Source: an uncultured Acidobacteriia bacterium
GTDB lineage: Bacteria > Acidobacteriota > Terriglobia > Bryobacterales > Bryobacteraceae
Direction of reading: 5' to 3'
NCBI GenBank assembly: GCA_903892565.1
Contig: CAITIX010000121.1
Location: forward strand, 1 to 64,000
DNA length: 64,000 bases
In this document: one piece after another, positions 1-64,000 of the stretch
Layout: each line of letters begins with the position of its first letter
How positions within the stretch are numbered: the first letter of the stretch is position 1
Position numbers and translations under genes: made by a program
The notes under the pieces: generated by a model
Seen by the model: the letters and a program-made list of their open reading frames with translations, nothing else
Told to the model about the DNA's origin: nothing
The model's database searches: none

Positions 1-761
1 TCAATGCGCGCGACGTCTTCCAAACGGCGCTGCACGGAACGCAACTGCGCGGCGACGCTTTCGGGGTCCTCATACAAAGCCGCATACGCAGCGGCGGCCG
101 ATTCCTGCAGCCGCACGACGTTGCGCAACACGCGACGCTCGTTCTCCAACTGCGCGTCCTCTCCGGAAACCGGCGCGATGGTCTGGATTTCGTTCAGCTG
201 GAATTTCCACAAATCGGCCTGGCGAAGCTTTTCCTGCGACGTGCGCTCCAGTTCGGCCAACTCCTCCGACGCGACGCGCCAGCGCTGAAACGCCGCGCGT
301 GTTTCGCTCGCAAGATCAAAGGATCCCGCAAACGCGTCGAGCATGTCCCGCTGCACCGCCGGTGAAAACAACAACTGCTGATCGTGCTGCCCGTGGATGT
401 CGCCCACGCGCTCGGCAATTTCGCGCAGCAGCGACGCCGTCACAGGACGCCCTCCCGCAAACGCGCGCGACTTGCCGTTCGCCAGGATCTCGCGCTCCAG
501 AATGAGCTCGCCCTCTTCCGCTTCCACGCCTTCGGGAAGCTGCGCCGGGTCCACTTCAAAGATTCCGGAGATGCGCGCGCGCTCCGAACCCGTGCGAACC
601 ATCTCGGCGGCGGCGCGTGCTCCGAACAGCAGCGCCAACGCATCCACCACGATGGATTTACCGCTGCCCGTTTCGCCCGTGAGCAGATTCAGGCCGCGAT
701 GAAAACGCACGCGGACCTTTTCTACTACGGCGTAATTCTCAACCGTCAATTCGACGAGCAT
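1..761 (-). CDS. recN: DNA repair ATPase RecN, N-terminal part (runs off the left edge)
   Basis: RecN is an SMC-like ATPase that acts in recombinational repair of double-strand breaks. The first ~253 residues are in the window and the rest lies beyond base 1. Residues 29-36 are the Walker A motif GETGSGKS, close to the N terminus as in all RecN proteins. The family motif GQHDQQLL follows around residue 140, and the Arg/Glu-rich stretch after it starts the coiled coil. The start is the ATG at 759-761, which gives the usual MLVELTVENYAVV opening. No Shine-Dalgarno sequence is visible. A perfect TATAAT on the minus strand (769-774) ends 7 nt before this ATG, so the transcript is probably leaderless. 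The gene is divergent from the secreted protein at 863. Confidence 0.93.
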   Translation of the reverse strand, partial: MLVELTVENYAVVEKVRVRFHRGLNLLTGETGSGKSIVVDALALLFGARAAAEMVRTGSERARISGIFEVDPAQLPEGVEAEEGELILEREILANGKSRAFAGGRPVTASLLREIAERVGDIHGQHDQQLLFSPAVQRDMLDAFAGSFDLASETRAAFQRWRVASEELAELERTSQEKLRQADLWKFQLNEIQTIAPVSGEDAQLENERRVLRNVVRLQESAAAAYAALYEDPESVAAQLRSVQRRLEDVARI

Positions 762-768
762 TGACTGA

Positions 769-774
769 ATTATA
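769..774 (-). promoter_or_regulatory. -10 box of recN, leaderless layout
   Basis: The minus strand reads TATAAT here, followed by 7 nt and the recN ATG. Transcription normally starts about 7 nt after a -10 box, which would place +1 at or next to the start codon. No -35 box of quality is visible. Confidence 0.6.
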
Positions 775-847
775 GCGTCCACAAAAATCGCCGTGATGAA
801 CGAGGGGAGCAATTGAGTTTTGAACCGGCGCTGCCCACCAATGCCGC

Positions 848-856
848 TGGTATAAT
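848..856 (+). promoter_or_regulatory. Extended -10 promoter TGG-TATAAT before the 863 gene
   Basis: TG at 848-849, one base, then a perfect TATAAT at 851-856 form a consensus extended -10 element, which needs no -35 box. Only 6 nt separate it from the GTG at 863, so the message probably begins at or beside the start codon. Confidence 0.6.
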
Positions 857-862
857 GCCCGA

Positions 863-1654
863 GTGCAACTGCGTAGCCTCGCCGCGATCCTCCTGCTGTC
901 CGCGTCCGCTTCTGCGCAGTGGCTGGTCTATCCAACTGCTGGGCTGCCGCGGAACCCCGATGGCAAGGTGAATCTATCGGCTCCCGCGCCGCGAACCGCA
1001 GACGGCAAAATCGATCTTTCGGGATTGTGGCAGGCGGCGAATCCCCTGCCCTGCGATGGATTCAATCGCGTGTGCACGGATCTCCCCGTAAATCCTGTGT
1101 TTTTCAACTTCGGCACGGGCCTCAAGGAAGGCATACCGTACTTGCCTTCCGCCAAAGAAAAAATGGCGCGGAAAACTCCTGCCGACGATTCGTACTTGAA
1201 CTGCATCTCGCCTGGCGGCCCACGCATGCATATGCTGCCGACGATGAAGAAATTCGTGCAGACGCCGACGCTTCTCATCATCCTCAACGAATTCGACGCC
1301 AACTTCAGGCAGATTTTTCTGGACGGACGTCCCTTACCCGTAGACCCCACGCCCAACTGGAATGGCTATTCCACCGGCAAGTGGGACGGCGATTCCCTCG
1401 TCGTGCAATCGAACGGATATCGCGACGATCAGTGGCTCGATCAGTCCGCGAGTCCTCTGACGAGCAACGCCAAGGTGACCGAGCGATTCCGTCGCCCGAC
1501 GCTTGGGAAACTGGAAATCGACGTCACCATCGACGATCCGAAGTCTTACTCTCGTCCCTTCACCGTGACACTCCATCAGGATCTGCAAGTGGATACGGAA
1601 CTGCTCGACGCCGTCTGCGCGGAAAACGAAAAAGACGTCCCGCACATAAAATAA
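863..1654 (+). CDS. Secreted protein of the acidobacterial WLxYPTxGxPRxPDGK family
   Basis: The function is unknown. The 263-residue protein has a signal peptide (hydrophobic residues about 5-18, likely cut before QWLVYPT). Next comes the PRNPDGK/APAPRTADGK segment, and in the C-terminal half a conserved block around GKWDGDSLVV. The same blocks occur in the proteins at 47129 and, in the C-terminal half only, at 33242, so the window holds three paralogues. The start is GTG at 863, because the nearby ATGs are out of frame and this codon opens a good signal peptide. It lies 6 nt behind an extended -10 box with no Shine-Dalgarno sequence. The protein probably acts in the periplasm or outside the cell. 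It is shorter than the 380-residue paralogue because it lacks the C-terminal domain. Confidence 0.8.
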   Translation: MQLRSLAAILLLSASASAQWLVYPTAGLPRNPDGKVNLSAPAPRTADGKIDLSGLWQAANPLPCDGFNRVCTDLPVNPVFFNFGTGLKEGIPYLPSAKEKMARKTPADDSYLNCISPGGPRMHMLPTMKKFVQTPTLLIILNEFDANFRQIFLDGRPLPVDPTPNWNGYSTGKWDGDSLVVQSNGYRDDQWLDQSASPLTSNAKVTERFRRPTLGKLEIDVTIDDPKSYSRPFTVTLHQDLQVDTELLDAVCAENEKDVPHIK

Positions 1655-1988
1655 CCCCGTCGCCCGCGGCCTTCACATGCGTGCAATGAAATGAGTATAA
1701 ACTCTATGTACTCGTACTCGCCGATCTGACCAGCAACGTCCAAGGTCATGCCGGACGAAGCAGCAAATAGACAGCGTTCGGGTGTTCAATCAGATCGCAG
1801 GGTGATCGTTTCAAGATTGCAAACGCTCTATCCAGTAACACGCAGTTAGCGACACGCACTTAGCTAGAAGCAACTTGCTACACGACATCCCTCGGCGACA
1901 GGCGATATCGATTGCCTCCGTCGCGCGCCTGGGAAATGCTCACCGCAGCGAACTGTATATGCGTGTCTTCTCACGCTACTGGCCAACT
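1655..1988. other. Intergenic, no gene recognised
   Basis: About 330 bases lie between the secreted protein and the radical SAM gene. An in-frame upstream extension of the radical SAM frame exists from 1875 but carries no family sequence. No RNA gene, riboswitch or strong terminator was seen. Confidence 0.5.
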
Positions 1989-3566
1989 ATGAAAATTCTG
2001 CTATACAACCCGGACAACGGGATCACGGGCAATTTCATGCCGCACTTATGGATGTTTCTGCTGCAGGCGCGTACGCCCGCCGAGCACGAGGTCGTCCTCC
2101 TGGATGGCAACGCCAAGCCGATGAATGACGAGGAACTCGTCGCGTTCGTCAAAAGCAACAAAATCGATCTCGTCGGCATTGGCGCCATGACGCGCATGAT
2201 CGCGCGCGCGTATCGTGCAGCCGACGCCTTGCGAGCAGCGGGAGTTCCCGTCGTCATGGGCGGCCCCCACGTGAGCGAGCTTCCCGATGAAGCGCTTGGG
2301 CGCAATGGCGGCATTCGTCACGCCGACGCCGTGGCGCTCGGAGAAGCCGACGACACTTGGCCGCGCATCCTGAAAGATGCCACCGCCGGCTGCTTGAAGG
2401 ACGAGTACGCACCCATCGACGCCTTCGGCCAGGAACACAAACCGGATCTCGGAGAATATCCGAAAATCGCCTGGGAATCCATCGACCTCGACCAGTTCAA
2501 TCAGATCCCGAAGTTCCTGCGGCCTGTCTTTAAACAATGCGGAATTGAGTTCGAGCAATTCCATCTCATCCCCATTGAATCCGGCCGCGGTTGCCCCTAC
2601 GGATGCGAGTTCTGCACGGTCACGGGATTCTTCGGCGACTCCATCCGCTTCCGCACCAACGAGAGCGTGGTCGACGAACTCTTGCGCATCAAGGCGCGCT
2701 CAAAGAGGGAACGCGGTAAAGTCGCAATCTTCTTCGTCGATGATAATTTCGCCATCAATGTAAAGCGTACGAAATCGCTTCTGCGCGCCATCATCGCCGC
2801 GAAAGCACAATTGGCCTGGGTGGGACAGATTAGCGCGAATCTTCTGCGCGACGAAGAACTGGTGGACCTCATCGCGGAATCCGGCGGCAAGTGGGTCTTC
2901 ATTGGCATGGAATCGTTGGATCCCGCCAATCTGAAGGACGTCAACAAAAGCTTCAACAAGCCCGGCGAGTATGCCGACGTGCTGGCGCGCTTGGCCAAGC
3001 GCAATGTCTACGCCATCACGTCATTCATCTTCGGATTAGATAACGATACGCCGGGAGTGGCAAGCCGCACCCTCGCCGAAATCAGCAAATGGCCTCCAGG
3101 ATTGCCCGTTTTTGGCCAGATCACGCCGTTCCCTTCGACGCCTTTGTATACGAGGCTTGCGAAAGAGGGGCGCCTCACACGACCGACCCACTGGCTGGAT
3201 TTCGCCCCGTTCAAAATGGCGCATACACCTCTGAAGATGTCCATCACCGAAGTCCACAAAGAAGTGACGCAGGCCTGGACTGATACCTATGCGCCCGAGA
3301 ACACAAAGCGTGCGATGCGCAAGATCGCCGATGCGCCGGTGCCTTACAAAATCAGTCACCTCATCGCTCGCCTGTGCTTCCGCGGTATCTATTTCCCGCA
3401 GAAGGGATCTCTCGCGTGGCTGAAGGTGATGCTCGAAAACCGCAGCGTGATCCTGCGCATCGTGCTGGACTCGTTCACGAAATGGCGCGGCGCCGCCGGC
3501 GCAGGAGTGCAACTCGGATTCGATACCGGCGTGAGGCCGGTCGAGGCGAAGGCTCCGACGCAATAG
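1989..3566 (+). CDS. B12-binding-domain radical SAM protein
   Basis: This is a 525-residue enzyme of the cobalamin-dependent radical SAM class. It uses a [4Fe-4S] cluster to make a 5'-deoxyadenosyl radical; the substrate is not known. An N-terminal Rossmann-like B12-binding domain (about residues 1-150) is followed by the radical SAM core. The cluster motif CxxxCxxC is in the segment RGCPYGCEFCTVTGFFG near residue 203. The ATG at 1989 was chosen because MKILLYNPDN is the typical opening of these proteins. The 38 residues upstream in the same frame look like noise. Family members include methyltransferases and lipid or hopanoid-modifying enzymes, but nothing nearby points to a substrate. The gene converges on thiE. 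Confidence 0.85.
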   Translation: MKILLYNPDNGITGNFMPHLWMFLLQARTPAEHEVVLLDGNAKPMNDEELVAFVKSNKIDLVGIGAMTRMIARAYRAADALRAAGVPVVMGGPHVSELPDEALGRNGGIRHADAVALGEADDTWPRILKDATAGCLKDEYAPIDAFGQEHKPDLGEYPKIAWESIDLDQFNQIPKFLRPVFKQCGIEFEQFHLIPIESGRGCPYGCEFCTVTGFFGDSIRFRTNESVVDELLRIKARSKRERGKVAIFFVDDNFAINVKRTKSLLRAIIAAKAQLAWVGQISANLLRDEELVDLIAESGGKWVFIGMESLDPANLKDVNKSFNKPGEYADVLARLAKRNVYAITSFIFGLDNDTPGVASRTLAEISKWPPGLPVFGQITPFPSTPLYTRLAKEGRLTRPTHWLDFAPFKMAHTPLKMSITEVHKEVTQAWTDTYAPENTKRAMRKIADAPVPYKISHLIARLCFRGIYFPQKGSLAWLKVMLENRSVILRIVLDSFTKWRGAAGAGVQLGFDTGVRPVEAKAPTQ

Positions 3567-3596
3567 TCGGCGCAAGGCCCGGCAAAAGCATTAAGC

Positions 3597-4223
3597 TCAG
3601 CCTGTTACCGCAATCCATTCCGCGACACGGGACGCGAGCTTCCCTTCTTCCGGAAAAAGATCGCCGATCACAGCAATGGAATCGGCTCCCGCTTCGAGCA
3701 CCGCGCGCGCGTTGGCCCGCGTGATGCCGCCGATGGCGACCAATGGCCGCGCAGTCAGTGGCCGCAGCCGCTTCAGTTCCTCTAATCCCACCACCGGATC
3801 GGGATTCTCTTTCGTCGTGGTCCCGAAAATGGGCCCCAGTGCAAGATAGTCGACAGGTTCAGCCGCGGCCGCCCGCAGCTGCTGTTCGTTGTGCGTGGAG
3901 AAGCCGATCGCCAAATCCGCGCCAGTAACCTTTCGAGCAGCCGACGGAGGAAGATCCTCTTGCCCCACATGCAACGCCGCTCCCAGCACGCGTGCAAGGT
4001 CCGCGCGATCATTCACGACGAACAGCGCACCGGCGTCCCCGCAGAGCTTCGAGATCCGCTCCATATCTTCCAGCGTTTCGCGCGACACGAGCCCTTTGTG
4101 CCGAACCTGTAGAATGCGCGAGCCCGCACCCAGCATCTGCCGCGCGGCTTCCAGCAGCGCAATGTCGTGTTTTGCCGCGACCGTCGTATCGAGAATCGGA
4201 TAAAAGCGAGGCAGAGCGATCAT
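3597..4223 (-). CDS. thiE: Thiamine-phosphate synthase
   Basis: ThiE joins the pyrimidine pyrophosphate and the thiazole phosphate to make thiamine phosphate in the cytoplasm. The 208-residue TIM barrel shows the family blocks in order: [33 protein letters not shown] and AIGGIT, which together line the two substrate sites. The ATG at 4221-4223 overlaps the stop of the peroxiredoxin gene as ATGA, so the two are translationally coupled. No other thiamine gene and no TPP riboswitch is visible upstream. Confidence 0.95.
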
Positions 4224-4663
4224 GCGGCAGCGGCGAGCACTTCGTCCGAATTCGGCTTTCCTCTGCGGGCATACCGAATCAATCCATCGGGACCGATCAA
4301 ATAGACCGTTCGCTTCACAATCAATCCCTTTGTGCGATACTGCGCACCGACCTTCTGCCCACTATCAATCAAGAGCGGAAAGGGAAGCTGGCTGGTTTTA
4401 CGAAATTTGCTGTGACTGGAAGCGTTCTGCGGATTCACGCCGAACACGAGCGTGTTCTTAGCCGCCGCCTGCGGCCATCGATCCCGAAACTCGCACAGCT
4501 GGCTGCGGCAAACGGTAGTGTCGTCGCCAGGATAAAAGACGAGGACAACATTTTTGCCACGCAGATCGTGGAGCGACACAATCTTCCCGTCCTGATCGGG
4601 AAGCGAAAAGTCGGGTGCGGCATCACCCACCGCGAGAGGTTCGGAAAAAAGCCAATCCAGCAC
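4220..4663 (-). CDS. Peroxiredoxin of the Bcp/PrxQ type
   Basis: This 147-residue thiol peroxidase should reduce hydroperoxides with thioredoxin. The peroxidatic cysteine is C52 in the P-x3-T-x2-C arrangement (P45, T49). A second cysteine, C57, sits five residues later, the spacing of the resolving cysteine in Bcp/PrxQ proteins. The start is GTG at 4661-4663. TACAAT on the minus strand (4672-4677) ends 8 nt before it. An AGGA just upstream of the GTG could alternatively serve as a weak ribosome binding site. It is the first gene of a two-gene operon with thiE, an unusual pairing with no obvious shared function. Confidence 0.9.
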
Positions 4664-4671
4664 GTGTTCCT

Positions 4672-4677
4672 ATTGTA
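4672..4677 (-). promoter_or_regulatory. -10 box of the peroxiredoxin-thiE operon
   Basis: The minus strand reads TACAAT, 8 nt before the GTG start. The spacing fits a leaderless or near-leaderless transcript. Confidence 0.5.
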
Positions 4678-4732
4678 GAGGCTCCAGGTGTGTATAAGCT
4701 TAGTTGTCGGCGCAGGCCGCTGGCTGAGAGGT

Positions 4733-5437
4733 CTACGCGCGGACTTGCTCCGCGGGAGCGGGCTCCATCGTGAAACTGTATCCGAAACCGCGGACGCTGC
4801 GAATGAACGACGACCCATCTTCTGTTTCGATCTTCTGCCGTAGACGCAGGATGTACACGTCCACCGTGCGATCCGTCACCGCGCGATCATGTCCCCACAC
4901 GGCATCCAGAAGCTGCTCGCGGCTGAAGACAACACCCGGGCGGCTCATCAGGAATTCCAGGAGCCGGAACTCCGTCGCAGTCAGTGTTACTTCTTGCCCA
5001 CCCAGCATGACATTGCAGCGGGCGCGATCCAGTTCCAAGTCTCCTGCGCGCATGACCTTCGTTGCGGGGGCTTGGCCGCGGAAATGAATCTTGATGCGTG
5101 CGATCAGTTCGCGGATGAAGAACGGCTTGACGATGTAATCGTTCGCCCCGAGCTCCAGCCCCACAATGCGGTCCGTTTCGGACGCCCGCGCCGTGAGGAA
5201 AATCACGGGAATGTGGGCCAATTCCTGGCTGGCGCGGATGGCCTTGCAAATTTCCAGCCCGTCGGAGTCCGGCAACATGACATCCAGCAGGATCAGATCC
5301 GGACGTTCGCGCTTGCAGAGGTCCACCGCACCTCGGCCCGTTTGCAACCCGACGAACTGAAATCCTTCTTTTTCGAGGTTGTATTGAACCAGACGGAACA
5401 GGTCGGCGTCGTCTTCAACCAGAACAATCTTCTTCAT
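4733..5437 (-). CDS. OmpR/PhoB-family response regulator
   Basis: This is a 234-residue transcription factor. The receiver domain (1-120) has the acidic pocket D9/D10, phospho-acceptor D52, switch T82 and K104. A winged-helix effector domain follows (about 130-228, with the RTVDVYILRLRQK recognition-helix region and the RSVRGFGY wing). No histidine kinase gene is adjacent, so it is an orphan or its partner lies elsewhere. The ATG at 5435-5437 has GGAG and GGGTGA stretches upstream. A near-direct repeat in its promoter (5454-5475) is a candidate autoregulatory site. PhoB itself is the closest general type, but the target regulon cannot be told from sequence. Confidence 0.9.
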   Translation of the reverse strand: MKKIVLVEDDADLFRLVQYNLEKEGFQFVGLQTGRGAVDLCKRERPDLILLDVMLPDSDGLEICKAIRASQELAHIPVIFLTARASETDRIVGLELGANDYIVKPFFIRELIARIKIHFRGQAPATKVMRAGDLELDRARCNVMLGGQEVTLTATEFRLLEFLMSRPGVVFSREQLLDAVWGHDRAVTDRTVDVYILRLRQKIETEDGSSFIRSVRGFGYSFTMEPAPAEQVRA

Positions 5438-5453
5438 GGCGTCACCCAGCTCC

Positions 5454-5480
5454 AGTGTAACCTGCGAAGTGTTACAGCAA
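5454..5480 (-). promoter_or_regulatory. Promoter and direct repeat upstream of the response regulator
   Basis: On the minus strand GTAACACT (5468-5475) and GTTACACT (5454-5461) are near-direct repeats 14 bp apart. The second contains a -10-like TACACT (5454-5459). A weak -35-like TTGCTG lies at 5475-5480 with a 15-nt spacer. OmpR-type regulators bind direct repeats, so this may be an autoregulatory site. Confidence 0.35.
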
Positions 5481-5583
5481 GATTAACGGACGCAGGGAAA
5501 AAGCCCCTATAGGGGGAATTACAAGCATATCTGCGGGAATAGATCCCTCCAAACAGCCGGATACGGCGCGGGAAAGCAGGGAA

Positions 5584-5661
5584 TGGGGCGGCTGATGGGA
5601 TTTGAACCCATGACATCCAGAATCACAATCTGGCGCTACTACCAGCTGAGCTACAGCCGCC
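5584..5661 (-). tRNA. tRNA-His (anticodon GTG)
   Basis: The minus strand folds as a cloverleaf with an 8-bp acceptor (GGCGGCTG/CAGCCGCC). It includes the extra G-1 paired with C73 that is diagnostic of histidine tRNA. The anticodon loop TTGTGAT carries GTG (complement at 5624-5626), and the T-arm has GGTTCAAATCC. The 3' CCA is encoded (5584-5586). Confidence 0.97.
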
Positions 5662-5689
5662 GCAAGGGGTCGAACACTTCTAGTTTAAC

Positions 5690-5734
5690 ACCGCTCGGGC
5701 CGAGCGCGAACCGTCGGCCCGTCGAGCGGTTTTA
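5690..5734 (-). terminator. Long hairpin directly after the ubiD stop
   Basis: CCGCTCG (5691-5697) pairs with CGAGCGG (5723-5729), and inside it GGCCGA pairs with TCGGCC (5714-5719). The stem begins right after the ubiD TAA. On the minus strand no clear U-tract follows; the T-run is on the plus-strand side. It may be a terminator without a U-tract or only an mRNA 3'-end stabiliser. Confidence 0.45.
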
Positions 5735-7183
5735 TTTAAGTCCGGCCTTCTTCCACATCGCGTCCACGCGTGAGCGCACATCCGCCGGCATCTTGATCAC
5801 CTCGGGCCACGGACGCGTGAACCCTTCGCCGGGCCATTTCTTCGTCGCATCGACTCCCATCTTCGATCCGTAATTTTCCAGACGGCTCGCATGATCGAGA
5901 GAATCCACCGGCCCCATCACAAACTGGATGTCACGTTCGGGATCAATGTTATTGAGGGCCCTCCAAGCGACTTCATTGAAGTTCTGCACGTCGACATCTT
6001 CATCCACCACCACGATGACTTTCGAGAACATCGCCTGCCCTAATCCCCAAATCGCGTGCATCACTTTACGGGCGTGCCCCGGATAAGACTTGCGAATCGA
6101 AACCAGGATCAAGTTGTGGAAGACACCCTCGGCGGGCATCGCAATGTCGCGCACTTCGGGCAACTGCATGCGCATCAGCGGTAGAAAAATCCGCTCGATG
6201 GCCTTACCCATGTAGAAATCCTCCATCGGAGGCGGCCCAACAATGGTCGTCGCATACACAGGATTCTTGCGATGCGTGATGCACTCGATGTGGAACACGG
6301 GATATTCGCCTTCGAGCGAATAGAAGCCCGTGTGATCGCCAAACGGACCTTCCGTCCGCAGCTCGCCCAGTTCCACATAGCCTTCCAATACGATTTCGGA
6401 ATTCGCGGGAACTTCCAGATCGACGGTTTCGCACTTCACCATCTCCACCGGCTTCGAGCGCAGGAATCCCGCGATCATCATTTCATCCATATCCGGCGGC
6501 ATCGGCAGAATCGCCGAATACATCGTCGCGGGATCCGCCCCTATCGCCACGGCAACCGGCATGCGCGTATTCTTGCCCGCGGCTTTCAAGCGACGATAGT
6601 GCTCGGCGCCCTGCTTGTGCGTCTGCCAGTGCATGCCCGTAGTGCGGTGATCGAACACCTGCATGCGATAGCAACCGCAGTTGCGCTTCCCCGTATCCGG
6701 ATTGCGCGAGAACACCATCGGCAGCGTGATATAGCGACCGCCATCATCCGGCCAACAATGCAGGATCGGAAAATCGTCGAGCGAAAAGTCGTTGCGCCGG
6801 ATCACTTCCTTACACGGACCGCTATCGACGATCTTTGGGAAAAACGCCCCGACCTCGGCCAGCATCGGCAGCATTTTCAATTTGCCCATAATGCCTTCGG
6901 GCATCTTCATCTGAAGATATTCCGCAATGCGCGCCGCAATCTCTTCGGTAGAATCCACGCCGAGCGCAATCTGCATGCGCTTGTCGCTCGCAAAAGCATT
7001 GATCAGCAGCGGGACGTTCGATCCCTTGGGCTTTTCGAACAGCAGCGCAGGGCCGCCCGTCTTGACACTGCGATCGGAAAACTCGGTAATCTCTAAATGT
7101 GGATCCACCTCGAACGGGATGCGTTTGAGTTCGCCATTTTTTTCTAGCGCGCGGATGAAGTCTCGGAGGTCGGCATAAGCCAT
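5732..7183 (-). CDS. ubiD: UbiD-family prenyl-FMN-dependent decarboxylase
   Basis: UbiD enzymes (de)carboxylate aromatic or unsaturated acids with prenylated FMN; the classic reaction is 4-hydroxy-3-polyprenylbenzoate decarboxylation. The 483-residue length is normal for the family. The N-terminal MAYADLRDFIRALEKNGEL and the C-terminal block with DPERD...GPVDSLDHAS are characteristic. The start at ATG 7181-7183 follows the canonical family N terminus; the longer open frame upstream lies inside fabG and is not used. No UbiX, which makes the cofactor, is in the window. Its start lies only 10 bp from the fabG start on the other strand. The exact substrate (quinone precursor or another aryl acid) is not determined. 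Confidence 0.92.
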   Translation of the reverse strand: MAYADLRDFIRALEKNGELKRIPFEVDPHLEITEFSDRSVKTGGPALLFEKPKGSNVPLLINAFASDKRMQIALGVDSTEEIAARIAEYLQMKMPEGIMGKLKMLPMLAEVGAFFPKIVDSGPCKEVIRRNDFSLDDFPILHCWPDDGGRYITLPMVFSRNPDTGKRNCGCYRMQVFDHRTTGMHWQTHKQGAEHYRRLKAAGKNTRMPVAVAIGADPATMYSAILPMPPDMDEMMIAGFLRSKPVEMVKCETVDLEVPANSEIVLEGYVELGELRTEGPFGDHTGFYSLEGEYPVFHIECITHRKNPVYATTIVGPPPMEDFYMGKAIERIFLPLMRMQLPEVRDIAMPAEGVFHNLILVSIRKSYPGHARKVMHAIWGLGQAMFSKVIVVVDEDVDVQNFNEVAWRALNNIDPERDIQFVMGPVDSLDHASRLENYGSKMGVDATKKWPGEGFTRPWPEVIKMPADVRSRVDAMWKKAGLK

Positions 7184-7196
7184 AATCTTAACTATG
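7181..7196. promoter_or_regulatory. Interlocked divergent -10 boxes of ubiD and fabG
   Basis: The plus strand reads CATAAT at 7181-7186, then 7 nt, then the fabG ATG (7194). The minus strand reads CATAGT at 7191-7196, then 7 nt, then the ubiD ATG (7183). In each case the CAT of one gene's -10 box is the complement of the other gene's start codon. There is no room for a Shine-Dalgarno leader on either side. CATAAT matches the consensus at 5 of 6 positions and CATAGT at 4 of 6. Confidence 0.5.
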
Positions 7197-7904
7197 ACAA
7201 ACAGAACGGCTCTTGTTACAGGTGCCAGTCGGGGCATCGGCTTGGCGTGCGCCAAAGCGCTGGCTGCGGGAGGCGCTCGTGTGATCCTGGCGTCGCGCGA
7301 TTTAACCAAGTTGGAAGAGGCAGCCTCCCATATTCCCGGCTCTTCGTGGATTCAACTGGACCTCTCTTCCCCCGAATCCATTAAGGACGCCTTCGCCAAG
7401 GCCGGCCATGTCGATATCCTCGTCAACAATGCGGCGCTCACGAAAGACGGCCTGGCGCTACGCATGAAGAAAGACGATTGGGACTCGGTCCTCAACGTCA
7501 ACCTGACCGGCGCGTTCCTTGCGATTCAGCAAGTGCTGCAGCCAATGATGAAGCAGCGCTGGGGACGGATCATCAACATTGCGTCGATCGTGGGCCAGAC
7601 CGGAAATCCGGGACAGTCAAACTACGTGGCATCGAAGGCCGGATTGATCGGACTCACGAAATCGCTCGCCCAAGAAATTGCCAGCCGCAACATCACGGTG
7701 AACGCCATCGCTCCCGGCTTCATCGAAACCGACATGACCTCCGTGTTGTCCGACGAACTCAAGAACAACATGCTGGCGCACATTCCGCTAAAACGCTTTG
7801 GCCAGCCGAGCGAGATCGCCGCCGCGGTGAAATTCCTGGCCAGCGAAAACGCCGGCTACATCACGGGCACGGTGCTCAACGTCAACGGTGGAATGTATAT
7901 GTAG
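7194..7904 (+). CDS. fabG: 3-oxoacyl-[ACP] reductase FabG-like SDR
   Basis: This is a 236-residue short-chain dehydrogenase. The NADP(H)-binding motif TGASRGIG is at 9-16, NNAAL marks the core, and the catalytic Ser precedes a YxxxK (segment SNYVASKAG). The ending NVNGGMYM is typical of FabG, which reduces 3-oxoacyl-ACP in fatty-acid synthesis. Whether it is the housekeeping FabG or a paralogue cannot be decided because no other fab gene is adjacent. The start ATG has no Shine-Dalgarno sequence and follows CATAAT by 7 nt. The gene converges on the GT9 operon, with a 17-bp tandem repeat between them. Confidence 0.88.
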   Translation: MTNRTALVTGASRGIGLACAKALAAGGARVILASRDLTKLEEAASHIPGSSWIQLDLSSPESIKDAFAKAGHVDILVNNAALTKDGLALRMKKDDWDSVLNVNLTGAFLAIQQVLQPMMKQRWGRIINIASIVGQTGNPGQSNYVASKAGLIGLTKSLAQEIASRNITVNAIAPGFIETDMTSVLSDELKNNMLAHIPLKRFGQPSEIAAAVKFLASENAGYITGTVLNVNGGMYM

Positions 7905-7909
7905 AGTGA

Positions 7910-7943
7910 GCCTGGCCAGGACTTAGGCTTGGCCAGGAATTAG
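7910..7943. repeat. Tandem 17-bp palindromic repeat between convergent genes
   Basis: Two units, 7910-7926 and 7927-7943, differ at two positions. The first contains the perfect palindrome CCTGGCCAGG. They lie between the fabG stop and the end of the minus-strand operon, and the second overlaps the stop codon of the glycosyltransferase gene. Confidence 0.7.
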
Positions 7944-9142
7944 AAGTGAGGAGCCAGAAGCGCAAGCTGACGCCTCACTTGTTCAAGGACGTCCGGCGCG
8001 TTCCCGTCGAGCACCGTTCCATTCGGCCTCCAACGCGCGGCCATCCGTTCGCTGACGAATCCTTTTGCGATGCTGATCAACGACACGCCGCACGCCGAAG
8101 CCACGTGCCCTCCGGCGGAATCGTAGCCGACATAAAGCTTGGATCGCTCGATCTGCGCGGCAAAAGGAGCAAAATCCCCTTGATGCGTGCGTGCTCCCGG
8201 CGGCAATGCCCGCTCCACGCGCTCGGCTTCGGCAGCACCGCCGCCCTTGTCGACGAGCAACGACGCTCCTGTTTCTGCCAGCATCGCGAGCAAGGCGCGC
8301 TCAAAATCTCCAGCGATCCGCTTCGACTCGTTTTCGCCGACGCCCAGGCTGACGGTGATGTCCGCAGGTTCTTCTTCATCGCGCAATATTTCTAGTTCCG
8401 CGTCTTCGAGTTCCGCCGGCTCCGGCGCAATGTACGGTCGCGCATAATCGACGCCGAACGTTTCGCGGGCCCAATGCGCCGCAAGATCGGACAATCGGCC
8501 ATTACCCTCGCCCCCGTACGAGCGACTGGGGAAGAAAAAATAATCCTGCTCGTCACAAACGGAGATGAGCCCCAATTGCGAGAGGCGGGAATCCGTATCA
8601 ATCACGATGCCGTCTTTGAGCCACAGCGCCGCGGACGCATGCAAACGATCTGCCAGCGTCCCACCCCTGGCATATGGACCCGGAAAAGGATAGATGCACC
8701 CATCATCGGCGAACAACTCGTAACATTTTTGCGGACCCACCAGCACAATCTCCGCGCGCGGAAAGCGGCGCTTCGCGGCATCCAGCAAAACGCTCGTCAC
8801 CGCGACATCCGCGCCCAGCGTGATCCGCGACAACACATACACACGATTTACTACATCCGGGATTTTGGGACATTCCGCGGGGGGCTTTCGCAAGCGCGAC
8901 TGCAATTCCGGCGCGACGCGCAGGATCACATCGGACATCAGGCGATCGTAAACCGCGCACAGCCGAGGCTCGAATAGATCGCCCAGCCGTTCGACAACAA
9001 CCGAAAACAGGGCGCGTCCGGAATTTTCGGCAATCGCGCGATCAAGGAGCTCGCCCGACCATTGCCCATCGTTTAAGCAAAGAGCCAGCAGCTCTTGGCA
9101 AGCGCGATGAGAAGCATTATCCGGATTAGAGATATTTCCCAA
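7940..9142 (-). CDS. GT9/heptosyltransferase-like glycosyltransferase
   Basis: A 400-residue protein that resembles ADP-heptose:LPS heptosyltransferases (GT9, GT-B fold). The middle segment [20 protein letters not shown] is like the N-terminal Rossmann opening of GT9 proteins. The C-terminal segment with SLGVGEN, KGGG and [16 protein letters not shown] contains the usual GT9 donor-site D-S-x-x-x-H pattern. About 95 extra residues precede the GT9-like part. It is the last gene of the five-gene operon, and its ATG overlaps mtnP by 17 nt. The acceptor is unknown. Confidence 0.6.
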
Positions 9143-9983
9143 CCAGGAGCTCCAACTTCGCGCGTGTCGCCGGAGGAATCGTCTTGCGATCCGTGATCAG
9201 CGCGTGCGCCAACGCGCTTCCGCATTTGCAGGTACGTTCTGCCGGCATCGCGGCGACAGCAGCAGCGACCAGCTTGCTCGCATTCTCGGCGTTCTTGTGC
9301 AACACGGCGATGATCTGATCCACGGTGACGGCGTCGTGATCGGGATGCCAGCAATCGTAGTCCGTCACCATGGCGATCGTGACGTAACAGAGCTCCGCTT
9401 CGCGCGCGAGCTTGGCCTCCTGCAAATTCGTCATGCCGATGACGTCGGCGCCCCAGCTGCGATACAAGTTCGATTCCGCGAGCGTCGAAAACGCCGGCCC
9501 TTCCATGCACACGTACGTTCCACCGGTCTTCGCATTCACTCCGGCGGTCTGTGCCGCAGCCTGTGCCACCTTCGCTAGTTGCCCGCACACAGGATGCGCG
9601 AAACTGACATGCGCTACCAGCCCTTCGCCGAAGAATGTCGACACGCGGCCGCGCGTACGATCAATAAATTGATCGGGCAGCACGAAGTCCATCGGCTTGT
9701 GTTCTTCTTTCAGCGACCCCACCGCGCTCAACGAAAGAATTCGCTCCACGCCCAGCGCCTTGAAGCCATAAATGTTCGCGCGGAAATTCAGCTCCGACGG
9801 CGAGATGCGATGTCCCTTGCCGTGACGCGCCAAAAACGCGACCTCTTTGCCCGCGAGCTTCCCGACGACATAGGGGTCCGATGGCTCGCCCCACGGCGTT
9901 TCCACCGTGCGCTCTTCTTCCGCTTCAAATCCCGGCATGGAATAGAGTCCGCTGCCGCCAATAATGCCGATCTTAGGATTCAT
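9126..9983 (-). CDS. mtnP: S-methyl-5'-thioadenosine phosphorylase
   Basis: MtnP splits methylthioadenosine into adenine and methylthioribose-1-phosphate in methionine salvage. The 285-residue protein starts with [12 protein letters not shown] (phosphate loop). It continues with LARHGKGH, the substrate block [15 protein letters not shown] and IGMTN, and the DYDCWH segment, all characteristic of the trimeric MTAP family. It is fourth in the operon, 6 nt after the epimerase stop. Hypoxanthine or 5'-deoxyadenosine phosphorylase activity in the same family is possible but less likely. Confidence 0.93.
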
Positions 9984-9989
9984 GTGAAT

Positions 9990-10436
9990 TTAGGCCTGTA
10001 TCAATTCCAACAAAACGCCGCCCGTGGAGGAAGGATGCACAAAAACATAGAGGTGCCCACCCGCTCCCGCTCGCGGCTCATTCAAAATACGCGCACCCGA
10101 GGATCGCAGACGTTCGACCGTTGTCGCCAGATCCGGAACGCGCAGCGCGACGTGATGCAAACCCTCGCCGCGCTTTTCGATAAATCTACCAATCACCGAA
10201 TCCGGCGCCGCGGCCTCAATCAACTCGATGCGAGGATCTCCGCCTGACGAACCGAGCGGCAGCATCGCGACATTCACGTTTTCAACCGCCACGTTTTCCC
10301 GCAACGCAACACGCAATCCCAATTGATCTTGGTAGAACTGTAGAGCCTGATCGAGCGAGCGCACGGCGATTCCCAGGTGATCGACGCGCGTCGCCCCGTC
10401 GACTGAGGCGTCGCTTGAAGCAGGCCGTTCAGACAT
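9990..10436 (-). CDS. mce: Methylmalonyl-CoA epimerase
   Basis: This 148-residue vicinal-oxygen-chelate protein should interconvert (2S)- and (2R)-methylmalonyl-CoA. Two beta-alpha-beta-beta-beta modules are visible. They carry metal ligands at DHLGIAV (His), IELIE (Glu), LHHVALRV (His) and LLELIQ (Glu). The gene overlaps the acyl-CoA dehydrogenase stop by 8 nt, so propionate or branched-chain catabolism is the likely role. No mutase is in the window. Confidence 0.88.
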
Positions 10437-11586
10437 GCGAAGGATCGCTCTTCAGCAATTGACGTGCGATGACCAGCTTCTGAATTTCGCTCGTGCCTTC
10501 GCCAATCGTGCACAATTTCACGTCGCGGTAGAACTTCTCCACCGGATAATCTTTCATGAATCCATAGCCGCCGTGGATTTGCACGGCCTCATTGCACACG
10601 CGCACCGCAATCTCCGACGCAAACAACTTCGCCATAGCGGATTCTTTATTCACGCTCTGTCCGCTATCCTTCATCCACGCGGCACGCAACGTCAGCAGCC
10701 GCGCGGCATCAATCTCCGTCGCCATATCCGCCAGCTTGTGTTGAATGGCTTGAAATTCCGAGATAAACCGACCGAACTGCTTCCGCTGCTTCGAATACTG
10801 TAGCGCCGCTTCATACGCGCCCTGTGCGATGCCAAGCGACAGGGCGGCGATGGAGATTCGTCCGCCATCTAAAATGCGCAGCGCATCGACGAAGCCTTCT
10901 CCGGCGCGACCGCACAACTGCGAGGCGGGCACGCGGCAATCGGACAAAATCATTTCATTCGTAGGAGAACAGCGCATGCCGAGCTTGTTCTCTTTCTTGC
11001 CGGAGCGGAAACCCGGAGTTCCCTTCTCCACCAGAAACGCCGAGATGCCATGCTGCGCCGCCGAGCGATCCGTCATCGCCATCACGACACAAACGTCCGC
11101 GAGTTCGCCATTCGTCGTGAACGTCTTGCTCCCGTTGATGATCCACTGATCGCCTTCGAGAACCGCGCGCGTGTGCGTGCCCCCGGCGTCGGACCCGGAC
11201 TCGGGCTCAGTCAACGCCCAGGACCCGATCCATTCCCCCGACGCAAGTTTCGGAACATAGCGACGACGCTGCTCATCGTTGCCCGCCACATATATATGAT
11301 TCGTGCACAGTGAAATGTGCGCCGCGACGCTCAACGCGACCGAAGGATCCACGCGCGCAAGCTCTTCTACAACGATGGAATACTCGACGTAGTTGTATCC
11401 CGACCCGCCCAGCTCCTCCGGGAAGATGGCGCCCAACACGCCCATCTTGCCGAGTTTGCGAAACACGTCGACCGGAAACGTCTGCGCCTCGTCCCACTCC
11501 ATGACGTGCGGCTTCATCTCCGCTTCGGCAAACTCCCGAATGGTGCGGCGCAGCTGCTTGTGTTCGTCGGTGTAGCCGAATTCCAT
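10429..11586 (-). CDS. Acyl-CoA dehydrogenase
   Basis: A 385-residue FAD flavoenzyme that introduces the alpha-beta double bond into acyl-CoA. Family signatures are [12 protein letters not shown] (flavin contact), [18 protein letters not shown] and the C-terminal GEGTSEIQK with the catalytic base E363. The length and the base position match short-chain/branched-chain (isobutyryl/2-methylbutyryl type) enzymes rather than very-long-chain ones. Together with the epimerase behind it this suggests degradation of branched-chain amino acids or fatty acids. The ATG lies 8 nt after the Gfo/Idh stop, within one operon. Confidence 0.92.
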
Positions 11587-11594
11587 AATGAACG

Positions 11595-12812
11595 CTAAAC
11601 GATTTCTTCGGCGACCGGATCCCAGCGGACGATGCGTTGCTCGCGGTAGCTTTGCACGGCCATGCTAGACGCCACAGCCACACGGAATCCCACATCGAAG
11701 GGGCAATTCACTTCGCGGTTGAGCCGAATCGCGTCGAAGAAATTCTGCATATGCGCATGCGGAACATTGGTCGCGCGCCCCAACATTTCGCCATGCGGAG
11801 AAGCGGCCGTCTTTTGCGGCACATAGCGAATCTCACTCCCGCGCACGATCGTTCCCGCCGAGCCTAACAGGTCCTCGCCAATACCCTGATGATTATTGCC
11901 AAAGCCGGACGACCACGCCACCAACATGCGTTCCGATTGCTCGAACGATACTTGCATCGTGTCGGGAACCTCGCGGCCGTCGTTCCACAGGTAAACGCCA
12001 CCAGTCATCGACGCGGACGCAGGGATCTGCAAATCCAGCGCACGAATCCAGAACGCCAACTGCTGGCTCATGTTCTCGGAAACGCCGCCGCCGGAGGTCT
12101 CCCAAAAATAGCGCCAGTGAATCAGCCTTTGCGGATCAAAGGCATGTTCTCCGCTGTTGCCTAAAAATGCTTTCCAATCGACGTTGCGCGCATTCACATC
12201 GGACGTCAATAGCGTCGGACGCGCCCACTGCGGCTTGCTCGGCGGCGTATTGCGGAAATGCCGCATCGCGAGCGCCGTCACTTGCCCCAAACGCGAAGGC
12301 TCCCGCAGGAACTGCTTCACGTCGGACATCTGCCCATGCGAACAGGCCTGATGTCCAATCTGCACCGCGTGTCGACCGTCGTCCGCGCGCCATGCCGTCC
12401 GCATGCGCTTTGCATCGTCAACCGTGAGAGCCAGCGTCTTTTCCAAATAAACATGCTTGGACGATGCCAGTGCCGCTGAGAATTGCTCCGCGTGCAGATG
12501 CGGTGGCGTCGCGAGCACTACAGCATCAATCGACGGATCTTCGAAAAGCGACTGCGGATTCGCATACGTCTTTGCCGCCGGCACCGCTCCCACGGCCTTC
12601 TCCAGGCGCTTCGTGTAGATGTCGGCAAACCCCGCAACTTCCACGTTCGGGCACAGACGAATCTGGTTGACCAGTTCCATCCCGCGGTCGCCCGCGCCGA
12701 CGATGCCCACACGAATCCGATCGTTCGCGCCCAGGACATTACGCGGCACCGCCGCGAGCGTCCCGGCCAACCCGGATGCCATCTTGCCTAGAAAATGCCT
12801 ACGAGAATCCAC
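11595..12812 (-). CDS. Tat-exported Gfo/Idh/MocA-family oxidoreductase
   Basis: This is a 405-residue NAD(P)-dependent oxidoreductase of the glucose-fructose oxidoreductase type. The N terminus [17 protein letters not shown] is a twin-arginine signal, so it is probably folded with its cofactor and exported. The Rossmann motif [10 protein letters not shown] follows, then the EKTLALTV (usually EKP) sugar-binding segment. The GTG at 12810-12812 is the best start because it opens the Tat signal. TGC-TACACT (12821-12829) ends 8 nt upstream and no Shine-Dalgarno sequence is seen. The frame is open for 21 more codons upstream without family sequence. It is the first gene of the five-gene operon, although its link to acyl-CoA metabolism is not obvious. 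Confidence 0.85.
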
Positions 12813-12820
12813 GCAATTTG

Positions 12821-12829
12821 AGTGTAGCA
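12821..12829 (-). promoter_or_regulatory. Extended -10 box of the five-gene operon
   Basis: The minus strand reads TGC followed by TACACT, 8 nt before the GTG start of the Gfo/Idh gene. This is an extended -10 element in the leaderless layout. Confidence 0.5.
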
Positions 12830-12880
12830 AGGACCTTGCAGGCGGTCGACGATGCCAGCAGGAAAAGCTGGCCACTATTC

Positions 12881-13020
12881 GCCTGTCGTGACGAAATCGT
12901 TACGATTCCCCTTCCTTTACAGTCGGGGTTCGGTGCAGTCTTGCGGAAACACCAGTGTTCAGCGCCGAACCGCGACCGTCAGGGAGCGGACAGAGCGATA
13001 CCGTTTTCGTTGCGACTGGC
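12881..13020. repeat. Paired REP-like repeats (BIME-like), copy A
   Basis: A minus-oriented unit (12881-12936, ending in GGTTCGGTGC) faces a plus-oriented unit (about 12960-13020). The core of the plus unit is GCGCCGAACCGCGACCGTCA, followed by GGGAGCGGAC and a tail ending TTGCGACTGGC. The two can form a long stem. The pair fills the gap between the Gfo/Idh operon promoter and the last gene of the exporter operon, and the plus unit ends 2 nt before that stop codon. Confidence 0.75.
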
Positions 13021-13022
13021 CG

Positions 13023-14180
13023 CTAGTCCAGCTGTTTGCGGAACCGTCGCGCGCTCAGGCTGAGGATTACGACGCCAAAAACCCCGAGTGCCACCAATTG
13101 CGGCCACAACGTTGCCGCTCCTGCCCCTTGCAGGAAAACGCCGCGCACGATTTCCATGAAGTAGCGCACCGGGTTTAGGTACGTGAGCCACTGCACCACA
13201 ATCGGCATGTTGCGGATCGGGAACGAAAATCCGCTCAACATGAAGAACGGCTGGAAGATTAAAGACGTGGCCATCATCGCCTGCTGTTGCGTGCGCGAGA
13301 TGGTCGAAAGGAACAATCCCGCGCCCAGCGTCGAGAGCAGGAACAATCCCGCAGCGAACAGCAGCAACCCGAAGCTCCCATTGAAAGGAACATGGAAGAT
13401 GAGCAACGAAGCGCCCACCACGAGCAACATATCCCAATAACCCACTACAACGAACGGCAACGTCTTGCCCAAGATCAATTCCAGCGGCCGGATAGGCGTC
13501 ACCATCAGTTGCTCCATGGTGCCGATTTCTTTTTCTCGCACGATCGCCATGGCCGTGAGCGATAACGTCACCAGCGTGATAATATTAGCGACCACTCCAG
13601 GGATGAAGTAATTTCGACTTCTAAGATCCGGATTAAACCACACGCGTGTTTTCGCCGTGAGCCGCGGAATAGGCAGCGAGAGCGGCCCCCCACTGGACGT
13701 CGTTCCAGCCACCAGCCGAATACGCTGCTGATCGCTCAAGACGGATTGCGAATAGCGCGCCACCGTCTGGCCCGCAAAACCCTGAACAATAGAAGCAGTG
13801 TTGGAGTTCGTTCCGTCGAGCAGCACCTGCACGCTGGTGTAGCGGCCGCGCGTCACGTCGCGTCCAAATCCAGGCAGGATGCGAACCACGCCGTCGACTT
13901 TGCCGCGATCCAGAACGTCCTGGATCTCTTGTTCGTTCGAAAGCGACGCGACAATTTCGAAATGTCCGGAGCCCGCGAAATCTTCGTATAAGTCATGGCT
14001 CTGCGGCGAATGATCCTGGTCCACCCAGGCAATGCGGGCATTATCGACATCCAAGTTCACGGCGTAGCCGAAAATCAGCAACTGCAGCAGTGGCGGGACA
14101 ATCAACATGCCGCGCATCCGAGGATCGCGCAGCGCTTGTATAAATTCCTTGCGAATAATAGCCCGAAGCCGTTGGCGCAT
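13023..14180 (-). CDS. ABC-2 type permease of a YbhFSR-like exporter
   Basis: This 385-residue integral membrane protein has one N-terminal transmembrane helix (about 25-45), a periplasmic domain of ~130 residues and five C-terminal helices, the ABC-2 layout of YbhS/YbhR. The segment VREKEIGTMEQLMVTPIRP is the conserved ABC-2 coupling motif. It is last in the operon, 3 nt after its paralogue. With the second permease it should form the heteromeric channel powered by the two ATPases. Substrates of this class are drugs or cell-envelope molecules; none can be assigned here. Confidence 0.9.
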   Translation of the reverse strand: MRQRLRAIIRKEFIQALRDPRMRGMLIVPPLLQLLIFGYAVNLDVDNARIAWVDQDHSPQSHDLYEDFAGSGHFEIVASLSNEQEIQDVLDRGKVDGVVRILPGFGRDVTRGRYTSVQVLLDGTNSNTASIVQGFAGQTVARYSQSVLSDQQRIRLVAGTTSSGGPLSLPIPRLTAKTRVWFNPDLRSRNYFIPGVVANIITLVTLSLTAMAIVREKEIGTMEQLMVTPIRPLELILGKTLPFVVVGYWDMLLVVGASLLIFHVPFNGSFGLLLFAAGLFLLSTLGAGLFLSTISRTQQQAMMATSLIFQPFFMLSGFSFPIRNMPIVVQWLTYLNPVRYFMEIVRGVFLQGAGAATLWPQLVALGVFGVVILSLSARRFRKQLD

Positions 14181-14183
14181 AAA

Positions 14184-15317
14184 TCAAGCCACCTTCTGCC
14201 GTAATTTGCGCGTGGCAAGGAAGAACATCACAGCGCCGTAAATACAGAGCAGCAGGAAATCCAGCCACAGCAGTTTCAACCCGGTTCCCTTCAGGAACAC
14301 GCCTTTGATGATATTGATGAAATACCGGGCGGGCACGAAATACGTGATCACTTGGATGACGCTTGGCATGCTCGTGATCGAATAAATGAATCCGGAAAGC
14401 AGAAACCCAGGCAAGAATGTGGTCAACGTACCGAGCTGATAGGCGACCAACTGCGAGCGGGCCGTGGCCGAAATCAAAATACCGGAGGCGAGCGCGCCGA
14501 ACAGAAATACGCAGCTCGATACGATCAATAACAACAGGCTGCCCTTAAACGGAACATCGAAAACATAAACGCCCATCACCAGGCAAATGACCATGTCGAT
14601 GAGACCGACCAGGAAATACGCGGCCAATTTCCCCAATGCCAACTCCGCCGGACGCACCGGAGTGGAAAGCAATTGCTCCATCGTTCCGGATTCCCATTCG
14701 CGCGCGATGCACAGCGAACTCAGGTTGCCGGTGATGATCATCATGATCACGGCGATTAATCCTGGCACGATGAAATTGCGCGACAACATGTCGGGGTTGT
14801 ACCAAACACGCGTCTCCACGCCCACGCCAAGCTGCGGCACCTTGCCGGCCTTCATGGTTTGCGCCGTGGTGCGGATGTGTCCGCCGAAGCTTTGCACCAC
14901 GCCCTCCGCATAGCCCCGCGCGATGGAGGCCGTATTGGAATCGCTCCCATCAAGTAGCAGTTGCACGGAAGCTTCTTCGCCCGATTCCAAATGCCGCGCG
15001 TAATTCGGATCGATCACGATCGCGAGCAGAATGTGCCGCGCATTCATCTCCTGCTCAATGAGGCGATAGTTTTGCGCTTCTTGCGTGATATCGAAATATC
15101 GGGACCCACGGAATTCGCGCACCAACTCGCGGCTCTGCGGCGTTTGGTCCAGATCCAGAAGCGCCGTAGGGATGCGATCCACGTCCAGGCTCAGCGCGTA
15201 ACCGAAAATCAACAACATGATCAGCGGCGTGGCGATCGCGGAGGCCAGGCTGCGCGAATCGCGAAAGATGTGTAGGATTTCTTTGCGCGCAATGGCGCCG
15301 AGTCTTCGCAGGTTCAT
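14184..15317 (-). CDS. ABC-2 type permease of a YbhFSR-like exporter
   Basis: A 377-residue paralogue of the next gene downstream, with the same 1+5 helix layout. The coupling motif here is AREWESGTMEQLLSTPVRP. It overlaps the upstream ATPase gene by 4 nt (ATGA), so it is translationally coupled. The two permeases presumably form a heterodimer. Confidence 0.9.
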   Translation of the reverse strand: MNLRRLGAIARKEILHIFRDSRSLASAIATPLIMLLIFGYALSLDVDRIPTALLDLDQTPQSRELVREFRGSRYFDITQEAQNYRLIEQEMNARHILLAIVIDPNYARHLESGEEASVQLLLDGSDSNTASIARGYAEGVVQSFGGHIRTTAQTMKAGKVPQLGVGVETRVWYNPDMLSRNFIVPGLIAVIMMIITGNLSSLCIAREWESGTMEQLLSTPVRPAELALGKLAAYFLVGLIDMVICLVMGVYVFDVPFKGSLLLLIVSSCVFLFGALASGILISATARSQLVAYQLGTLTTFLPGFLLSGFIYSITSMPSVIQVITYFVPARYFINIIKGVFLKGTGLKLLWLDFLLLCIYGAVMFFLATRKLRQKVA

Positions 15318-16285
15318 GCCGGAGCCTTTTCTTGCTTTTCTTGCTGCTCGATCAAGCTGACAAAAACATCTTCCATCGACGGCGTGATCTTTTCCAGCGT
15401 TTGGATCTCAAGAACGCCATCCAGCAGCTTGTGAATCGTCGCCATGCCTTCGTACGGATCGCTGACCTTCACATGCAAACCGCCGCCAAACACCGCGACG
15501 TCGAGGATTCCTTCATGCCCCACAAGCCGCGAAAGACTTTCGAGCAGGTCCGATGTTTCGAGATTCAGCAGGTGTTCGCCACCCAGGGACGCCTTGAGTT
15601 CCGCGGGCGAGCCCAGCGCAATCGTGCGTCCTCCGTACATAAGTGCGATGCGATGGCAATATTCCGCCTCATCCATATAATGGGTGGTGACGAAAATCGT
15701 GTGTCCCGCTTCCGACAGTTGATAGATCAAATCCCAGAAACTGCGCCGAGCGATGGGATCAACGCCGCTGGTGGGCTCATCCAGAAACAAGATCGGCGGC
15801 TCATGTAAAATCGCGCAACCCAACGCCAGACGCTGCTTCCATCCACCCGACAGCAAGGCCGTCTTCATGTCGCGCTTGTCTTCCAGCGTGGCCATCTTCA
15901 GCACGAAATCGCGGCGCGCGGCAAATTTCTCCGGCGGGACGTTGTACACACCGGCAAAGAATTCGATGTTCTCGCCCACCGTCAAATCGTCGTAGAGCGA
16001 GAACTTTTGCGACATGTAGCCGATACGCTTTTTTATTTCCTCGGACTGCGTGGCAACGTCAAAACCCTCCACCGTTGCACTGCCGGAAGTGGGCGCCATC
16101 AAGCCGCATAAAATGCGAATCGTAGTGGATTTACCCGCACCGTTGGGGCCCAGGAAGCCGAAGATTTCGCCGCGCGCAACGTCCAACGTTACGTTGTCCA
16201 CTGCAACGAAGTCGCCGAATCGCTTCACCAGCTTCGTCAGCCGGACGGCGGGACCGTTCGCTTGCGATGTCACTTCAAGCGGCAC
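15314..16285 (-). CDS. ABC transporter ATP-binding protein (second nucleotide-binding subunit)
   Basis: A 323-residue ATPase. Walker A is GPNGAGKST, the signature LSGGWKQ, Walker B ILFLDEPTSG and the switch histidine is present in VTTHYMDEAE. It corresponds to the C-terminal half of E. coli YbhF, which is a fused two-domain ATPase. The GTG at 16283-16285 is the start because GGGAGG (16292-16297) lies 6 nt upstream; it overlaps the stop of the first ATPase by 11 nt. The frame is open further up, inside the first ATPase gene, but shows no family sequence there. Confidence 0.9.
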   Translation of the reverse strand: MPLEVTSQANGPAVRLTKLVKRFGDFVAVDNVTLDVARGEIFGFLGPNGAGKSTTIRILCGLMAPTSGSATVEGFDVATQSEEIKKRIGYMSQKFSLYDDLTVGENIEFFAGVYNVPPEKFAARRDFVLKMATLEDKRDMKTALLSGGWKQRLALGCAILHEPPILFLDEPTSGVDPIARRSFWDLIYQLSEAGHTIFVTTHYMDEAEYCHRIALMYGGRTIALGSPAELKASLGGEHLLNLETSDLLESLSRLVGHEGILDVAVFGGGLHVKVSDPYEGMATIHKLLDGVLEIQTLEKITPSMEDVFVSLIEQQEKQEKAPA

Positions 16286-17210
16286 GATTGGCCTCCCGGT
16301 TTTTTGCTTCTTCGTGATACATGAGCGCGATGAAGACGTCTTCGAGTGACGGCAAAATCCGATAGAAATCGAATTCGGCAAGTCCGCGCAGCTTTTCAAT
16401 CGATGCCAGCTCAGGCTCCAGAAACAAGTGCAGATCCGTTCCCGTGGGCTGCGCGGCCAGCACGCCGGGCTGCCGCACCAGAATCTCGCGCGTCTTGCGA
16501 TTGTCGGCCGACGTCACGCGATAACATTCTTCCTTCAGATTGTGCTTCAGCTGACGTGGCGAGTCGCACTGGATCATGCGGCCCTGATACATAAACCCTA
16601 CGCGGTTCGCGCGTTCGGCTTCATCCAAGTACGCCGTCGTGACGAACACCGTCAGGCCGTCTTGCACCAGCGTGTAGAGAATCGCCCAGAAATCGCGGCG
16701 CGATACCGGATCCACCCCGTTCGTTGGTTCGTCCAGGAAGAGAATGCGCGGCTTGTGCAGCAGCGTGCACATCAGCGCCAGCTTCTGTTTCATGCCTCCG
16801 GAAAGCTTGCCCGCCGGACGCGCCATGAACGGAGCCATGCGCGTCATCCGCAAAAGTTTCGCAGAAAGCTCCTCGCGCTCCTTGCCAAGGATGCCGAACA
16901 AATCGGCGTAGAACGCCATGTTTTCCGCAACCGTGAGATCGGCGTACAAACCAAAGCGCTGCGCCATGTAGCCGATCTGGTCCTTCACGCGGTCCACATT
17001 CTTGGCGACATCCTCGCCCGCCACAATCGCTCGGCCTTCCGTCGGATCCATCAGTCCGCACAGCAGCCGCATCGTCGTCGTCTTGCCCGCGCCATCGGGA
17101 CCCACAAGACAGAAGATCTCCCCGGGAGCGACTTCGAGATTCAGATGATCGACAGCCGTGAGCTTCCCGAATACACGGGTCAGGTTCTCGGCATGGATGA
17201 TCGGAGTCAC
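16275..17210 (-). CDS. ABC transporter ATP-binding protein with altered H-loop (first nucleotide-binding subunit)
   Basis: A 311-residue ATPase. Walker A is GPDGAGKTT, the signature LSGGMKQ and Walker B ILFLDEPTNG. The switch histidine expected after Walker B is replaced: the segment reads VTTAYLDEAE where the partner subunit has VTTHYMDEAE. E. coli YbhF shows a similar change in its N-terminal half (from memory), so this is probably the degenerate-site subunit of an asymmetric pair. It overlaps the HlyD gene by 4 nt. Confidence 0.9.
   Translation of the reverse strand: MTPIIHAENLTRVFGKLTAVDHLNLEVAPGEIFCLVGPDGAGKTTTMRLLCGLMDPTEGRAIVAGEDVAKNVDRVKDQIGYMAQRFGLYADLTVAENMAFYADLFGILGKEREELSAKLLRMTRMAPFMARPAGKLSGGMKQKLALMCTLLHKPRILFLDEPTNGVDPVSRRDFWAILYTLVQDGLTVFVTTAYLDEAERANRVGFMYQGRMIQCDSPRQLKHNLKEECYRVTSADNRKTREILVRQPGVLAAQPTGTDLHLFLEPELASIEKLRGLAEFDFYRILPSLEDVFIALMYHEEAKNREANRAA
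16292..16297 (-). promoter_or_regulatory. Shine-Dalgarno site that fixes the start of the second ATPase
   Basis: The minus strand reads GGGAGG, 6 nt before the GTG at 16285, and lies inside the end of the first ATPase gene. It decides between this GTG and longer upstream frames. Confidence 0.7.
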
Positions 17211-18376
17211 AATTCGATCTCACCATCGACGGGCATGTTGTTCTTCAGCTCGCGCGCCGTGTTGTCGACATCCACCTTGATGCGATACACCAGCTTCACG
17301 CGCTCTTCCTTGGTTTGAATCTGCTTGGGCGTAAACTCGGCCTCGGACGCGATATACGAGATCGTTCCGGTATAGCTCTTGTTGGCGTACGAATCGGTCG
17401 TGAGCTTTACTTTTTGTCCGAGCTTGACGCGCCCCAGATCCGTCTCGCCGACGTAGGCCCTGAGCCAAGGATGATCGAGATCGCCAATCGTGACGATCGT
17501 TGTTCCCGCGGCCAAGACTTCTCCGGCTTCCGCGGCTTTAACGAGGACAACACCATCGATGGGAGCGTAGATTACGGTGTCGCTCAGCTGAGCGTCGGAG
17601 ATGCCCGACTGTCCCTGCGCTTGCTCGATCTGCGCTTTGCGCGCCACCAACTCCTGCTTGCGACGCGCCAGGTCGATTCGATTCGCTTCGGCCGTGGCCA
17701 CCGCAGCATTCGCACGAGCAACAGCCGCGCGCGCCCCGGCGATATCTTCTTTGCGTGGACCTTCTTTTACGAGCGCGGCTTTCTGCTCGGCAACCTGCAA
17801 CAGCGCCGTCGCGCTATTGAAGCGCTGATGCGATTGGTCGTACTGCTGCGTGGAAACATCCTCATTCTTGTAGAGCGTCTGGTAGCGATCCCAGTCGGAC
17901 TTCGCCCAGTCGAGTTGCGCCTTTGCATCGGCCACCGCGGCCTGCGCCTGTTGGATCTCTTGCGGACGGCTGCCTGCCAGCAATGCATCGAGTTTCGCCT
18001 GCGCCTCGTCCCGTTCTGCGTGGCGCGCGGCGATTTCACTCTCGAGCGTGGCTTCCTGGTATTGGATCGTCGTCACCAACTGCGCATAGCCTGATTGCGC
18101 GTTCGCAACAGCCGCGGCGTCTCGCGAGCGCTGTTGCTGCAGTTGCGTCGGATCCAGCCGGGCAATCACTTGCCCTTTTTTGACGAAGTCGCCTTCCTTA
18201 ACCGTGAGCTCCGTCATCCGGCCCGCGATCTTGAACGACAAGTCCACCAGCGTCAGCTCAAGGTTGCCCGAAACAACGATGCGATTGTCGGGCTTGCGGA
18301 ACATCCCCGATTGCCACACGTACACGCCCACCGCCGCAGCGGCCAAAAGAATCAGAATGGGCAGTCGTTTTTTCAT
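17207..18376 (-). CDS. HlyD/YbhG-type membrane fusion protein
   Basis: A 389-residue periplasmic adaptor that bridges the inner-membrane ABC exporter and the TolC-type channel. An N-terminal anchor (about residues 5-21) comes first, then the first half of the lipoyl-like barrel (VKEGDFVKKGQVIARLDPTQL). A long alpha-helical hairpin (about 85-260, rich in Ala, Gln and Glu) follows. The second lipoyl half (APIDGVVLVKAAEAGEVLAAG) and a beta-barrel domain complete it. It overlaps both neighbours by 4 nt. Confidence 0.92.
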   Translation of the reverse strand: MKKRLPILILLAAAAVGVYVWQSGMFRKPDNRIVVSGNLELTLVDLSFKIAGRMTELTVKEGDFVKKGQVIARLDPTQLQQQRSRDAAAVANAQSGYAQLVTTIQYQEATLESEIAARHAERDEAQAKLDALLAGSRPQEIQQAQAAVADAKAQLDWAKSDWDRYQTLYKNEDVSTQQYDQSHQRFNSATALLQVAEQKAALVKEGPRKEDIAGARAAVARANAAVATAEANRIDLARRKQELVARKAQIEQAQGQSGISDAQLSDTVIYAPIDGVVLVKAAEAGEVLAAGTTIVTIGDLDHPWLRAYVGETDLGRVKLGQKVKLTTDSYANKSYTGTISYIASEAEFTPKQIQTKEERVKLVYRIKVDVDNTARELKNNMPVDGEIEL

Positions 18377-19728
18377 TGGTTCACATACTCCGCGATAGTT
18401 CCGGTTGCAGTGGCCAAATCAAGCCGGGCCACGTTGTGGTCATAAAGAGCTTTTACAAGGTTGTCGCGCGCCCTCTGCAGACGTGTCTGCGCGTCGGTGA
18501 CTTCGATGGACGTTGAAACGCCGGCTTCGTAGCGCCTGCGCGCTTGCGCCAGTTCATTCTCGGAAAGCGCCTGGCCTTCGTTCGCCGCTTGAACCTCGGC
18601 CGTCGCCGAATGTAGCGCTTCCAGGGCCGTCCGCACCTGCAGTTCTACTTGCCGATCAAGGTCGCGCAGGCGAATTTCCTCCTGGTGATATTGCGAAAGA
18701 CTTTGACTGATGCGCGCCTCGCGGCGGCCTCCGTCGAAAATCGGGACGCGCAGCGAAATGCCCATCGTATATGTGGGATGTGCGCTACCGACGTCGGAAC
18801 CAATCGTCCCGTAGTCCGCTTGCGCGCCGACCGACGGCAGGCGCTCGTCTTTCACCGAAGTGATCGTAAGCCGCGCTGCGTCCTGACGTTGTCGTTCCGT
18901 CTTGAGTTCCGGCCGCGCCTTGCGTGCTTGTTCGACCAGAACATCACTCGAAACGTCGTCCGTCTTCTTTAAATCCAACTTGGTGGTGAGCTCCACCGGA
19001 GCGTCCATCTTCAAACCAATCGTCTTTAGTAATTGCAAGATTGCGCGACTGCGATCGTTGTCCGCCCGAATCAAAGACTGCCGGTCGTTGGCGAGTTGCA
19101 CCTGAGCTCTGGTAACTTCAATCCCCGTCCCCGTGCCCGCATCTTTTTGCTGGCCGGCAAGCTTCAGCAGGACTCCGGAAAGTTCCACATTCGCCTGCGC
19201 TGTCGCACGATTGGCATCCGCCAACAAGCAGGTAAGATAATTGCGTGCCACTTCGTCGCTGACGGAATTCCGCGTAGCATCCGCATCCGTGCGAACGGCG
19301 GTCGCACTAATTTTCGCGGCCTGATACTTGTGATAGTCGCTGAAGTTGAATATCGATTGCTGCGCCGTGACGCGAGCATCAAACACGCTAAACGGCCCCA
19401 CGATAGAGGGGATGGAGAAGCCCGGAATCGGCAGCTTAAAATTAAAGCCGACCGCTTGTAAATTACTCACTTGGCGGCGCTCCGCCACACTGCCATCAAG
19501 GTTCGGCAGGAATACCGATTTCGCGATCGCTTGCTGCGTCCTTGCCTGTTCGATTAATTCCTGCGCCAACGCCACGCGTGCATTGCCGTCGTTCGTGAGC
19601 GCGAGCTCCACAGCCCGCTTCAGACTGAGCGGCAGGACTGCCTGAGATGTCTGGGCCGATCCCGTTACCCCTGCGAGCACGAATACAAAGGCCAGCAAAA
19701 CGCGTCCTTGTTTCTTACGCACCTGCAT
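18373..19728 (-). CDS. TolC-family outer-membrane channel
   Basis: A 451-residue outer-membrane efflux protein with a signal peptide (about 1-25, ending GSAQ). Two repeated halves carry the TolC pattern: LSLKRAVELALTNDGN...L in the first, and GISLRVPIFDGGRREARISQS with the C-terminal YEAGVSTSIEVTDAQTRLQRARDNL in the second. It starts 1 nt after the TetR stop (TAGTATG) and forms the outer part of a tripartite exporter with the genes behind it. Confidence 0.93.
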   Translation of the reverse strand: MQVRKKQGRVLLAFVFVLAGVTGSAQTSQAVLPLSLKRAVELALTNDGNARVALAQELIEQARTQQAIAKSVFLPNLDGSVAERRQVSNLQAVGFNFKLPIPGFSIPSIVGPFSVFDARVTAQQSIFNFSDYHKYQAAKISATAVRTDADATRNSVSDEVARNYLTCLLADANRATAQANVELSGVLLKLAGQQKDAGTGTGIEVTRAQVQLANDRQSLIRADNDRSRAILQLLKTIGLKMDAPVELTTKLDLKKTDDVSSDVLVEQARKARPELKTERQRQDAARLTITSVKDERLPSVGAQADYGTIGSDVGSAHPTYTMGISLRVPIFDGGRREARISQSLSQYHQEEIRLRDLDRQVELQVRTALEALHSATAEVQAANEGQALSENELAQARRRYEAGVSTSIEVTDAQTRLQRARDNLVKALYDHNVARLDLATATGTIAEYVNQ

Positions 19729-19729
19729 A

Positions 19730-20374
19730 CTACGTCCTTTCCTTGTCCAACTCAGCGGGGGGCTTGGCCACGAGTGGCGCTCGCAAGCCGGCCGCCACGA
19801 ATTGCACCATCTGCCGCACCACCGCCCCGCGGTCCACCGGATGAATCGGCAACGAGGTCATCATCGGCAACACGTCCCACATGGCGAGCATGTGGGTCAT
19901 CGCTCCCGCCATAAAATGAAGTCGCCAAAATCTTTCCTCCGGCGTCAGAGCCGGGACCGCCGCCGCAATCGCCTGATCGAAACGCCGCACCACGGGGGCA
20001 AGCTCTTTTAGAAAAACGCGAACGGCAAACTGAGCGGGATTCGAAAATACACGCCCCACCAGCGGCGCAACATTGGGGATATCTACTTCGATCAGCGGCG
20101 CCAGGAACGCCTCGGCGATCTGCTCCACGCTCGGCGTTTCTCCGGCGGCATCCAACATTTCCATGCGCTTCCGATTGAGAGGCTCCAAACGCCGAAGAAT
20201 CACAGCGTCGATCAGGCTCTCTTTGGTCTGGAAATGATAGTTGACTGCCGCGAGGTTTACTTGCGCCTCCGCAGTAATGTCGCGCAGGGACGTCTCCTCG
20301 AAACCATTCTTTCCAAACAGCTTTTCAGCTGCGTCCAGGATTCGCGTCTTGGTTCCGAGCGGCGCGGCAGTCAT
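19730..20374 (-). CDS. TetR-family repressor of the exporter operon
   Basis: A 214-residue regulator. The N-terminal helix-turn-helix (about 8-55, TKTRILDAAEKLFGKNGFEETSLRDITAEA, AAVNYHFQTKESL) is typical TetR and the C-terminal domain is of the TetR_C (CerR/YbiH-like) type. E. coli YbiH, which controls ybhGFSR, is the natural comparison. The ATG at 20372-20374 was chosen because it follows a consensus promoter and palindromic operator. Forty-seven upstream codons in the same frame run through that promoter and are not used. The repressor is the first gene of its own target operon, so negative feedback is expected. Confidence 0.92.
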   Translation of the reverse strand: MTAAPLGTKTRILDAAEKLFGKNGFEETSLRDITAEAQVNLAAVNYHFQTKESLIDAVILRRLEPLNRKRMEMLDAAGETPSVEQIAEAFLAPLIEVDIPNVAPLVGRVFSNPAQFAVRVFLKELAPVVRRFDQAIAAAVPALTPEERFWRLHFMAGAMTHMLAMWDVLPMMTSLPIHPVDRGAVVRQMVQFVAAGLRAPLVAKPPAELDKERT

Positions 20375-20415
20375 ACGTATGTTTGAATCATACGATTGAA
20401 CTATTAATCTGTCAA
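20372..20415 (-). promoter_or_regulatory. Consensus promoter and TetR operator of the exporter operon
   Basis: On the minus strand TTGACA (20410-20415), a 17-nt spacer and TATGAT (20387-20392) form a near-perfect sigma-70 promoter. A perfect inverted repeat, CGTATG (20376-20381) and CATACG (20389-20394) with 7 nt between, overlaps the -10 box and transcription start. A third half-site CATACG (20372-20377) makes the palindrome CATACGTATG at the start codon. This is where a self-binding repressor would block the polymerase. Confidence 0.85.
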
Positions 20416-20585
20416 GCAAAAATCTTGCCCGAGTAGAGTCTGGAGACGCTGCCCTTCCGGCTGCTGTACCACGAGGCCTACGATTTCCGGACGCAGGGAC
20501 ACATATTCCAGACACAGAAGTATCTTCTTATAAAACAATACTTTGTGGCCGAAAGGTCGCTAGCAATCCGACTTCGCGACTCGCC

Positions 20586-22286
20586 TCACGCAGGCTTTTG
20601 CAGCAGGTCCACAACCGCCTGGAAAAGTTTCGCCTTCACGATATTGCGCTGCGGAGCGCGCGTGATATAGCGAACCATCAGTTCCAGCCCTCCGCCACCA
20701 GGACGCAGATTGACCGCCGGACCCGCCGAAAACTCGCGAGCTCCGTATTGTTGCGTGACGCGCTGCCAATCCTCGGCGGCTTCCGTCGCGTACGCCTTGG
20801 TTTCTCGTTCGACGATCTCGCGGACCTGTTCTGCCAACTGGTACGGATCCCCCTTCGAGGGCAAGGCGAACTTCAACTCATCCCACAGCCATTGATTCGA
20901 CGTCGAGAAGTTGAAGTAATGCCCCTCTGTCGCGAAACTGTTCGAGAACGACACCTGTCGCCCCGTGGGATGGCCCGTCTCGGTCCAATTGCCAAGCTCG
21001 AGCAGCACGGTCTTCAACAGCCCGATCTCAATCACTTCACCCGAAACGCCTTCGATCTCCACCCAATCGCCAATGCTGATGCCGTTCTTTCCCATCAGCG
21101 TGAACCATCCGAAGAAGGCGACGATGAAATCTTTCATCACCACTGTGAAACCGGCGGTGATTAAACCGATCAGCGTAGAGATCTGCGTCGGCGGACCGAA
21201 CACCACCAGCAGGATCAGGAACAGCGCCAGAATTTGCAGCGAGATGCGCGAGATCACATGCAACTGGTGCAGGCGGTGTCGATCCGTCCCGCGAAATACA
21301 AAAGGGATCGCGGCAGTCAACAACACCGCACCCAGCAGAATCCCCAAGATGGAGGCAAGCGACCGCAATATCAAATGCAGGACCGCGCGGCGCCGCGCTT
21401 CCACCAGCGTGCTCCAGTTTTGATAAACGCCAGCCAGTTGCTTCGTGTCCTGCAGCCGCTCATCAAAGCCCGTCAGCATCTTCTGCTGCACAGACAGTTG
21501 CCGCAGGCGATTCAGCGAAGCATCCGAGGCAGAACTCTTGGGCAACGTCCGCTCCAACTCGCCGTGTTGCTGCAGCAGTTCGTCTGCATGCGAGCGAGCC
21601 TGTTGCGCAGCCGTTGTCAGCTGCTCGTGATACTCACCCAACGCGAGCCAGCTACCGACCTGATCCTTCATGGTGTCGGTCCGGGCCGGAGCATTGAATT
21701 TCACAGCCTGGTCGGCAACCTTATCCGATTCTTCGTGCTCCTGCAATATGCGCTGCAGCCTGCCCCGCTTGTCGCCGCCTTCCCTCGCCAGGTCCTGCTT
21801 CGCGTCGTCCAGTTCGTCTTGATCCAGATCGAGCTGCGCCTGCGCCAGATCCAAGGTATCGCTGGAGGTTTTGCCCAACGCATCCACACGCTTCTTGTCC
21901 GCGTCTACACGATCGACGAGCGCCGTGACGCGATCGCTCAATTGCCGCAGAGGCCCCGTAACGGGAAGCGCCGCTGCCGCTTGGGCATCGCGCAAAGCGG
22001 CGGCATACGTAAGATCGAGCTCGTGATCGGCAAGCTGCCACGCCTCATGCGCCTGCGCCTGCTCGTCGGCGGTTGCCGCTTGCGGAGCCACTGCCAGTTC
22101 CGTCCGCAGCAGGCTCGTATCAACCAGACTCGTCTCAGCCAGGCTGGTCTCAGCCGGATTCTCTTCGCCCGCAGCCTTCTGCGTGACCGTGGACCGACCC
22201 GTGTCTCGCGTGGCGTAAAACGCAATGAGCGAAGCCGCCAGCAGGACCGCGAGTACCGCCGCCAGGAGATACTTGAAAGTTTTCAT
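20586..22286 (-). CDS. Large MscS-family mechanosensitive channel
   Basis: A 566-residue membrane protein. A signal/anchor helix (5-24) precedes a repeated low-complexity segment (ETSL/DTSL, about 48-62). A long periplasmic coiled-coil region (about 75-290) follows, then three or more transmembrane helices (about 310-400). The MscS pore and beta domain contain GLITAGFTVVMKDFIVAFFGW and ISIGDWVEIEGVSGEVIEIG. The N-terminal extension recalls the large MscK/YbdG-like members. It should release solutes under osmotic downshock. No Shine-Dalgarno sequence or strong promoter was seen upstream. It is not co-transcribed with the exporter, which lies further downstream on the same strand and has its own promoter. 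Confidence 0.88.
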   Translation of the reverse strand: MKTFKYLLAAVLAVLLAASLIAFYATRDTGRSTVTQKAAGEENPAETSLAETSLVDTSLLRTELAVAPQAATADEQAQAHEAWQLADHELDLTYAAALRDAQAAAALPVTGPLRQLSDRVTALVDRVDADKKRVDALGKTSSDTLDLAQAQLDLDQDELDDAKQDLAREGGDKRGRLQRILQEHEESDKVADQAVKFNAPARTDTMKDQVGSWLALGEYHEQLTTAAQQARSHADELLQQHGELERTLPKSSASDASLNRLRQLSVQQKMLTGFDERLQDTKQLAGVYQNWSTLVEARRRAVLHLILRSLASILGILLGAVLLTAAIPFVFRGTDRHRLHQLHVISRISLQILALFLILLVVFGPPTQISTLIGLITAGFTVVMKDFIVAFFGWFTLMGKNGISIGDWVEIEGVSGEVIEIGLLKTVLLELGNWTETGHPTGRQVSFSNSFATEGHYFNFSTSNQWLWDELKFALPSKGDPYQLAEQVREIVERETKAYATEAAEDWQRVTQQYGAREFSAGPAVNLRPGGGGLELMVRYITRAPQRNIVKAKLFQAVVDLLQKPA

Positions 22287-22424
22287 CAGCGTGCGTCCGT
22301 TTCTAAGGGTACCCCGAGCAGGAGTCGCAAATGCGCCCTCGATAGACGGGTCTCTTGAAGGCTTCCGGCACCTTCCACGTAAACGCCGTGCAAGCGGCGC
22401 AGGAAAACCTTCGCGCGACCCAAC

Positions 22425-25400
22425 CTACCTCGTCAGAACGGGGATCGTTGTCAGTGTTCCGTCTGACGTCGCGCGTACGCCGATGGCACTGATCTTGCCG
22501 TCTGACGGGACTACGAACTCGATCATCCCGCGCTTGTGTGCGGTAACCGCATACGCATCCGGCAAAAGAAACGAGGTATGTCCGCGGCCCGGAAGGCTGA
22601 ACGAACCGCCTTGCAGCAACGCTCCGGCTTCATCGAAACTTCTGACGCCAACATTGGCTGCGCTGGGCGCGACGTTTGCCAAAGCGATGCCTGTCGTCAG
22701 ATTCCCCGTATTGTCAAAAATCAGAAGAACTCCGCTAGGCGTGCGCGTTTCGAACGGCACAGATGCCTCTTGCCCCAACGCGCTCCACCGGAAGATCTCC
22801 AGCCCGCTAATGTTGCCAGAGGTTATCAATTGCGCCGATCCCGAGATATTCGCCGCCGCATCGACAGCTTGCGTCTGCACCACCAACATTGCGCCCGGCG
22901 CAAGACTCTGTGTGAGCGATGACGTCGTGGACGCCGCACCCGTCTGCGGCAACAAAAGCGGCACCGCCAGAGGATTGCCCGCTTCGTCGAAAAAGTTCAG
23001 CGCAAAAGAAGCCGCCGTGAATCCCTTGTTGACGATCTGGAAGGCACTCGTAAACCCTCCGTTATAGGTCAGGTGCGCGATGGCGCCGCCTGCGACGTCG
23101 CTGTTGGCAAGTACCGGAAGCGTGGTGAGGGCCGAGCCGTTGGCGCGCACACCCAGCACGCTAATCGGCCCGCTCGGCGGCGTATCGAATTCGATCGTCC
23201 CGCGCTTGCCCGCGGTTTTCGGATACTGGGCATTCAGCATAAACGAATCGTGCCCTTGTGCCGCGAGCGTAATGCTGGCGCTATCGATCTGCACTCCCGT
23301 GTCATCGCGAATCACCACCGGCATGCTCGCCGGAGCGGTTGCGACGTTCGCCACGGCGATGCCCGTCGCCAGGGCGCCAGTGTTATCGAAGGGCAAAATG
23401 TACGACGCCGCGGAGCGCGTTTCCAGCGGCACGGCTGCATTCCACCGCAACGCCGCATTGCTGAAGATCCCGAACCCGCTGACATTACCCGTGCTCAGCA
23501 GCTGCGCCCACCCGGACGCGGCAGGCGTGGTGTCCGGCCCCGTGCTATTCATCACCAGTTGCGCATTCGGATTCAACGTCCGGTCAATGCTTGCTCCCAC
23601 AATGGTCGCACCCACAATGGTTGCACCAACAATGTTCGCGCCCCCAAGCGAGCCACTCAAAGGAGAACCCGCGGGAAACGTCATCGGCACCGTCAGCGGA
23701 TCTCCTTGACCGCCCCGGATATCCACTCGCGCCGTAACCGGAGCCGCTCCCAAAGTCGCCGTCGCCAACGTAAACGCCCAGCCGCCCTGCGAAACAAGAT
23801 GCGCCAAAGAACCTGCCAGGTTTAGTCCCGGTACCGTCGCCGCCTCTTGTTCCACGTTGTAGGGAATACCGGCGACCGTGATCGTGGCGTTACGCGAGGC
23901 CCCGGTGTTGGCCGCCACTGCGAGTGTCACGGACCCGGAACCACTCGCTGGCGCGGCCCCCTGCAGCGTCACCCAACCGGGCAGTGCGGGGACCGACCAC
24001 GAGCAATCCAAACGGGTGGACACAGCCAATACAGCTACGCCACCGGCGGAAGCAAGCGCCGCTCCTCCCGCATTTAGCGAATAGGTGCACGGAGCGAGCG
24101 CCAAGCGAAACGTCAACGTGAAAAGCGCGCTCGTGGCGTTGTTCCAGAAGACGCGTACCGTCCAATCTCCGGGGAATGTAACAGCGGATGTGCCCGCGAT
24201 CAAAAGCTGTTGGCTCAGACACGCTTCGCCATTGGGACCCACCGACGCGATCGTCGTCGTAAACGGCGCGCCATACGTCGCGCCGTCGGGCCGGACGAAA
24301 ACCACCCGCACCGAATCCCCGGCGTGCGCACCCGTCACCGTTCCGTAAACAGAAACCAACGGCGCAAGGGTATTAAAATCCGACGCCTTTGGGAGAGCCA
24401 CACAACTCGCCTGCGAAACCGCCTGACCGGACGTCCACGCATCCACGCCCTTGAGGACATTGGCCGTCCGCGTATAACCAATCACGTCCAGCATCACGAT
24501 TTCCGCTTTCGGCGAAATGTCCACGTTCGCGATTCCCTGACAGGCGGCCGCGTTTTGCACCAGAAGCCCCGGGCACGAAGGAATCCAATCGCCTGCGTCT
24601 TCTCCATTATTCAGGTTGTTAAATTGCTGCAACATTTGGACGCCATCCAGCGAAAAGCAGGCGTTTCCCGTGGCGGGCAACGAACAGGTGATATTGTTTC
24701 CGGCGGCAACGCTGCGGTCGCCATTGCTTTGGTAACGGAAAAGATCCGCCGGAAAGATGCGATTGTTGCAGGAAAAAAGGCAGGAGGGCACGCCCAGCAC
24801 TTCGTTGGTCTCATGCTCGGCCACCGAATAGAAATCGTACTGCGTCCGGCCAATGATCCCGTCGCGATAGTAGAGGCGACCGAGATCCTGGAACGACTGG
24901 CTGATCGTGATGATGCCGTTGTAGCAATCCGGATTCCCCGCTACGGGGCAACTCGTGCTATCCGCCCGAACGCCCGGAATGACTGTGGTGGCCGAGCCCA
25001 GGCCGAGCGCCCTATAAAGCGGGCCAGTCAGCCGGACAGAAGCTCCGCTGATCACGGGATTGTCATCCAACACGTTCGTTGCCACCGCAACGGCATCGTC
25101 CGGACCGGCCGCCGCTTTGCGCAGAGCGTCGCGCAACGTGGGCCACGCGACACTGTTCACCAAAAATTGACTCTGGCCGAGCGACGTCACGCCATATTCG
25201 ACATAAATAGACGCCGCGACATTCGTAAAAGTCGCCGCATAAATCGCCGCAATCGTCGTATTCAGGGTGTTGCAAACAGACACATCGATCACCGGATCGC
25301 ACGTATAAACAATGCCCGATGCGCCGCCCACCGCGCCACCCACCACCGCATCGCGTCGCGTCGACGCTGCCACGCGTGGCAGAATAACGGGCGTGACCGT

Positions 25401-25541
25401 GGTCTCGCTCGTCCCGTCTTCGAGCAATACGCTACGGACAGCCTCGAACTTGCCCATGCCTGCTTGCGCGCACACCAGCGAGGCGGATGCCAGCCACAGG
25501 GCGCCAATCGCGATCCCGCTTCGCACCATTTGCTCGATCAT
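22425..25541 (-). CDS. Large secreted protein with a putative metalloprotease-like region, BACON-like domain and tandem repeats
   Basis: A 1038-residue exported protein (signal peptide about 1-26). Residues about 60-360 contain EHETNEVLG, which resembles the HE-containing motif of some secreted metalloprotease-like proteins; a canonical HExxH is absent, so catalysis is uncertain. A BACON-like all-beta domain with CSWSV...PGWVTLQG...GSGSVTLAV lies at about 480-570. The C-terminal 450 residues are two copies of a ~210-residue module, each ending with GTIEF or GMIEF, GVRA and LTTxPVL. A stretch of IVGAT pentapeptides sits in the first copy, encoded by 15-bp DNA repeats. It probably works at the cell surface. 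The gene is divergent from the secreted protein at 26082. Confidence 0.65.
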   Translation of the reverse strand: MIEQMVRSGIAIGALWLASASLVCAQAGMGKFEAVRSVLLEDGTSETTVTPVILPRVAASTRRDAVVGGAVGGASGIVYTCDPVIDVSVCNTLNTTIAAIYAATFTNVAASIYVEYGVTSLGQSQFLVNSVAWPTLRDALRKAAAGPDDAVAVATNVLDDNPVISGASVRLTGPLYRALGLGSATTVIPGVRADSTSCPVAGNPDCYNGIITISQSFQDLGRLYYRDGIIGRTQYDFYSVAEHETNEVLGVPSCLFSCNNRIFPADLFRYQSNGDRSVAAGNNITCSLPATGNACFSLDGVQMLQQFNNLNNGEDAGDWIPSCPGLLVQNAAACQGIANVDISPKAEIVMLDVIGYTRTANVLKGVDAWTSGQAVSQASCVALPKASDFNTLAPLVSVYGTVTGAHAGDSVRVVFVRPDGATYGAPFTTTIASVGPNGEACLSQQLLIAGTSAVTFPGDWTVRVFWNNATSALFTLTFRLALAPCTYSLNAGGAALASAGGVAVLAVSTRLDCSWSVPALPGWVTLQGAAPASGSGSVTLAVAANTGASRNATITVAGIPYNVEQEAATVPGLNLAGSLAHLVSQGGWAFTLATATLGAAPVTARVDIRGGQGDPLTVPMTFPAGSPLSGSLGGANIVGATIVGATIVGASIDRTLNPNAQLVMNSTGPDTTPAASGWAQLLSTGNVSGFGIFSNAALRWNAAVPLETRSAASYILPFDNTGALATGIAVANVATAPASMPVVIRDDTGVQIDSASITLAAQGHDSFMLNAQYPKTAGKRGTIEFDTPPSGPISVLGVRANGSALTTLPVLANSDVAGGAIAHLTYNGGFTSAFQIVNKGFTAASFALNFFDEAGNPLAVPLLLPQTGAASTTSSLTQSLAPGAMLVVQTQAVDAAANISGSAQLITSGNISGLEIFRWSALGQEASVPFETRTPSGVLLIFDNTGNLTTGIALANVAPSAANVGVRSFDEAGALLQGGSFSLPGRGHTSFLLPDAYAVTAHKRGMIEFVVPSDGKISAIGVRATSDGTLTTIPVLTR
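23593..23637 (-). repeat. 15-bp tandem repeat inside the large secreted protein gene
   Basis: Three diverged 15-bp units, each close to GCACCCACAATGGTT on the plus strand, encode the IVGAT/IVGAS pentapeptides. They keep the frame, so unit gain or loss would change only protein length. Confidence 0.7.
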
Positions 25542-26081
25542 CCCAAGTATTCTGAACTACGCGCCTCAAGAAATCAAAAGATGTTTTTGCGATTCTCCGA
25601 GAAATAGGAAAACATTGCGTTCCTCATCGATGCGTCCGACTGGCTCTTCTGCGTGACGGCTGGATGCTGCGGCGCAAGCCTAACAAACAACCCCAACACC
25701 TCGGGCAAGGATGGATCCCAGGTCGTTCTGGATTCGTATCCGCTGCCCCTATTGCGGCGGCGCACGCGCCTAGGGCGCCTGTGTTTCACAGTCAAACGAA
25801 GCCCGGCGGATCAGACTCGAATTGACGTTTCTTCAGCAGATTCCGAAACGGAAATAACGAGACTCGCCGAGGGACTCACCGAAAGGGTGCAGTTGCCTGC
25901 CCTGAACGCAGAACTGCGGATCCAGCACGAAAGAGCCGATTCACGCGATTGAGACCCCTCTGCCTTTCGATTGCAATACCCCACTGGTACCGCACATTGT
26001 GCAACTTCCACTTCGAGAGGCGGGTCTTCGTATGCCGCAATCGTCGAGGGGTAAAGTGCACCCACGGAGAACAGAGCTATA
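25542..26081. other. Divergent intergenic region, no gene recognised
   Basis: 540 bases separate the two divergent secreted-protein genes. Short open frames on both strands show no protein-like character. Promoters for both genes must lie here, but no convincing -35/-10 pair was found. Confidence 0.5.
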
Positions 26082-27923
26082 ATGCGATCTTTTCAATTCT
26101 TTGCCACAGTTTTAATGAGCGCGGCACTTGTGCCCGCGTTCGGACAAGTTTTCACACCCGGAAATCTGGTGGTTTCCCGGAGCGTATATCAGGGCACGGC
26201 GTCCACCGTGACGGTCGGCCAGGCGCTTCCGCCGAGTTGCCCCTCCGGCAATACGAATTGCACCACAGCAGTAGCGGACGGAACGTACCCCGGTGTCTGG
26301 CAAAACGCAAAGGGTCAGACCACGCCGACAACAGTAAAAGGCGACGGCAGCTTTGGCGTGACCTCGCCTATTCTCTTGGACCACACAACCACGGGCGGTG
26401 TAGTACTAAACACAGTTACAATCGACCCCACGCTGATGGTCACCAGCTTTCCGTCCAAATCTGAACTCGGGCTGAATGTCTCCACCGATGGCAGCGTGCT
26501 GACTTTCATGGGGTATTCGCTTGGCACATCGAATACGACGTCTTTGGTGAACAATCTGGACGCGTCGAACTCCAACACCCCCGGCATTTTCGATTCGACG
26601 AATCCGGTAGGCACCAGTTTCTATCGTGCGGTCGGCGTAATCAACGCGAATGGCAATCTGACCGTCAACGTCACCAACGCCTACAACGGAAATAACGGCC
26701 GCGCAGCGATCTACGCGAATCGCCAGGCCGACCCCGGCTTGTTTTACACCGTAGGAAATTCCAATAACGGATCCGGAACAACGACCCCCATCGTGACCTC
26801 CACCGGGCTTGAAGTCGTCACGCCGGGCGCGACGGCCAGCTCGGGTCCTAACTGCACCGTGGCGACAACCGTTGGTCCATGCACCACGATGATCGCGCCG
26901 AATCTCGTGACTGTGGTCGGTGACAAGGCTGGGAAGGATAGCAATTTCCGCGGCCTAACCATTTCGCCCGGTGCGACCGGCATGGCTTACATCACCAAAG
27001 GAAGCGGCAGCAACGGCATCGATACCGTGTACATCGTGACGCCGCCGAGCGGCTCTCTACCCACGGCGGCGAATGCGGCAACAACGACCATTGCTGTGGC
27101 ACCCGGATTTCCGACGGCCGGCGCAAAAACGGCCGGGATCAACAACATCTATCCCTTCGGGCTGTGGTTTGCCAATGCAAACACGTTGTACGTCGCCGAT
27201 GAAGGCGATGGCGTTACCGCGGATGCACCGAACAGCACCTTTGCCGGCCTCCAGAAGTGGACCTTCAATGGCACGCAGTGGAATCTCCAATATGTGTTGC
27301 AGAGCGGCTTGAACTTGGGCCAACCGTTCGCCGTGCCGGGTTACCCGTCGAATCTCAATCCGGCGAACGCAGGCCTGCGCAATATCACGGGACGCCTCAA
27401 CGCAAACGGCACCGCGACGATCTGGGCCATTACGGCGACCGTCAGCGCGAATGCGGACACCGGCGCCGATCCGAATCAATTGGTAATGATCAGCGATGTG
27501 CTCGATGCGCAAGGTCCCACGGCGCCCGCCGGGGAAACATTCTCGCTGCTGCGCACGGCGGGCTTTGGTGAAGTGCTACGCGGAGTGGCCTTCGCGCCCA
27601 GCACGCCAGCGCTGACGGCGCCCGCCCTGGACGTGACTTCCAGCTCCCTGCTTTACAACCGGCGTACCGCACGCTACACCGGCACGATATCCATTCTCAA
27701 CAACAGCACCAGCGCTGTCACGGGCCCTTACTCGGTGGAACTCACCGGCCTTTCCGCCGGTGTGACGCTGACCAACGGTACGACGATCAATAGTTTCCCG
27801 GCCGTCAACGTGGTGCCGAATGGGACGGTTCTGCAACCCGGACAGTCGCTGTCAGCCTCGGTTTCGTTTAGCGATCCGACCAACACCGCCATCACGTACA
27901 CGCCCGTCGTGGTGGCCCAGTAG
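26082..27923 (+). CDS. Secreted protein of unknown function, probably beta-propeller-like
   Basis: A 613-residue protein with a signal peptide (about 1-20, ending PAFGQ). It is rich in Asn, Thr, Gly and Ala and has recurring motifs such as GLTISPGATGMAYI and PFGLWFANANTLYVADEGDG, which resemble blades of NHL- or phytase-like propellers. The last ~100 residues look like an immunoglobulin-like beta domain (YTGTISILNNSTSAVTGPYS). The ATG at 26082 has GGAGA upstream. It is followed 28 nt later by the PEP-CTERM gene, so the two may be co-expressed and act outside the cell. Confidence 0.65.
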   Translation: MRSFQFFATVLMSAALVPAFGQVFTPGNLVVSRSVYQGTASTVTVGQALPPSCPSGNTNCTTAVADGTYPGVWQNAKGQTTPTTVKGDGSFGVTSPILLDHTTTGGVVLNTVTIDPTLMVTSFPSKSELGLNVSTDGSVLTFMGYSLGTSNTTSLVNNLDASNSNTPGIFDSTNPVGTSFYRAVGVINANGNLTVNVTNAYNGNNGRAAIYANRQADPGLFYTVGNSNNGSGTTTPIVTSTGLEVVTPGATASSGPNCTVATTVGPCTTMIAPNLVTVVGDKAGKDSNFRGLTISPGATGMAYITKGSGSNGIDTVYIVTPPSGSLPTAANAATTTIAVAPGFPTAGAKTAGINNIYPFGLWFANANTLYVADEGDGVTADAPNSTFAGLQKWTFNGTQWNLQYVLQSGLNLGQPFAVPGYPSNLNPANAGLRNITGRLNANGTATIWAITATVSANADTGADPNQLVMISDVLDAQGPTAPAGETFSLLRTAGFGEVLRGVAFAPSTPALTAPALDVTSSSLLYNRRTARYTGTISILNNSTSAVTGPYSVELTGLSAGVTLTNGTTINSFPAVNVVPNGTVLQPGQSLSASVSFSDPTNTAITYTPVVVAQ

Positions 27924-27951
27924 CCCGCGTTTCCTAACGGAGTCAACAATT

Positions 27952-28578
27952 ATGCGCAAAACTTATCTACTTCCCCTCTTTTTCGCGTTCTGTGCGGCGG
28001 CGTTTGCCGGTCCGTTCACGGTCACCGTTTCGGTGAATACCAGTAGCCTTTCCGGTACTACCGGTTCGGTGGATTGGCAACTGAACCCCGGCGCCGGATC
28101 GACACAGACGGCGAACGTAACAATTTCCAACATTAACGGCGCCACTTGGGTTGCGGGCGGTCCCGGCACCGCGTTTGACCTGGGCAACGTGACCGGTTCG
28201 CATATCGCAGGGCCGCTAACCATCAGTACGGCGGGCGGCGCTGCGACGAACGACGACTTCGAAAACATCACGTTCAGCAACAATCTTTCATTCCTGCTGA
28301 ACTTCAACGGACCCGCCGTCGTTTCTCCCAATGGTACGGCCACTTCGCCGATCACGTATTACTTTTCGCTGTTCACCGATACCAACGGCATCAACCCGGC
28401 GTTTTCGAGTGACGGATTGATCGCCAGTATCAACATCAATCCGGATGGTTCTGCGGTGAAGAGCGTCTTCAGCACGGCGGCCACGGTGACCTTCACGCCG
28501 GAACCCGCGACAATGGGGATGGTCGGCACTGCGCTAGGCCTTCTGGGTCTGGCAGGCTGGCGTCGTCGCAAGGCGTAA
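27952..28578 (+). CDS. PEP-CTERM sorting-domain protein
   Basis: A 208-residue exported protein with a signal peptide (1-19, ending AFAG) and a beta-rich Asn/Ser/Thr-rich body. The C terminus is TPEPATMGMVGTALGLLGLAGWRRRKA: a PEP motif, one membrane helix and a basic tail, the sorting signal cut by exosortase. Exosortase is not in this window. The ATG at 27952 has ACGGAG about 10 nt upstream, and the longer open frame starting in the previous gene is not used. It is likely an extracellular-matrix or surface protein. A strong terminator follows. Confidence 0.85.
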   Translation: MRKTYLLPLFFAFCAAAFAGPFTVTVSVNTSSLSGTTGSVDWQLNPGAGSTQTANVTISNINGATWVAGGPGTAFDLGNVTGSHIAGPLTISTAGGAATNDDFENITFSNNLSFLLNFNGPAVVSPNGTATSPITYYFSLFTDTNGINPAFSSDGLIASININPDGSAVKSVFSTAATVTFTPEPATMGMVGTALGLLGLAGWRRRKA

Positions 28579-28624
28579 TCCACATTGGCCTCGAGCCGAG
28601 CGATGCTCCGCGCTAAAAGATCGA

Positions 28625-28656
28625 CTCCCGGATCGTCGCACATCCGGGAGTTTTTT
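28625..28656 (+). terminator. Intrinsic terminator after the PEP-CTERM gene
   Basis: The stem CTCCCGGAT (28625-28633)/ATCCGGGAG (28642-28650) has an 8-nt loop and is followed by six T residues. Confidence 0.92.
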
Positions 28657-28773
28657 GTTGCGGCCCATATCGTCAACTGGCCGGGCGAAGTCCGCCGGGA
28701 GATCGACATGCCCCCAAAAAGCCATGTAAACTTGTTCGGGATAGAGTCAGCGTCACCCAATCAGGAGAAAAAA

Positions 28774-29922
28774 ATGAACTATCGCAACACTTGCGCCCGC
28801 TTGGCGCTCGGGGCCCTCGCATTCGCCGGCCTCTCGTTCGCGCAGAATGTGCCCGCGCAATTCGTCGTCACCGGCCCCGCCGCCGAAAAGATTCAGGACT
28901 TCACCACGATCAACATGGCCACGGCCGAAAAGATCGTGAACACCTGCATCGCCGCCGCCACTGCACAAGGCGTGCAGATCAGCATCATTGTGCTCGATAA
29001 CGACGGCAACCAGGTCTTCATGGATCGCATGGATGGCCAAGGCTATCTCAACATCATCACGGCGGATATGAAGGCCCGCACGGCGCTGACCCTGCGCGCG
29101 CCTAGCAAAACCATCATGAACGCGTCTCTGCAAGATCCGTCCCGCGAACTGCAATTCATTCAGATCGGCGAATTCCCCAACGGCGGCGGACTTCCCATCG
29201 TCGTCAATCATCAGATGATCGGCGCCGTGGGCGTTGGCGGTTCCGCTCCCAAGCCTCCCGTGTGGAGCGACGAAATTTGCGGACACCGCGCGCTGAAGGA
29301 AGTCATCGGCGCAGCGAACGTGCCGGATCTGCTCCCGGATGTCGCGCCGCAGCCGAACCCGAATGCCAACAGCATGCCGGTTCCGCGCTTCGCCACGGCC
29401 AATCCTCCCAAGACCGTTTTGTCGGCGGATTACGTCGTCGGCGGCAAAGGCGCAGCCAATGTATTCGATGGCAACCAGATCTCGCTCGCCACCGCGAAGA
29501 AGATTGCCAAAGCTTGCCGCGATTGGGCCACCGCACAAGGCCCGGGGCAGAGCCGCTCGATCTACATCCTGGACAACGCCGGCGAATTCGTCCACATGGA
29601 ACGCATGGATGGCCAGGTATCGAACAACATCCGCACGGCGCTGCTCAAGGCGCAGACGTCTCTGAAGACGCGTCAGCCTACTTCGGTGATCACCGCGCAG
29701 TTGAAAAATAATCCGAACGGCACGCCGCGCTCCACCACCTACTTCAATCTGTTCTCGAACGCCGGCGGACTGCCGATCGTTGTCGATGGCCAGATGATCG
29801 GCTCCATCGGCGTCGGCGGCGGCGCGGGCCCGGGCGCGGACGAAAATTGCGCGATCGAAGGCTTGAAAGCCGCCTTCGGCGATCACGTCACATTGCCTGT
29901 GTATCCGGCTGCAGCCAAGTAG
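28774..29922 (+). CDS. Secreted protein with two GlcG/HbpS (DUF336) domains
   Basis: A 382-residue exported protein (signal peptide 1-22, ending SFAQ). It contains two copies of the GlcG/HbpS fold, about 35-175 and 225-375. Each has the pattern IxxLDNxGxxxxMxRMDGQ, a helix rich in Ala/Thr/Leu, and GGLPIVVxxQMIGxxGVGG. Single-domain relatives include the haem-binding HbpS of Streptomyces and GlcG of unclear function. The tandem form suggests an internal dimer. The ATG at 28774 follows AGGAG (28762-28766); the longer frame upstream crosses the terminator. A terminator follows the gene, so it is monocistronic. Confidence 0.88.
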   Translation: MNYRNTCARLALGALAFAGLSFAQNVPAQFVVTGPAAEKIQDFTTINMATAEKIVNTCIAAATAQGVQISIIVLDNDGNQVFMDRMDGQGYLNIITADMKARTALTLRAPSKTIMNASLQDPSRELQFIQIGEFPNGGGLPIVVNHQMIGAVGVGGSAPKPPVWSDEICGHRALKEVIGAANVPDLLPDVAPQPNPNANSMPVPRFATANPPKTVLSADYVVGGKGAANVFDGNQISLATAKKIAKACRDWATAQGPGQSRSIYILDNAGEFVHMERMDGQVSNNIRTALLKAQTSLKTRQPTSVITAQLKNNPNGTPRSTTYFNLFSNAGGLPIVVDGQMIGSIGVGGGAGPGADENCAIEGLKAAFGDHVTLPVYPAAAK

Positions 29923-29970
29923 TGTCAGCCAAGTAGTCGGTTCCTAAAACACAATTCCACGCAGTTCCCG

Positions 29971-30008
29971 ACGGCGGCATCATGAAAGGTGCCGCCGTTT
30001 TGTTTTTG
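29971..30008 (+). terminator. Intrinsic terminator after the GlcG/HbpS gene
   Basis: The stem ACGGCGGCA (29971-29979)/TGCCGCCGT (29990-29998) has a 10-nt loop and is followed by a T-rich tract. Confidence 0.92.
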
Positions 30009-30118
30009 CATCATCCACCTGACAACCCCAGCCGGCCTCTCCTTGCCGGCCTTTCCTTGCCGTCTCTCCTTGCCCCCTCTCCTTGCCACCGGCGGAGCCA
30101 GGGTGTACGCTTCAACCG

Positions 30119-30430
30119 ATGTCCCTTCGACCTATCCGCAAGATGACCGGGATCGGCAATGTATTCCGCGCCGCCGAACTTGTGGACATCGCCGAGTATG
30201 AGCTCGAGATCTACGAAGAGAATCCGGAAGATCACGAGCATCACGGCGCGAACTGGACTCCCGGCGAGAAGAAGATCGTCGGCACGATCGTCGGCTCGCT
30301 GCCCATCCGCGAAAATCTCAGGCTCATTACCGAAGAAGATTACTCTCTCGATTTTTATTTACGCGATAGCTTCGGGTCGGTCGTGACGTTGCATCCCATG
30401 GTCGACAGCAGCGGCAAGCCCGTCACGTGA
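30119..30430 (+). CDS. Small hypothetical protein, 103 residues
   Basis: Not recognised. The protein is acidic (AEYELEIYEENPEDHEHH) with no signal peptide or membrane helix, so it is probably cytoplasmic. The ATG at 30119 (MSLRPIRK) is preferred over the in-frame codon 36 bases upstream. No good Shine-Dalgarno sequence is visible, and a weak TACGCT lies 7 nt upstream. Its regular codon use and the strong acidity argue for a real gene. Confidence 0.5.
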   Translation: MSLRPIRKMTGIGNVFRAAELVDIAEYELEIYEENPEDHEHHGANWTPGEKKIVGTIVGSLPIRENLRLITEEDYSLDFYLRDSFGSVVTLHPMVDSSGKPVT

Positions 30431-30783
30431 ATCCTCGCGCCCCGCACGCCGGGGCTAGTTCCCCGTCGACTGGGCGAGAGCCCAACAACGCGTGACTATA
30501 TATGGTCACTCCTGGCGGCATTTGGTTACGGCTTTCACGAGTCCGCAAAAACGGCAAAATCCACATCCACCGCATCACCAGCGTCCGAATCACCGCCCTG
30601 GAATACGAGTGGCCCTACTCCTGCTCTGAAAATGTCAATCGCGCAAAGCCCCGAAGGGTTCTGGTAGCTCTGTGTAGAGGTTAGAGACTTGTCTGGGCAA
30701 AACCACGATCCTGCCATTTTCGCGAGCGCTCCCTGGTTTGGCTCGTGCCGTCCAGGCTATCAAGACCCTTCGCGAGGGCCCGC
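30431..30783. other. Intergenic, no intact gene
   Basis: About 350 bases lie between the small acidic protein and the receiver-domain remnant. One 60-codon frame (30502-30684) has no recognisable protein character. The 3' end may be older decayed kinase sequence. Confidence 0.4.
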
Positions 30784-30868
30784 GACATGGAAGAGGGCGT
30801 CCACGCTGGATTTTTTCGCTATCTCGCCAAACCGATCCAGGTCCATGAGTTCCTGGATACATGGGAAT
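30784..30868 (+). pseudogene. Remnant of a hybrid histidine kinase receiver domain
   Basis: Translation in frame with the next gene gives DMEEGVHAGFFRYLAKPI followed by QVHEFLDTWE. This is the classic last third of a hybrid-kinase receiver domain (conserved AGFF-YL-KPI with the switch lysine). Nothing upstream in any frame gives the phospho-acceptor Asp or a kinase domain. It looks like the surviving tail of a deleted gene. The frame stays open into the next gene, so a fusion protein with a non-functional N terminus cannot be excluded. Confidence 0.65.
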
Positions 30869-30936
30869 GCTGCTCCGAGCTTCGCCACACAGACACAAGT
30901 AGTGGAGTCGCACGCAATAAGGGAGTCCGGAAGATC

Positions 30937-32121
30937 ATGATCGACGCAGCGGATATTCTGAACGCCCCCATTCTGGTGGTGGACGACAAGGAGGCCAATG
31001 TAGAGCTGCTCCAGGGCATGCTGCGCGTCGCCGGCTATACGTCCGTCCACTCCACCACCGATCCGAAGGCGGTCTGCGCACTGCACCGCAAGAACCGCTA
31101 CAGCCTCATCCTGCTCGATCTTCAGATGCCGGAAATGAACGGCTTCCAGGTGATGGAAGGGCTGAAGGAGATCGAAACAGACGGTTACTTGCCGGTGCTG
31201 GTTCTCACCGCGCATCCCGATCACAAGCTGCGCGCGCTCGAAGCCGGAGCCAAAGATTTCCTCAGTAAACCGTTCGATCTCGCCGAACTCCGCGCCCGCC
31301 TGCACAACCTTCTGGAAGTCCGCCTCCTGCACCTGGAATCGAAGGCGAATAGCAAAGCGCTGGATAAGATGATGAAGGAACTCGAAGCCAGCCGCCAGCG
31401 CGAGTTAGCCTTGGCGCAGGAAACGCAAAAGGCTTTACTCCCCCGCTTCATACCCCAGCTTGGGAATTATAAAATTCACGCGTTCAACAATCCAACGCGT
31501 CCCTTGGGAGGGAGTTTCTACGACATTCTGCAACGAAGTTCGGGGGAATGTGTCGGGGTTTTGGCGGATCTCTCGAGTAAGGGGATGTCTGCGGCACTGT
31601 TCGGCGCCATGATGCAGGGCGCGCTCCGAACGAAATTCCGCACAGGGATGGAACTGCCTCAAATCCGGGACGGGCTGGACGCTCTTCTGCATGAAAAAGC
31701 GCCAGGTCTCGAGTTCACGACGCTCTTTCTCTTTACGGTGGGTCGGGATGGCACAGGGCAGTTCATCAGCGTGGGAAAGAATCCGGCCCATCTGTATCGC
31801 GCCGCGACGAAAACCATAGAACAACTGGTCCCCGACGTTCCTGTCCCTGAGGAGGATGGCAGTTTCACCTCCAGCCAACCCCACGCGCTCCATCTGGAGA
31901 AAGGAGACATTCTGGTGGTGTCTTCCGATGGATTTGCGGACGTGGAAAACCTGAGGAACCATAGGTTCGGAGAGGAAAGACTGCGGGAGATCATCCAGCG
32001 CGAGGCCCACTTGGGAAGTGACGCGCTGGAGAAGAGCTTCCTCAAAGCCATCCAGGATTTCACGATGGGCACTCCGCAAACCGGCGACATCACCTTTGTG
32101 ATCGTTGAAAAATCTCACTGA
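30937..32121 (+). CDS. Receiver-PP2C (RsbU/SpoIIE-like) response regulator with an altered metal motif
   Basis: A 394-residue cytoplasmic protein. The receiver domain (about 10-125) has D16/D17, phospho-acceptor D61, T91 and K111. A coiled-coil linker (about 125-165) and a PP2C-type serine phosphatase domain of the RsbU/SpoIIE class (about 170-392) follow. Of the metal motifs, ADLSSKG, SSDGFADVEN and TGDIT are present. The first, normally GGDFYD, reads GGSFYD, so one metal-binding Asp is Ser. Such proteins usually act on an anti-sigma-factor antagonist; none is nearby. The ATG at 30937 was preferred because MIDAADILNAPILVVDD is a normal receiver start and a GGAAG site precedes it. Confidence 0.85.
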   Translation: MIDAADILNAPILVVDDKEANVELLQGMLRVAGYTSVHSTTDPKAVCALHRKNRYSLILLDLQMPEMNGFQVMEGLKEIETDGYLPVLVLTAHPDHKLRALEAGAKDFLSKPFDLAELRARLHNLLEVRLLHLESKANSKALDKMMKELEASRQRELALAQETQKALLPRFIPQLGNYKIHAFNNPTRPLGGSFYDILQRSSGECVGVLADLSSKGMSAALFGAMMQGALRTKFRTGMELPQIRDGLDALLHEKAPGLEFTTLFLFTVGRDGTGQFISVGKNPAHLYRAATKTIEQLVPDVPVPEEDGSFTSSQPHALHLEKGDILVVSSDGFADVENLRNHRFGEERLREIIQREAHLGSDALEKSFLKAIQDFTMGTPQTGDITFVIVEKSH

Positions 32122-32182
32122 GAATAAGGCAGCCGCATCCGTTACGCCCCGCCGCGTTCAGCAGCCGTCGCCGTGGTGGAAA

Positions 32183-32216
32183 TGCTATGATGCCTCCGTT
32201 CTGTACTCACCGGAGG
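32183..32216 (+). promoter_or_regulatory. Extended -10 box and Shine-Dalgarno of the metallo-hydrolase gene
   Basis: TGC-TATGAT (32183-32191) is a good extended -10. GGAGG at 32212-32216 lies 5 nt before the ATG at 32222. This gene therefore has a normal leader of about 25 nt, in contrast to the leaderless-type starts elsewhere in the window. Confidence 0.6.
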
Positions 32217-32221
32217 TACTC

Positions 32222-33193
32222 ATGAATATCACTTGGATTCCACGCTGCGGACTTCTCGCTGCACTCTGGGCAACGACCCTCTTTGCGCAATCGCGCGATA
32301 CGGCGGCCGCTCATGTCGCGCGCGCGAAAGCCGCCGCGGGACAAGAGCACGTGCAGTTGTTCCAGACCATCTGCGACCCCGCGCCTGTTCAACCGGCGGA
32401 TGCCACACCGCCTCGTTCAGAATGGCACGCCGAGCCGGTCAAGGTATTTGACAACTTGTATTTCGTTGGCCAGTCCGCCTACTCCGCCTGGGCCGTCACC
32501 ACATCGCAAGGGATCATCATCGTCGATGCCTTGTGGGATTACTCGGTGAAGGATGAAATCGCCGACGGCTTGAAAAAGCTCGGGCTTGATCCCGCGAACA
32601 TCAAGTACGTCCTGCTCAGTCATGGCCACATCGACCATGCGGGCGGCGCGTTTTACTTGCAAGAAAACTTTGGCGCTCACGTTATCGCCACGGCAACCGA
32701 TTGGGACATGATGGCACGCGACACCGGCTCCTGGCCCAAGCCCAAGCGCGACATGATCGCAACGGATGGGCAAAAACTCACGCTCGGCGACACCACGCTC
32801 ACGCTCTACATCACTCCCGGCCACACGCTCGGAACCATTTCGACGTTGATCCCGGTGAAGGACAACGGCACGCCGCACATGGTGGCCGAATGGGGCGGCA
32901 CGGCGTTCAACTGGCTGCGTTCTCCCGCGCGCTACATCACGCCGGAGCGTCCGAACAAGTTCTGGTTCGAGAGCTACGCGAACTCCGCGCAGCGTTTTCA
33001 GGAGATCGCCGCCAAAGCCGGTGCCGACGTTCTGATTTCGAATCACACCGCCTACGACGGATCCGTTACGAAGTTGCCGGCGCTCGCCAAGCGCAAGCCG
33101 GGAGATCCGAATCCGTACGTCATCGGGACCGATAGCGTGAAGCGCTATTTGACCGTCGCTCACGAATGCGCGGAAGCCGGACTACTGCGATAG
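32222..33193 (+). CDS. Subclass B3-like metallo-beta-lactamase-fold hydrolase
   Basis: A 323-residue exported protein with a signal peptide (about 1-22, ending LFAQ). The dizinc ligands of subclass B3 are all present: H134, H136, D138 and H139 in SHGHIDHAGG, H201 in TPGHTLGT and H275 in SNHTAYDG. B3 enzymes include carbapenemases, and the fold also hosts other hydrolases. Environmental acidobacterial members are common and many do not confer resistance. The substrate is therefore open. The start ATG has an ideal GGAGG site. Confidence 0.85.
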   Translation: MNITWIPRCGLLAALWATTLFAQSRDTAAAHVARAKAAAGQEHVQLFQTICDPAPVQPADATPPRSEWHAEPVKVFDNLYFVGQSAYSAWAVTTSQGIIIVDALWDYSVKDEIADGLKKLGLDPANIKYVLLSHGHIDHAGGAFYLQENFGAHVIATATDWDMMARDTGSWPKPKRDMIATDGQKLTLGDTTLTLYITPGHTLGTISTLIPVKDNGTPHMVAEWGGTAFNWLRSPARYITPERPNKFWFESYANSAQRFQEIAAKAGADVLISNHTAYDGSVTKLPALAKRKPGDPNPYVIGTDSVKRYLTVAHECAEAGLLR

Positions 33194-33227
33194 CCGTTGC
33201 AGGATTCCGATTTGCATCGTTCGCATG

Positions 33228-33233
33228 TAGAAT
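33228..33233 (+). promoter_or_regulatory. -10 box before the 33242 gene, leaderless layout
   Basis: TAGAAT ends 8 nt before the ATG at 33242, and no Shine-Dalgarno sequence lies between. Confidence 0.45.
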
Positions 33234-33241
33234 AGTCAGTC

Positions 33242-34084
33242 ATGCAAGGCTACGCGAATAACGCACCGCATCGCACAAGAGACCTAGCGCTCGTGTGCGC
33301 TACCTTAGCGATCTTCTGCGCTCTACCCGTCACGGCGCAAACATCCGCAGCGCAAACATCCGCAGCGCAAACATCCGCAGCGCAAACATCCGCAGCGCAA
33401 ACATCCGCAGCGAAGGCTCCATCGAACAGCGTCGATCTCTCCGGCACATACAAGATCCAGTTTCAGAACGCCCCCGGATCGCGCAATCTGCCTGCAGGAC
33501 AAGGCGGTGCGACGGCCAGAACAAGAGCCTATAAAGTCGACGGTCACGCGCCTCCGCTCTTGCCGTGGGCGCAGCAGCTTTACGAGGAACGCATTGCGGC
33601 CACCGAAAAGGGCGAGCCCTTTCGCCATTTGATGACGAAGTGCCTGCCGCAGGGCATGCCTCTCGCGTCGATGTTCGCGTTTTACCCGGTGCAGCTTCTG
33701 CAAACCGCCGAACAGGTGACCATCCTCTTTGAGGAGCAGAATCACTTCCGGATCATTCGCATGAATCAGCAGCACCCCGAGGATCCGGACCCTTCGTTTT
33801 TCGGCGACGCAGTGGGCAAATGGGAAAACGGCACGCTGGTGATCGATACCATCGCGATCCGCGACGACACCACGCTGGATTTCCTTGGGCTGCCGCACTC
33901 GCCTGAGTTGCACGTCATCGAGCGCATGCGCAAAGTCGATGAGAACACGCTCGAGAGCCACATCACGCTCGAAGACCCCAAAGCATTTAAAGAAAAATGG
34001 GACGCCGTGGCGATCTGGAAACGCCAGCCTGCGTCCGACGGAATCCGGGAGTACATTTGTGAAAACACGCGCTATTTTGAATAG
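33242..34084 (+). CDS. Secreted protein, C-terminal domain shared with the WLxYPT family, with QTSAA repeats
   Basis: The function is unknown. The 280-residue protein has a signal peptide (about 1-32, ending VTAQ). At the cleavage site begin five QTSAA pentapeptides (residues 33-57). The C-terminal half carries VGKWENGTLVIDT and a block ending in ICENTRYFE, clearly related to the proteins at 863 and 47129, but the N-terminal WLxYPT segment is missing. It overlaps the DUF6152 gene by 26 nt; both should be exported and may act together. The ATG follows TAGAAT by 8 nt. Confidence 0.75.
   Translation: MQGYANNAPHRTRDLALVCATLAIFCALPVTAQTSAAQTSAAQTSAAQTSAAQTSAAKAPSNSVDLSGTYKIQFQNAPGSRNLPAGQGGATARTRAYKVDGHAPPLLPWAQQLYEERIAATEKGEPFRHLMTKCLPQGMPLASMFAFYPVQLLQTAEQVTILFEEQNHFRIIRMNQQHPEDPDPSFFGDAVGKWENGTLVIDTIAIRDDTTLDFLGLPHSPELHVIERMRKVDENTLESHITLEDPKAFKEKWDAVAIWKRQPASDGIREYICENTRYFE
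33335..33409 (+). repeat. Five exact 15-bp tandem repeats at a signal-peptide cleavage site
   Basis: Five identical copies of GCGCAAACATCCGCA encode QTSAA five times. Identical copies suggest recent expansion. The unit preserves the frame. Confidence 0.9.
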
Positions 34085-34463
34085 TCCGGCGATCTTTCTT
34101 TTTCTGGCCTCATTGCTATTGCCGGTTCTGGCGTTGGCCCACCACAGTTTCGAGATGTTCGACGTGGAGAAGACCGTGGTGCTCACCGGCACCGTAAAGC
34201 AGTGGCAGTGGACCAATCCGCATGTGTGGATTCAGCTGAACGCGCAGCAAGACGGCGCGGTCACGGAATGGAGCTTGGAAGGCGTCAGCGTCAATCAACT
34301 GGAGCGGCAAGGCTGGAAGCGCAACATGTTGAGCGTGGGCGATGCGGTATCCATCACCATTCATCCTTTGCGCAACGGAAAACCCGGCGGACAGTGGCTC
34401 AAAGTGACCGGCGCCGACGGCAAGCAGATCGGCTTGGTGGCTCCCGCTGTGCCAGGGAAGTAA
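34059..34463 (+). CDS. DUF6152-family exported protein
   Basis: A 134-residue protein starting at GTG 34059 with a signal peptide that ends LALAHHSF; His-His-Ser-Phe directly after the cleavage site is typical of DUF6152. The core is a small beta domain (VVLTGTVKQWQWTNPHVWIQL ... GDAVSITIHPLRNGKPGG) that looks like an OB-type fold. Relatives are often found beside secreted WLxYPT-family proteins, as here with the gene upstream. The start lies inside the previous gene and opens a clean signal peptide. The gene ends 7 nt before the convergent PepSY gene. Its biochemical role is unknown. Confidence 0.8.
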   Translation: MKTRAILNSPAIFLFLASLLLPVLALAHHSFEMFDVEKTVVLTGTVKQWQWTNPHVWIQLNAQQDGAVTEWSLEGVSVNQLERQGWKRNMLSVGDAVSITIHPLRNGKPGGQWLKVTGADGKQIGLVAPAVPGK

Positions 34464-34470
34464 TCGCGCT

Positions 34471-35760
34471 TCAGCTCGCCACCAGCGTGGCGTCTTTTTC
34501 TTTTTCCTTCGCTACCGGGACAGGACGCTTCCGGCGTTTGCGCCAATTACTGAAGCGCCTGAGTGAAAGCGCAATGCCCGTGTACACCAACATGCCTCCG
34601 CCTGCAGTCACGACCAGCGCAAGAGTTTCACCGGGAGTCCCCAGAATCTCTCCCGTGTGCATGTAGCGAAGCGTATCTTCAATCCTGCGGCCCAAGGTTT
34701 CCGCTTCAACCGGCGTCCATCTGAGGACTTGGCCGCTGTCGCGAGCCACCATCAGCGTTCCGGCCTCCTGCGGCTCTCCCCCGTTTGATTTGTCGATCGT
34801 GAACGAAAACGCGGCGTTTTGATTCTCCGGAATCCTCGCGCGTACCAGATTCCAGCCAGGAACTTGCTGCTCAGCCACAGCCAGCGCGGCATTCAAGCCT
34901 GCCACGTTCAACGGCCTTGCTTCCTCGCGCGGACGCTCGCCACCGTTTCCAGGACCCGCGGCATCCTCGCGAGGCCCACCGCCCTTCTTCGCAAACTGAT
35001 CGCCGCCCTTGCCCTTCTTCCCTCCGCCCTTTTTCTTCTTCTTGCCTTTTTTATCGTCGCCCTGCTGTGAACTATCGGTGGCGCTATAGATCGCGCTTCT
35101 GACTCCTTCGTAGGACATCTCGATCGCCGAACCCACAATCAACACCAGCGGTAGCCACGCCCACACGCCGATCACATTGTGCCAGTTGAAGTCGCGCGCC
35201 TTGCCCGTCGCCTTTTTGCGAAACAGCAGCACGGGCTTGAAATGCTGCCACGTCATCTTGCGCGGGATCCACAAATAAATGCCGCTCAGCAGAATGAAGA
35301 AAAAGATCACATTGGCCGCGTTGAAAATCTGCTCGGCCGCATTACGCTGCTTGCCTTCCAGGCCCATCCAGCGATGCAAATGATTCACGGAGCGGAAAAA
35401 CTGCCGGCTCCCTGTGGTATTGAATCCCAAAAACTTGCCCGTGTACGGATCGAAGTAATGGCTGCCCTCGTTTTCTGTCATATCGTCCGTGGAAAATCCG
35501 ACGGGTTCGGTGGGGCTCGAATAAAACGTTACTTCCTGCGGCGTGATGTCGGCTTCTTTGTGAACTTGAGCGATCAGATCTTCGGCCGGGAGCTTCGGAG
35601 TACCCGCAGCCGCCGGTGTGTAGGGCACCGTCTGGTGACGCTCCCAGTTATTGATCTGCTTTTCGTACGTAAGAATGATCCCGGTGACGCACTTTTCCAG
35701 GATGATCAGTCCCGCACAAAGTCCCAGGCATAAGTGGAACCAAAAGAAGAATTTCCGCAT
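34471..35760 (-). CDS. PepSY-associated transmembrane protein with a Lys/Gly-rich insertion
   Basis: A 429-residue inner-membrane protein with four helices (about 5-27, 148-168, 194-215, 378-398) and two periplasmic PepSY-like parts. The segment NHLHRWMG has the conserved His pattern of the PiuB/FSD1-like family, proposed to reduce iron-siderophore complexes or bind haem. Residues about 232-280 are an unusual run of Lys, Gly and Asp that is absent from typical members. AAAAGG lies just upstream of the ATG at 35758-35760. A second, distinct PepSY protein is at 39921. Confidence 0.85.
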   Translation of the reverse strand: MRKFFFWFHLCLGLCAGLIILEKCVTGIILTYEKQINNWERHQTVPYTPAAAGTPKLPAEDLIAQVHKEADITPQEVTFYSSPTEPVGFSTDDMTENEGSHYFDPYTGKFLGFNTTGSRQFFRSVNHLHRWMGLEGKQRNAAEQIFNAANVIFFFILLSGIYLWIPRKMTWQHFKPVLLFRKKATGKARDFNWHNVIGVWAWLPLVLIVGSAIEMSYEGVRSAIYSATDSSQQGDDKKGKKKKKGGGKKGKGGDQFAKKGGGPREDAAGPGNGGERPREEARPLNVAGLNAALAVAEQQVPGWNLVRARIPENQNAAFSFTIDKSNGGEPQEAGTLMVARDSGQVLRWTPVEAETLGRRIEDTLRYMHTGEILGTPGETLALVVTAGGGMLVYTGIALSLRRFSNWRKRRKRPVPVAKEKEKDATLVAS

Positions 35761-35933
35761 TTACCTTTTCCCCGAAGCGCTCGCGTTTTGCCCCTGCCGC
35801 CCATGAGCGGCATCATAGACTCCGAGTATAGGGAGGGAACTTGAGGATTCCGTTAGAAAATCGGGCCAGAGTGTTAGCAGACCGTAAAGAATCGGCGCGG
35901 GAAATTGCGATACCCGTCTACGTGACGACGCGG

Positions 35934-36932
35934 TTACGATTTTGCCGGCGGCATCGCGGGAGCGTTCGCCAGCAGCGCATCCTCGAAGGTGTAATCCTGC
36001 TTCCCGAACGGAGAATGGCGCAAATACCACTTGTAGGTTTCTTTGAGTCCGCTTTCAAAATCCGTGGATTTGAACTTTAGGATACGTTGCGCTTTCGCCG
36101 TGATCTGCGTGATCGGCGGCATGTCCAGATAAATCCCGAAATACATCTTCGGACCCATGGGATGTCCTCCGGCGCGCGTGATCTGCCCGCGCGGGATGCG
36201 GACAAACTCCACCGGCTTGCGGCAAACCTTCCCCAGCAATTCCACGAACTCCATCTGCGAAACGGGCTTCGGATTCGCGATGTTGAAGGCGTGCCCGATC
36301 GCCGCAGGCGTGTTCATCGCCGCGAGACTCGCCCGCACCAGATCCTGGACATACACGAACTGCATCAGACGGCGCCCATCGCCCGGCATGATGATGGAGC
36401 GTCCCGCCCGCAGGCGATCCCAGAAGTACGCTTCGCGATACAAAGGATTATTGGCACCGTACACGAACGGCGGACGCAGCGTGACGACAGGCAATCCACT
36501 GCGCGCATGCATACGGAACAGTGCGCGCTCGCTCATCGCCTTATTGCGGACGTACAACTCGAGCGCATCGTCGGGCGCTAGCGCATCGGCTTCGTGATGA
36601 TTCAGGCCATCGCCGTAAGCCGCGACGCTCGACACAAAAATGTAGCGATGCAGATTGCCGCTGAGTGCGCGAACGGTTCCTTCGACGTGCGCAGACGTGG
36701 TGCCGCGTTCCCAGTCGTAGACGTGATCGAAAACCACGTCGAAGTTTTTCCCGGCGAGCGCCGCTTTCATCGCCTTGGGATCGTTTCGATCCGCGACAAT
36801 GTTTCCGACGCGGCGTCCCAGGGCGTGCTTCGGCTTGCGATGGAGGACGGAGACTTTGTGGCCGGCCTTTAAAAGCTCAGCGACGAGCGCCCGTCCGATG
36901 AACTGCGTTCCCCCGATAACGAGGCAATTCAT
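35934..36932 (-). CDS. NAD-dependent epimerase/dehydratase (extended SDR)
   Basis: A 332-residue cytoplasmic Rossmann protein. The cofactor motif GGTQFIG is at 7-13, a Ser-Ser-Val-Ala-Ala-Tyr stretch marks the active-site strand, and the catalytic YxxxK is in LYVRNK. The sequence resembles the atypical/extended SDRs related to plant CSP41 and sugar epimerases. The nucleotide-sugar or other substrate is not identified. It lies 63 bp downstream of inositol-3-phosphate synthase on the same strand and may be co-transcribed. Confidence 0.85.
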   Translation of the reverse strand: MNCLVIGGTQFIGRALVAELLKAGHKVSVLHRKPKHALGRRVGNIVADRNDPKAMKAALAGKNFDVVFDHVYDWERGTTSAHVEGTVRALSGNLHRYIFVSSVAAYGDGLNHHEADALAPDDALELYVRNKAMSERALFRMHARSGLPVVTLRPPFVYGANNPLYREAYFWDRLRAGRSIIMPGDGRRLMQFVYVQDLVRASLAAMNTPAAIGHAFNIANPKPVSQMEFVELLGKVCRKPVEFVRIPRGQITRAGGHPMGPKMYFGIYLDMPPITQITAKAQRILKFKSTDFESGLKETYKWYLRHSPFGKQDYTFEDALLANAPAMPPAKS

Positions 36933-36995
36933 GATTGTAATGCTTATGCCAATCCAGCGGGCGGCGCGAAAAACGTCGGGGTTTCGCGCGGCCTC

Positions 36996-38315
<1,320 letters not shown>

Positions 38316-38404
38316 TGCGATGTGCTCCTTGATCCGTTGTATTGGTGGCGCGCAGCTGTTTCAAAAATCGCTTGGCGCGCGGCAGGATGTTGTGTAAGGC
38401 TGCC

Positions 38405-38456
38405 GGTCCTGCAATCACAGGACCCGAATTACTAGCATCCGATATACTAGCATCTT
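38405..38456 (+). promoter_or_regulatory. Palindrome, direct repeat and -10 box of the LytTR operon
   Basis: The perfect inverted repeat GGTCCTG-N6-CAGGACC (38405-38424) covers where the -35 region would be. TACTAGCATC occurs twice (38430-38439 and 38445-38454). TATACT (38443-38448) is the -10 box, ending 8 nt before the ATG of the small ORF at 38457. The palindrome is the best candidate operator. Confidence 0.6.
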
Positions 38457-38561
38457 ATGGGAAAACGCGCGACTAGCGTCGCCGCTTCAGCGGGAAAACG
38501 CGCGACTGGCGTCGCCGCTCCAGCCGAAAATCGCGCGACCGGCAGCGGAGCTTTGGCGTGA
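38457..38561 (+). CDS. Small ORF (34 residues) of three repeats, coupled to the LytTR gene
   Basis: Translation gives three imperfect 11-residue units (GKRATSVAASA, GKRATGVAAPA, ENRATGSGALA), encoded by 33-bp DNA repeats. The ATG lies 8 nt after a TATACT box and the TGA overlaps the GTG of the LytTR gene (GTGA). It could be a translated leader peptide or a small basic protein, or the repeat may be an untranslated element. No homologue was recognised. The position at +1 and the overlap support translation. Confidence 0.45.
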   Translation: MGKRATSVAASAGKRATGVAAPAENRATGSGALA

Positions 38562-39349
38562 CAAACCGGGCCGCGAACAGCCCTGTCGCCGCCACCATTT
38601 CCGCCATCCTGGTGGATGATGAAAAGCTCGCCCGCGAGGAACTTGCCTATCAACTCACTGAGTTCCCGGACGTCGAAGTCATTGCCACGGCCTCGAACGG
38701 CCTCGAAGCCGTCAAATTGATCGAAGACCTGGAGCCCGATCTCGTTTTCATGGACGTCCAGATGCCCGGCCTCGACGGCATGAGCGTCATACGCAAACTG
38801 CGCGAGAAGAACATCCCCCTGCCGCATTTCGTCATGGCCACCGCCTACGATCAATACGCCGTGGAGGCGTTCAAGTACGAAGCGCTGGATTATCTCCTCA
38901 AGCCGGTGGAGAAAGATCGCCTGGCGATCGCCGTCGATCGCGCCCGCAAAGCCATCGCCGAAAAGAACAAGATCGCGCCCGCGGAGGCGCCCGCCCCGAA
39001 GCCTTCACTGCAGCGTACGAAGCTCCTCATTAAGAGCGGCCAACGCAATTTGATCGTCGACGCGCAAGATGTGGTTTACGCCACCATCGAAGACGGCCTG
39101 ATCACCGTGTTCGCCACCAACGTCGAAGGCCAGTCCAACTATCGAACCATTGAAGAACTGCAGTCGAACCTGGATCCGGATGCCTTCTGGCGCGTGCACC
39201 GTTCGTATTTAGTAAACATCCATCGCATCAAGGAAGTGATCCCGTGGTTCAAATCCAGCTTCCAACTGAAGATGGACGACAAGAAGCAAACCGAAATCCC
39301 CGTCAGTCGCGTACAAACCAAACGGCTGCGTGCGCTCTTGAAGCTATGA
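38558..39349 (+). CDS. LytTR-family response regulator
   Basis: A 263-residue DNA-binding regulator. The receiver domain (about 14-130) has D20/D21, phospho-acceptor D66, T95 and K115. A Pro/Ala linker follows, and then a LytTR domain (about 155-262) with FWRVHRSYLVNIHRIKEV. LytTR proteins bind direct repeats. No LytS-type kinase is in the window. The GTG start overlaps the stop of the small ORF, and its own stop overlaps the cytochrome P460 ATG (ATGA). It therefore probably controls and is produced with the redox genes behind it. Confidence 0.9.
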   Translation: MTNRAANSPVAATISAILVDDEKLAREELAYQLTEFPDVEVIATASNGLEAVKLIEDLEPDLVFMDVQMPGLDGMSVIRKLREKNIPLPHFVMATAYDQYAVEAFKYEALDYLLKPVEKDRLAIAVDRARKAIAEKNKIAPAEAPAPKPSLQRTKLLIKSGQRNLIVDAQDVVYATIEDGLITVFATNVEGQSNYRTIEELQSNLDPDAFWRVHRSYLVNIHRIKEVIPWFKSSFQLKMDDKKQTEIPVSRVQTKRLRALLKL

Positions 39350-39900
39350 AGCGTTCCCTATTAGTACTCACGGCCGCAGTCGCGCTCACCGCTCAGACGG
39401 GCGGCCCGATTCAGTACACCGCCGACGCCGCGCTCAAGTTGCCTGCGAATTATCGTGAATGGGTGTTCTTGAGCGCGGGGATCAATATGACCTACGGGCC
39501 GAACGCCGGATCGTCGGATAATCCTCGCTTCGAGAACGTCTTCGTGAACCCCGAGGCGTATCGCGCGTTCCTAAAAGATGGCGATTGGCCGGACAAAACA
39601 ACGCTGATCCTTGAGATTCGTCGCTCCGCCAGCAAGGTGTCGATCAATAAAGACGGTCGCGTCCAGACCGAGGTCGCCGCCATCGAAGCGCACGTCAAGG
39701 ACAATTCGCGCGGCGGTTGGATGTTCTATGGCTTTCAGGGCGGCGCGCAGGAAGGCAAGCCATTTGCCAAAACGGCGGACTGCTATACCTGCCATGAGCA
39801 GAGCGGCGCGGTGAATTCCACGTTTGTGCAGTTCTACCCCACGCTGATCGATGTCGCGAAATCGCGCGGGACTTATAAAGATAAAGCCGCTGGCGAGTAG
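39346..39900 (+). CDS. Cytochrome P460-family protein
   Basis: A 184-residue exported haem protein (signal peptide 1-16). The C-terminal haem c motif is C146-Y-T-C149-H150, followed by the family ending FVQFYPTL. Cytochrome P460 of nitrifiers oxidises hydroxylamine through an unusual lysine-haem cross-link; the many environmental relatives are of unproven activity. It is translationally coupled to the LytTR gene and lies 20 nt before the PepSY gene. Whether the cross-linking lysine is present was not established. Confidence 0.85.
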   Translation: MKRSLLVLTAAVALTAQTGGPIQYTADAALKLPANYREWVFLSAGINMTYGPNAGSSDNPRFENVFVNPEAYRAFLKDGDWPDKTTLILEIRRSASKVSINKDGRVQTEVAAIEAHVKDNSRGGWMFYGFQGGAQEGKPFAKTADCYTCHEQSGAVNSTFVQFYPTLIDVAKSRGTYKDKAAGE

Positions 39901-39920
39901 ACCCAAGGCGCAGGATCCTC

Positions 39921-41441
39921 GTGCAAACTATCCGACGCTTCGCCATCTTCTGCCATCGCTGGATGGGCGTGGCCTTCTGCCTGCTCTTCACCTGGTGGTT
40001 CGTCAGCGGCTTCTTCATGCTCTATTTCGGATTCCCCGTCGTGTGGGATGCCGATCGCCTGCATCGCGCCCCGCCCTTGGATCTGTCTCGCGTTCGCCTT
40101 TCGCCCGAGCAGGCCTACAAAGCCATCGGCCTCGATATCCCTCCGGATCAAGTCCGCCTCGCGATGTTCGATGGACGCCCTGCATACGAGTTCGGCGCCG
40201 TCCCGGACCAGACCATTGTTTATGCCGATGACGGAACCATCCAGGATGGCTATCCTGCCGCGCTGAACGTGCGCACCGCAGCCGCGTGGGCGGGGCAATC
40301 TCCGGATAAAGCGCGTCTCGAAGAACTGCCCGAACCCGATCAATGGACCATCGGCGGAGAGTTCGCCGAAGAGCGTCCCATCCTCAAATATTCTTTCCCC
40401 GATGGCCAGGACGTTTACGTTTCGCGCAACAGTGGGCAGGTCTTGCAATACACCACCACGGCCTCGCGCATCGAAGGCTATCTCGGCCCGGTCGCGCACT
40501 GGCTGTATTTCCGGCCTCTGCGCAAGAACGTCAAGCTGTGGTCGCGCATCGTGATCTGGACTTCGGGAATCGGCACCATCATGGCGCTCTCCGGATTACT
40601 CGTCGGCATTCTCGTGTATTCGCCCTCGAAACGCTATCGCCTAAACGGCCAGCCGACCGGCATTCCCTATTCCGGCACCAAACGCTTGCACACGATTTTC
40701 GGACTATTCTTCGGCATCGTCACCTGTACGTGGGCCTTCAGCGGCATGCTCACGATGGAACCCTTCCCCGCTTATTCCTTCGCGCGTTCGCAAGATCCTG
40801 CCGAAGGCCGCATCACGCGCGCTTTACGTGGTCCTGAGATTGAGCTCCCGGCATTTTCTCCGAAAAGCCCACAGGAAGCGCTCGCGTCAATCCCACCGAA
40901 TCTCACCGTCAAGCAACTGGAGTTCGTCTCCTTCGCCGGAGAACCCACGTTTATCGCACATGGCTTCGTCGCAGGAAACGCCGCGCCCGCATCCTGGATC
41001 GTCCCCGTCCACGGCATTCCACAGGAGATGTTCGCGCCCGCGCGCTTGATCGATGCCGTCCATAAAGGTCTCGCAAAATCCGGCGCAGCGAGCATCGCGG
41101 AGGTTCGCACGGTCACCGCGTACGAGGCCTACTACAGCGATCACAACGGCAATCTCCACGGCCAGCGCCCTCTGCCCGTTCTCTTCGTGCGCCTGGCAAA
41201 GCACGGCGAAGCCGGATTCTATATCGACCCGCGCACCGCGCGCATCGTCGGCCATCGTTCCGCGCAAGGATGGTTCAACCGCTGGCTCAATCAAGGGCTG
41301 CACTCGCTCAATTTCCCGGGGCTTTACGACCAGCGCCCCCTGTGGGACATCGTCATCCTACTGCTGCTCGCCGGAGGCACGACGCTCTGCGTCACGTCGG
41401 CCATCATCGGCTGGAGAATGCTGCAGCGAAAGCTAATGTAA
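39921..41441 (+). CDS. PepSY-associated transmembrane protein
   Basis: A 506-residue inner-membrane protein. Helices are near 8-35, 212-235, 258-278 and 476-498, with the two large periplasmic parts containing PepSY-like repeats. FCHRWMGV at the N terminus, RLHTIFGLFFG and GLHSLNFPGL carry the histidines typical of this haem- or iron-linked family. The GTG at 39921 has AGGA upstream. It completes the small ORF-LytTR-P460-PepSY operon, which suggests a periplasmic electron-transfer or metal-reduction role (inference). Confidence 0.82.
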   Translation: MQTIRRFAIFCHRWMGVAFCLLFTWWFVSGFFMLYFGFPVVWDADRLHRAPPLDLSRVRLSPEQAYKAIGLDIPPDQVRLAMFDGRPAYEFGAVPDQTIVYADDGTIQDGYPAALNVRTAAAWAGQSPDKARLEELPEPDQWTIGGEFAEERPILKYSFPDGQDVYVSRNSGQVLQYTTTASRIEGYLGPVAHWLYFRPLRKNVKLWSRIVIWTSGIGTIMALSGLLVGILVYSPSKRYRLNGQPTGIPYSGTKRLHTIFGLFFGIVTCTWAFSGMLTMEPFPAYSFARSQDPAEGRITRALRGPEIELPAFSPKSPQEALASIPPNLTVKQLEFVSFAGEPTFIAHGFVAGNAAPASWIVPVHGIPQEMFAPARLIDAVHKGLAKSGAASIAEVRTVTAYEAYYSDHNGNLHGQRPLPVLFVRLAKHGEAGFYIDPRTARIVGHRSAQGWFNRWLNQGLHSLNFPGLYDQRPLWDIVILLLLAGGTTLCVTSAIIGWRMLQRKLM

Positions 41442-41460
41442 TATCCGACGCATATAACGC

Positions 41461-41475
41461 CACGCGTGCTATGCT
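41461..41475 (+). promoter_or_regulatory. Extended -10 promoter with palindrome at higBA
   Basis: TGC-TATGCT (41467-41475) ends 6 nt before the GTG of higB. The palindrome CACGCGTG (41461-41468) overlaps the TG of the extended -10, so the antitoxin could bind there and repress its operon. Confidence 0.5.
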
Positions 41476-41481
41476 ATCCGT

Positions 41482-41760
41482 GTGATCCGGTCGTTTCGCG
41501 ATAAGGACACCCAGGAACTCTTCCGGCAGCACCGAGTGCCGCGACTGCAGAGCATCGAACGCGTTGCGCTCCGGAGGCTGGTCCAGATCGACAGCGCCTC
41601 CGAACTTCGCGATCTCGCGTCGCCACCAGCAAACCGTCTCGAGACATTGAAAGGAGATCGATTGGGACAATACAGCGTCCGCATCAACGATCAATACCGG
41701 GTGTGTTTTCGCTGGAAAGACGGCGACGCGCTCGACGTCGAGATCACGGACTACCATTAG
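41482..41760 (+). CDS. higB: HigB-type (RelE superfamily) toxin
   Basis: A 92-residue toxin expected to cleave mRNA at the ribosome. The family blocks IRSFRDKDTQELF, RKLVQID-like RRLVQIDSASELRDL, LEALKGDR-like LETLKGDR, QYSVRINDQYRVCFRW and EITDYH match HigB. Toxin-first order is the HigBA hallmark. The GTG start has no Shine-Dalgarno sequence and lies 6 nt behind an extended -10 box. The antitoxin starts 12 nt after the stop. Confidence 0.93.
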   Translation: MIRSFRDKDTQELFRQHRVPRLQSIERVALRRLVQIDSASELRDLASPPANRLETLKGDRLGQYSVRINDQYRVCFRWKDGDALDVEITDYH

Positions 41761-41772
41761 GGGAGGCTCACA

Positions 41773-42081
41773 ATGAAACGTAAATCAGGCCAAATTCGCT
41801 TTCCACATCCCGGTGAAACCATCCTGGAGGACTACCTCAAGCCTCTCGGGTTGAGCATCAACCGCTTGGCCATCGAACTACGCGTTCCCGCGACGCGTAT
41901 GGGAGAGATCGCTCATGGCCGTCGATCGATTACCGCAGATACGGCTCTGCGCCTGGCGCGCTACTTCAACACAACGCCCAAGTTCTGGATGAATCTGCAG
42001 GCATCCTACGATCTGGCCGTCGCGGAAAGCACCAAGGCGAAGGAAATCAAACGAACGGTTCAGCCTCGCAAAGCCGCCTAG
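41773..42081 (+). CDS. higA: HigA-type antitoxin
   Basis: A 102-residue helix-turn-helix protein of the Xre/HigA type (HPGETILEDYLKPLGLSINRLA, MGEIAHGRRSITADTALRLARYF, FWMNLQASYDL). It neutralises HigB and usually represses the operon. AGGGGAGG precedes the ATG by a few bases, so it has a strong ribosome binding site in contrast to higB. That would favour antitoxin excess. Confidence 0.94.
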   Translation: MKRKSGQIRFPHPGETILEDYLKPLGLSINRLAIELRVPATRMGEIAHGRRSITADTALRLARYFNTTPKFWMNLQASYDLAVAESTKAKEIKRTVQPRKAA

Positions 42082-42122
42082 CGCGTCTGCGTTGCGATTA
42101 AAATAACTAGGCACTCCGAGCC

Positions 42123-43826
42123 ATGCCCATCCGCCTCAAACCTGTCGACATCGTCGTAATCGGCCTGGGCGCGGCAGGCGGCGTCGCCGTGTTGCCGTTG
42201 GCCCGCGCAGGACTCAAAATCGCGGCGCTCGAAGCCGGAACCTGGATGCCTCCGCGTGTGTTCCGCGCCGACGAGATGCACAACAACATCCGCAATCTCG
42301 TCACCACCGGCAGCAAAGTCCAGCGCGAGATGCCGACCTTCCGCACCAGCGAATCCGAACCGGCCATGCGGCCTGCCGTGCATCCGATGATGAACGCCAT
42401 CGGCGGCACGTCCATCCACTATTGGGCGCAAAGCTGGCGCTATCATCCGTGGGATTTCAAAGTGCGCTCTGAGGCGCTTCGGCGTTATGGGGCTTCGGCG
42501 CTTCCTGTAGGAAGCGCTATACGCGACTGGCCTCTCACCTACGACGAACTCGAACCCTATTACGATTTGATCGAGCACGAGATCGGCGTCTCCGGCAAGG
42601 CGGGCAACCTAAAAGGAACGCTCGACCCTCGCGGAAATATTTTCGAAGGCCCGCGCCAGCGCGAATATCCCATGCCGCCGTTGCGCGACACCGAGTTCAC
42701 CGACGTCATGATGTCCGCCGGAAAAAAACTCGGCTGGCATCCCTTTCGCGGACCCGCGGCCATCAACTCCGTGCCCTATCGCGGACGCCCCGGCTGCGCT
42801 CTGCACGGCTATTGCGATCGCGGAGGCTGCCACGTCAGCGCCAAGAACGCGACCTCCGTCACCACGATTCCTGAAGCGCTCAAGACCAAGCACCTGACGA
42901 TTTTCGACAACGCGCACGTCACGCGCATTCTCACCGATCGAAATAGCAAGGCGACTGGCGTCCAATACTTGCGCGATGGCAAGGAGTATTTTCAGCCCGC
43001 GAAAGTCGTCATGCTCGGCGCGTACACCTACGAGAACTCCCGCCTGCTACTACTCTCGAAATCCGCCGCGTTCCCCAAGGGACTCTCGAACAACCACGGC
43101 CAAGTGGGCAAGCACTATTTCGGACACTGGGCGTTCGTCAATGTATCCGCGCTGTTCCCCTTCGATCTGAACGCCTGGTATGGCGCGATGGCGCAAAGCG
43201 TGGAGGTCGACGATTTCGGCGACGATCATCAGGACCACGCCGCGCTCGGATTCCTCGGCGGCACCGGATTGCACGTCAGCACCGAAAAGCATCCCATCGC
43301 CTCCGCCGCGATGAACACCTATGGACGCGCGCCATCATTCGGCTCACACTGGAAATCTTTCGTGCGCGAGAACGCCGGACGCTGGGTGTCGGCGTATCTG
43401 CAAAACACGAGCTTCCCTTACGAGAACACCTATCTCGATCTCGATCCCGAGGTGCGCGATCCACTGGGTGATCCTGTTTGCAGAGTGACCAGCGGCCCCA
43501 AGCCCAACGAAGCACGTTCGATGGCCTACGGCCAGGACAAGATGGAAGAGTGGTTTCGCGCGGCAGGCGCGATTGAAGTCCTGAAAACTCCATCAACGGG
43601 CCCCATCCTCAGCACGCACGCTTTCGGAGGCACGCGCATGGGTGACGATCCCGAAACCAACGTGGTGGATCGTTGGGGCATGTCGCACGTAGCGCCGAAT
43701 CTCGCCATCGTCGGCGGCTCCGTCATCGGGACGAGCAGTGCGCGCAATCCCACGCAAACCATTCAGGCGCTCGCCTGGCGCACCGCCGACCACATCATCA
43801 AGAATTGGAGATCACTCGCAAGCTGA
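42123..43826 (+). CDS. GMC-family FAD oxidoreductase
   Basis: A 567-residue flavoprotein of the glucose-methanol-choline class. The FAD loop VVIGLGAAGG is at 11-20, GGTSIHYWAQ in the middle, and the C-terminal active-site His/Asn pair lies in STHAFGGTRMG and SSARNPTQT. It resembles gluconate-2-dehydrogenase or sugar/alcohol dehydrogenase large subunits. Those are often exported with a Tat-carrying small subunit and a cytochrome; neither is adjacent and no signal is visible here. TAAAAT (42099-42104) is a weak promoter candidate. Confidence 0.88.
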   Translation: MPIRLKPVDIVVIGLGAAGGVAVLPLARAGLKIAALEAGTWMPPRVFRADEMHNNIRNLVTTGSKVQREMPTFRTSESEPAMRPAVHPMMNAIGGTSIHYWAQSWRYHPWDFKVRSEALRRYGASALPVGSAIRDWPLTYDELEPYYDLIEHEIGVSGKAGNLKGTLDPRGNIFEGPRQREYPMPPLRDTEFTDVMMSAGKKLGWHPFRGPAAINSVPYRGRPGCALHGYCDRGGCHVSAKNATSVTTIPEALKTKHLTIFDNAHVTRILTDRNSKATGVQYLRDGKEYFQPAKVVMLGAYTYENSRLLLLSKSAAFPKGLSNNHGQVGKHYFGHWAFVNVSALFPFDLNAWYGAMAQSVEVDDFGDDHQDHAALGFLGGTGLHVSTEKHPIASAAMNTYGRAPSFGSHWKSFVRENAGRWVSAYLQNTSFPYENTYLDLDPEVRDPLGDPVCRVTSGPKPNEARSMAYGQDKMEEWFRAAGAIEVLKTPSTGPILSTHAFGGTRMGDDPETNVVDRWGMSHVAPNLAIVGGSVIGTSSARNPTQTIQALAWRTADHIIKNWRSLAS

Positions 43827-43834
43827 CCCGGTAG

Positions 43835-43859
43835 AACCCCGTCCCGTCAGGGCGGGGAT
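43835..43859 (+). repeat. 25-bp direct repeat, copy 1
   Basis: AACCCCGTCCCGTCAGGGCG plus GGGAT is identical to 44695-44719. It can fold as a small hairpin (CCCCG/CGGGG). The two copies flank the AhpD-like gene. Confidence 0.8.
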
Positions 43860-43882
43860 GCAGCCGCCACGCACACTACGAT

Positions 43883-44530
43883 CTAGTTCTTCAGCGGCTT
43901 CAGTTCTGGCTTCTCGCCATCCGGCAGCGGATAGCGATCGATATCGAGCATCATCGACACGAAACAGTAGTAGCCCATCACGCCCGTCAGATCCACCGCA
44001 CCCTTTTCGCCAAACATCTTCACCACCGCTGCGAACGATGCGTCGCTCACTTCCTTCTTCTGCAGCAGTTCGTTTGCGAAGTTGTAGATGGCCGTCTCAT
44101 CGGCTTGCATCCCCGTGGGACGCTTACCCACGGCAATGGCGTCGATGATTGCCGGATTCAATCCCGCCGCCAGCGCGGCCTTCTTATGTGCCGACCATTC
44201 GTACTGCGCGTTCCAAAAGCGGCCCGTCATAATGATCGCCATCTCATTCAGCTTCTTGGGAAGCGAGGAATGAAAGCGCACCAGCGCGCCCAGCTTCTGC
44301 GCCGCGTCGCCCACCTCGGGGCTGCGCAAGGTGACGTTGAACGGACCATTCATGCCGCCGCGCTCGCCTGCCAGCAAGTGATCCGCCATGGCTTTCTGCT
44401 CGGGGGTCAGCTTGTCATACGTGAGCGGTTTGAAACGATCTCCGCGCAGGTGCAGGTCGGGATTCGATTTCGTCTGCGCCAGCGCAAGACCGACGGCGAA
44501 AACGCTAAGAACAGTGATGGGGAGACGCAT
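43883..44530 (-). CDS. Carboxymuconolactone decarboxylase/AhpD-like protein
   Basis: A 215-residue protein with an N-terminal signal peptide (MRLPITVLSVFAVGLALAQ) and an all-helical CMD-like domain (SSLPKKLNEMAIIMTGRFWNAQYEWSAHKKAAL). The Cys-x-x-Cys peroxidase pair of AhpD is absent; the His of the EWSAH segment is kept. It may be a lactone hydrolase/decarboxylase-like enzyme or a redox protein without cysteines. The ATG at 44528-44530 has GAGGA upstream, which rules out the slightly longer frame. A 25-bp direct repeat lies on each side. Confidence 0.8.
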   Translation of the reverse strand: MRLPITVLSVFAVGLALAQTKSNPDLHLRGDRFKPLTYDKLTPEQKAMADHLLAGERGGMNGPFNVTLRSPEVGDAAQKLGALVRFHSSLPKKLNEMAIIMTGRFWNAQYEWSAHKKAALAAGLNPAIIDAIAVGKRPTGMQADETAIYNFANELLQKKEVSDASFAAVVKMFGEKGAVDLTGVMGYYCFVSMMLDIDRYPLPDGEKPELKPLKN

Positions 44531-44686
44531 GATGATTCCTCTTTCCGGTGACGCGCAAGAGCGCAACATTCAGCCCGCTTCGCCCACGGCAAAGCGCTCG
44601 GATCATCATACTACCTTACGTCCCGAAAAGCGGAGGCGGCCCAAAACCAGCAGCCTGTCGTAATACGATCCTCGGGCTTACGCCAC

Positions 44687-44719
44687 GGGGTTATAACCCC
44701 GTCCCGTCAGGGCGGGGAT
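44687..44719 (+). repeat. 25-bp direct repeat, copy 2, joined to a palindrome
   Basis: Bases 44695-44719 repeat copy 1 exactly. Here they are joined to the perfect palindrome GGGGTTATAACCCC (44687-44700). Confidence 0.8.
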
Positions 44720-44751
44720 TCGGCGCTACTTTTGCGAGCAGCGCTAGGGCT

Positions 44752-44818
44752 TAGCACCGAACCGCGACCGTCAGGGAGCGGACAAAATGAAAACGTTCTC
44801 TTTGCGGAAGGTCACGAG
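44752..44818 (+). repeat. REP-like repeat, single unit, copy B
   Basis: A plus-oriented unit begins TTAGCACCGAACCGCGACCG, continues TCAGGGAGCGGAC and ends with the tail TTCTCTTTGCGGAAGGTCAC. It is next to the second 25-bp repeat, so most of the gap from 44531 to 44848 consists of repeats. Confidence 0.75.
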
Positions 44819-44848
44819 CGGCCTTCAGCGCACCGGTCTGCGGCAAAC

Positions 44849-45724
44849 TCAGCCCGCGCGCCTTGCGTGCACAATCCTGCGCGAGAACCAATGTCCCGCC
44901 GGACGCAGCATGCCGTCGTTGTTGCCCACGGCTTCCACGCTTGCAAAGCCCAGCTTCTTCAGCACCTGTTTGAAGCACGCTTCGTTGGGCAACCACCAGC
45001 AAATATCGTCTTCGCCGAGCTTTTCGCCGCCGCGATAAATCATCGCCGGGGCATCGTCCGGATTTCCCGGCATCTCTTGCGCGACGATTAACGTCCCGCG
45101 GCACATCTTCGCCGCCGCGACTAAAGCATCAAAAGGACGCAACGTGTGCACCAGAATATCGCCCAGGAAAACGAGGTCAAAACTCGGGCGACCCAAATTC
45201 TCCGGTGAGATATCGTAAATCGAACTGTAGCGCCGGACGACTCTGGAGCCCAACAGGCGGGCACACAGCCGGAACGGCGCATCCAATAAATAATGATGCA
45301 GCTCCGCCGCCGAGTACTCGCGGACCAAACCTTCGAGCTGATCCGCCGAATGCGGCACGATCATATGCTGGATCGTCTTGAGCAGAGTGCTCGTCTCCTG
45401 GCCCGGGAAGCGATCCAGCATTTCGAGCGACGGCAAATCGACCGACGTCACCTGCGCGCCCCGACGCTCAAACTCGAACGTCCAGAAGCCGCTGGCGGAG
45501 CCGATGTCGAGCACCGTCATGCCATCCATGCGCTCCGGTAATTGAAACGCATCGAGCTTGTCGCGGTAATCGTACATGCCGGGCGTCGTGAGGCCTTCGG
45601 CAAGATCCACCGTGTGATACCAGTAATAGCGGTCGATGTCCGCGACGCCCATCTGCTGCAAGCGGGCATTGAATTTCGCGACGTCCGCCGCGTATTGTTC
45701 GACAACGGAAACAGTAGTGGACAT
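44849..45724 (-). CDS. SAM-dependent methyltransferase, CmoB/DUF1698-like
   Basis: A 291-residue methyltransferase. The segment WYHTVDLAEGLTTPGMYDYRD is like the N-terminal region of CmoB-type enzymes, and VLDIGSASGFWTFEFERRGA is the SAM loop. VFLGDILVHTLRPFDAL marks the post-core. CmoB makes carboxymethoxyuridine in tRNA; this relative could act on tRNA or a small molecule. Start and Nramp stop overlap by one base (TGATG), so the two are translationally coupled. The longer frame into the Nramp gene is not used. Confidence 0.75.
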   Translation of the reverse strand: MSTTVSVVEQYAADVAKFNARLQQMGVADIDRYYWYHTVDLAEGLTTPGMYDYRDKLDAFQLPERMDGMTVLDIGSASGFWTFEFERRGAQVTSVDLPSLEMLDRFPGQETSTLLKTIQHMIVPHSADQLEGLVREYSAAELHHYLLDAPFRLCARLLGSRVVRRYSSIYDISPENLGRPSFDLVFLGDILVHTLRPFDALVAAAKMCRGTLIVAQEMPGNPDDAPAMIYRGGEKLGEDDICWWLPNEACFKQVLKKLGFASVEAVGNNDGMLRPAGHWFSRRIVHARRAG

Positions 45725-47007
45725 CAGGCTTTCACCGCAAAGTAGACCATCCCGGCCGTCAGCACCAGCATGACAATAGCCGTAGACCAGGCGATCAGAT
45801 TCTGCCAAATGTTATTCGTATATTCCTGCATGATTCGTTTGCGATTCACGAGCATCAACATATAGAAAAGCACGAATGGCAGCAGGACGCCATTGGCCAC
45901 CTGCGAAAACAGCATTACTTTTAAGAGCGGCATGTGCGGAAGCAGCACAAACCCGGCCCCGGAGACGATCAACAGCGTATACAGCCAGTAGAAAATTGGA
46001 GCCTCGGAAAAGCGCTTCTCCACGCCCGACTCAAAGCCCAAGCCTTCGCAAATATTGTAGGCCGTGGCCAACGGCAGAATCGCCGCCGCCAGCACCGACG
46101 CGTTCACCAACCCGATCGCAAACAGCGCGCCGGCAAAGCGTCCCGCGAAGGGCACCAGCGCCTTGGCCGCGTCCGCCGCGTCCGTGATTTCCCCGCCCCC
46201 GGATTTGTAAATCGTCGCCGCGCACGCCACCACAATGAAGAACGCAATCACGTCCGTTACGATGCAGCCGACGATCACGTCCCACCGGCTCAGCGAATAA
46301 TGGCGGCGGTCCACGCCCTTTTCGACAATCGACGCCTGCAGATAGAACTGCATCCACGGCGTAATCGTCGTGCCGATCAAGCCGACGATCATGATGATGT
46401 ACTGTTGATCGCCATGAAACTGCGGCACGAGCGTGTCATGCAGCGCGAGTTTCCAGTCGGGCTTCGCCAGATACGCCGAAATCGGATACGTGAAATAGAT
46501 CAGCGAAAACAGGATCAGCATGCGCTCCACAGGCTTGTAGCGCCCACGCACAATCACCAGCCACACCACGGCAGCACCCACAGGAACGGATAAATATCGA
46601 TTGACGCCGAACACGCCCATGCCGGAGGCGATGCCCGCAAACTCGGCCGCAATGTTGCCGAAATCCGCGATGCTCAAGATCGCCATCGTGATAAACGTCG
46701 CACGCAGGCCAAACTCTTCGCGGATTAAATCCGAAAGTCCTTTGCCGGTAACGGCCCCCATACGCGCGGCCATCTCTTGCACCACAATCAGCGCGATGGT
46801 CGTCGGGATCAGCGTCCACAGCAGCGAATAGCCGAACTTGGCTCCCGCCTGCGAATAGGTGAGGATGCCGCCGGGGTCATTATCGACGTTGGCCGTGATA
46901 AATCCGGGCCCCATGACCGACAAAAAGGCGATAATCCGGTACCGGAACATCGACAGATTGGCTGTCCGGCGCACTAACGGCTTCGGGATGGAGTGTTCGC
47001 CTCTCAC
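45724..47007 (-). CDS. Nramp-family divalent metal transporter, atypical metal site
   Basis: A 427-residue inner-membrane protein with about 11 helices. The helix 1 motif is D44-P-G-G47 where canonical Nramps have DPGN. The helix 6 motif is T216-P-W218 where canonical Nramps have MPH. These positions normally coordinate Mn/Fe. The combination resembles the bacterial Nramp-related magnesium transporter clade, so a metal other than Mn/Fe, such as Mg, is plausible (inference). The start is a GTG at 47005-47007; the ATG at 46950 is an alternative. It is coupled to the methyltransferase gene. Confidence 0.85.
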   Translation of the reverse strand: MRGEHSIPKPLVRRTANLSMFRYRIIAFLSVMGPGFITANVDNDPGGILTYSQAGAKFGYSLLWTLIPTTIALIVVQEMAARMGAVTGKGLSDLIREEFGLRATFITMAILSIADFGNIAAEFAGIASGMGVFGVNRYLSVPVGAAVVWLVIVRGRYKPVERMLILFSLIYFTYPISAYLAKPDWKLALHDTLVPQFHGDQQYIIMIVGLIGTTITPWMQFYLQASIVEKGVDRRHYSLSRWDVIVGCIVTDVIAFFIVVACAATIYKSGGGEITDAADAAKALVPFAGRFAGALFAIGLVNASVLAAAILPLATAYNICEGLGFESGVEKRFSEAPIFYWLYTLLIVSGAGFVLLPHMPLLKVMLFSQVANGVLLPFVLFYMLMLVNRKRIMQEYTNNIWQNLIAWSTAIVMLVLTAGMVYFAVKA

Positions 47008-47128
47008 GTCTCATTTGAGGCTACAGGTTACGAGCAACCGGAGGCAAGTTTTGCGCGTTACAAAGTGATTTCAAACCCTCACTTGGGCGGCCACGAGCCA
47101 GTAATATCAGATAAAATCAAAATCACCC

Positions 47129-48271
47129 ATGCGCAGGAACTTGGAATCAACAATTGTTTCATCCATCTTGACGTCGGCAAAGACGTCTCCAATAAAGACG
47201 TCGAGGATCTTGGTTCTCGTCGGCGCCGTCTTCGCGTTCGCGTGCCTGCCCGCCGGCGCCCAATGGCTGAACTATCCCACGAAAGGGATCCCTCGCACGC
47301 CGGACGGCAAGCCGAATCTCGCCGCGCCCGCGCCGCGCACCGCCGACGGACATCCCGATTTCTCCGGCCTGTGGAACAAGCTCTCGCCGAAATATTCGCG
47401 CAACGTCACCGCCGATTTGAAACCCTCGGAGATCCAGCCCGCGGCCCGCGCTCTGGTGGAACAGCGCGCCGAAAACCTGCAGAAGGATTACATGAACTCG
47501 TTGTGCCTGCCTCTCGGCCCCGGCTATCCGACATCTGCCGATAGCCAAGGCGGCGAGATGGAAAAGATCATCCAGACGCCCGACCTCATCGCCATTTTGA
47601 ATACCGATCTCACCTTCCGCCAGATCTTCCTCGACGGTCGCCCTCTCGAAAAAGACCCCAACCCCAGTTGGATGGGCTACTCCGTAGGCCGTTGGGATGG
47701 CGACACGCTGGTGGTCGAAAGCTTCGGCTTCAACGACGCCACCTGGCTCGATCATGACGGACATCCTCACACCGAGGCCTTGCGCATGACAGAACGCTAT
47801 CGCCGCCGCAACTTCGGGAGCCTCGACGTCGAGATCACTTATTCCGATCCCGCGATTTACTCCCGCTCCTGGACTGTTGCGGTTCGGCGCGAACTGGCCC
47901 CAGACACCGAGATGCTCGAATGGGTCTGCAACACGAACAACAAAGAACACTGGGTGGGCACCGCGTCCGACGATTACAAGAACGAATTCAAGATCGCGCC
48001 CGCTGTTCTGGCGTCCTACGTGGGAACGTACAAAGAGCAGCCGCCCATCTGGCGCAGCGAACCGCGCGTCCTCGAATTGAGCATCACCGATGGCCACTTG
48101 TATGGAAACGCCGATGGACGCGGCAACGTGCGCCTGGCCGCAGTCTCCGAAACCGAGTTCTCGGGATTATACGGACTCAACGTGGAAGTCACCAAACCGG
48201 CGTCGGGGTCCGCGCAACAGTTGTTCGTGAAACACGTCTCGGGGAATTATCGGTTTATCCGGCAGAAGTAG
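47129..48271 (+). CDS. Secreted protein of the WLxYPTxGxPRxPDGK family, long form
   Basis: A 380-residue exported protein. A signal region (hydrophobic about 25-42, ending PAGAQ) precedes WLNYPTKGIPRTPDGK and APAPRTADGHPD. The central block contains GRWDGDTLVVESFGFND, and an additional C-terminal domain of ~100 residues (SYVGTYKEQ ... GNYRFIRQK) resembles a small beta domain found alone in other secreted acidobacterial proteins. It is a paralogue of the gene at 863. The ATG is 11 nt after TAAAAT (47112-47117); a TTG at 47168 is a possible alternative. The function is unknown. Confidence 0.78.
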   Translation: MRRNLESTIVSSILTSAKTSPIKTSRILVLVGAVFAFACLPAGAQWLNYPTKGIPRTPDGKPNLAAPAPRTADGHPDFSGLWNKLSPKYSRNVTADLKPSEIQPAARALVEQRAENLQKDYMNSLCLPLGPGYPTSADSQGGEMEKIIQTPDLIAILNTDLTFRQIFLDGRPLEKDPNPSWMGYSVGRWDGDTLVVESFGFNDATWLDHDGHPHTEALRMTERYRRRNFGSLDVEITYSDPAIYSRSWTVAVRRELAPDTEMLEWVCNTNNKEHWVGTASDDYKNEFKIAPAVLASYVGTYKEQPPIWRSEPRVLELSITDGHLYGNADGRGNVRLAAVSETEFSGLYGLNVEVTKPASGSAQQLFVKHVSGNYRFIRQK

Positions 48272-48408
48272 GCCCCCGTCGCCACAAGCGGCGTTGAATG
48301 AGCACGATACGCGCGAATTCAAAGCGCCCGCTGGCATCGGATCTGGAATCCGCACATTTCCCTTCGTGCAGCGGCTGCGCTATGCCGCTAGAATGAAGAT
48401 GCACTTTG

Positions 48409-49215
48409 ATGCTGGCTCAACACGACCTTTCCAAACTGAGTGTTCGTCAATTCGCCGAGCGATTCCGCGGCGAGATGATCCCCCTCAGCAATACGTTCTC
48501 CTACTTCTGCGCCTCCACGCCTCTTTCGGAAGAAGACCTGAAAGAATACCTGGAGGAGCCTGTGGCCGCGCTGCCTCCCTCCGTTGCGGCGGCCTTGCCG
48601 AAGATCTCCATCTTCCTGGTCCCGTATCTGGAACGCGCCGGAGCTCCGGAAAAGAAGAAAGCTCCCGCGGCGCCAACGCTCGTGCCTTCGGCCGATTACG
48701 TGTCTATCGAGCGGCCTCCTGACGAATTGCTCTCGACGTCCACGCAATTGAAGCTGGGCGATGAAACTGTGCTGGCCTTCGCGCTGAAGGATCAGGAAGT
48801 GGCGGAGTATCACTATCGCCTGTATCATTTGCTCGCGACGTTGATGGCCGATCGCACCGCCACTACCGCGGATGGCCACAAGGTCGACAATCGCTACTCG
48901 CACTTGTTGCGTGAAGAGCTCAGCGCCGACGTTCACGGCGAAGTCGACGAACCCAGCTGGCGCTTGAAGCAGACACTACGCCGCCCAGGTGGATCTCGCA
49001 TGGGACAACGCGGCAAGGCCTTTAGCGAATACGAGCGGCAATCGTTCATCGATACGCTGACGCTTTACTTGCACGGCATCTGCTGCGACATCGACGTCGA
49101 CACCGGCCCGCGCCAGTTGCCCAGCCGCAATTTGCGCAAGCGCCTGATGTTGCTGGAACAGTTGTTCCCGCCGCCCAAGGGCTACGTCATTTTCCCCGAG
49201 CAGTTGGAAGCCTAA
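48409..49215 (+). CDS. Hypothetical cytoplasmic protein, 268 residues
   Basis: Not recognised. There is no signal peptide or membrane helix. Charged helical stretches (LSVRQFAERFRGEM, DQEVAEYHYRLYHLLATL) and a middle Pro/Ala/Lys linker suggest two domains. A TTG directly precedes the ATG, so either could be the start. TAGAAT (48389-48394) lies 14 nt upstream of the ATG. It ends 15 nt before asparagine synthase and is probably in the same operon. Confidence 0.6.
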   Translation: MLAQHDLSKLSVRQFAERFRGEMIPLSNTFSYFCASTPLSEEDLKEYLEEPVAALPPSVAAALPKISIFLVPYLERAGAPEKKKAPAAPTLVPSADYVSIERPPDELLSTSTQLKLGDETVLAFALKDQEVAEYHYRLYHLLATLMADRTATTADGHKVDNRYSHLLREELSADVHGEVDEPSWRLKQTLRRPGGSRMGQRGKAFSEYERQSFIDTLTLYLHGICCDIDVDTGPRQLPSRNLRKRLMLLEQLFPPPKGYVIFPEQLEA

Positions 49216-49230
49216 CGGAGCGCGTCCGAC

Positions 49231-51183
49231 GTGTGCGGCATCGCCGGATTCACTCATCTACGCCGCCCCGCCGACGCCTCGCGCATTTGGACCGTTACGC
49301 GGGCGATCACGCATCGCGGACCAGATAAACAGGACATCTGGGAATCCGAGCGCGTCTCTCTAGGCGCCGTTCGCCTGCGCATCATCGACCTCACGCATGG
49401 CGATCAGCCGATGTTCTCTCCCGACGGTGGGACGGTTCTCGTTTTTAACGGAGAGGTCTACAACCACGTCGAACTTCGTCGCGAGCTTGAAGCACTAGGC
49501 CATCGCTTCGAAACGCATTGCGATACGGAAGTCGTCCTGCATGCATTTCTGCAATGGGACGTCGAAGCATTCCCGCGCCTGCGCGGCATGTTCGGCGCGG
49601 CGTTTTGGAACGAAGCGCAACGGCGGCTCGTGCTGGTGCGCGATCGCCTCGGCATCAAGCCTCTCTATTACACGTTGCGCCAGGGCGATCTCTACTTCGG
49701 CTCGGAGATGAAGACGATCCTGCTGCATCCGGAAATCCCGCGTCGCGTGAATCCGTCGGCGCTCGATCGCTATCTCTCACTCAACTACATTCCCGGCACC
49801 GAGACGATGGTCGAAGGCATCGAAAAGCTTTCGCCCGGATGCTGGATGGAATGGCGCGGCACGGGCTCCGCGGGCACAGGAGCAGTTGCCATCCATCGCT
49901 ACTGGGAGTTAAATTTTCAACCCGAAGCACGCTGGGATCTGCCCTCCGCCAAGCAGGAGCTCGATCGTCTGCTGCGCGAGTCGATCAAAGAACATCTCAT
50001 CTCGGACGCGCCTCTCGGCGTGTGGTCGAGCGGCGGGCTCGATTCGTCGACCATCCTGCACTATGCCGCCGAGCAGTCGTCTTCGAAATTAAAAACGTTC
50101 TCCGTATCGTTTCGAGGACGCAGCTTCGACGAGACTCCGTACTTCCGCGAAATCGCGAAGCACTACGACACGGATCATCACGAGTTCGACCTGAATCCCG
50201 AGGTCGACCTGCAATCCGCCATTGAAGATTTCGCAACCTATTCCGACGAACCGAGCGCCGACGCGGGCGCGCTGCCCGTGTGGTTCCTTTCGAAGATGTG
50301 CCGCCAGGATGTGACCGTAGCGCTTTCCGGCGACGGCGCTGACGAGCTTTTTGGCGGATACAAAACGTACATCGCAGATCGCTACGCTAAACACCTGCGC
50401 CGGTTGCCGCGTGGCATTCGCGCTCTTGCAGCCCGCGCCGCGCACTTGCTGCCCGTATCCGATGAAAAGATCGGCCTGGATTACAAAATCGTGCGCATGC
50501 TGGAAGGCTCGCTGCTCGATCCCGTCGACGCGCATTTGTATTGGAACGGAACGTTCGGGGAAGAGCAACGCCGTGCGCTGCTCGCAAATCCCACGTGGCA
50601 GGCCGCAAGACTTCGTTTGCCCGGCAGCGTCTTTGCAGGCAAAAACGTCGGCGAGTTGAACCAGTTCTTGTGGCTCGATCAGATGTGCTATTTGCCCGAC
50701 GACATCCTCAACAAGTGCGACCGCATGAGCATGGCGCATTCGCTCGAAGTGCGTCCGCCCTTCCTCGATCACCGCATCGCCGAATTCGCCGCGCAGTTGC
50801 CCGAAGACCTGAAGATTCGCGGCTCACAACTGAAATTTATCTTGCGCGACTTGATGCGCGACAAGCTGCCTCCGGCGATCATGAATCGCGGCAAAGAGGG
50901 TTTCGATATCCCCGCGCATCATTGGCTCCGAACCACGCTGCGGCCTTTGCTGACGGAAACCTTGAGCGAGAAGAACGTCCGCGCGTCGGGATTATTTCAT
51001 TGGGAAGCCGTCGAACGCGTGCTGCGCGCGCATCTCGAACGCCGCGCCAATCTCGGCTATCACTTATGGGGATTGTTAGTGCTCTTCCTGTGGCTGAAGC
51101 GCTGGCAGATCGAGCCGCCCGGCGAATGGACTGCGCCCCGGAATGTCAGCGCAGGGCAAGGTTCGCTCTGCGACATCCTCTAG
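49231..51183 (+). CDS. asnB: Glutamine-hydrolysing asparagine synthase
   Basis: AsnB-type enzyme of 650 residues. The N-terminal glutaminase domain starts with catalytic C2 (MCGIAGF) and contains RGPDKQD. The C-terminal ATP-pyrophosphatase domain has WSSGGLDSS and SGDGADELFGGYKTY. Such enzymes make asparagine, and paralogues amidate cell-wall or secondary metabolites. No biosynthetic genes are adjacent. The start is GTG 49231 with GGAG about 10 nt upstream. A paired repeat element follows the stop. Confidence 0.93.
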   Translation: MCGIAGFTHLRRPADASRIWTVTRAITHRGPDKQDIWESERVSLGAVRLRIIDLTHGDQPMFSPDGGTVLVFNGEVYNHVELRRELEALGHRFETHCDTEVVLHAFLQWDVEAFPRLRGMFGAAFWNEAQRRLVLVRDRLGIKPLYYTLRQGDLYFGSEMKTILLHPEIPRRVNPSALDRYLSLNYIPGTETMVEGIEKLSPGCWMEWRGTGSAGTGAVAIHRYWELNFQPEARWDLPSAKQELDRLLRESIKEHLISDAPLGVWSSGGLDSSTILHYAAEQSSSKLKTFSVSFRGRSFDETPYFREIAKHYDTDHHEFDLNPEVDLQSAIEDFATYSDEPSADAGALPVWFLSKMCRQDVTVALSGDGADELFGGYKTYIADRYAKHLRRLPRGIRALAARAAHLLPVSDEKIGLDYKIVRMLEGSLLDPVDAHLYWNGTFGEEQRRALLANPTWQAARLRLPGSVFAGKNVGELNQFLWLDQMCYLPDDILNKCDRMSMAHSLEVRPPFLDHRIAEFAAQLPEDLKIRGSQLKFILRDLMRDKLPPAIMNRGKEGFDIPAHHWLRTTLRPLLTETLSEKNVRASGLFHWEAVERVLRAHLERRANLGYHLWGLLVLFLWLKRWQIEPPGEWTAPRNVSAGQGSLCDIL

Positions 51184-51185
51184 AA

Positions 51186-51328
51186 GCCTGTCGCGAGGAG
51201 ATCGTTACAACGGCCCCTCCTTTACAGTCGCGGTTCGGTGCTGTCGTGACGAAAAGACAGTGTCCAGCACTGAACCGCGACCGTAAGGGAGCGGACAGAA
51301 TGATAACGTGTTCTCTGCGGGACAGGTC
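51186..51328. repeat. Paired REP-like repeats (BIME-like), copy C
   Basis: A minus-oriented unit (51186-51242, from GCCTGTCGCGAGG to GGTTCGGTGCT) faces a plus-oriented unit (51265-51328, from CAGCACTGAACCGCGACC to GGGACAGGTC). The two form an inverted pair with a ~22-bp centre. It sits between the convergent asnB and secreted-protein genes. Confidence 0.78.
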
Positions 51329-51342
51329 GCCCGCAAACTCAC

Positions 51343-52110
51343 CTACTTCACGCTGAAATCCCAAATCCGCGGCATCATCTTTCCTTCGGTGTATTCAATC
51401 AGCGCGTATTCACCCGGCTCCAGTGGCTTCTCGGGCCAGATCTTGTAGAGCAGATCGCCCTCCTGCTTCTTGAACGTGGGGACGATGTCCACTTTCTCAT
51501 CCACCATGCGATCCTGCTTCACTTGCAGGACGCTGGCGTTCTCCACAACGCGGGCATCTTTCTTCAGCGTCAGCTTGGCGACCCCGAAACTCTGCTCTTC
51601 GGATAAACGAAAGAAAAACTCGGGCTCGCGCCCGTCCACCTTATTCGCGGACGTCAGCCCATCGAGCTCAATCGTCACCTTGCCCGCGATCGGAATCGGA
51701 GCCAGCATGCGCAGCACCGTGCGCTTGGTGTCGTTGTTGATCTTCGGCTCGGCGATCTTGATCGTCTCAAGCTTCTCGCCGCGCATATAGTAAACGCCAG
51801 GATCTGCCGGAATCGACTGGATCAGCTTGCGTTCCGCCTTAATGGCGGCATTTTCTTCCTCCACCACCTTGTTGGCTTCCTTGGCGATGGCCTGCTGCTC
51901 GGTGGCTTCTTTCTTCGTGCGCTCCAGATCCACAAGTTCCAGCGGGATCTCTTCCCAATCACTGCGCTCGGTGGAGTAGTAGCGCACGCGATCCGGCTGC
52001 ACTTGATACTCGCGCATGAGCTGATAGTCGCCGTCTTTCAAATACAGGCGATCCGCCGCAGCGGCGAAAACCGCAGTCAAGCACAGGATCGAAATGGCAC
52101 GACGCAACAT
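51343..52110 (-). CDS. Exported protein of unknown function
   Basis: A 255-residue protein with a signal peptide (about 1-19, ending AAAADRLY). It has a coiled-coil-like acidic stretch (about 62-95, TKKEATEQQAIAKEANKVVEEE) and then a beta-rich C-terminal domain. The opening DRLYLKDGDYQLMREYQV is a motif shared by other acidobacterial secreted proteins, but no function is known. AAAGG lies just before the ATG. The gene is divergent from leuS, with starts 44 bp apart. Confidence 0.7.
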   Translation of the reverse strand: MLRRAISILCLTAVFAAAADRLYLKDGDYQLMREYQVQPDRVRYYSTERSDWEEIPLELVDLERTKKEATEQQAIAKEANKVVEEENAAIKAERKLIQSIPADPGVYYMRGEKLETIKIAEPKINNDTKRTVLRMLAPIPIAGKVTIELDGLTSANKVDGREPEFFFRLSEEQSFGVAKLTLKKDARVVENASVLQVKQDRMVDEKVDIVPTFKKQEGDLLYKIWPEKPLEPGEYALIEYTEGKMMPRIWDFSVK

Positions 52111-52141
52111 TCTGCCTTTATTATGACCAGCCTTTATGATG

Positions 52142-52147
52142 GATAGT
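52142..52147 (+). promoter_or_regulatory. -10-like box 7 nt before the leuS start
   Basis: GATAGT (4 of 6 to consensus) ends 7 nt before the ATG. A better TATGAT at 52135-52140 ends 14 nt before it. Either one leaves little or no leader. Confidence 0.35.
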
Positions 52148-52154
52148 ACGACCT

Positions 52155-54629
52155 ATGGCCGAATCCGTCTACGACCACGACCAGATTGAATTGAAATGGC
52201 AGCAGCGCTGGGCCGCGAATCCGGCGCTTTATAAGGCCGACGCCGCCTCCGACGCGTCCGCCGCGCCCAAGTATTACGTTGTCGAAATGTTCCCCTATCC
52301 CAGTGGACGCCTCCACATGGGCCACGTGCGGAACTACTCCATCGGTGATGCGCTCGCGCGTTATATGTGGATGCGCGGCTATAACGTATTGCATCCCATC
52401 GGTTGGGACGCCTTCGGATTACCGGCCGAAAACGCGGCGATCAAACGCAACATGCATCCCCAGGATTGGACGCGCTCCAACATCCAGGAGATGAAGAAGC
52501 AAATGCTGCGCATGGGCTTCGCCTACGATTGGGCCACGGAGATCGCCACGTGCGAGCCCGATTATTATCGCTGGAACCAGTGGCTCTTCCTGAAAATGTT
52601 CGAGCGCGGCTTGGCGTATCGCAAGAAAGCGATGGTCAACTGGTGCCCCGAATGCGCGACGGTGCTGGCCAATGAACAGGTGATCGACGGCTGCTGCTGG
52701 CGTCACGAAACCACGCCCGTGGAGCAACGCGCACTGGAGCAATGGTTCTTCCGCATCACCGAATACGCCGACGAGCTCTTGAAAGACACGTACGACAAGC
52801 TGGAAGGCGGCTGGCCCGAGCGCGTGCTCTCCATGCAGCGCAATTGGATTGGCCGCAGCGAAGGTTCTGAGATCGACTTCGCGATCGAAGGCTCGTCCGA
52901 GAAAATTCGTGTCTTCACTACGCGCGTCGACACCATCTACGGAGCCACCTGCGTGATCCTCGCGCCCGAGCATCCCATCGCGCAAGCGCTGCTCGACGAC
53001 GCAGGCAAGGCCAAGGCCAAGCATTTGATCGACGCCCGCAAGCAACAAGGCCCGGGCGAATTGATCAAAGACGGGGCTCCGACGGGCCACTACGCGATCA
53101 ACCCTTATAGCGGTGAGCGCGTTCCCATCTGGATCGGCAACTTCGTACTGATGGACTACGGCACCGGCGCGATCATGGCCGTCCCCGCGCACGACGAGCG
53201 CGATTTCGATTTCTGCACCACGTTCGGCATCCCAATTCGTTCGGTGATCCGACCCGTGGACGGCGCGTTGGACGAAAATCCGAAAGCGGCGTTCTGCGAC
53301 TACGGCATCACCGAAAAATCAGGCGAGTTCTCCGGCTTGCCCAGTGCCGACGCGCGCCGCAAGATGAACGAATTCGCCGAGGCCAAGGGTTTCGGCAAAG
53401 CGGCCATCACGTTCCGCATCAAGGATTGGGGCGTTTCGCGCCAGCGTTACTGGGGCACGCCGATCCCGATGATCCATTGCCCGAAGTGCGGTCTGGTTCC
53501 CGTGCCCGAAAAAGACCTGCCCGTCACGCTTCCTTATAACGTGAAGTTCACGGGGCGCGGGCGCTCGCCGTTGGCCGAGGTCCCTGAGTTCATGAACGTG
53601 AAGTGCCCCACGTGCGGGGCCGACTCGCAACGCGAAAGCGACACGATGGACACGTTCGTCGATTCGTCCTGGTATTTCTACCGCTACTGCGATCCTCGCA
53701 ACACGAGCGCGCCGTTCGATAGCGCCGCGGTCGCCAAATGGTTCCCGATTGATCAATACATCGGCGGCGTCACGCATGCGATTCTGCACCTGATCTACTC
53801 GCGCTTTTTCACGAAGGTCATGCGCGACCTCGGCCTGATCACGAATTCCGAACCCGCGCAGAATTTGTTCACGCAAGGCATGGTGCTGGGCTCAGACGGC
53901 TCGGCGATGTCGAAATCCAAGGGCAACGTGGTGGATCCCGAAGAAATGGTCGGCAAGTACGGCGCCGATACGTGCCGCTTATTCGTGCTGTTCGCGAATG
54001 CTCCGGAAAAGGACATGCCGTGGATTGAGAGCAGCGTCGGCGGACCGCGACGTTTCTTGGAACGCGTGTGGCGCTTCGTGACGCGAAATGCGGAGCGCAC
54101 TGCCGATGCCGAGTGGGTCGCGGCGGAAGGCAGCTCCGATGCCGACCGGCGCGCCTTGCGCAAGCTGCACCAGACGATCAGTAAAGTGACAGAAGACTTT
54201 GACAATCGCTGGCACTTCAACACGTCGATCGCGGCGTTGATGGAGTTGATGAATCGCCTGTACGAAGACGAAGCGTCCTTGTCGCGCGCGGCGCTCGATC
54301 AGATCCTGCCGAACGTGACGCTGTTGCTCGCGCCGTTCGCTCCGTTCATCGCCGACGAACTGTGGGAGCAACTCGGCCGCACGGGTCCCGCGTTCCGTCA
54401 ACCCTGGCCGCAGTGGGACGCCGAACTTGCCAAAGAAGACCTGCTGGAGATCCCGGTGCAGGTCAACGGCAAGCTGCGCGCAAAAATCATAGTGCCGATT
54501 GGAACTCCGCAAGCGGAGCTCGAGAAACTGGCGCAAGCCGACGCGAAGATCCAACCGCTGCTTGAAGGCAAGACGATCGCCAAGCTGATCGTGGTGCCGG
54601 ATAAATTGGTTAATATTGTGGTGCGGTAG
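52155..54629 (+). CDS. leuS: Leucyl-tRNA synthetase
   Basis: LeuS charges tRNA-Leu. The 824-residue class I enzyme has the HMGH signature at 54-57 and the CP1 editing domain (about 220-410). The KMSKS loop is in the form AMSKSKG, and the anticodon-binding and C-terminal domains are complete. The ATG at 52155 gives the normal N terminus. It is separated by only 9 nt from the AAA ATPase gene behind it, which has a different character. Confidence 0.97.
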
Positions 54630-54638
54630 GTCCGCCTT

Positions 54639-55796
54639 ATGCTGCTCAAAGAACTTCAGATCGAGGGCTTCCGGTCACTCAAGTCGGTGACGTGGAAGCC
54701 TGGACGCCTGAACGTTCTCATCGGACCTAACGGCGGCGGGAAATCGAACTTATTGCGGGCATTGGACCTGCTTCGGATAGCTGCTAAGGGTGGCCTTCGC
54801 GACACGATTATCGATATGGGCGGAATGGCGCCTCTGTTATGGGACGGCCGCGCACAGGGCCTCCGCTTCAACACGGGTCTTAGTTATTCAGACAAAATTT
54901 CCCTGAATTACGAACTTGAACTAAGTCGGCTCGGTGCGTTGGGTAGTTACGTTCGTAACCGTGAGCACCTAAGTCGTCTGGATCAAATTACGGGCGTGTC
55001 GTTAGGGCTCCTCGCCCTCAATCCGCTTTTCAACGACGATGCGAATGAAGCCGAGACAAACCTGTCTCAAGTTCTGAGAATCGCGCCGATAAATCCCCCG
55101 GACGATACCGCTCAGATCATCGTAGTTACCCAGGCATTCTTCAGCCAGTGGGCAATTCATTGCGACATGCGCGTTGACCAAGGGTCTGACATGCGCAGTC
55201 CCCCGGTCGCGCGTTCTGAGAACCGCGTACGCGGCGATGGGCAGAACCTTGTCGCCGTCCTCCACACGAACTATACGACCGACCCCGACTTTAGGGACCT
55301 CATTGACAAGGCCATGTCCGCCGCGTTTCCCGACGACTACGACAAATTAGAGTTTCCACCTGTTCCAGCGGCGCATAGCCGGATCGACATGCGGCTGTGG
55401 CGCAAGCACCGCAAACGGCCTGACAGCCCCGCGGATCTCTCCGACGGAACACTTCGATTCTTATTACTAGCGACGATTCTCGGCAGCACCCATCCCGCTC
55501 CGCTGATCGCGATCGACGAACCCGAAGCCGGTCTCCATCCGCGCATGATGTCGATCATCGCGGAAATCGCCGCCAGCGCGGCTATGAAGAGCCAAGTGAT
55601 CTTCTCTACGCATTCACCGCAGTTTCTCGACGCCTTCAGCGATGACCATGACGACTTGCCGGTTGTCACCGTTGTCACGTCTAACGGATCGGAGACGCAA
55701 TTGAAGAACATCGATGGCGAAGAACTGAAACGCTGGGTGGAGGGCTACTCGCTTGGGAAGTTTGCCTTCTCCGGAGAGGCTGAGATCGCCTCGTGA
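54639..55796 (+). CDS. AAA ATPase (AAA_15/AAA_21, RecF/OLD-like) of a two-gene defence-like module
   Basis: A 385-residue cytoplasmic ATPase. Walker A GPNGGGKS is at 29-36, the ABC-like signature LSDGT at 267-271, Walker B PLIAIDEPEAGLHP at 288-301 (D293, E294) and the switch H325 in FSTHSPQ. The middle part (about 60-250) is family-specific. Pairs of such an ATPase with a DUF4276 protein resemble anti-phage systems such as AbiL and the split OLD/PARIS-like systems. It overlaps the DUF4276 gene by 4 nt (GTGA). Codon use is more AT-rich than in neighbours, which suggests transfer. Confidence 0.85.
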   Translation: MLLKELQIEGFRSLKSVTWKPGRLNVLIGPNGGGKSNLLRALDLLRIAAKGGLRDTIIDMGGMAPLLWDGRAQGLRFNTGLSYSDKISLNYELELSRLGALGSYVRNREHLSRLDQITGVSLGLLALNPLFNDDANEAETNLSQVLRIAPINPPDDTAQIIVVTQAFFSQWAIHCDMRVDQGSDMRSPPVARSENRVRGDGQNLVAVLHTNYTTDPDFRDLIDKAMSAAFPDDYDKLEFPPVPAAHSRIDMRLWRKHRKRPDSPADLSDGTLRFLLLATILGSTHPAPLIAIDEPEAGLHPRMMSIIAEIAASAAMKSQVIFSTHSPQFLDAFSDDHDDLPVVTVVTSNGSETQLKNIDGEELKRWVEGYSLGKFAFSGEAEIAS

Positions 55797-56395
55797 AACT
55801 GGCGATCTTCGTCGAGGGGCAAACTGAATATTGCCTCCGCGAGTTCCTGAGCCGTTGGCTCGAACAGCAGCAAATCCGTGGAATTGGAATTAACCTTCGC
55901 CCTTTCAAAGGCGCAGGCGATTACCTGGATGGGATCGAACGCAGTGCGAAACTGGCACTTCAAACGCCGGGCGTTCTAGCCGCCATCGGGATTGTCGATT
56001 TCTACGGCTCGACATTGAAGTATCCGGATGGTCCTGTTGCGACGCAGTATCAATGGGCAAAGCAGCAATTGGAGCGCAAGGTGAATCATCCCAACTTCCG
56101 CCAGCACTTTGCTGTTCACGAAACCGAAGCTTGGCTATTGAGTGACCCCACTGTTTTCCCGGTCGAGATTCGGGGCGATCTTCCTAAGGCACCGCCTGAA
56201 TCCGTCAATCATCAAAATCCGCCGGGGCGTCGACTGAAAAACTTGTACCAGAGAAGGCTCGGCAGAAAGTACAAGAAGCCAATCGAAGGCGCGTCGCTCT
56301 TCCGGAATCTGGATCCCGAGATCGCGTACCAGCGATGTCTGCAGCTACGGCTATTGCTGGACGACGTCTTGGCTCTCGCCACTTCCGCGCGATAG
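55793..56395 (+). CDS. DUF4276 TOPRIM-like protein, partner of the AAA ATPase
   Basis: A 200-residue protein. The N-terminal FVEGQTE (E8) and IGIVDFYG (D69) follow the E...D pattern of TOPRIM-like folds, and a second acidic pair lies in HETEAWLL (E110, E112). TOPRIM-like partners of AAA ATPases in defence systems are often nucleases or effectors. No experimental role is known for this one. The GTG start overlaps the ATPase stop, so the two are co-translated. Confidence 0.8.
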   Translation: MKLAIFVEGQTEYCLREFLSRWLEQQQIRGIGINLRPFKGAGDYLDGIERSAKLALQTPGVLAAIGIVDFYGSTLKYPDGPVATQYQWAKQQLERKVNHPNFRQHFAVHETEAWLLSDPTVFPVEIRGDLPKAPPESVNHQNPPGRRLKNLYQRRLGRKYKKPIEGASLFRNLDPEIAYQRCLQLRLLLDDVLALATSAR

Positions 56396-56550
56396 CCCAA
56401 TCGAGCTCCCCCTCGCCGAAGTCTTCGAATAGGACCAGCGGACTACCCCTTTTCGGACAAGAAACACCGCAACTAAGTAAATTAATCTTCCAGTTCAGAA
56501 CAAAAGTAACTTCCTGAGCCCCACCGCGTCCCGATAAGATAGAGGTAGGC

Positions 56551-57294
56551 ATGCTGGCCCCCGGACAATCCGCGACCGCTCTTCCTCCGCTGGCCATTCG
56601 GGCCGTGAACCTCGCGAAGAAATATCGCTCGGGTGACGCTGAACTTGTCGTCTTCCAAAACCTGAACTTAGAAGTAAACGTGGGCGAAAAACTCGCGCTG
56701 GTGGGCGAATCGGGAAGCGGCAAAACAACATTGATGCATCTTTTGGGAGGGTTGGACAGCCCAACAGAGGGTGCGATATACTTCGGGCAGAATGACATCT
56801 GTAAGCTATCGGGGGACCAGTTGTCCGAGTTCCGCAACCGGGAGCTGGGATATGTCTGGCAGATTCAGTCGCTACTTGCCGAATTTACGGCTCTCGAGAA
56901 CGTGATGATGCCCCTGCTGATACGCGGCCAGAGCCGGGACCAGGCAGAGCCTGTATCTCTTGCGCGGCTGGACGAAGTCGGCTTACGCAACCGGGCGTCG
57001 CATCGCGCGGGTGAACTTTCCGGAGGCGAACAACAGCGTGTGGTTCTGGCGCGCGCCCTCACGGGAGATCCCAAGGTTTTGCTGGCCGACGAACCCACCG
57101 GCAGCCTCGATTTTCGCACGGGAGAAATGATCATGAGCCTGCTCGACGACCTGCACCGGTCTCGCAAGCTCACCTCCATTCACGTGACGCACAATTTGAA
57201 TTTCGCGCGCCGGGCCGATCGTGCCGTCGCGTTGCAGCAGGGACAACTGGCACCAGCCAACTTGTCTTCCTCGGAAGGTAGCCATCATGTTTGA
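56551..57294 (+). CDS. LolD-like ABC transporter ATP-binding protein
   Basis: A 247-residue ATPase of the MacB/LolD class. Walker A is GESGSGKT, the Q-loop lies in the [10 protein letters not shown] segment, the signature is LSGGEQQ, Walker B is [12 protein letters not shown] and the switch His is in HVTHN. LolD normally works with LolCE to release lipoproteins, but no permease gene is adjacent. It overlaps clpC by 8 nt, so the two are co-translated. The AGAGGTAGG region before the ATG is the likely ribosome binding site. Confidence 0.82.
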
Positions 57295-59773
57295 ACGTTA
57301 TACAGAGAAGGCCCGCCGCGTGATTTTTTTCGCGCGATATGAAGCTAGCCAGTTCGGCAGCCCGTGCATCGAAACCGAGCACCTGTTGCTGGGCTTGCTG
57401 CGCGAGGATAAAGCGCTCGCCAATCGCTTCCTGCGCTCCAGCGCCTCCGTCGATTCCATCCGCAAGCAGATCGAAGCGCACACGACGATGCGCGAGAAAG
57501 TTTCCACCTCCGTCGATCTGCCGCTCAGCCACGAATGCAAACGCGTGCTGGCATACGGCGCGGAAGAAGCCGAACGCCTGAATCACAAGCACATCGGAAC
57601 CGAGCACTTGCTGCTCGGCTTGCTGCGCGAAGAAAAATGTTTCGCCGCCGATATCCTGCATGAACGCGGCCTGCGCCTCTCGCAGGTCCGAGAAGAAATT
57701 GCCCGGACCACTTCCGAAAAGGCCTCTTCGAACCGCCCCAAGGAAAGCTCGCTGCTCAGCGAATTCAGCCGCGATCTCACGCAAGCTGCGATGGACGGAT
57801 CGCTCGATCCGCTGATCGGGCGCGACTATGAGCTCGAGCGCGTCGTGCAGATTCTGTGCCGCCGCACGAAGAACAATCCCGTGCTGATCGGCGAACCGGG
57901 CGTCGGTAAAACGGCCATCGTCGAAGGACTCGCACAGCGCGTGGCCGATGGCGATGTGCCTTCGTTCCTGGCCGATAAACGCATTTTGGCGCTGGATCTT
58001 TCGCTGATCGTCGCCGGAACCAAGTATCGCGGACAGTTCGAAGAGCGCCTGAAGACCATCATGAAAGAGCTGATGGAAAATCAGAACGCCATCATCTTTA
58101 TCGACGAGCTGCATACGCTAGTCGGCGCGGGTTCCGCCGAAGGTTCGCTAGACGCGGCCAATATTTTGAAGCCTGCGCTTTCGCGCGGCGAAATTCAGTG
58201 CATCGGCGCGACCACGCCGGCCGAATATCGCAAGTCCATTGAGAAGGACCGCTCGCTGGAACGCCGCTTCCAAGCCGTGAAGGTTCCGCCTCCGAATGAA
58301 GAGGACGCCACGCGGATTCTATTCGGCATTAAGGAACGCTACGAGAAGTTCCACGCCGTGGCGTATACGGACGAGGCGATTGAGAGCTCGGTGCACGCCT
58401 CCGTGCGCTTTATTCCGGATCGTTTCTTGCCGGATAAGGCCATCGATTTGATCGACGAAGCGGGCGCGCGCGTGAAGCTCCGCCAGACGACGTTGCCGGG
58501 CGACGTGGCCGACGTGCAGAAGCGCATCAAGTTCATCGTGCATCGCATGGAAAACGCCATCGCGAATCACGAGTTCGAAAAGGCTCGCTTCTATTCGGAC
58601 GAAGAACGCAAGGAACGCGAGAACCTGCGCGTGCTGCGTGAAAAATACAACCTGGACGATACATCCACGGGCGTCGTCACCAAAGATGACATTGAAGACG
58701 TCGTAGCGCGCTGGACCGGCGTTCCGATGACGGCGATTAAAGAAGAAGAAGTCGCCAAGCTCCTGCGGATTGAAGAAGAGCTGCACAAGCGCATCATCAG
58801 CCAGGAGAAAGCAATCTCCGCTCTGGCGCGCGCGATTCGCCGCTCGCGTGCGGGCTTGAAATCGCCGAAGCGTCCCGCTGGATCGTTCCTGTTCCTGGGA
58901 CCGACGGGCGTTGGTAAAACCGAAGTCGCCCGCGCACTGGCCGAGTTCCTGTTCGGCAGTGAAAAATCGCTGATCCGTTTCGATATGTCGGAGTTCATGG
59001 AAAAGCACTCCGTATCGAAGTTGATCGGTTCGCCTCCGGGCTACGTAGGTTATGAAGAAGGCGGCCAGCTCACCGAACGCGTGAAGCGCGCGCCGTATTC
59101 CATCATCCTGCTCGACGAAATCGAGAAGGCGCATCCGGATGTGTACAACATCCTGTTGCAGGTGTTTGAAGATGGCCAGTTGACCGACGGACTCGGCAAC
59201 CAGGTGGACTTCAAGAACACCATCATCATCATGACTTCGAATCTGGGAGCTCGTTTCCTGGACAAGAAGAGCCCGATTGGTTTCTCGGGCCACAATACGA
59301 TTCCCGCGAAGGTGGAAGATCAGGTGATGGCCGAAGTGAAGAAGGCCTTCAATCCGGAATTCCTGAATCGTCTGGACGAAGTGATTCTGTTCACGTCGTT
59401 GACCGATGACGATTTGCTCAAGATTGTCCGCCTGCTCACCGACCAGATGAACGTCAATCTGGCGACCAAGCAGATCAAGATTCGCTTGAAGGACGACGCT
59501 GCCAGGTACATTATGGAGAACACGCTGACGGATCGCAGCTACGGCGCGCGTCCTCTGCGGCGTGCCATCCAGAAGTACATTGAGGATCCTCTGAGCGAAG
59601 CTTTGATTCAGGGATCGCTCGCACGCCCCGCCGAATTCGAAGTCTATCTCGGCGAAGGTGGCATCTACTGCCGTCAGTTGGTGGAAGAACCAGTCGGCGC
59701 AGCGACGGGCGATGGCGCTCCCGCAGTGGCCGAGGCTCCGCCTCCGGGTATTCCGCTGTACATGTTCAACTAG
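57287..59773 (+). CDS. clpC: ATP-dependent Clp protease ATPase subunit ClpC
   Basis: An 828-residue Hsp100 unfoldase. Two Clp N repeats (about 1-140) come first, AAA1 with GEPGVGKT follows, then a short middle domain and AAA2 with GPTGVGKT. The motif [11 protein letters not shown] lies in AAA2, as usual for ClpC. It feeds proteins into ClpP, which is not in the window. The ATG at 57287 gives [12 protein letters not shown], the typical N terminus; 22 codons upstream in frame belong to the previous gene. Tandem terminator hairpins follow the stop. Confidence 0.96.
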
Positions 59774-59783
59774 ACGCTCCTTG

Positions 59784-59807
59784 AGCCCCATGCGCCAGCG
59801 TGGGGCT
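59784..59807 (+). terminator. First of two tandem hairpins after clpC
   Basis: The stem AGCCCCA (59784-59790)/TGGGGCT (59801-59807) has a 10-nt loop and no T-tract of its own. It shares stem arms with the next hairpin, so alternative pairing is possible. Confidence 0.5.
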
Positions 59808-59818
59808 TACAAAAAGCC

Positions 59819-59852
59819 AGCCCCAGGCGTAACAGCTTGGGGCTTTTTCTTT
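59819..59852 (+). terminator. Intrinsic terminator after clpC
   Basis: The stem AGCCCCA (59819-59825)/TGGGGCT (59838-59844) is followed by TTTTTCTTTT. The arms are identical to those of the preceding hairpin. Confidence 0.88.
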
Positions 59853-59863
59853 TACTTGCGCCC

Positions 59864-60034
59864 GTCCGCTCCGTCACGGTCGCGGTTCCGTGCTGGTTTT
59901 GCGATCAGGCCAGTATTCAGCACCGAACCGCGACCGTGAGGAAGCGGACAGCAAAATAAAGTTTTCTTTGCGACAGGCCACGAGCACCGAACCGCGACCG
60001 TGAAGGAGGGGACAATCTCACGTTCTCGCTGCGG
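59864..60034. repeat. Three REP-like units, copy D
   Basis: A minus unit (59864-59894, GTCCGCTCCGT...CGTGCT), a plus unit (59919-59982) and a second plus unit (59983-60034) follow one another. Each plus unit starts AGCACCGAACCGCGACCGTG. The first two form an inverted pair. The group fills the gap between clpC and the convergent site-2 protease. Confidence 0.75.
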
Positions 60035-60037
60035 CAA

Positions 60038-60739
60038 TCAACCGTGGCCGAGGTACAAGGCGCTCAGCGCGAGACTGAAGATCGGCGAAAAAATCGGGTT
60101 GAAGATCCACCAGGCAAGCAAAAGCCCCAGCATGCTGTAGGAGCGGATGCGCATCCCGAAATTCTGGAAGGCGCGCGCGCCGGATTCCGGGAGGAGCAAG
60201 CCGACAGCTCCGAAGCCGTCCATGGGAGGAAGCGGCAGCAGATTGAAAACGCCGAGCAGCAGATTGAGGGAAAAGCCAACGCTCAAGAGAGTGGCGACGG
60301 CTTCGAGCGCTCCCGGTTCCGCGGCGACAACCAAGTGCGTGAAGCCGATGGATTGCGGCGCTTGTAAGGCTCCCGTGAAGATGCCGATGCGAATGCCGAT
60401 GCCCGCAAGAATCACTAGAGTAAGATTGGCTGCGGGTCCGGCAAGCGACATCCAGGCGGCGCGGCGGGGATACTGCATCGCCCACTGCGGATTATAGGGC
60501 GCGCTGGCCCAGCCCATCATCCAGCCGCCCATGGCGAAGGACATGATCGGGAACACAACCATGCCGAAGGGTTCGCGGCGGATGTGCGGAATGGGATCGA
60601 GCGAGACTTGTCCGCCTTGCGCCGCCGTGAGATCGCCACCGAGTTTCGCGACGAGCGCGTGCGCGGCTTCATGGCACGTGGTGGAGAAAAGAAACACGAC
60701 GTACCAGACCAGGCCGAGCAAAAGCATATCGGCGTTCAT
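60038..60739 (-). CDS. Site-2 protease family (M50-like) membrane metalloprotease
   Basis: A 233-residue polytopic membrane protein. The zinc motif H23-E24-x-x-H27 is near the N terminus in helix 1. The second metal motif is NLLPLPPMDG with D174 near the C-terminal helices. The family cleaves membrane-embedded substrates, for example anti-sigma factors. The ATG at 60737-60739 has AGGAGG about 12 nt upstream; the 15 codons before it are not used. No sigma or anti-sigma gene is adjacent. Confidence 0.88.
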   Translation of the reverse strand: MNADMLLLGLVWYVVFLFSTTCHEAAHALVAKLGGDLTAAQGGQVSLDPIPHIRREPFGMVVFPIMSFAMGGWMMGWASAPYNPQWAMQYPRRAAWMSLAGPAANLTLVILAGIGIRIGIFTGALQAPQSIGFTHLVVAAEPGALEAVATLLSVGFSLNLLLGVFNLLPLPPMDGFGAVGLLLPESGARAFQNFGMRIRSYSMLGLLLAWWIFNPIFSPIFSLALSALYLGHG

Positions 60740-60803
60740 GAAAGCGAAGTTCCTCCTGTGATTTGAATCTTGAGTGTAGTACATGGGTGCGGGAGATGAC
60801 GAA

Positions 60804-60840
60804 AAGGAGGAGACAGGAGTCAGAAGTCAGGAGTCAGAAT
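60804..60840 (+). repeat. GGAGTCA-type short tandem repeat, copy 1
   Basis: Repeats of GGAGTCAGAAGTCAGGAGTC follow an AAGGAGGAGACA start. Similar elements occur at 61534-61570 and 63191-63223. Confidence 0.7.
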
Positions 60841-60880
60841 TGCGGACGCCAACCGCGATCGTGGCAACGAACCATATCGG

Positions 60881-60921
60881 ACCCGAGCCGCGACCCCTTC
60901 GATCAAGCGATGGGGAGCGGT
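60881..60921 (+). repeat. Degenerate REP-like unit, copy G
   Basis: ACCCGAGCCGCGACC and GGGAGCGG are recognisable parts of the REP unit, separated by an insert. Confidence 0.4.
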
Positions 60922-60940
60922 CTAGCGCCGACGAAACAGC

Positions 60941-60967
60941 AGATCCCTCGACTTCGCTCGGGATGAC
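60941..60967 (+). repeat. ATCCCTCG hairpin repeat
   Basis: ATCCCTCGACTTCGCTCGGG AT is a short hairpin (ATCCC/GGGAT arms) followed by GACA. From general experience, similar elements are scattered in many bacterial genomes. Confidence 0.55.
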
Positions 60968-61191
60968 AAAGCGGAAACTCTGAAGACACTACGGCCGAAC
61001 GGAGGGGTGGAACGCTGCGGACGGCTAGGGCGCGTTTCACAACGGGCTCTAGCCGCCGATGATTTGAGCGGATCTGGCGGGGATTCCAGGCTCGTAGAAT
61101 AGAAACCTGCATCGCTCCGATTCAATCACTGCTCTCTGATGACCGAGGGGAGAGGCGATCGCGCTGCGTCGCTTTGTGTCCACTTTGAACC

Positions 61192-61250
61192 GCGCACAAC
61201 GCTTACGCTGTGCGCTCCTTGCGGAACCCCGTGCAACGTTCCCGCTGCAC
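61192..61250 (+). repeat. Two adjacent small palindromes, GCGCACA type and GTGCA type
   Basis: GCGCACA-N10-TGTGCGC (61192-61215) and GTGCA-N10-TGCAC (61231-61250) each have a 10-nt centre of related sequence (ACGCTTACGC and ACGTTCCCGC). Confidence 0.65.
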
Positions 61251-61400
61251 GTTGGGAACTCAGTGAATGCCTGGTGTCACCCAGACTCCCAAGGGCGTTT
61301 CGAAATCGATTTCGAGCTCTCTCGTCGCCAATGTCCGTATAGTCACCGCACGCAAGGCTTCAAGGGCCTCCGAGAGATCAGCATCACTAAAGTTTGGATC

Positions 61401-61424
61401 GCGCACAACGCATTCGCTGTGCGC
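61401..61424 (+). repeat. Second GCGCACA-type palindrome
   Basis: GCGCACA-N10-TGTGCGC with centre ACGCATTCGC repeats the element at 61192 with three changes, all in the centre. Confidence 0.7.
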
Positions 61425-61533
61425 TTTCCTGCAACGCTTGCTGGCCAGCAAGAAAACTTGTTACGAGGGCAGGATAGCGGGGATTGCGCAGAGTTGCGGG
61501 TGATTTGAAGCGGGAAAGGGTTGAGGGGACGGG

Positions 61534-61570
61534 GAAAAGGAGTCAGCAGACAGGAGTCAGGAGCCAGAAT
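61534..61570 (+). repeat. GGAGTCA-type short tandem repeat, copy 2
   Basis: AAAAGGAGTCAGCAGACAGG and GTCAGGAGCCAGAAT match the unit at 60804. Confidence 0.7.
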
Positions 61571-61629
61571 GACGGTGGTGCGGAAATTGTTTTAAGCCCC
61601 AAGCTGAGACTGTACGCGACAGGCCGATC

Positions 61630-62286
61630 TTACTGCCCGGGCTTCTCTCGATTCTCCGCTGGCTTCTTGGGCCGAACTACAGGATCGCTGATCGACTTGA
61701 TAACAAGTTCTGCGGGATAGATGCTTAAGTGGCCGTATCCACCACCCATCATCGGACCCGAAGGGCTGCGGCCGATGTCGTAACGATCCCTCATGCGAAG
61801 CATGCCCGTCACTGTAACGTAGACATCTACATCCGAATAGTATTTCGCCAGCTCTGTTCCTGCGACCTTAGGCAGTATCGCGCGTTGTCGGTCTATCTCG
61901 GCGAAGGCTCTGGTCATGGAGTCTTTATCGGTGACAAACAGCGCGGGGGCTTCTCCCCTGGGATTGTTACTCGAATCCGCGAGGTTAACCGCAGTCGGCC
62001 AGATATACTCCGAGAAGACCTCCGGGGTGCCCGGTAACGTGGGTAGAGTCTGATACTTCGTGATGAATTTGCTGTCGCAACTGCCCCCGATAGCGAAGAT
62101 CTCCATGCCCCGATACATTAGTCCCCTCACGGAAACAGTTTTTCCGGCGTAGGATCTAAGATTCTTGAATAGATCGCAGATCGAGAGCGTTTCTGGGCTT
62201 GCTTCTTGCGCGCGCAAGGAGCCTGCTCCTGCGATTCCGCAAAACAGAATCGTAAGGTAACAGTGGGCTCGTGAAATGCGCTGCAC
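61630..62286 (-). CDS. Exported protein of unknown function, OB-like core
   Basis: A 218-residue protein with a signal peptide (about 1-26, ending LRAQEAS). The segment SICDLFKNLRSYAGKTVSVRG resembles an OB-fold strand pattern seen in other small acidobacterial secreted proteins. C28... no: the two cysteines visible in the mature part (CDLF and GSCDS) could form a disulphide. It begins 11 nt after the MscS gene and is probably co-transcribed. No enzymatic motif is visible. Confidence 0.65.
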   Translation of the reverse strand: MQRISRAHCYLTILFCGIAGAGSLRAQEASPETLSICDLFKNLRSYAGKTVSVRGLMYRGMEIFAIGGSCDSKFITKYQTLPTLPGTPEVFSEYIWPTAVNLADSSNNPRGEAPALFVTDKDSMTRAFAEIDRQRAILPKVAGTELAKYYSDVDVYVTVTGMLRMRDRYDIGRSPSGPMMGGGYGHLSIYPAELVIKSISDPVVRPKKPAENREKPGQ

Positions 62287-62297
62287 GTTGGCTCCTT

Positions 62298-63170
62298 CTA
62301 TCCTTTTCCCGCCGTGGCTGGCGGGAACGCGATGCCGGCGGTGGTGAAGGCTTGGTTCACGCGACGATTGAGCTCCCAGCCGACTTTATCCTGGCGCGAG
62401 GCTTGGGTGCGGATGCGGGCGCGGATGACGGGGCCTCGGTCCCCGAGGCGATCCACGCCCATTACTTCCATGGGCGCGAGGATCATGGGGCCGATGTTGC
62501 CGTCGTGGGAGAGCTCGAGACCCATGTCTTCGACTATTTTCAATGCCCGATCGACGTCGGCTCCGTAGGCGATGGTCACTTGGAACAAGTAGTAGGCGTA
62601 TTCGCGCGTGGTGTTCGAAAGCGTGTTGATCAGACCGTTGGAGATGATATGCACGGCTCCGCTTTCGCCGCGCAGAACGGTGGTGCGCAAGTTGATCTCT
62701 TCCACCGAGCCATGGATTCCGTTTATGACGACGAAATCGCCAATGCGGATTTGATCTTCGAGCAGAAGGAGCAGGCCGCCGAGCCAATCCTTGATGAGCG
62801 CCTGTGCGCCGAGGCCGACGGCTAATCCGGCGACGCCGAATCCGGCGAGGATCGGCTGTATATTGAACGACAGCTCGTGCAGGGCCATCACGACGGCGAT
62901 CAGCCAGATGAGGAGAGCCGCGAGTTTTGAGAGCGTGGCGATGGCCGTGGCGGCGCGCTTTTCGAGCTCGATGTGAGGCTCGTTGCGATGGTCCATTTCG
63001 CGGAGGGCGTAGGTGCGGAGGCGTCCTAACAGACGGCGCGCGAGCAGGGTGGCGAGCCAAGCTCCGGCAATGATGATGGCGACGCGGGCTCCTTTTTCGG
63101 CGACGGGCACCCAGCGCTCGAGGCGCGCCCATTCTAAGCCGGCTTCGTGTGAGATTTGCACTAGAAACAT
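62298..63170 (-). CDS. Small-conductance mechanosensitive channel (MscS family)
   Basis: A 290-residue inner-membrane channel of typical MscS size. Helices lie at about 25-45, 80-100 and 105-135; the pore helix has GFGVAGLAVGLGAQALIKDW, followed by the beta domain IRIGDFVVINGIHGSVEEI. It relieves turgor on osmotic downshock. The window has a second, much larger MscS at 20586. It is followed 11 nt later by the exported protein gene. No Shine-Dalgarno sequence is evident at the ATG 63168-63170. Confidence 0.93.
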   Translation of the reverse strand: MFLVQISHEAGLEWARLERWVPVAEKGARVAIIIAGAWLATLLARRLLGRLRTYALREMDHRNEPHIELEKRAATAIATLSKLAALLIWLIAVVMALHELSFNIQPILAGFGVAGLAVGLGAQALIKDWLGGLLLLLEDQIRIGDFVVINGIHGSVEEINLRTTVLRGESGAVHIISNGLINTLSNTTREYAYYLFQVTIAYGADVDRALKIVEDMGLELSHDGNIGPMILAPMEVMGVDRLGDRGPVIRARIRTQASRQDKVGWELNRRVNQAFTTAGIAFPPATAGKG

Positions 63171-63190
63171 GATGCGACAAAACGGGGGGA

Positions 63191-63223
63191 GAGAGGAAGG
63201 AGACAGGAGTCAGGAGTTAGAAA
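63191..63223 (+). repeat. GGAGTCA-type short tandem repeat, copy 3
   Basis: GAGACAGGAGTCAGGAGTTA near the MscS start matches the units at 60804 and 61534. Confidence 0.65.
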
Positions 63224-63232
63224 TCAACGATG

Positions 63233-63310
63233 GTCCGCTCCCTGACGGTCGCGGTTCGGTGCTCGAGAGAGCGAAATCTGCTTTGTTACTTGCGGTCGCG
63301 GTTCGGTGCT
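63233..63310 (-). repeat. Two REP-like units, copy F
   Basis: Minus-oriented units at 63233-63263 (GTCCGCTCCCTGACGGTCGC, then GGTTCGGTGCT) and 63293-63310 (CGGTCGCGGTTCGGTGCT) lie in the divergent gap between MscS and the 63402 gene. Confidence 0.7.
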
Positions 63311-63386
63311 GGTTGTTGGTCGCCCCAGGCTTTGTTGGCCCGACGCTGACGCAGGGGGCTCCTCGGGAAGTCGTGTGGGGGCGTGA

Positions 63387-63395
63387 TGCTAAAAT
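63387..63395 (+). promoter_or_regulatory. Extended -10 box before the 63402 gene
   Basis: TGC-TAAAAT ends 6 nt before the GTG at 63402, the same arrangement as at 863 and higB. Confidence 0.5.
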
Positions 63396-63401
63396 GAATC
63401 C

Positions 63402-63827
63402 GTGGCAGATAACGTTCAAACGGCGGCATCGGCGAGCAGTGCGGCTCCCAGCAGCCATTGGTTCCCCGCGGTTTTACTGGCGTGGCTGATTCCCGGCGGC
63501 GGGCATTTCCTGCTGAAGAAGCGGGAGCGCGGGTTGGCGCTCGGTGCGTCGGTCGCGATCATGTTCGTGTTCGGGATCATGATGCGCGGTGCGATGTTCC
63601 ATCCCGAGGGCGGCGACATGCTGACCACGATCATCTATTACGGCGGATTCCTGGGCGATTTACTGTCCGGGGTTCTGTATTTCCTGGCCTCGTGGCTCGG
63701 CTACAACCAGGTGGATATGGCGGGCCATGTGCATGATTACGGGACGAAGTTCCTGGTGGGCGCGGGACTGCTGAATCTGCTGGCGATGGTGGACGCATTC
63801 GAGATTGCGACAGGACAAAAGGATTAG
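63402..63827 (+). CDS. Small membrane protein, DUF6677-like
   Basis: A 141-residue protein with four hydrophobic helices (about 21-38, 48-66, 74-98, 110-132). The motif LAWLIPGGGHFLLKKRERGL is like that of DUF6677/TM2-type membrane proteins. The function is unknown. The GTG at 63402 follows an extended -10 box by 6 nt with no Shine-Dalgarno sequence; the ATG at 63394 is in another frame. It is followed 18 nt later by the partial gene. Confidence 0.7.
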   Translation: MADNVQTAASASSAAPSSHWFPAVLLAWLIPGGGHFLLKKRERGLALGASVAIMFVFGIMMRGAMFHPEGGDMLTTIIYYGGFLGDLLSGVLYFLASWLGYNQVDMAGHVHDYGTKFLVGAGLLNLLAMVDAFEIATGQKD

Positions 63828-63845
63828 GCACACGAGACAAACCCC

Positions 63846-64000
63846 ATGCCCAAGATGAATCTTTCGCATTTCGAAGCCTCGATTTTATTCGCGTTGCTGA
63901 CGTCCGTAGTTCTGGGCGTGATCACCAAGCGCACGGATCGCGAACGTATCCGGCATGCGGCGCAAACGTTTGGCTATTTCGTGGTGGCGATTTTCGGTTT
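63846..64000 (+). CDS. Partial membrane protein at the right edge
   Basis: The first ~51 codons are present (MPKMNLSHFEASILFALLTS...). Two hydrophobic stretches flank a KRTDRER basic loop, so it begins as an inner-membrane protein. It is likely in one operon with the 63402 gene. It continues past the window and no family could be assigned. Confidence 0.6.
   Translation, partial: MPKMNLSHFEASILFALLTSVVLGVITKRTDRERIRHAAQTFGYFVVAIFG

Follow-up and report, generated by a model that had tools for sequence, protein, structure and literature searches.

An acidobacterial Nramp-family protein with an altered metal site is a typical NRMT-type transporter

The gene at 45724..47007 on the minus strand of the window (the whole stretch of 64,000 nucleotides that was analysed) encodes an NRMT-type Nramp transporter of 427 amino acids, as judged from the ORF call, the Pfam and PDB matches, the tree and the fold. 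Most probably it is an ordinary acidobacterial NRMT that lets Mg2+ into the cell, and Mn2+ at least in vitro, without proton coupling. Its family, site residues, predicted fold and distribution were established in this analysis; for the substrate, the absent proton coupling and the hydrated binding of the ion we infer from EleNRMT of Eggerthella lenta (PDB 7qia, 7qic, 7qji and 7qjj), a member of the NRMT clade of SLC11/NRAMP and the closest solved relative. The protein is typical of a family that was already known, and the finding is real but ordinary.

Metal site and likeness to EleNRMT

The ORF starts with a GTG codon and gives a full-length Nramp-fold product, which scored 330 bits against the Pfam family Nramp (PF01566; cut-off 29.8). 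Among all PDB chains the top match was EleNRMT (7qia, 380.8 bits), the next being BfraNramp and DraNramp at about 97 bits (97.4). Identity to EleNRMT was 47% over 398 columns versus 21-24% to the canonical Nramps. The published signature of the NRMTs is DxxG with TxxA or TxxT, whereas canonical Nramps carry DxxN with A or C-xxM and the plant aluminium transporters (NRAT) DxxN with AxxT (PMC8806188). An earlier note on this DNA had pointed out that the protein has DPGG and TPW at two places belonging to the metal site, and alignment with EleNRMT and with the canonical Nramps of solved structure confirmed this. DPGG corresponds to residues 44-47 (D44-P-G-G47, 46867..46878, minus strand; EleNRMT D55 and G58) and TPW to residues 216-218 of the motif T213-T-I-T216-P-W218 (46354..46371, minus strand; EleNRMT T224, A227 and W229), which are exactly the metal-site positions of helices 1 and 6. 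The protein shows the NRMT signature in its TxxT form and lacks the canonical combination of DPGN and A/CxxM-PH; at D44, G47, T213, T216 and W218, DraNramp, ScaDMT and BfraNramp carry D, N, A, M and H, respectively. E122 in helix 3 (46642..46644, minus strand; EleNRMT E133) and Q369 in helix 10 (45901..45903, minus strand) were retained, the latter being the counterpart of Q379, which is required for transport in EleNRMT (PMC8806188). Both proton-path histidines of helix 6 were found to be replaced, their positions being occupied by W218 and L223; EleNRMT has Trp and Asn there (PMC8806188).

The window protein and EleNRMT have the metal and gate residues D, G, T, E, W and Q in common, and both have lost the proton-path histidines. 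They differ in that Thr216 stands where EleNRMT has Ala227, and in that the Pro of DPGG is an Ala in EleNRMT (DAGG). With the canonical MntH proteins (DraNramp, ScaDMT and BfraNramp) the window protein shares the LeuT/Nramp fold, the metal-site Asp, the helix 3 Glu and the helix 10 Gln; it differs from them by its low identity, by having Gly instead of Asn, Thr instead of Ala, Thr instead of Met and Trp instead of His at the site, and by its position in a separate clade.

DPGG together with T-T-[IV]-T-P-W was present in 51 of the 54 orthologues of at least 65% identity, which rules out chance or a sequencing error as the source of the motif. The altered site is not unusual: it turned out to be the known NRMT signature, fixed across an acidobacterial clade, and the apparent anomaly is removed. 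In the earlier note the loss of the helix 6 methionine had been compared with carriers of Mg or Al. The comparison stood for the magnesium branch and failed for aluminium: NRAT (8ont) is likewise without the helix 6 Met but has the signature DxxN-AxxT and scored 66 bits with the window protein, and both motif and score rule out NRAT-like aluminium transport.

Substrate and the set of Mg and Mn transporters

EleNRMT transports Mg2+ and Mn2+, not Ca2+, and does so without proton coupling; no detectable Mg transport is left in its T224A mutant, and transport is strongly compromised in D55A and Q379A (PMC8806188). The counterparts of T224, D55 and Q379 are all kept in the window protein. By analogy, Mg2+ would enter the cell through this LeuT-fold protein of the Nramp family down the electrochemical gradient, uncoupled from protons. 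The ion would be held by D44, T213 and a backbone group of helix 6, while the change of the helix 1 Asn to Gly47 and of the helix 6 Met to Thr216 would take away the soft ligand and widen the pocket enough to accommodate an Mg2+ that stays largely hydrated. With both histidines of helix 6 replaced (by W218 and L223) and the aspartate of helix 3 lost, the proton path would be gone, and the Mn2+ supply of the cell would likely be left to the separate canonical MntH.

Magnesium is likely, though not proven, to be the main physiological substrate of the window NRMT, because the NrmT of Acidobacterium capsulatum (Acp2977), the one acidobacterial NrmT assayed by complementation, complemented Mn uptake better: a Mg-import mutant was rescued only at low millimolar Mg, a Mn-import mutant fully (PMC4072509). 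Such behaviour, seen in B. subtilis, and the tighter binding by EleNRMT of Mn (Kd ~100 uM) than of Mg (~400 uM) (PMC8806188) are what could be expected if the protein were an NRMT by descent that serves these bacteria chiefly for the import of Mn2+ at low affinity and carries Mg2+ to a minor extent. This seems rather unlikely, as the genome also encodes a canonical MntH, the Thr that determines Mg transport is retained and many genomes with an NRMT are without any classical Mg importer. The far greater natural abundance of Mg than of Mn counts against it as well.

Magnesium import by the NRMT, the preferred reading, can be set beside the transporters of the genome itself, which has three Nramp-family genes. 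Besides the window NRMT there is the canonical MntH (L001:820-2718, G000:C224), a protein of 632 amino acids with DPGN/ATVMPH and a C-terminal Usp domain fusion. In related genomes MntH frames of ~620-670 amino acids were common, consistent with the same fusion. The third type (L003:1360-2676, G000:C269) carries DPSG/TTISPY, has EleNRMT as its best PDB match (143.7 bits) and falls in a separate, well-supported clade; it may correspond to the outgroup that Cellier called 'orphan' (PMC10606218). Neither CorA nor the MgtE channel domain was found in a search of this genome, and an MgtA-type ATPase was found in two pieces on two contigs. Given that ATPase and the third Nramp, the NRMT need not be the sole Mg importer. 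The absence of an M-box near the gene and the Thr at the place of EleNRMT's Ala227 likewise count against the preferred reading.

The NRMT was present in 56 of 61 related genomes, and 30 of these 56 were without CorA, MgtE and MgtA, as counted by hand from full-size CorA matches (>190 bits) and from MgtA matches over the cut-off plus one fragment. Among the near-complete genomes MgtE occurred in 3/3 without an NRMT versus 7/43 with one (p = 0.008, a value that ignores shared ancestry; most of the 61 genomes are drafts, which can miss genes). CorA and MgtE are often lacking in Acidobacteriota, and the survey lends modest genomic support to the view that the NRMT is a main route of Mg import in this phylum.

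Neighbouring genes and the MgtE_N companion

Directly downstream lies the gene for a SAM methyltransferase of 291 amino acids (44849..45724, minus strand). This protein, METHYLTRANSFERASE, begins at an ATG that overlaps the NRMT stop in the sequence TGATG (45722..45726, minus strand), where TGA and ATG share two bases. The coupling described in the earlier note is therefore present at the sequence level. Its designation 'CmoB-like' is weak: the methyltransferase stayed under the cut-off for every family, with 31.6 bits for the CmoB model against a cut-off of 275, and a PDB search yielded a marginal methyltransferase match and nothing better. One could imagine that transporter and methyltransferase work together, for instance in moving a metal complex that the methyltransferase makes or modifies. 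The overlap in the window would agree with this, as would two relatives in which the genes follow each other in the same order, a short gap apart. It is nonetheless very improbable. The adjacency was confined to the window and these two relatives (3/61 genomes), which also undoes the gene's supposed meaning as a partner; close relatives with an 81-87% identical transporter lacked the methyltransferase genome-wide, and it was unlinked in four genomes and present in G029, which has no NRMT. The methyltransferase is probably an incidental, lineage-specific neighbour, and a functional link to the NRMT is unlikely.

The conserved companion of the NRMT is instead a stand-alone cytosolic PRC-MgtE_N-CBS protein, which probably acts as a Mg sensor or regulator. 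It was found in 55 of the 56 genomes with an NRMT and, among the better genomes, in 43/43 with an NRMT versus 0/3 without. At the B-type loci and some of the A-type loci (clades B and A of the tree below) its gene lies directly upstream of the NRMT, often overlapping it; in the genome of the window (L148:6058-7365, G000:C302) and in close relatives it is on another contig or far from the NRMT. Such adjacency, a common trait of NRMTs that is neither universal nor defining, is absent from the window locus. That an MgtE_N gene adjoins NrmT has already been reported (PMC4072509), and the small addition made here is that the companion is kept even where it is unlinked. By description, the window protein resembles the NrmT proteins of Clostridium acetobutylicum (Ca_c0685 and Ca_c3329) and A. 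capsulatum (Acp2977), which belong to the Nramp-related branch and in whose genomes a companion of the MgtE_N type is likewise conserved. It differs from them in that its MgtE_N gene is not adjacent and in that the locus is without an M-box, as is that of A. capsulatum. No M-box or other known riboswitch was found near the gene, and neither the window nor 14 related loci gave an Rfam M-box match; an upstream M-box is a trait of some NRMT members and does not define them.

Two other gene pairs in the window were noticed. At 41482-42081 (plus strand) adjacent ORFs of 92 and 102 amino acids resemble, by eye, a toxin-antitoxin pair of the HigB-HigA type, and at 48406-51183 (plus strand) an ORF of 269 amino acids is followed by an asparagine-synthase-like gene, a pair kept near the NRMT in some relatives.

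Phylogenetic placement and predicted fold

In a 55-row maximum-likelihood tree, from which the very long branches L169 and L178 were excluded and in which EleNRMT is the sole characterised NRMT, one branch (96/88) set all NRMT-type rows and EleNRMT, 37 rows together, apart from the rest, and the canonical Nramps formed a branch of their own (100/99). Forcing the window protein in with canonical MntH was rejected by the AU test (p-AU 3.5e-6). The AlphaFold2 model of the protein (pLDDT 89.1, pTM 0.87) had EleNRMT as its top fold matches in the PDB (7qji/7qia, TM 0.85/0.91, E 4.2e-27; DraNramp 1.1e-17). Phylogenetic placement had been proposed earlier as a check, with a position inside canonical MntH as the refuting outcome. 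That outcome did not occur: PDB scores, tree and fold alike bore out the kinship with the Nramp-related magnesium transporters and not with canonical MntH. The idea of a canonical Mn/Fe MntH whose metal site has drifted or been damaged, to which the shared Pfam family and a low score with the MntH model (152.9 bits, far under the 430-bit cut-off) might point, can be dismissed, since this placement refutes it, more than 50 orthologues share the motif, which hence is not damage, and a true MntH (DPGN/MPH) lies elsewhere in the genome.

Within the NRMTs, a 91-row tree placed the window protein inside an acidobacterial clade A (100/99), adjoining relatives of clade B with 54-62% identity. TxxT was present in 53 of the 54 clade A rows, and B has mostly TxxA. 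The TxxT type of clade A stands in tandem with the TxxA type in some genomes and has become separated from the MgtE_N gene in others; it is doubtful that it represents an NRMT subtype of distinct function, with an ion preference or a regulation of its own.

A-type and B-type genes were seen in tandem at L020, L026, L028 and L096/L153, which suggests that the gene was duplicated long ago and that one copy or the other was lost later. A TxxA-type copy in G024 was considered as a pseudogene and rejected as such, being shortened merely by the end of its contig. Among the B-type NRMTs (e.g. L103 and L106-L112) Asn or Asp aligns with the helix 3 Glu (EleNRMT E133) in many rows of the automatic alignment. 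Finally, L171 and L172 are highly divergent PF01566 proteins with GPGT/TTFVSY, in which the metal-site Asp is apparently missing.
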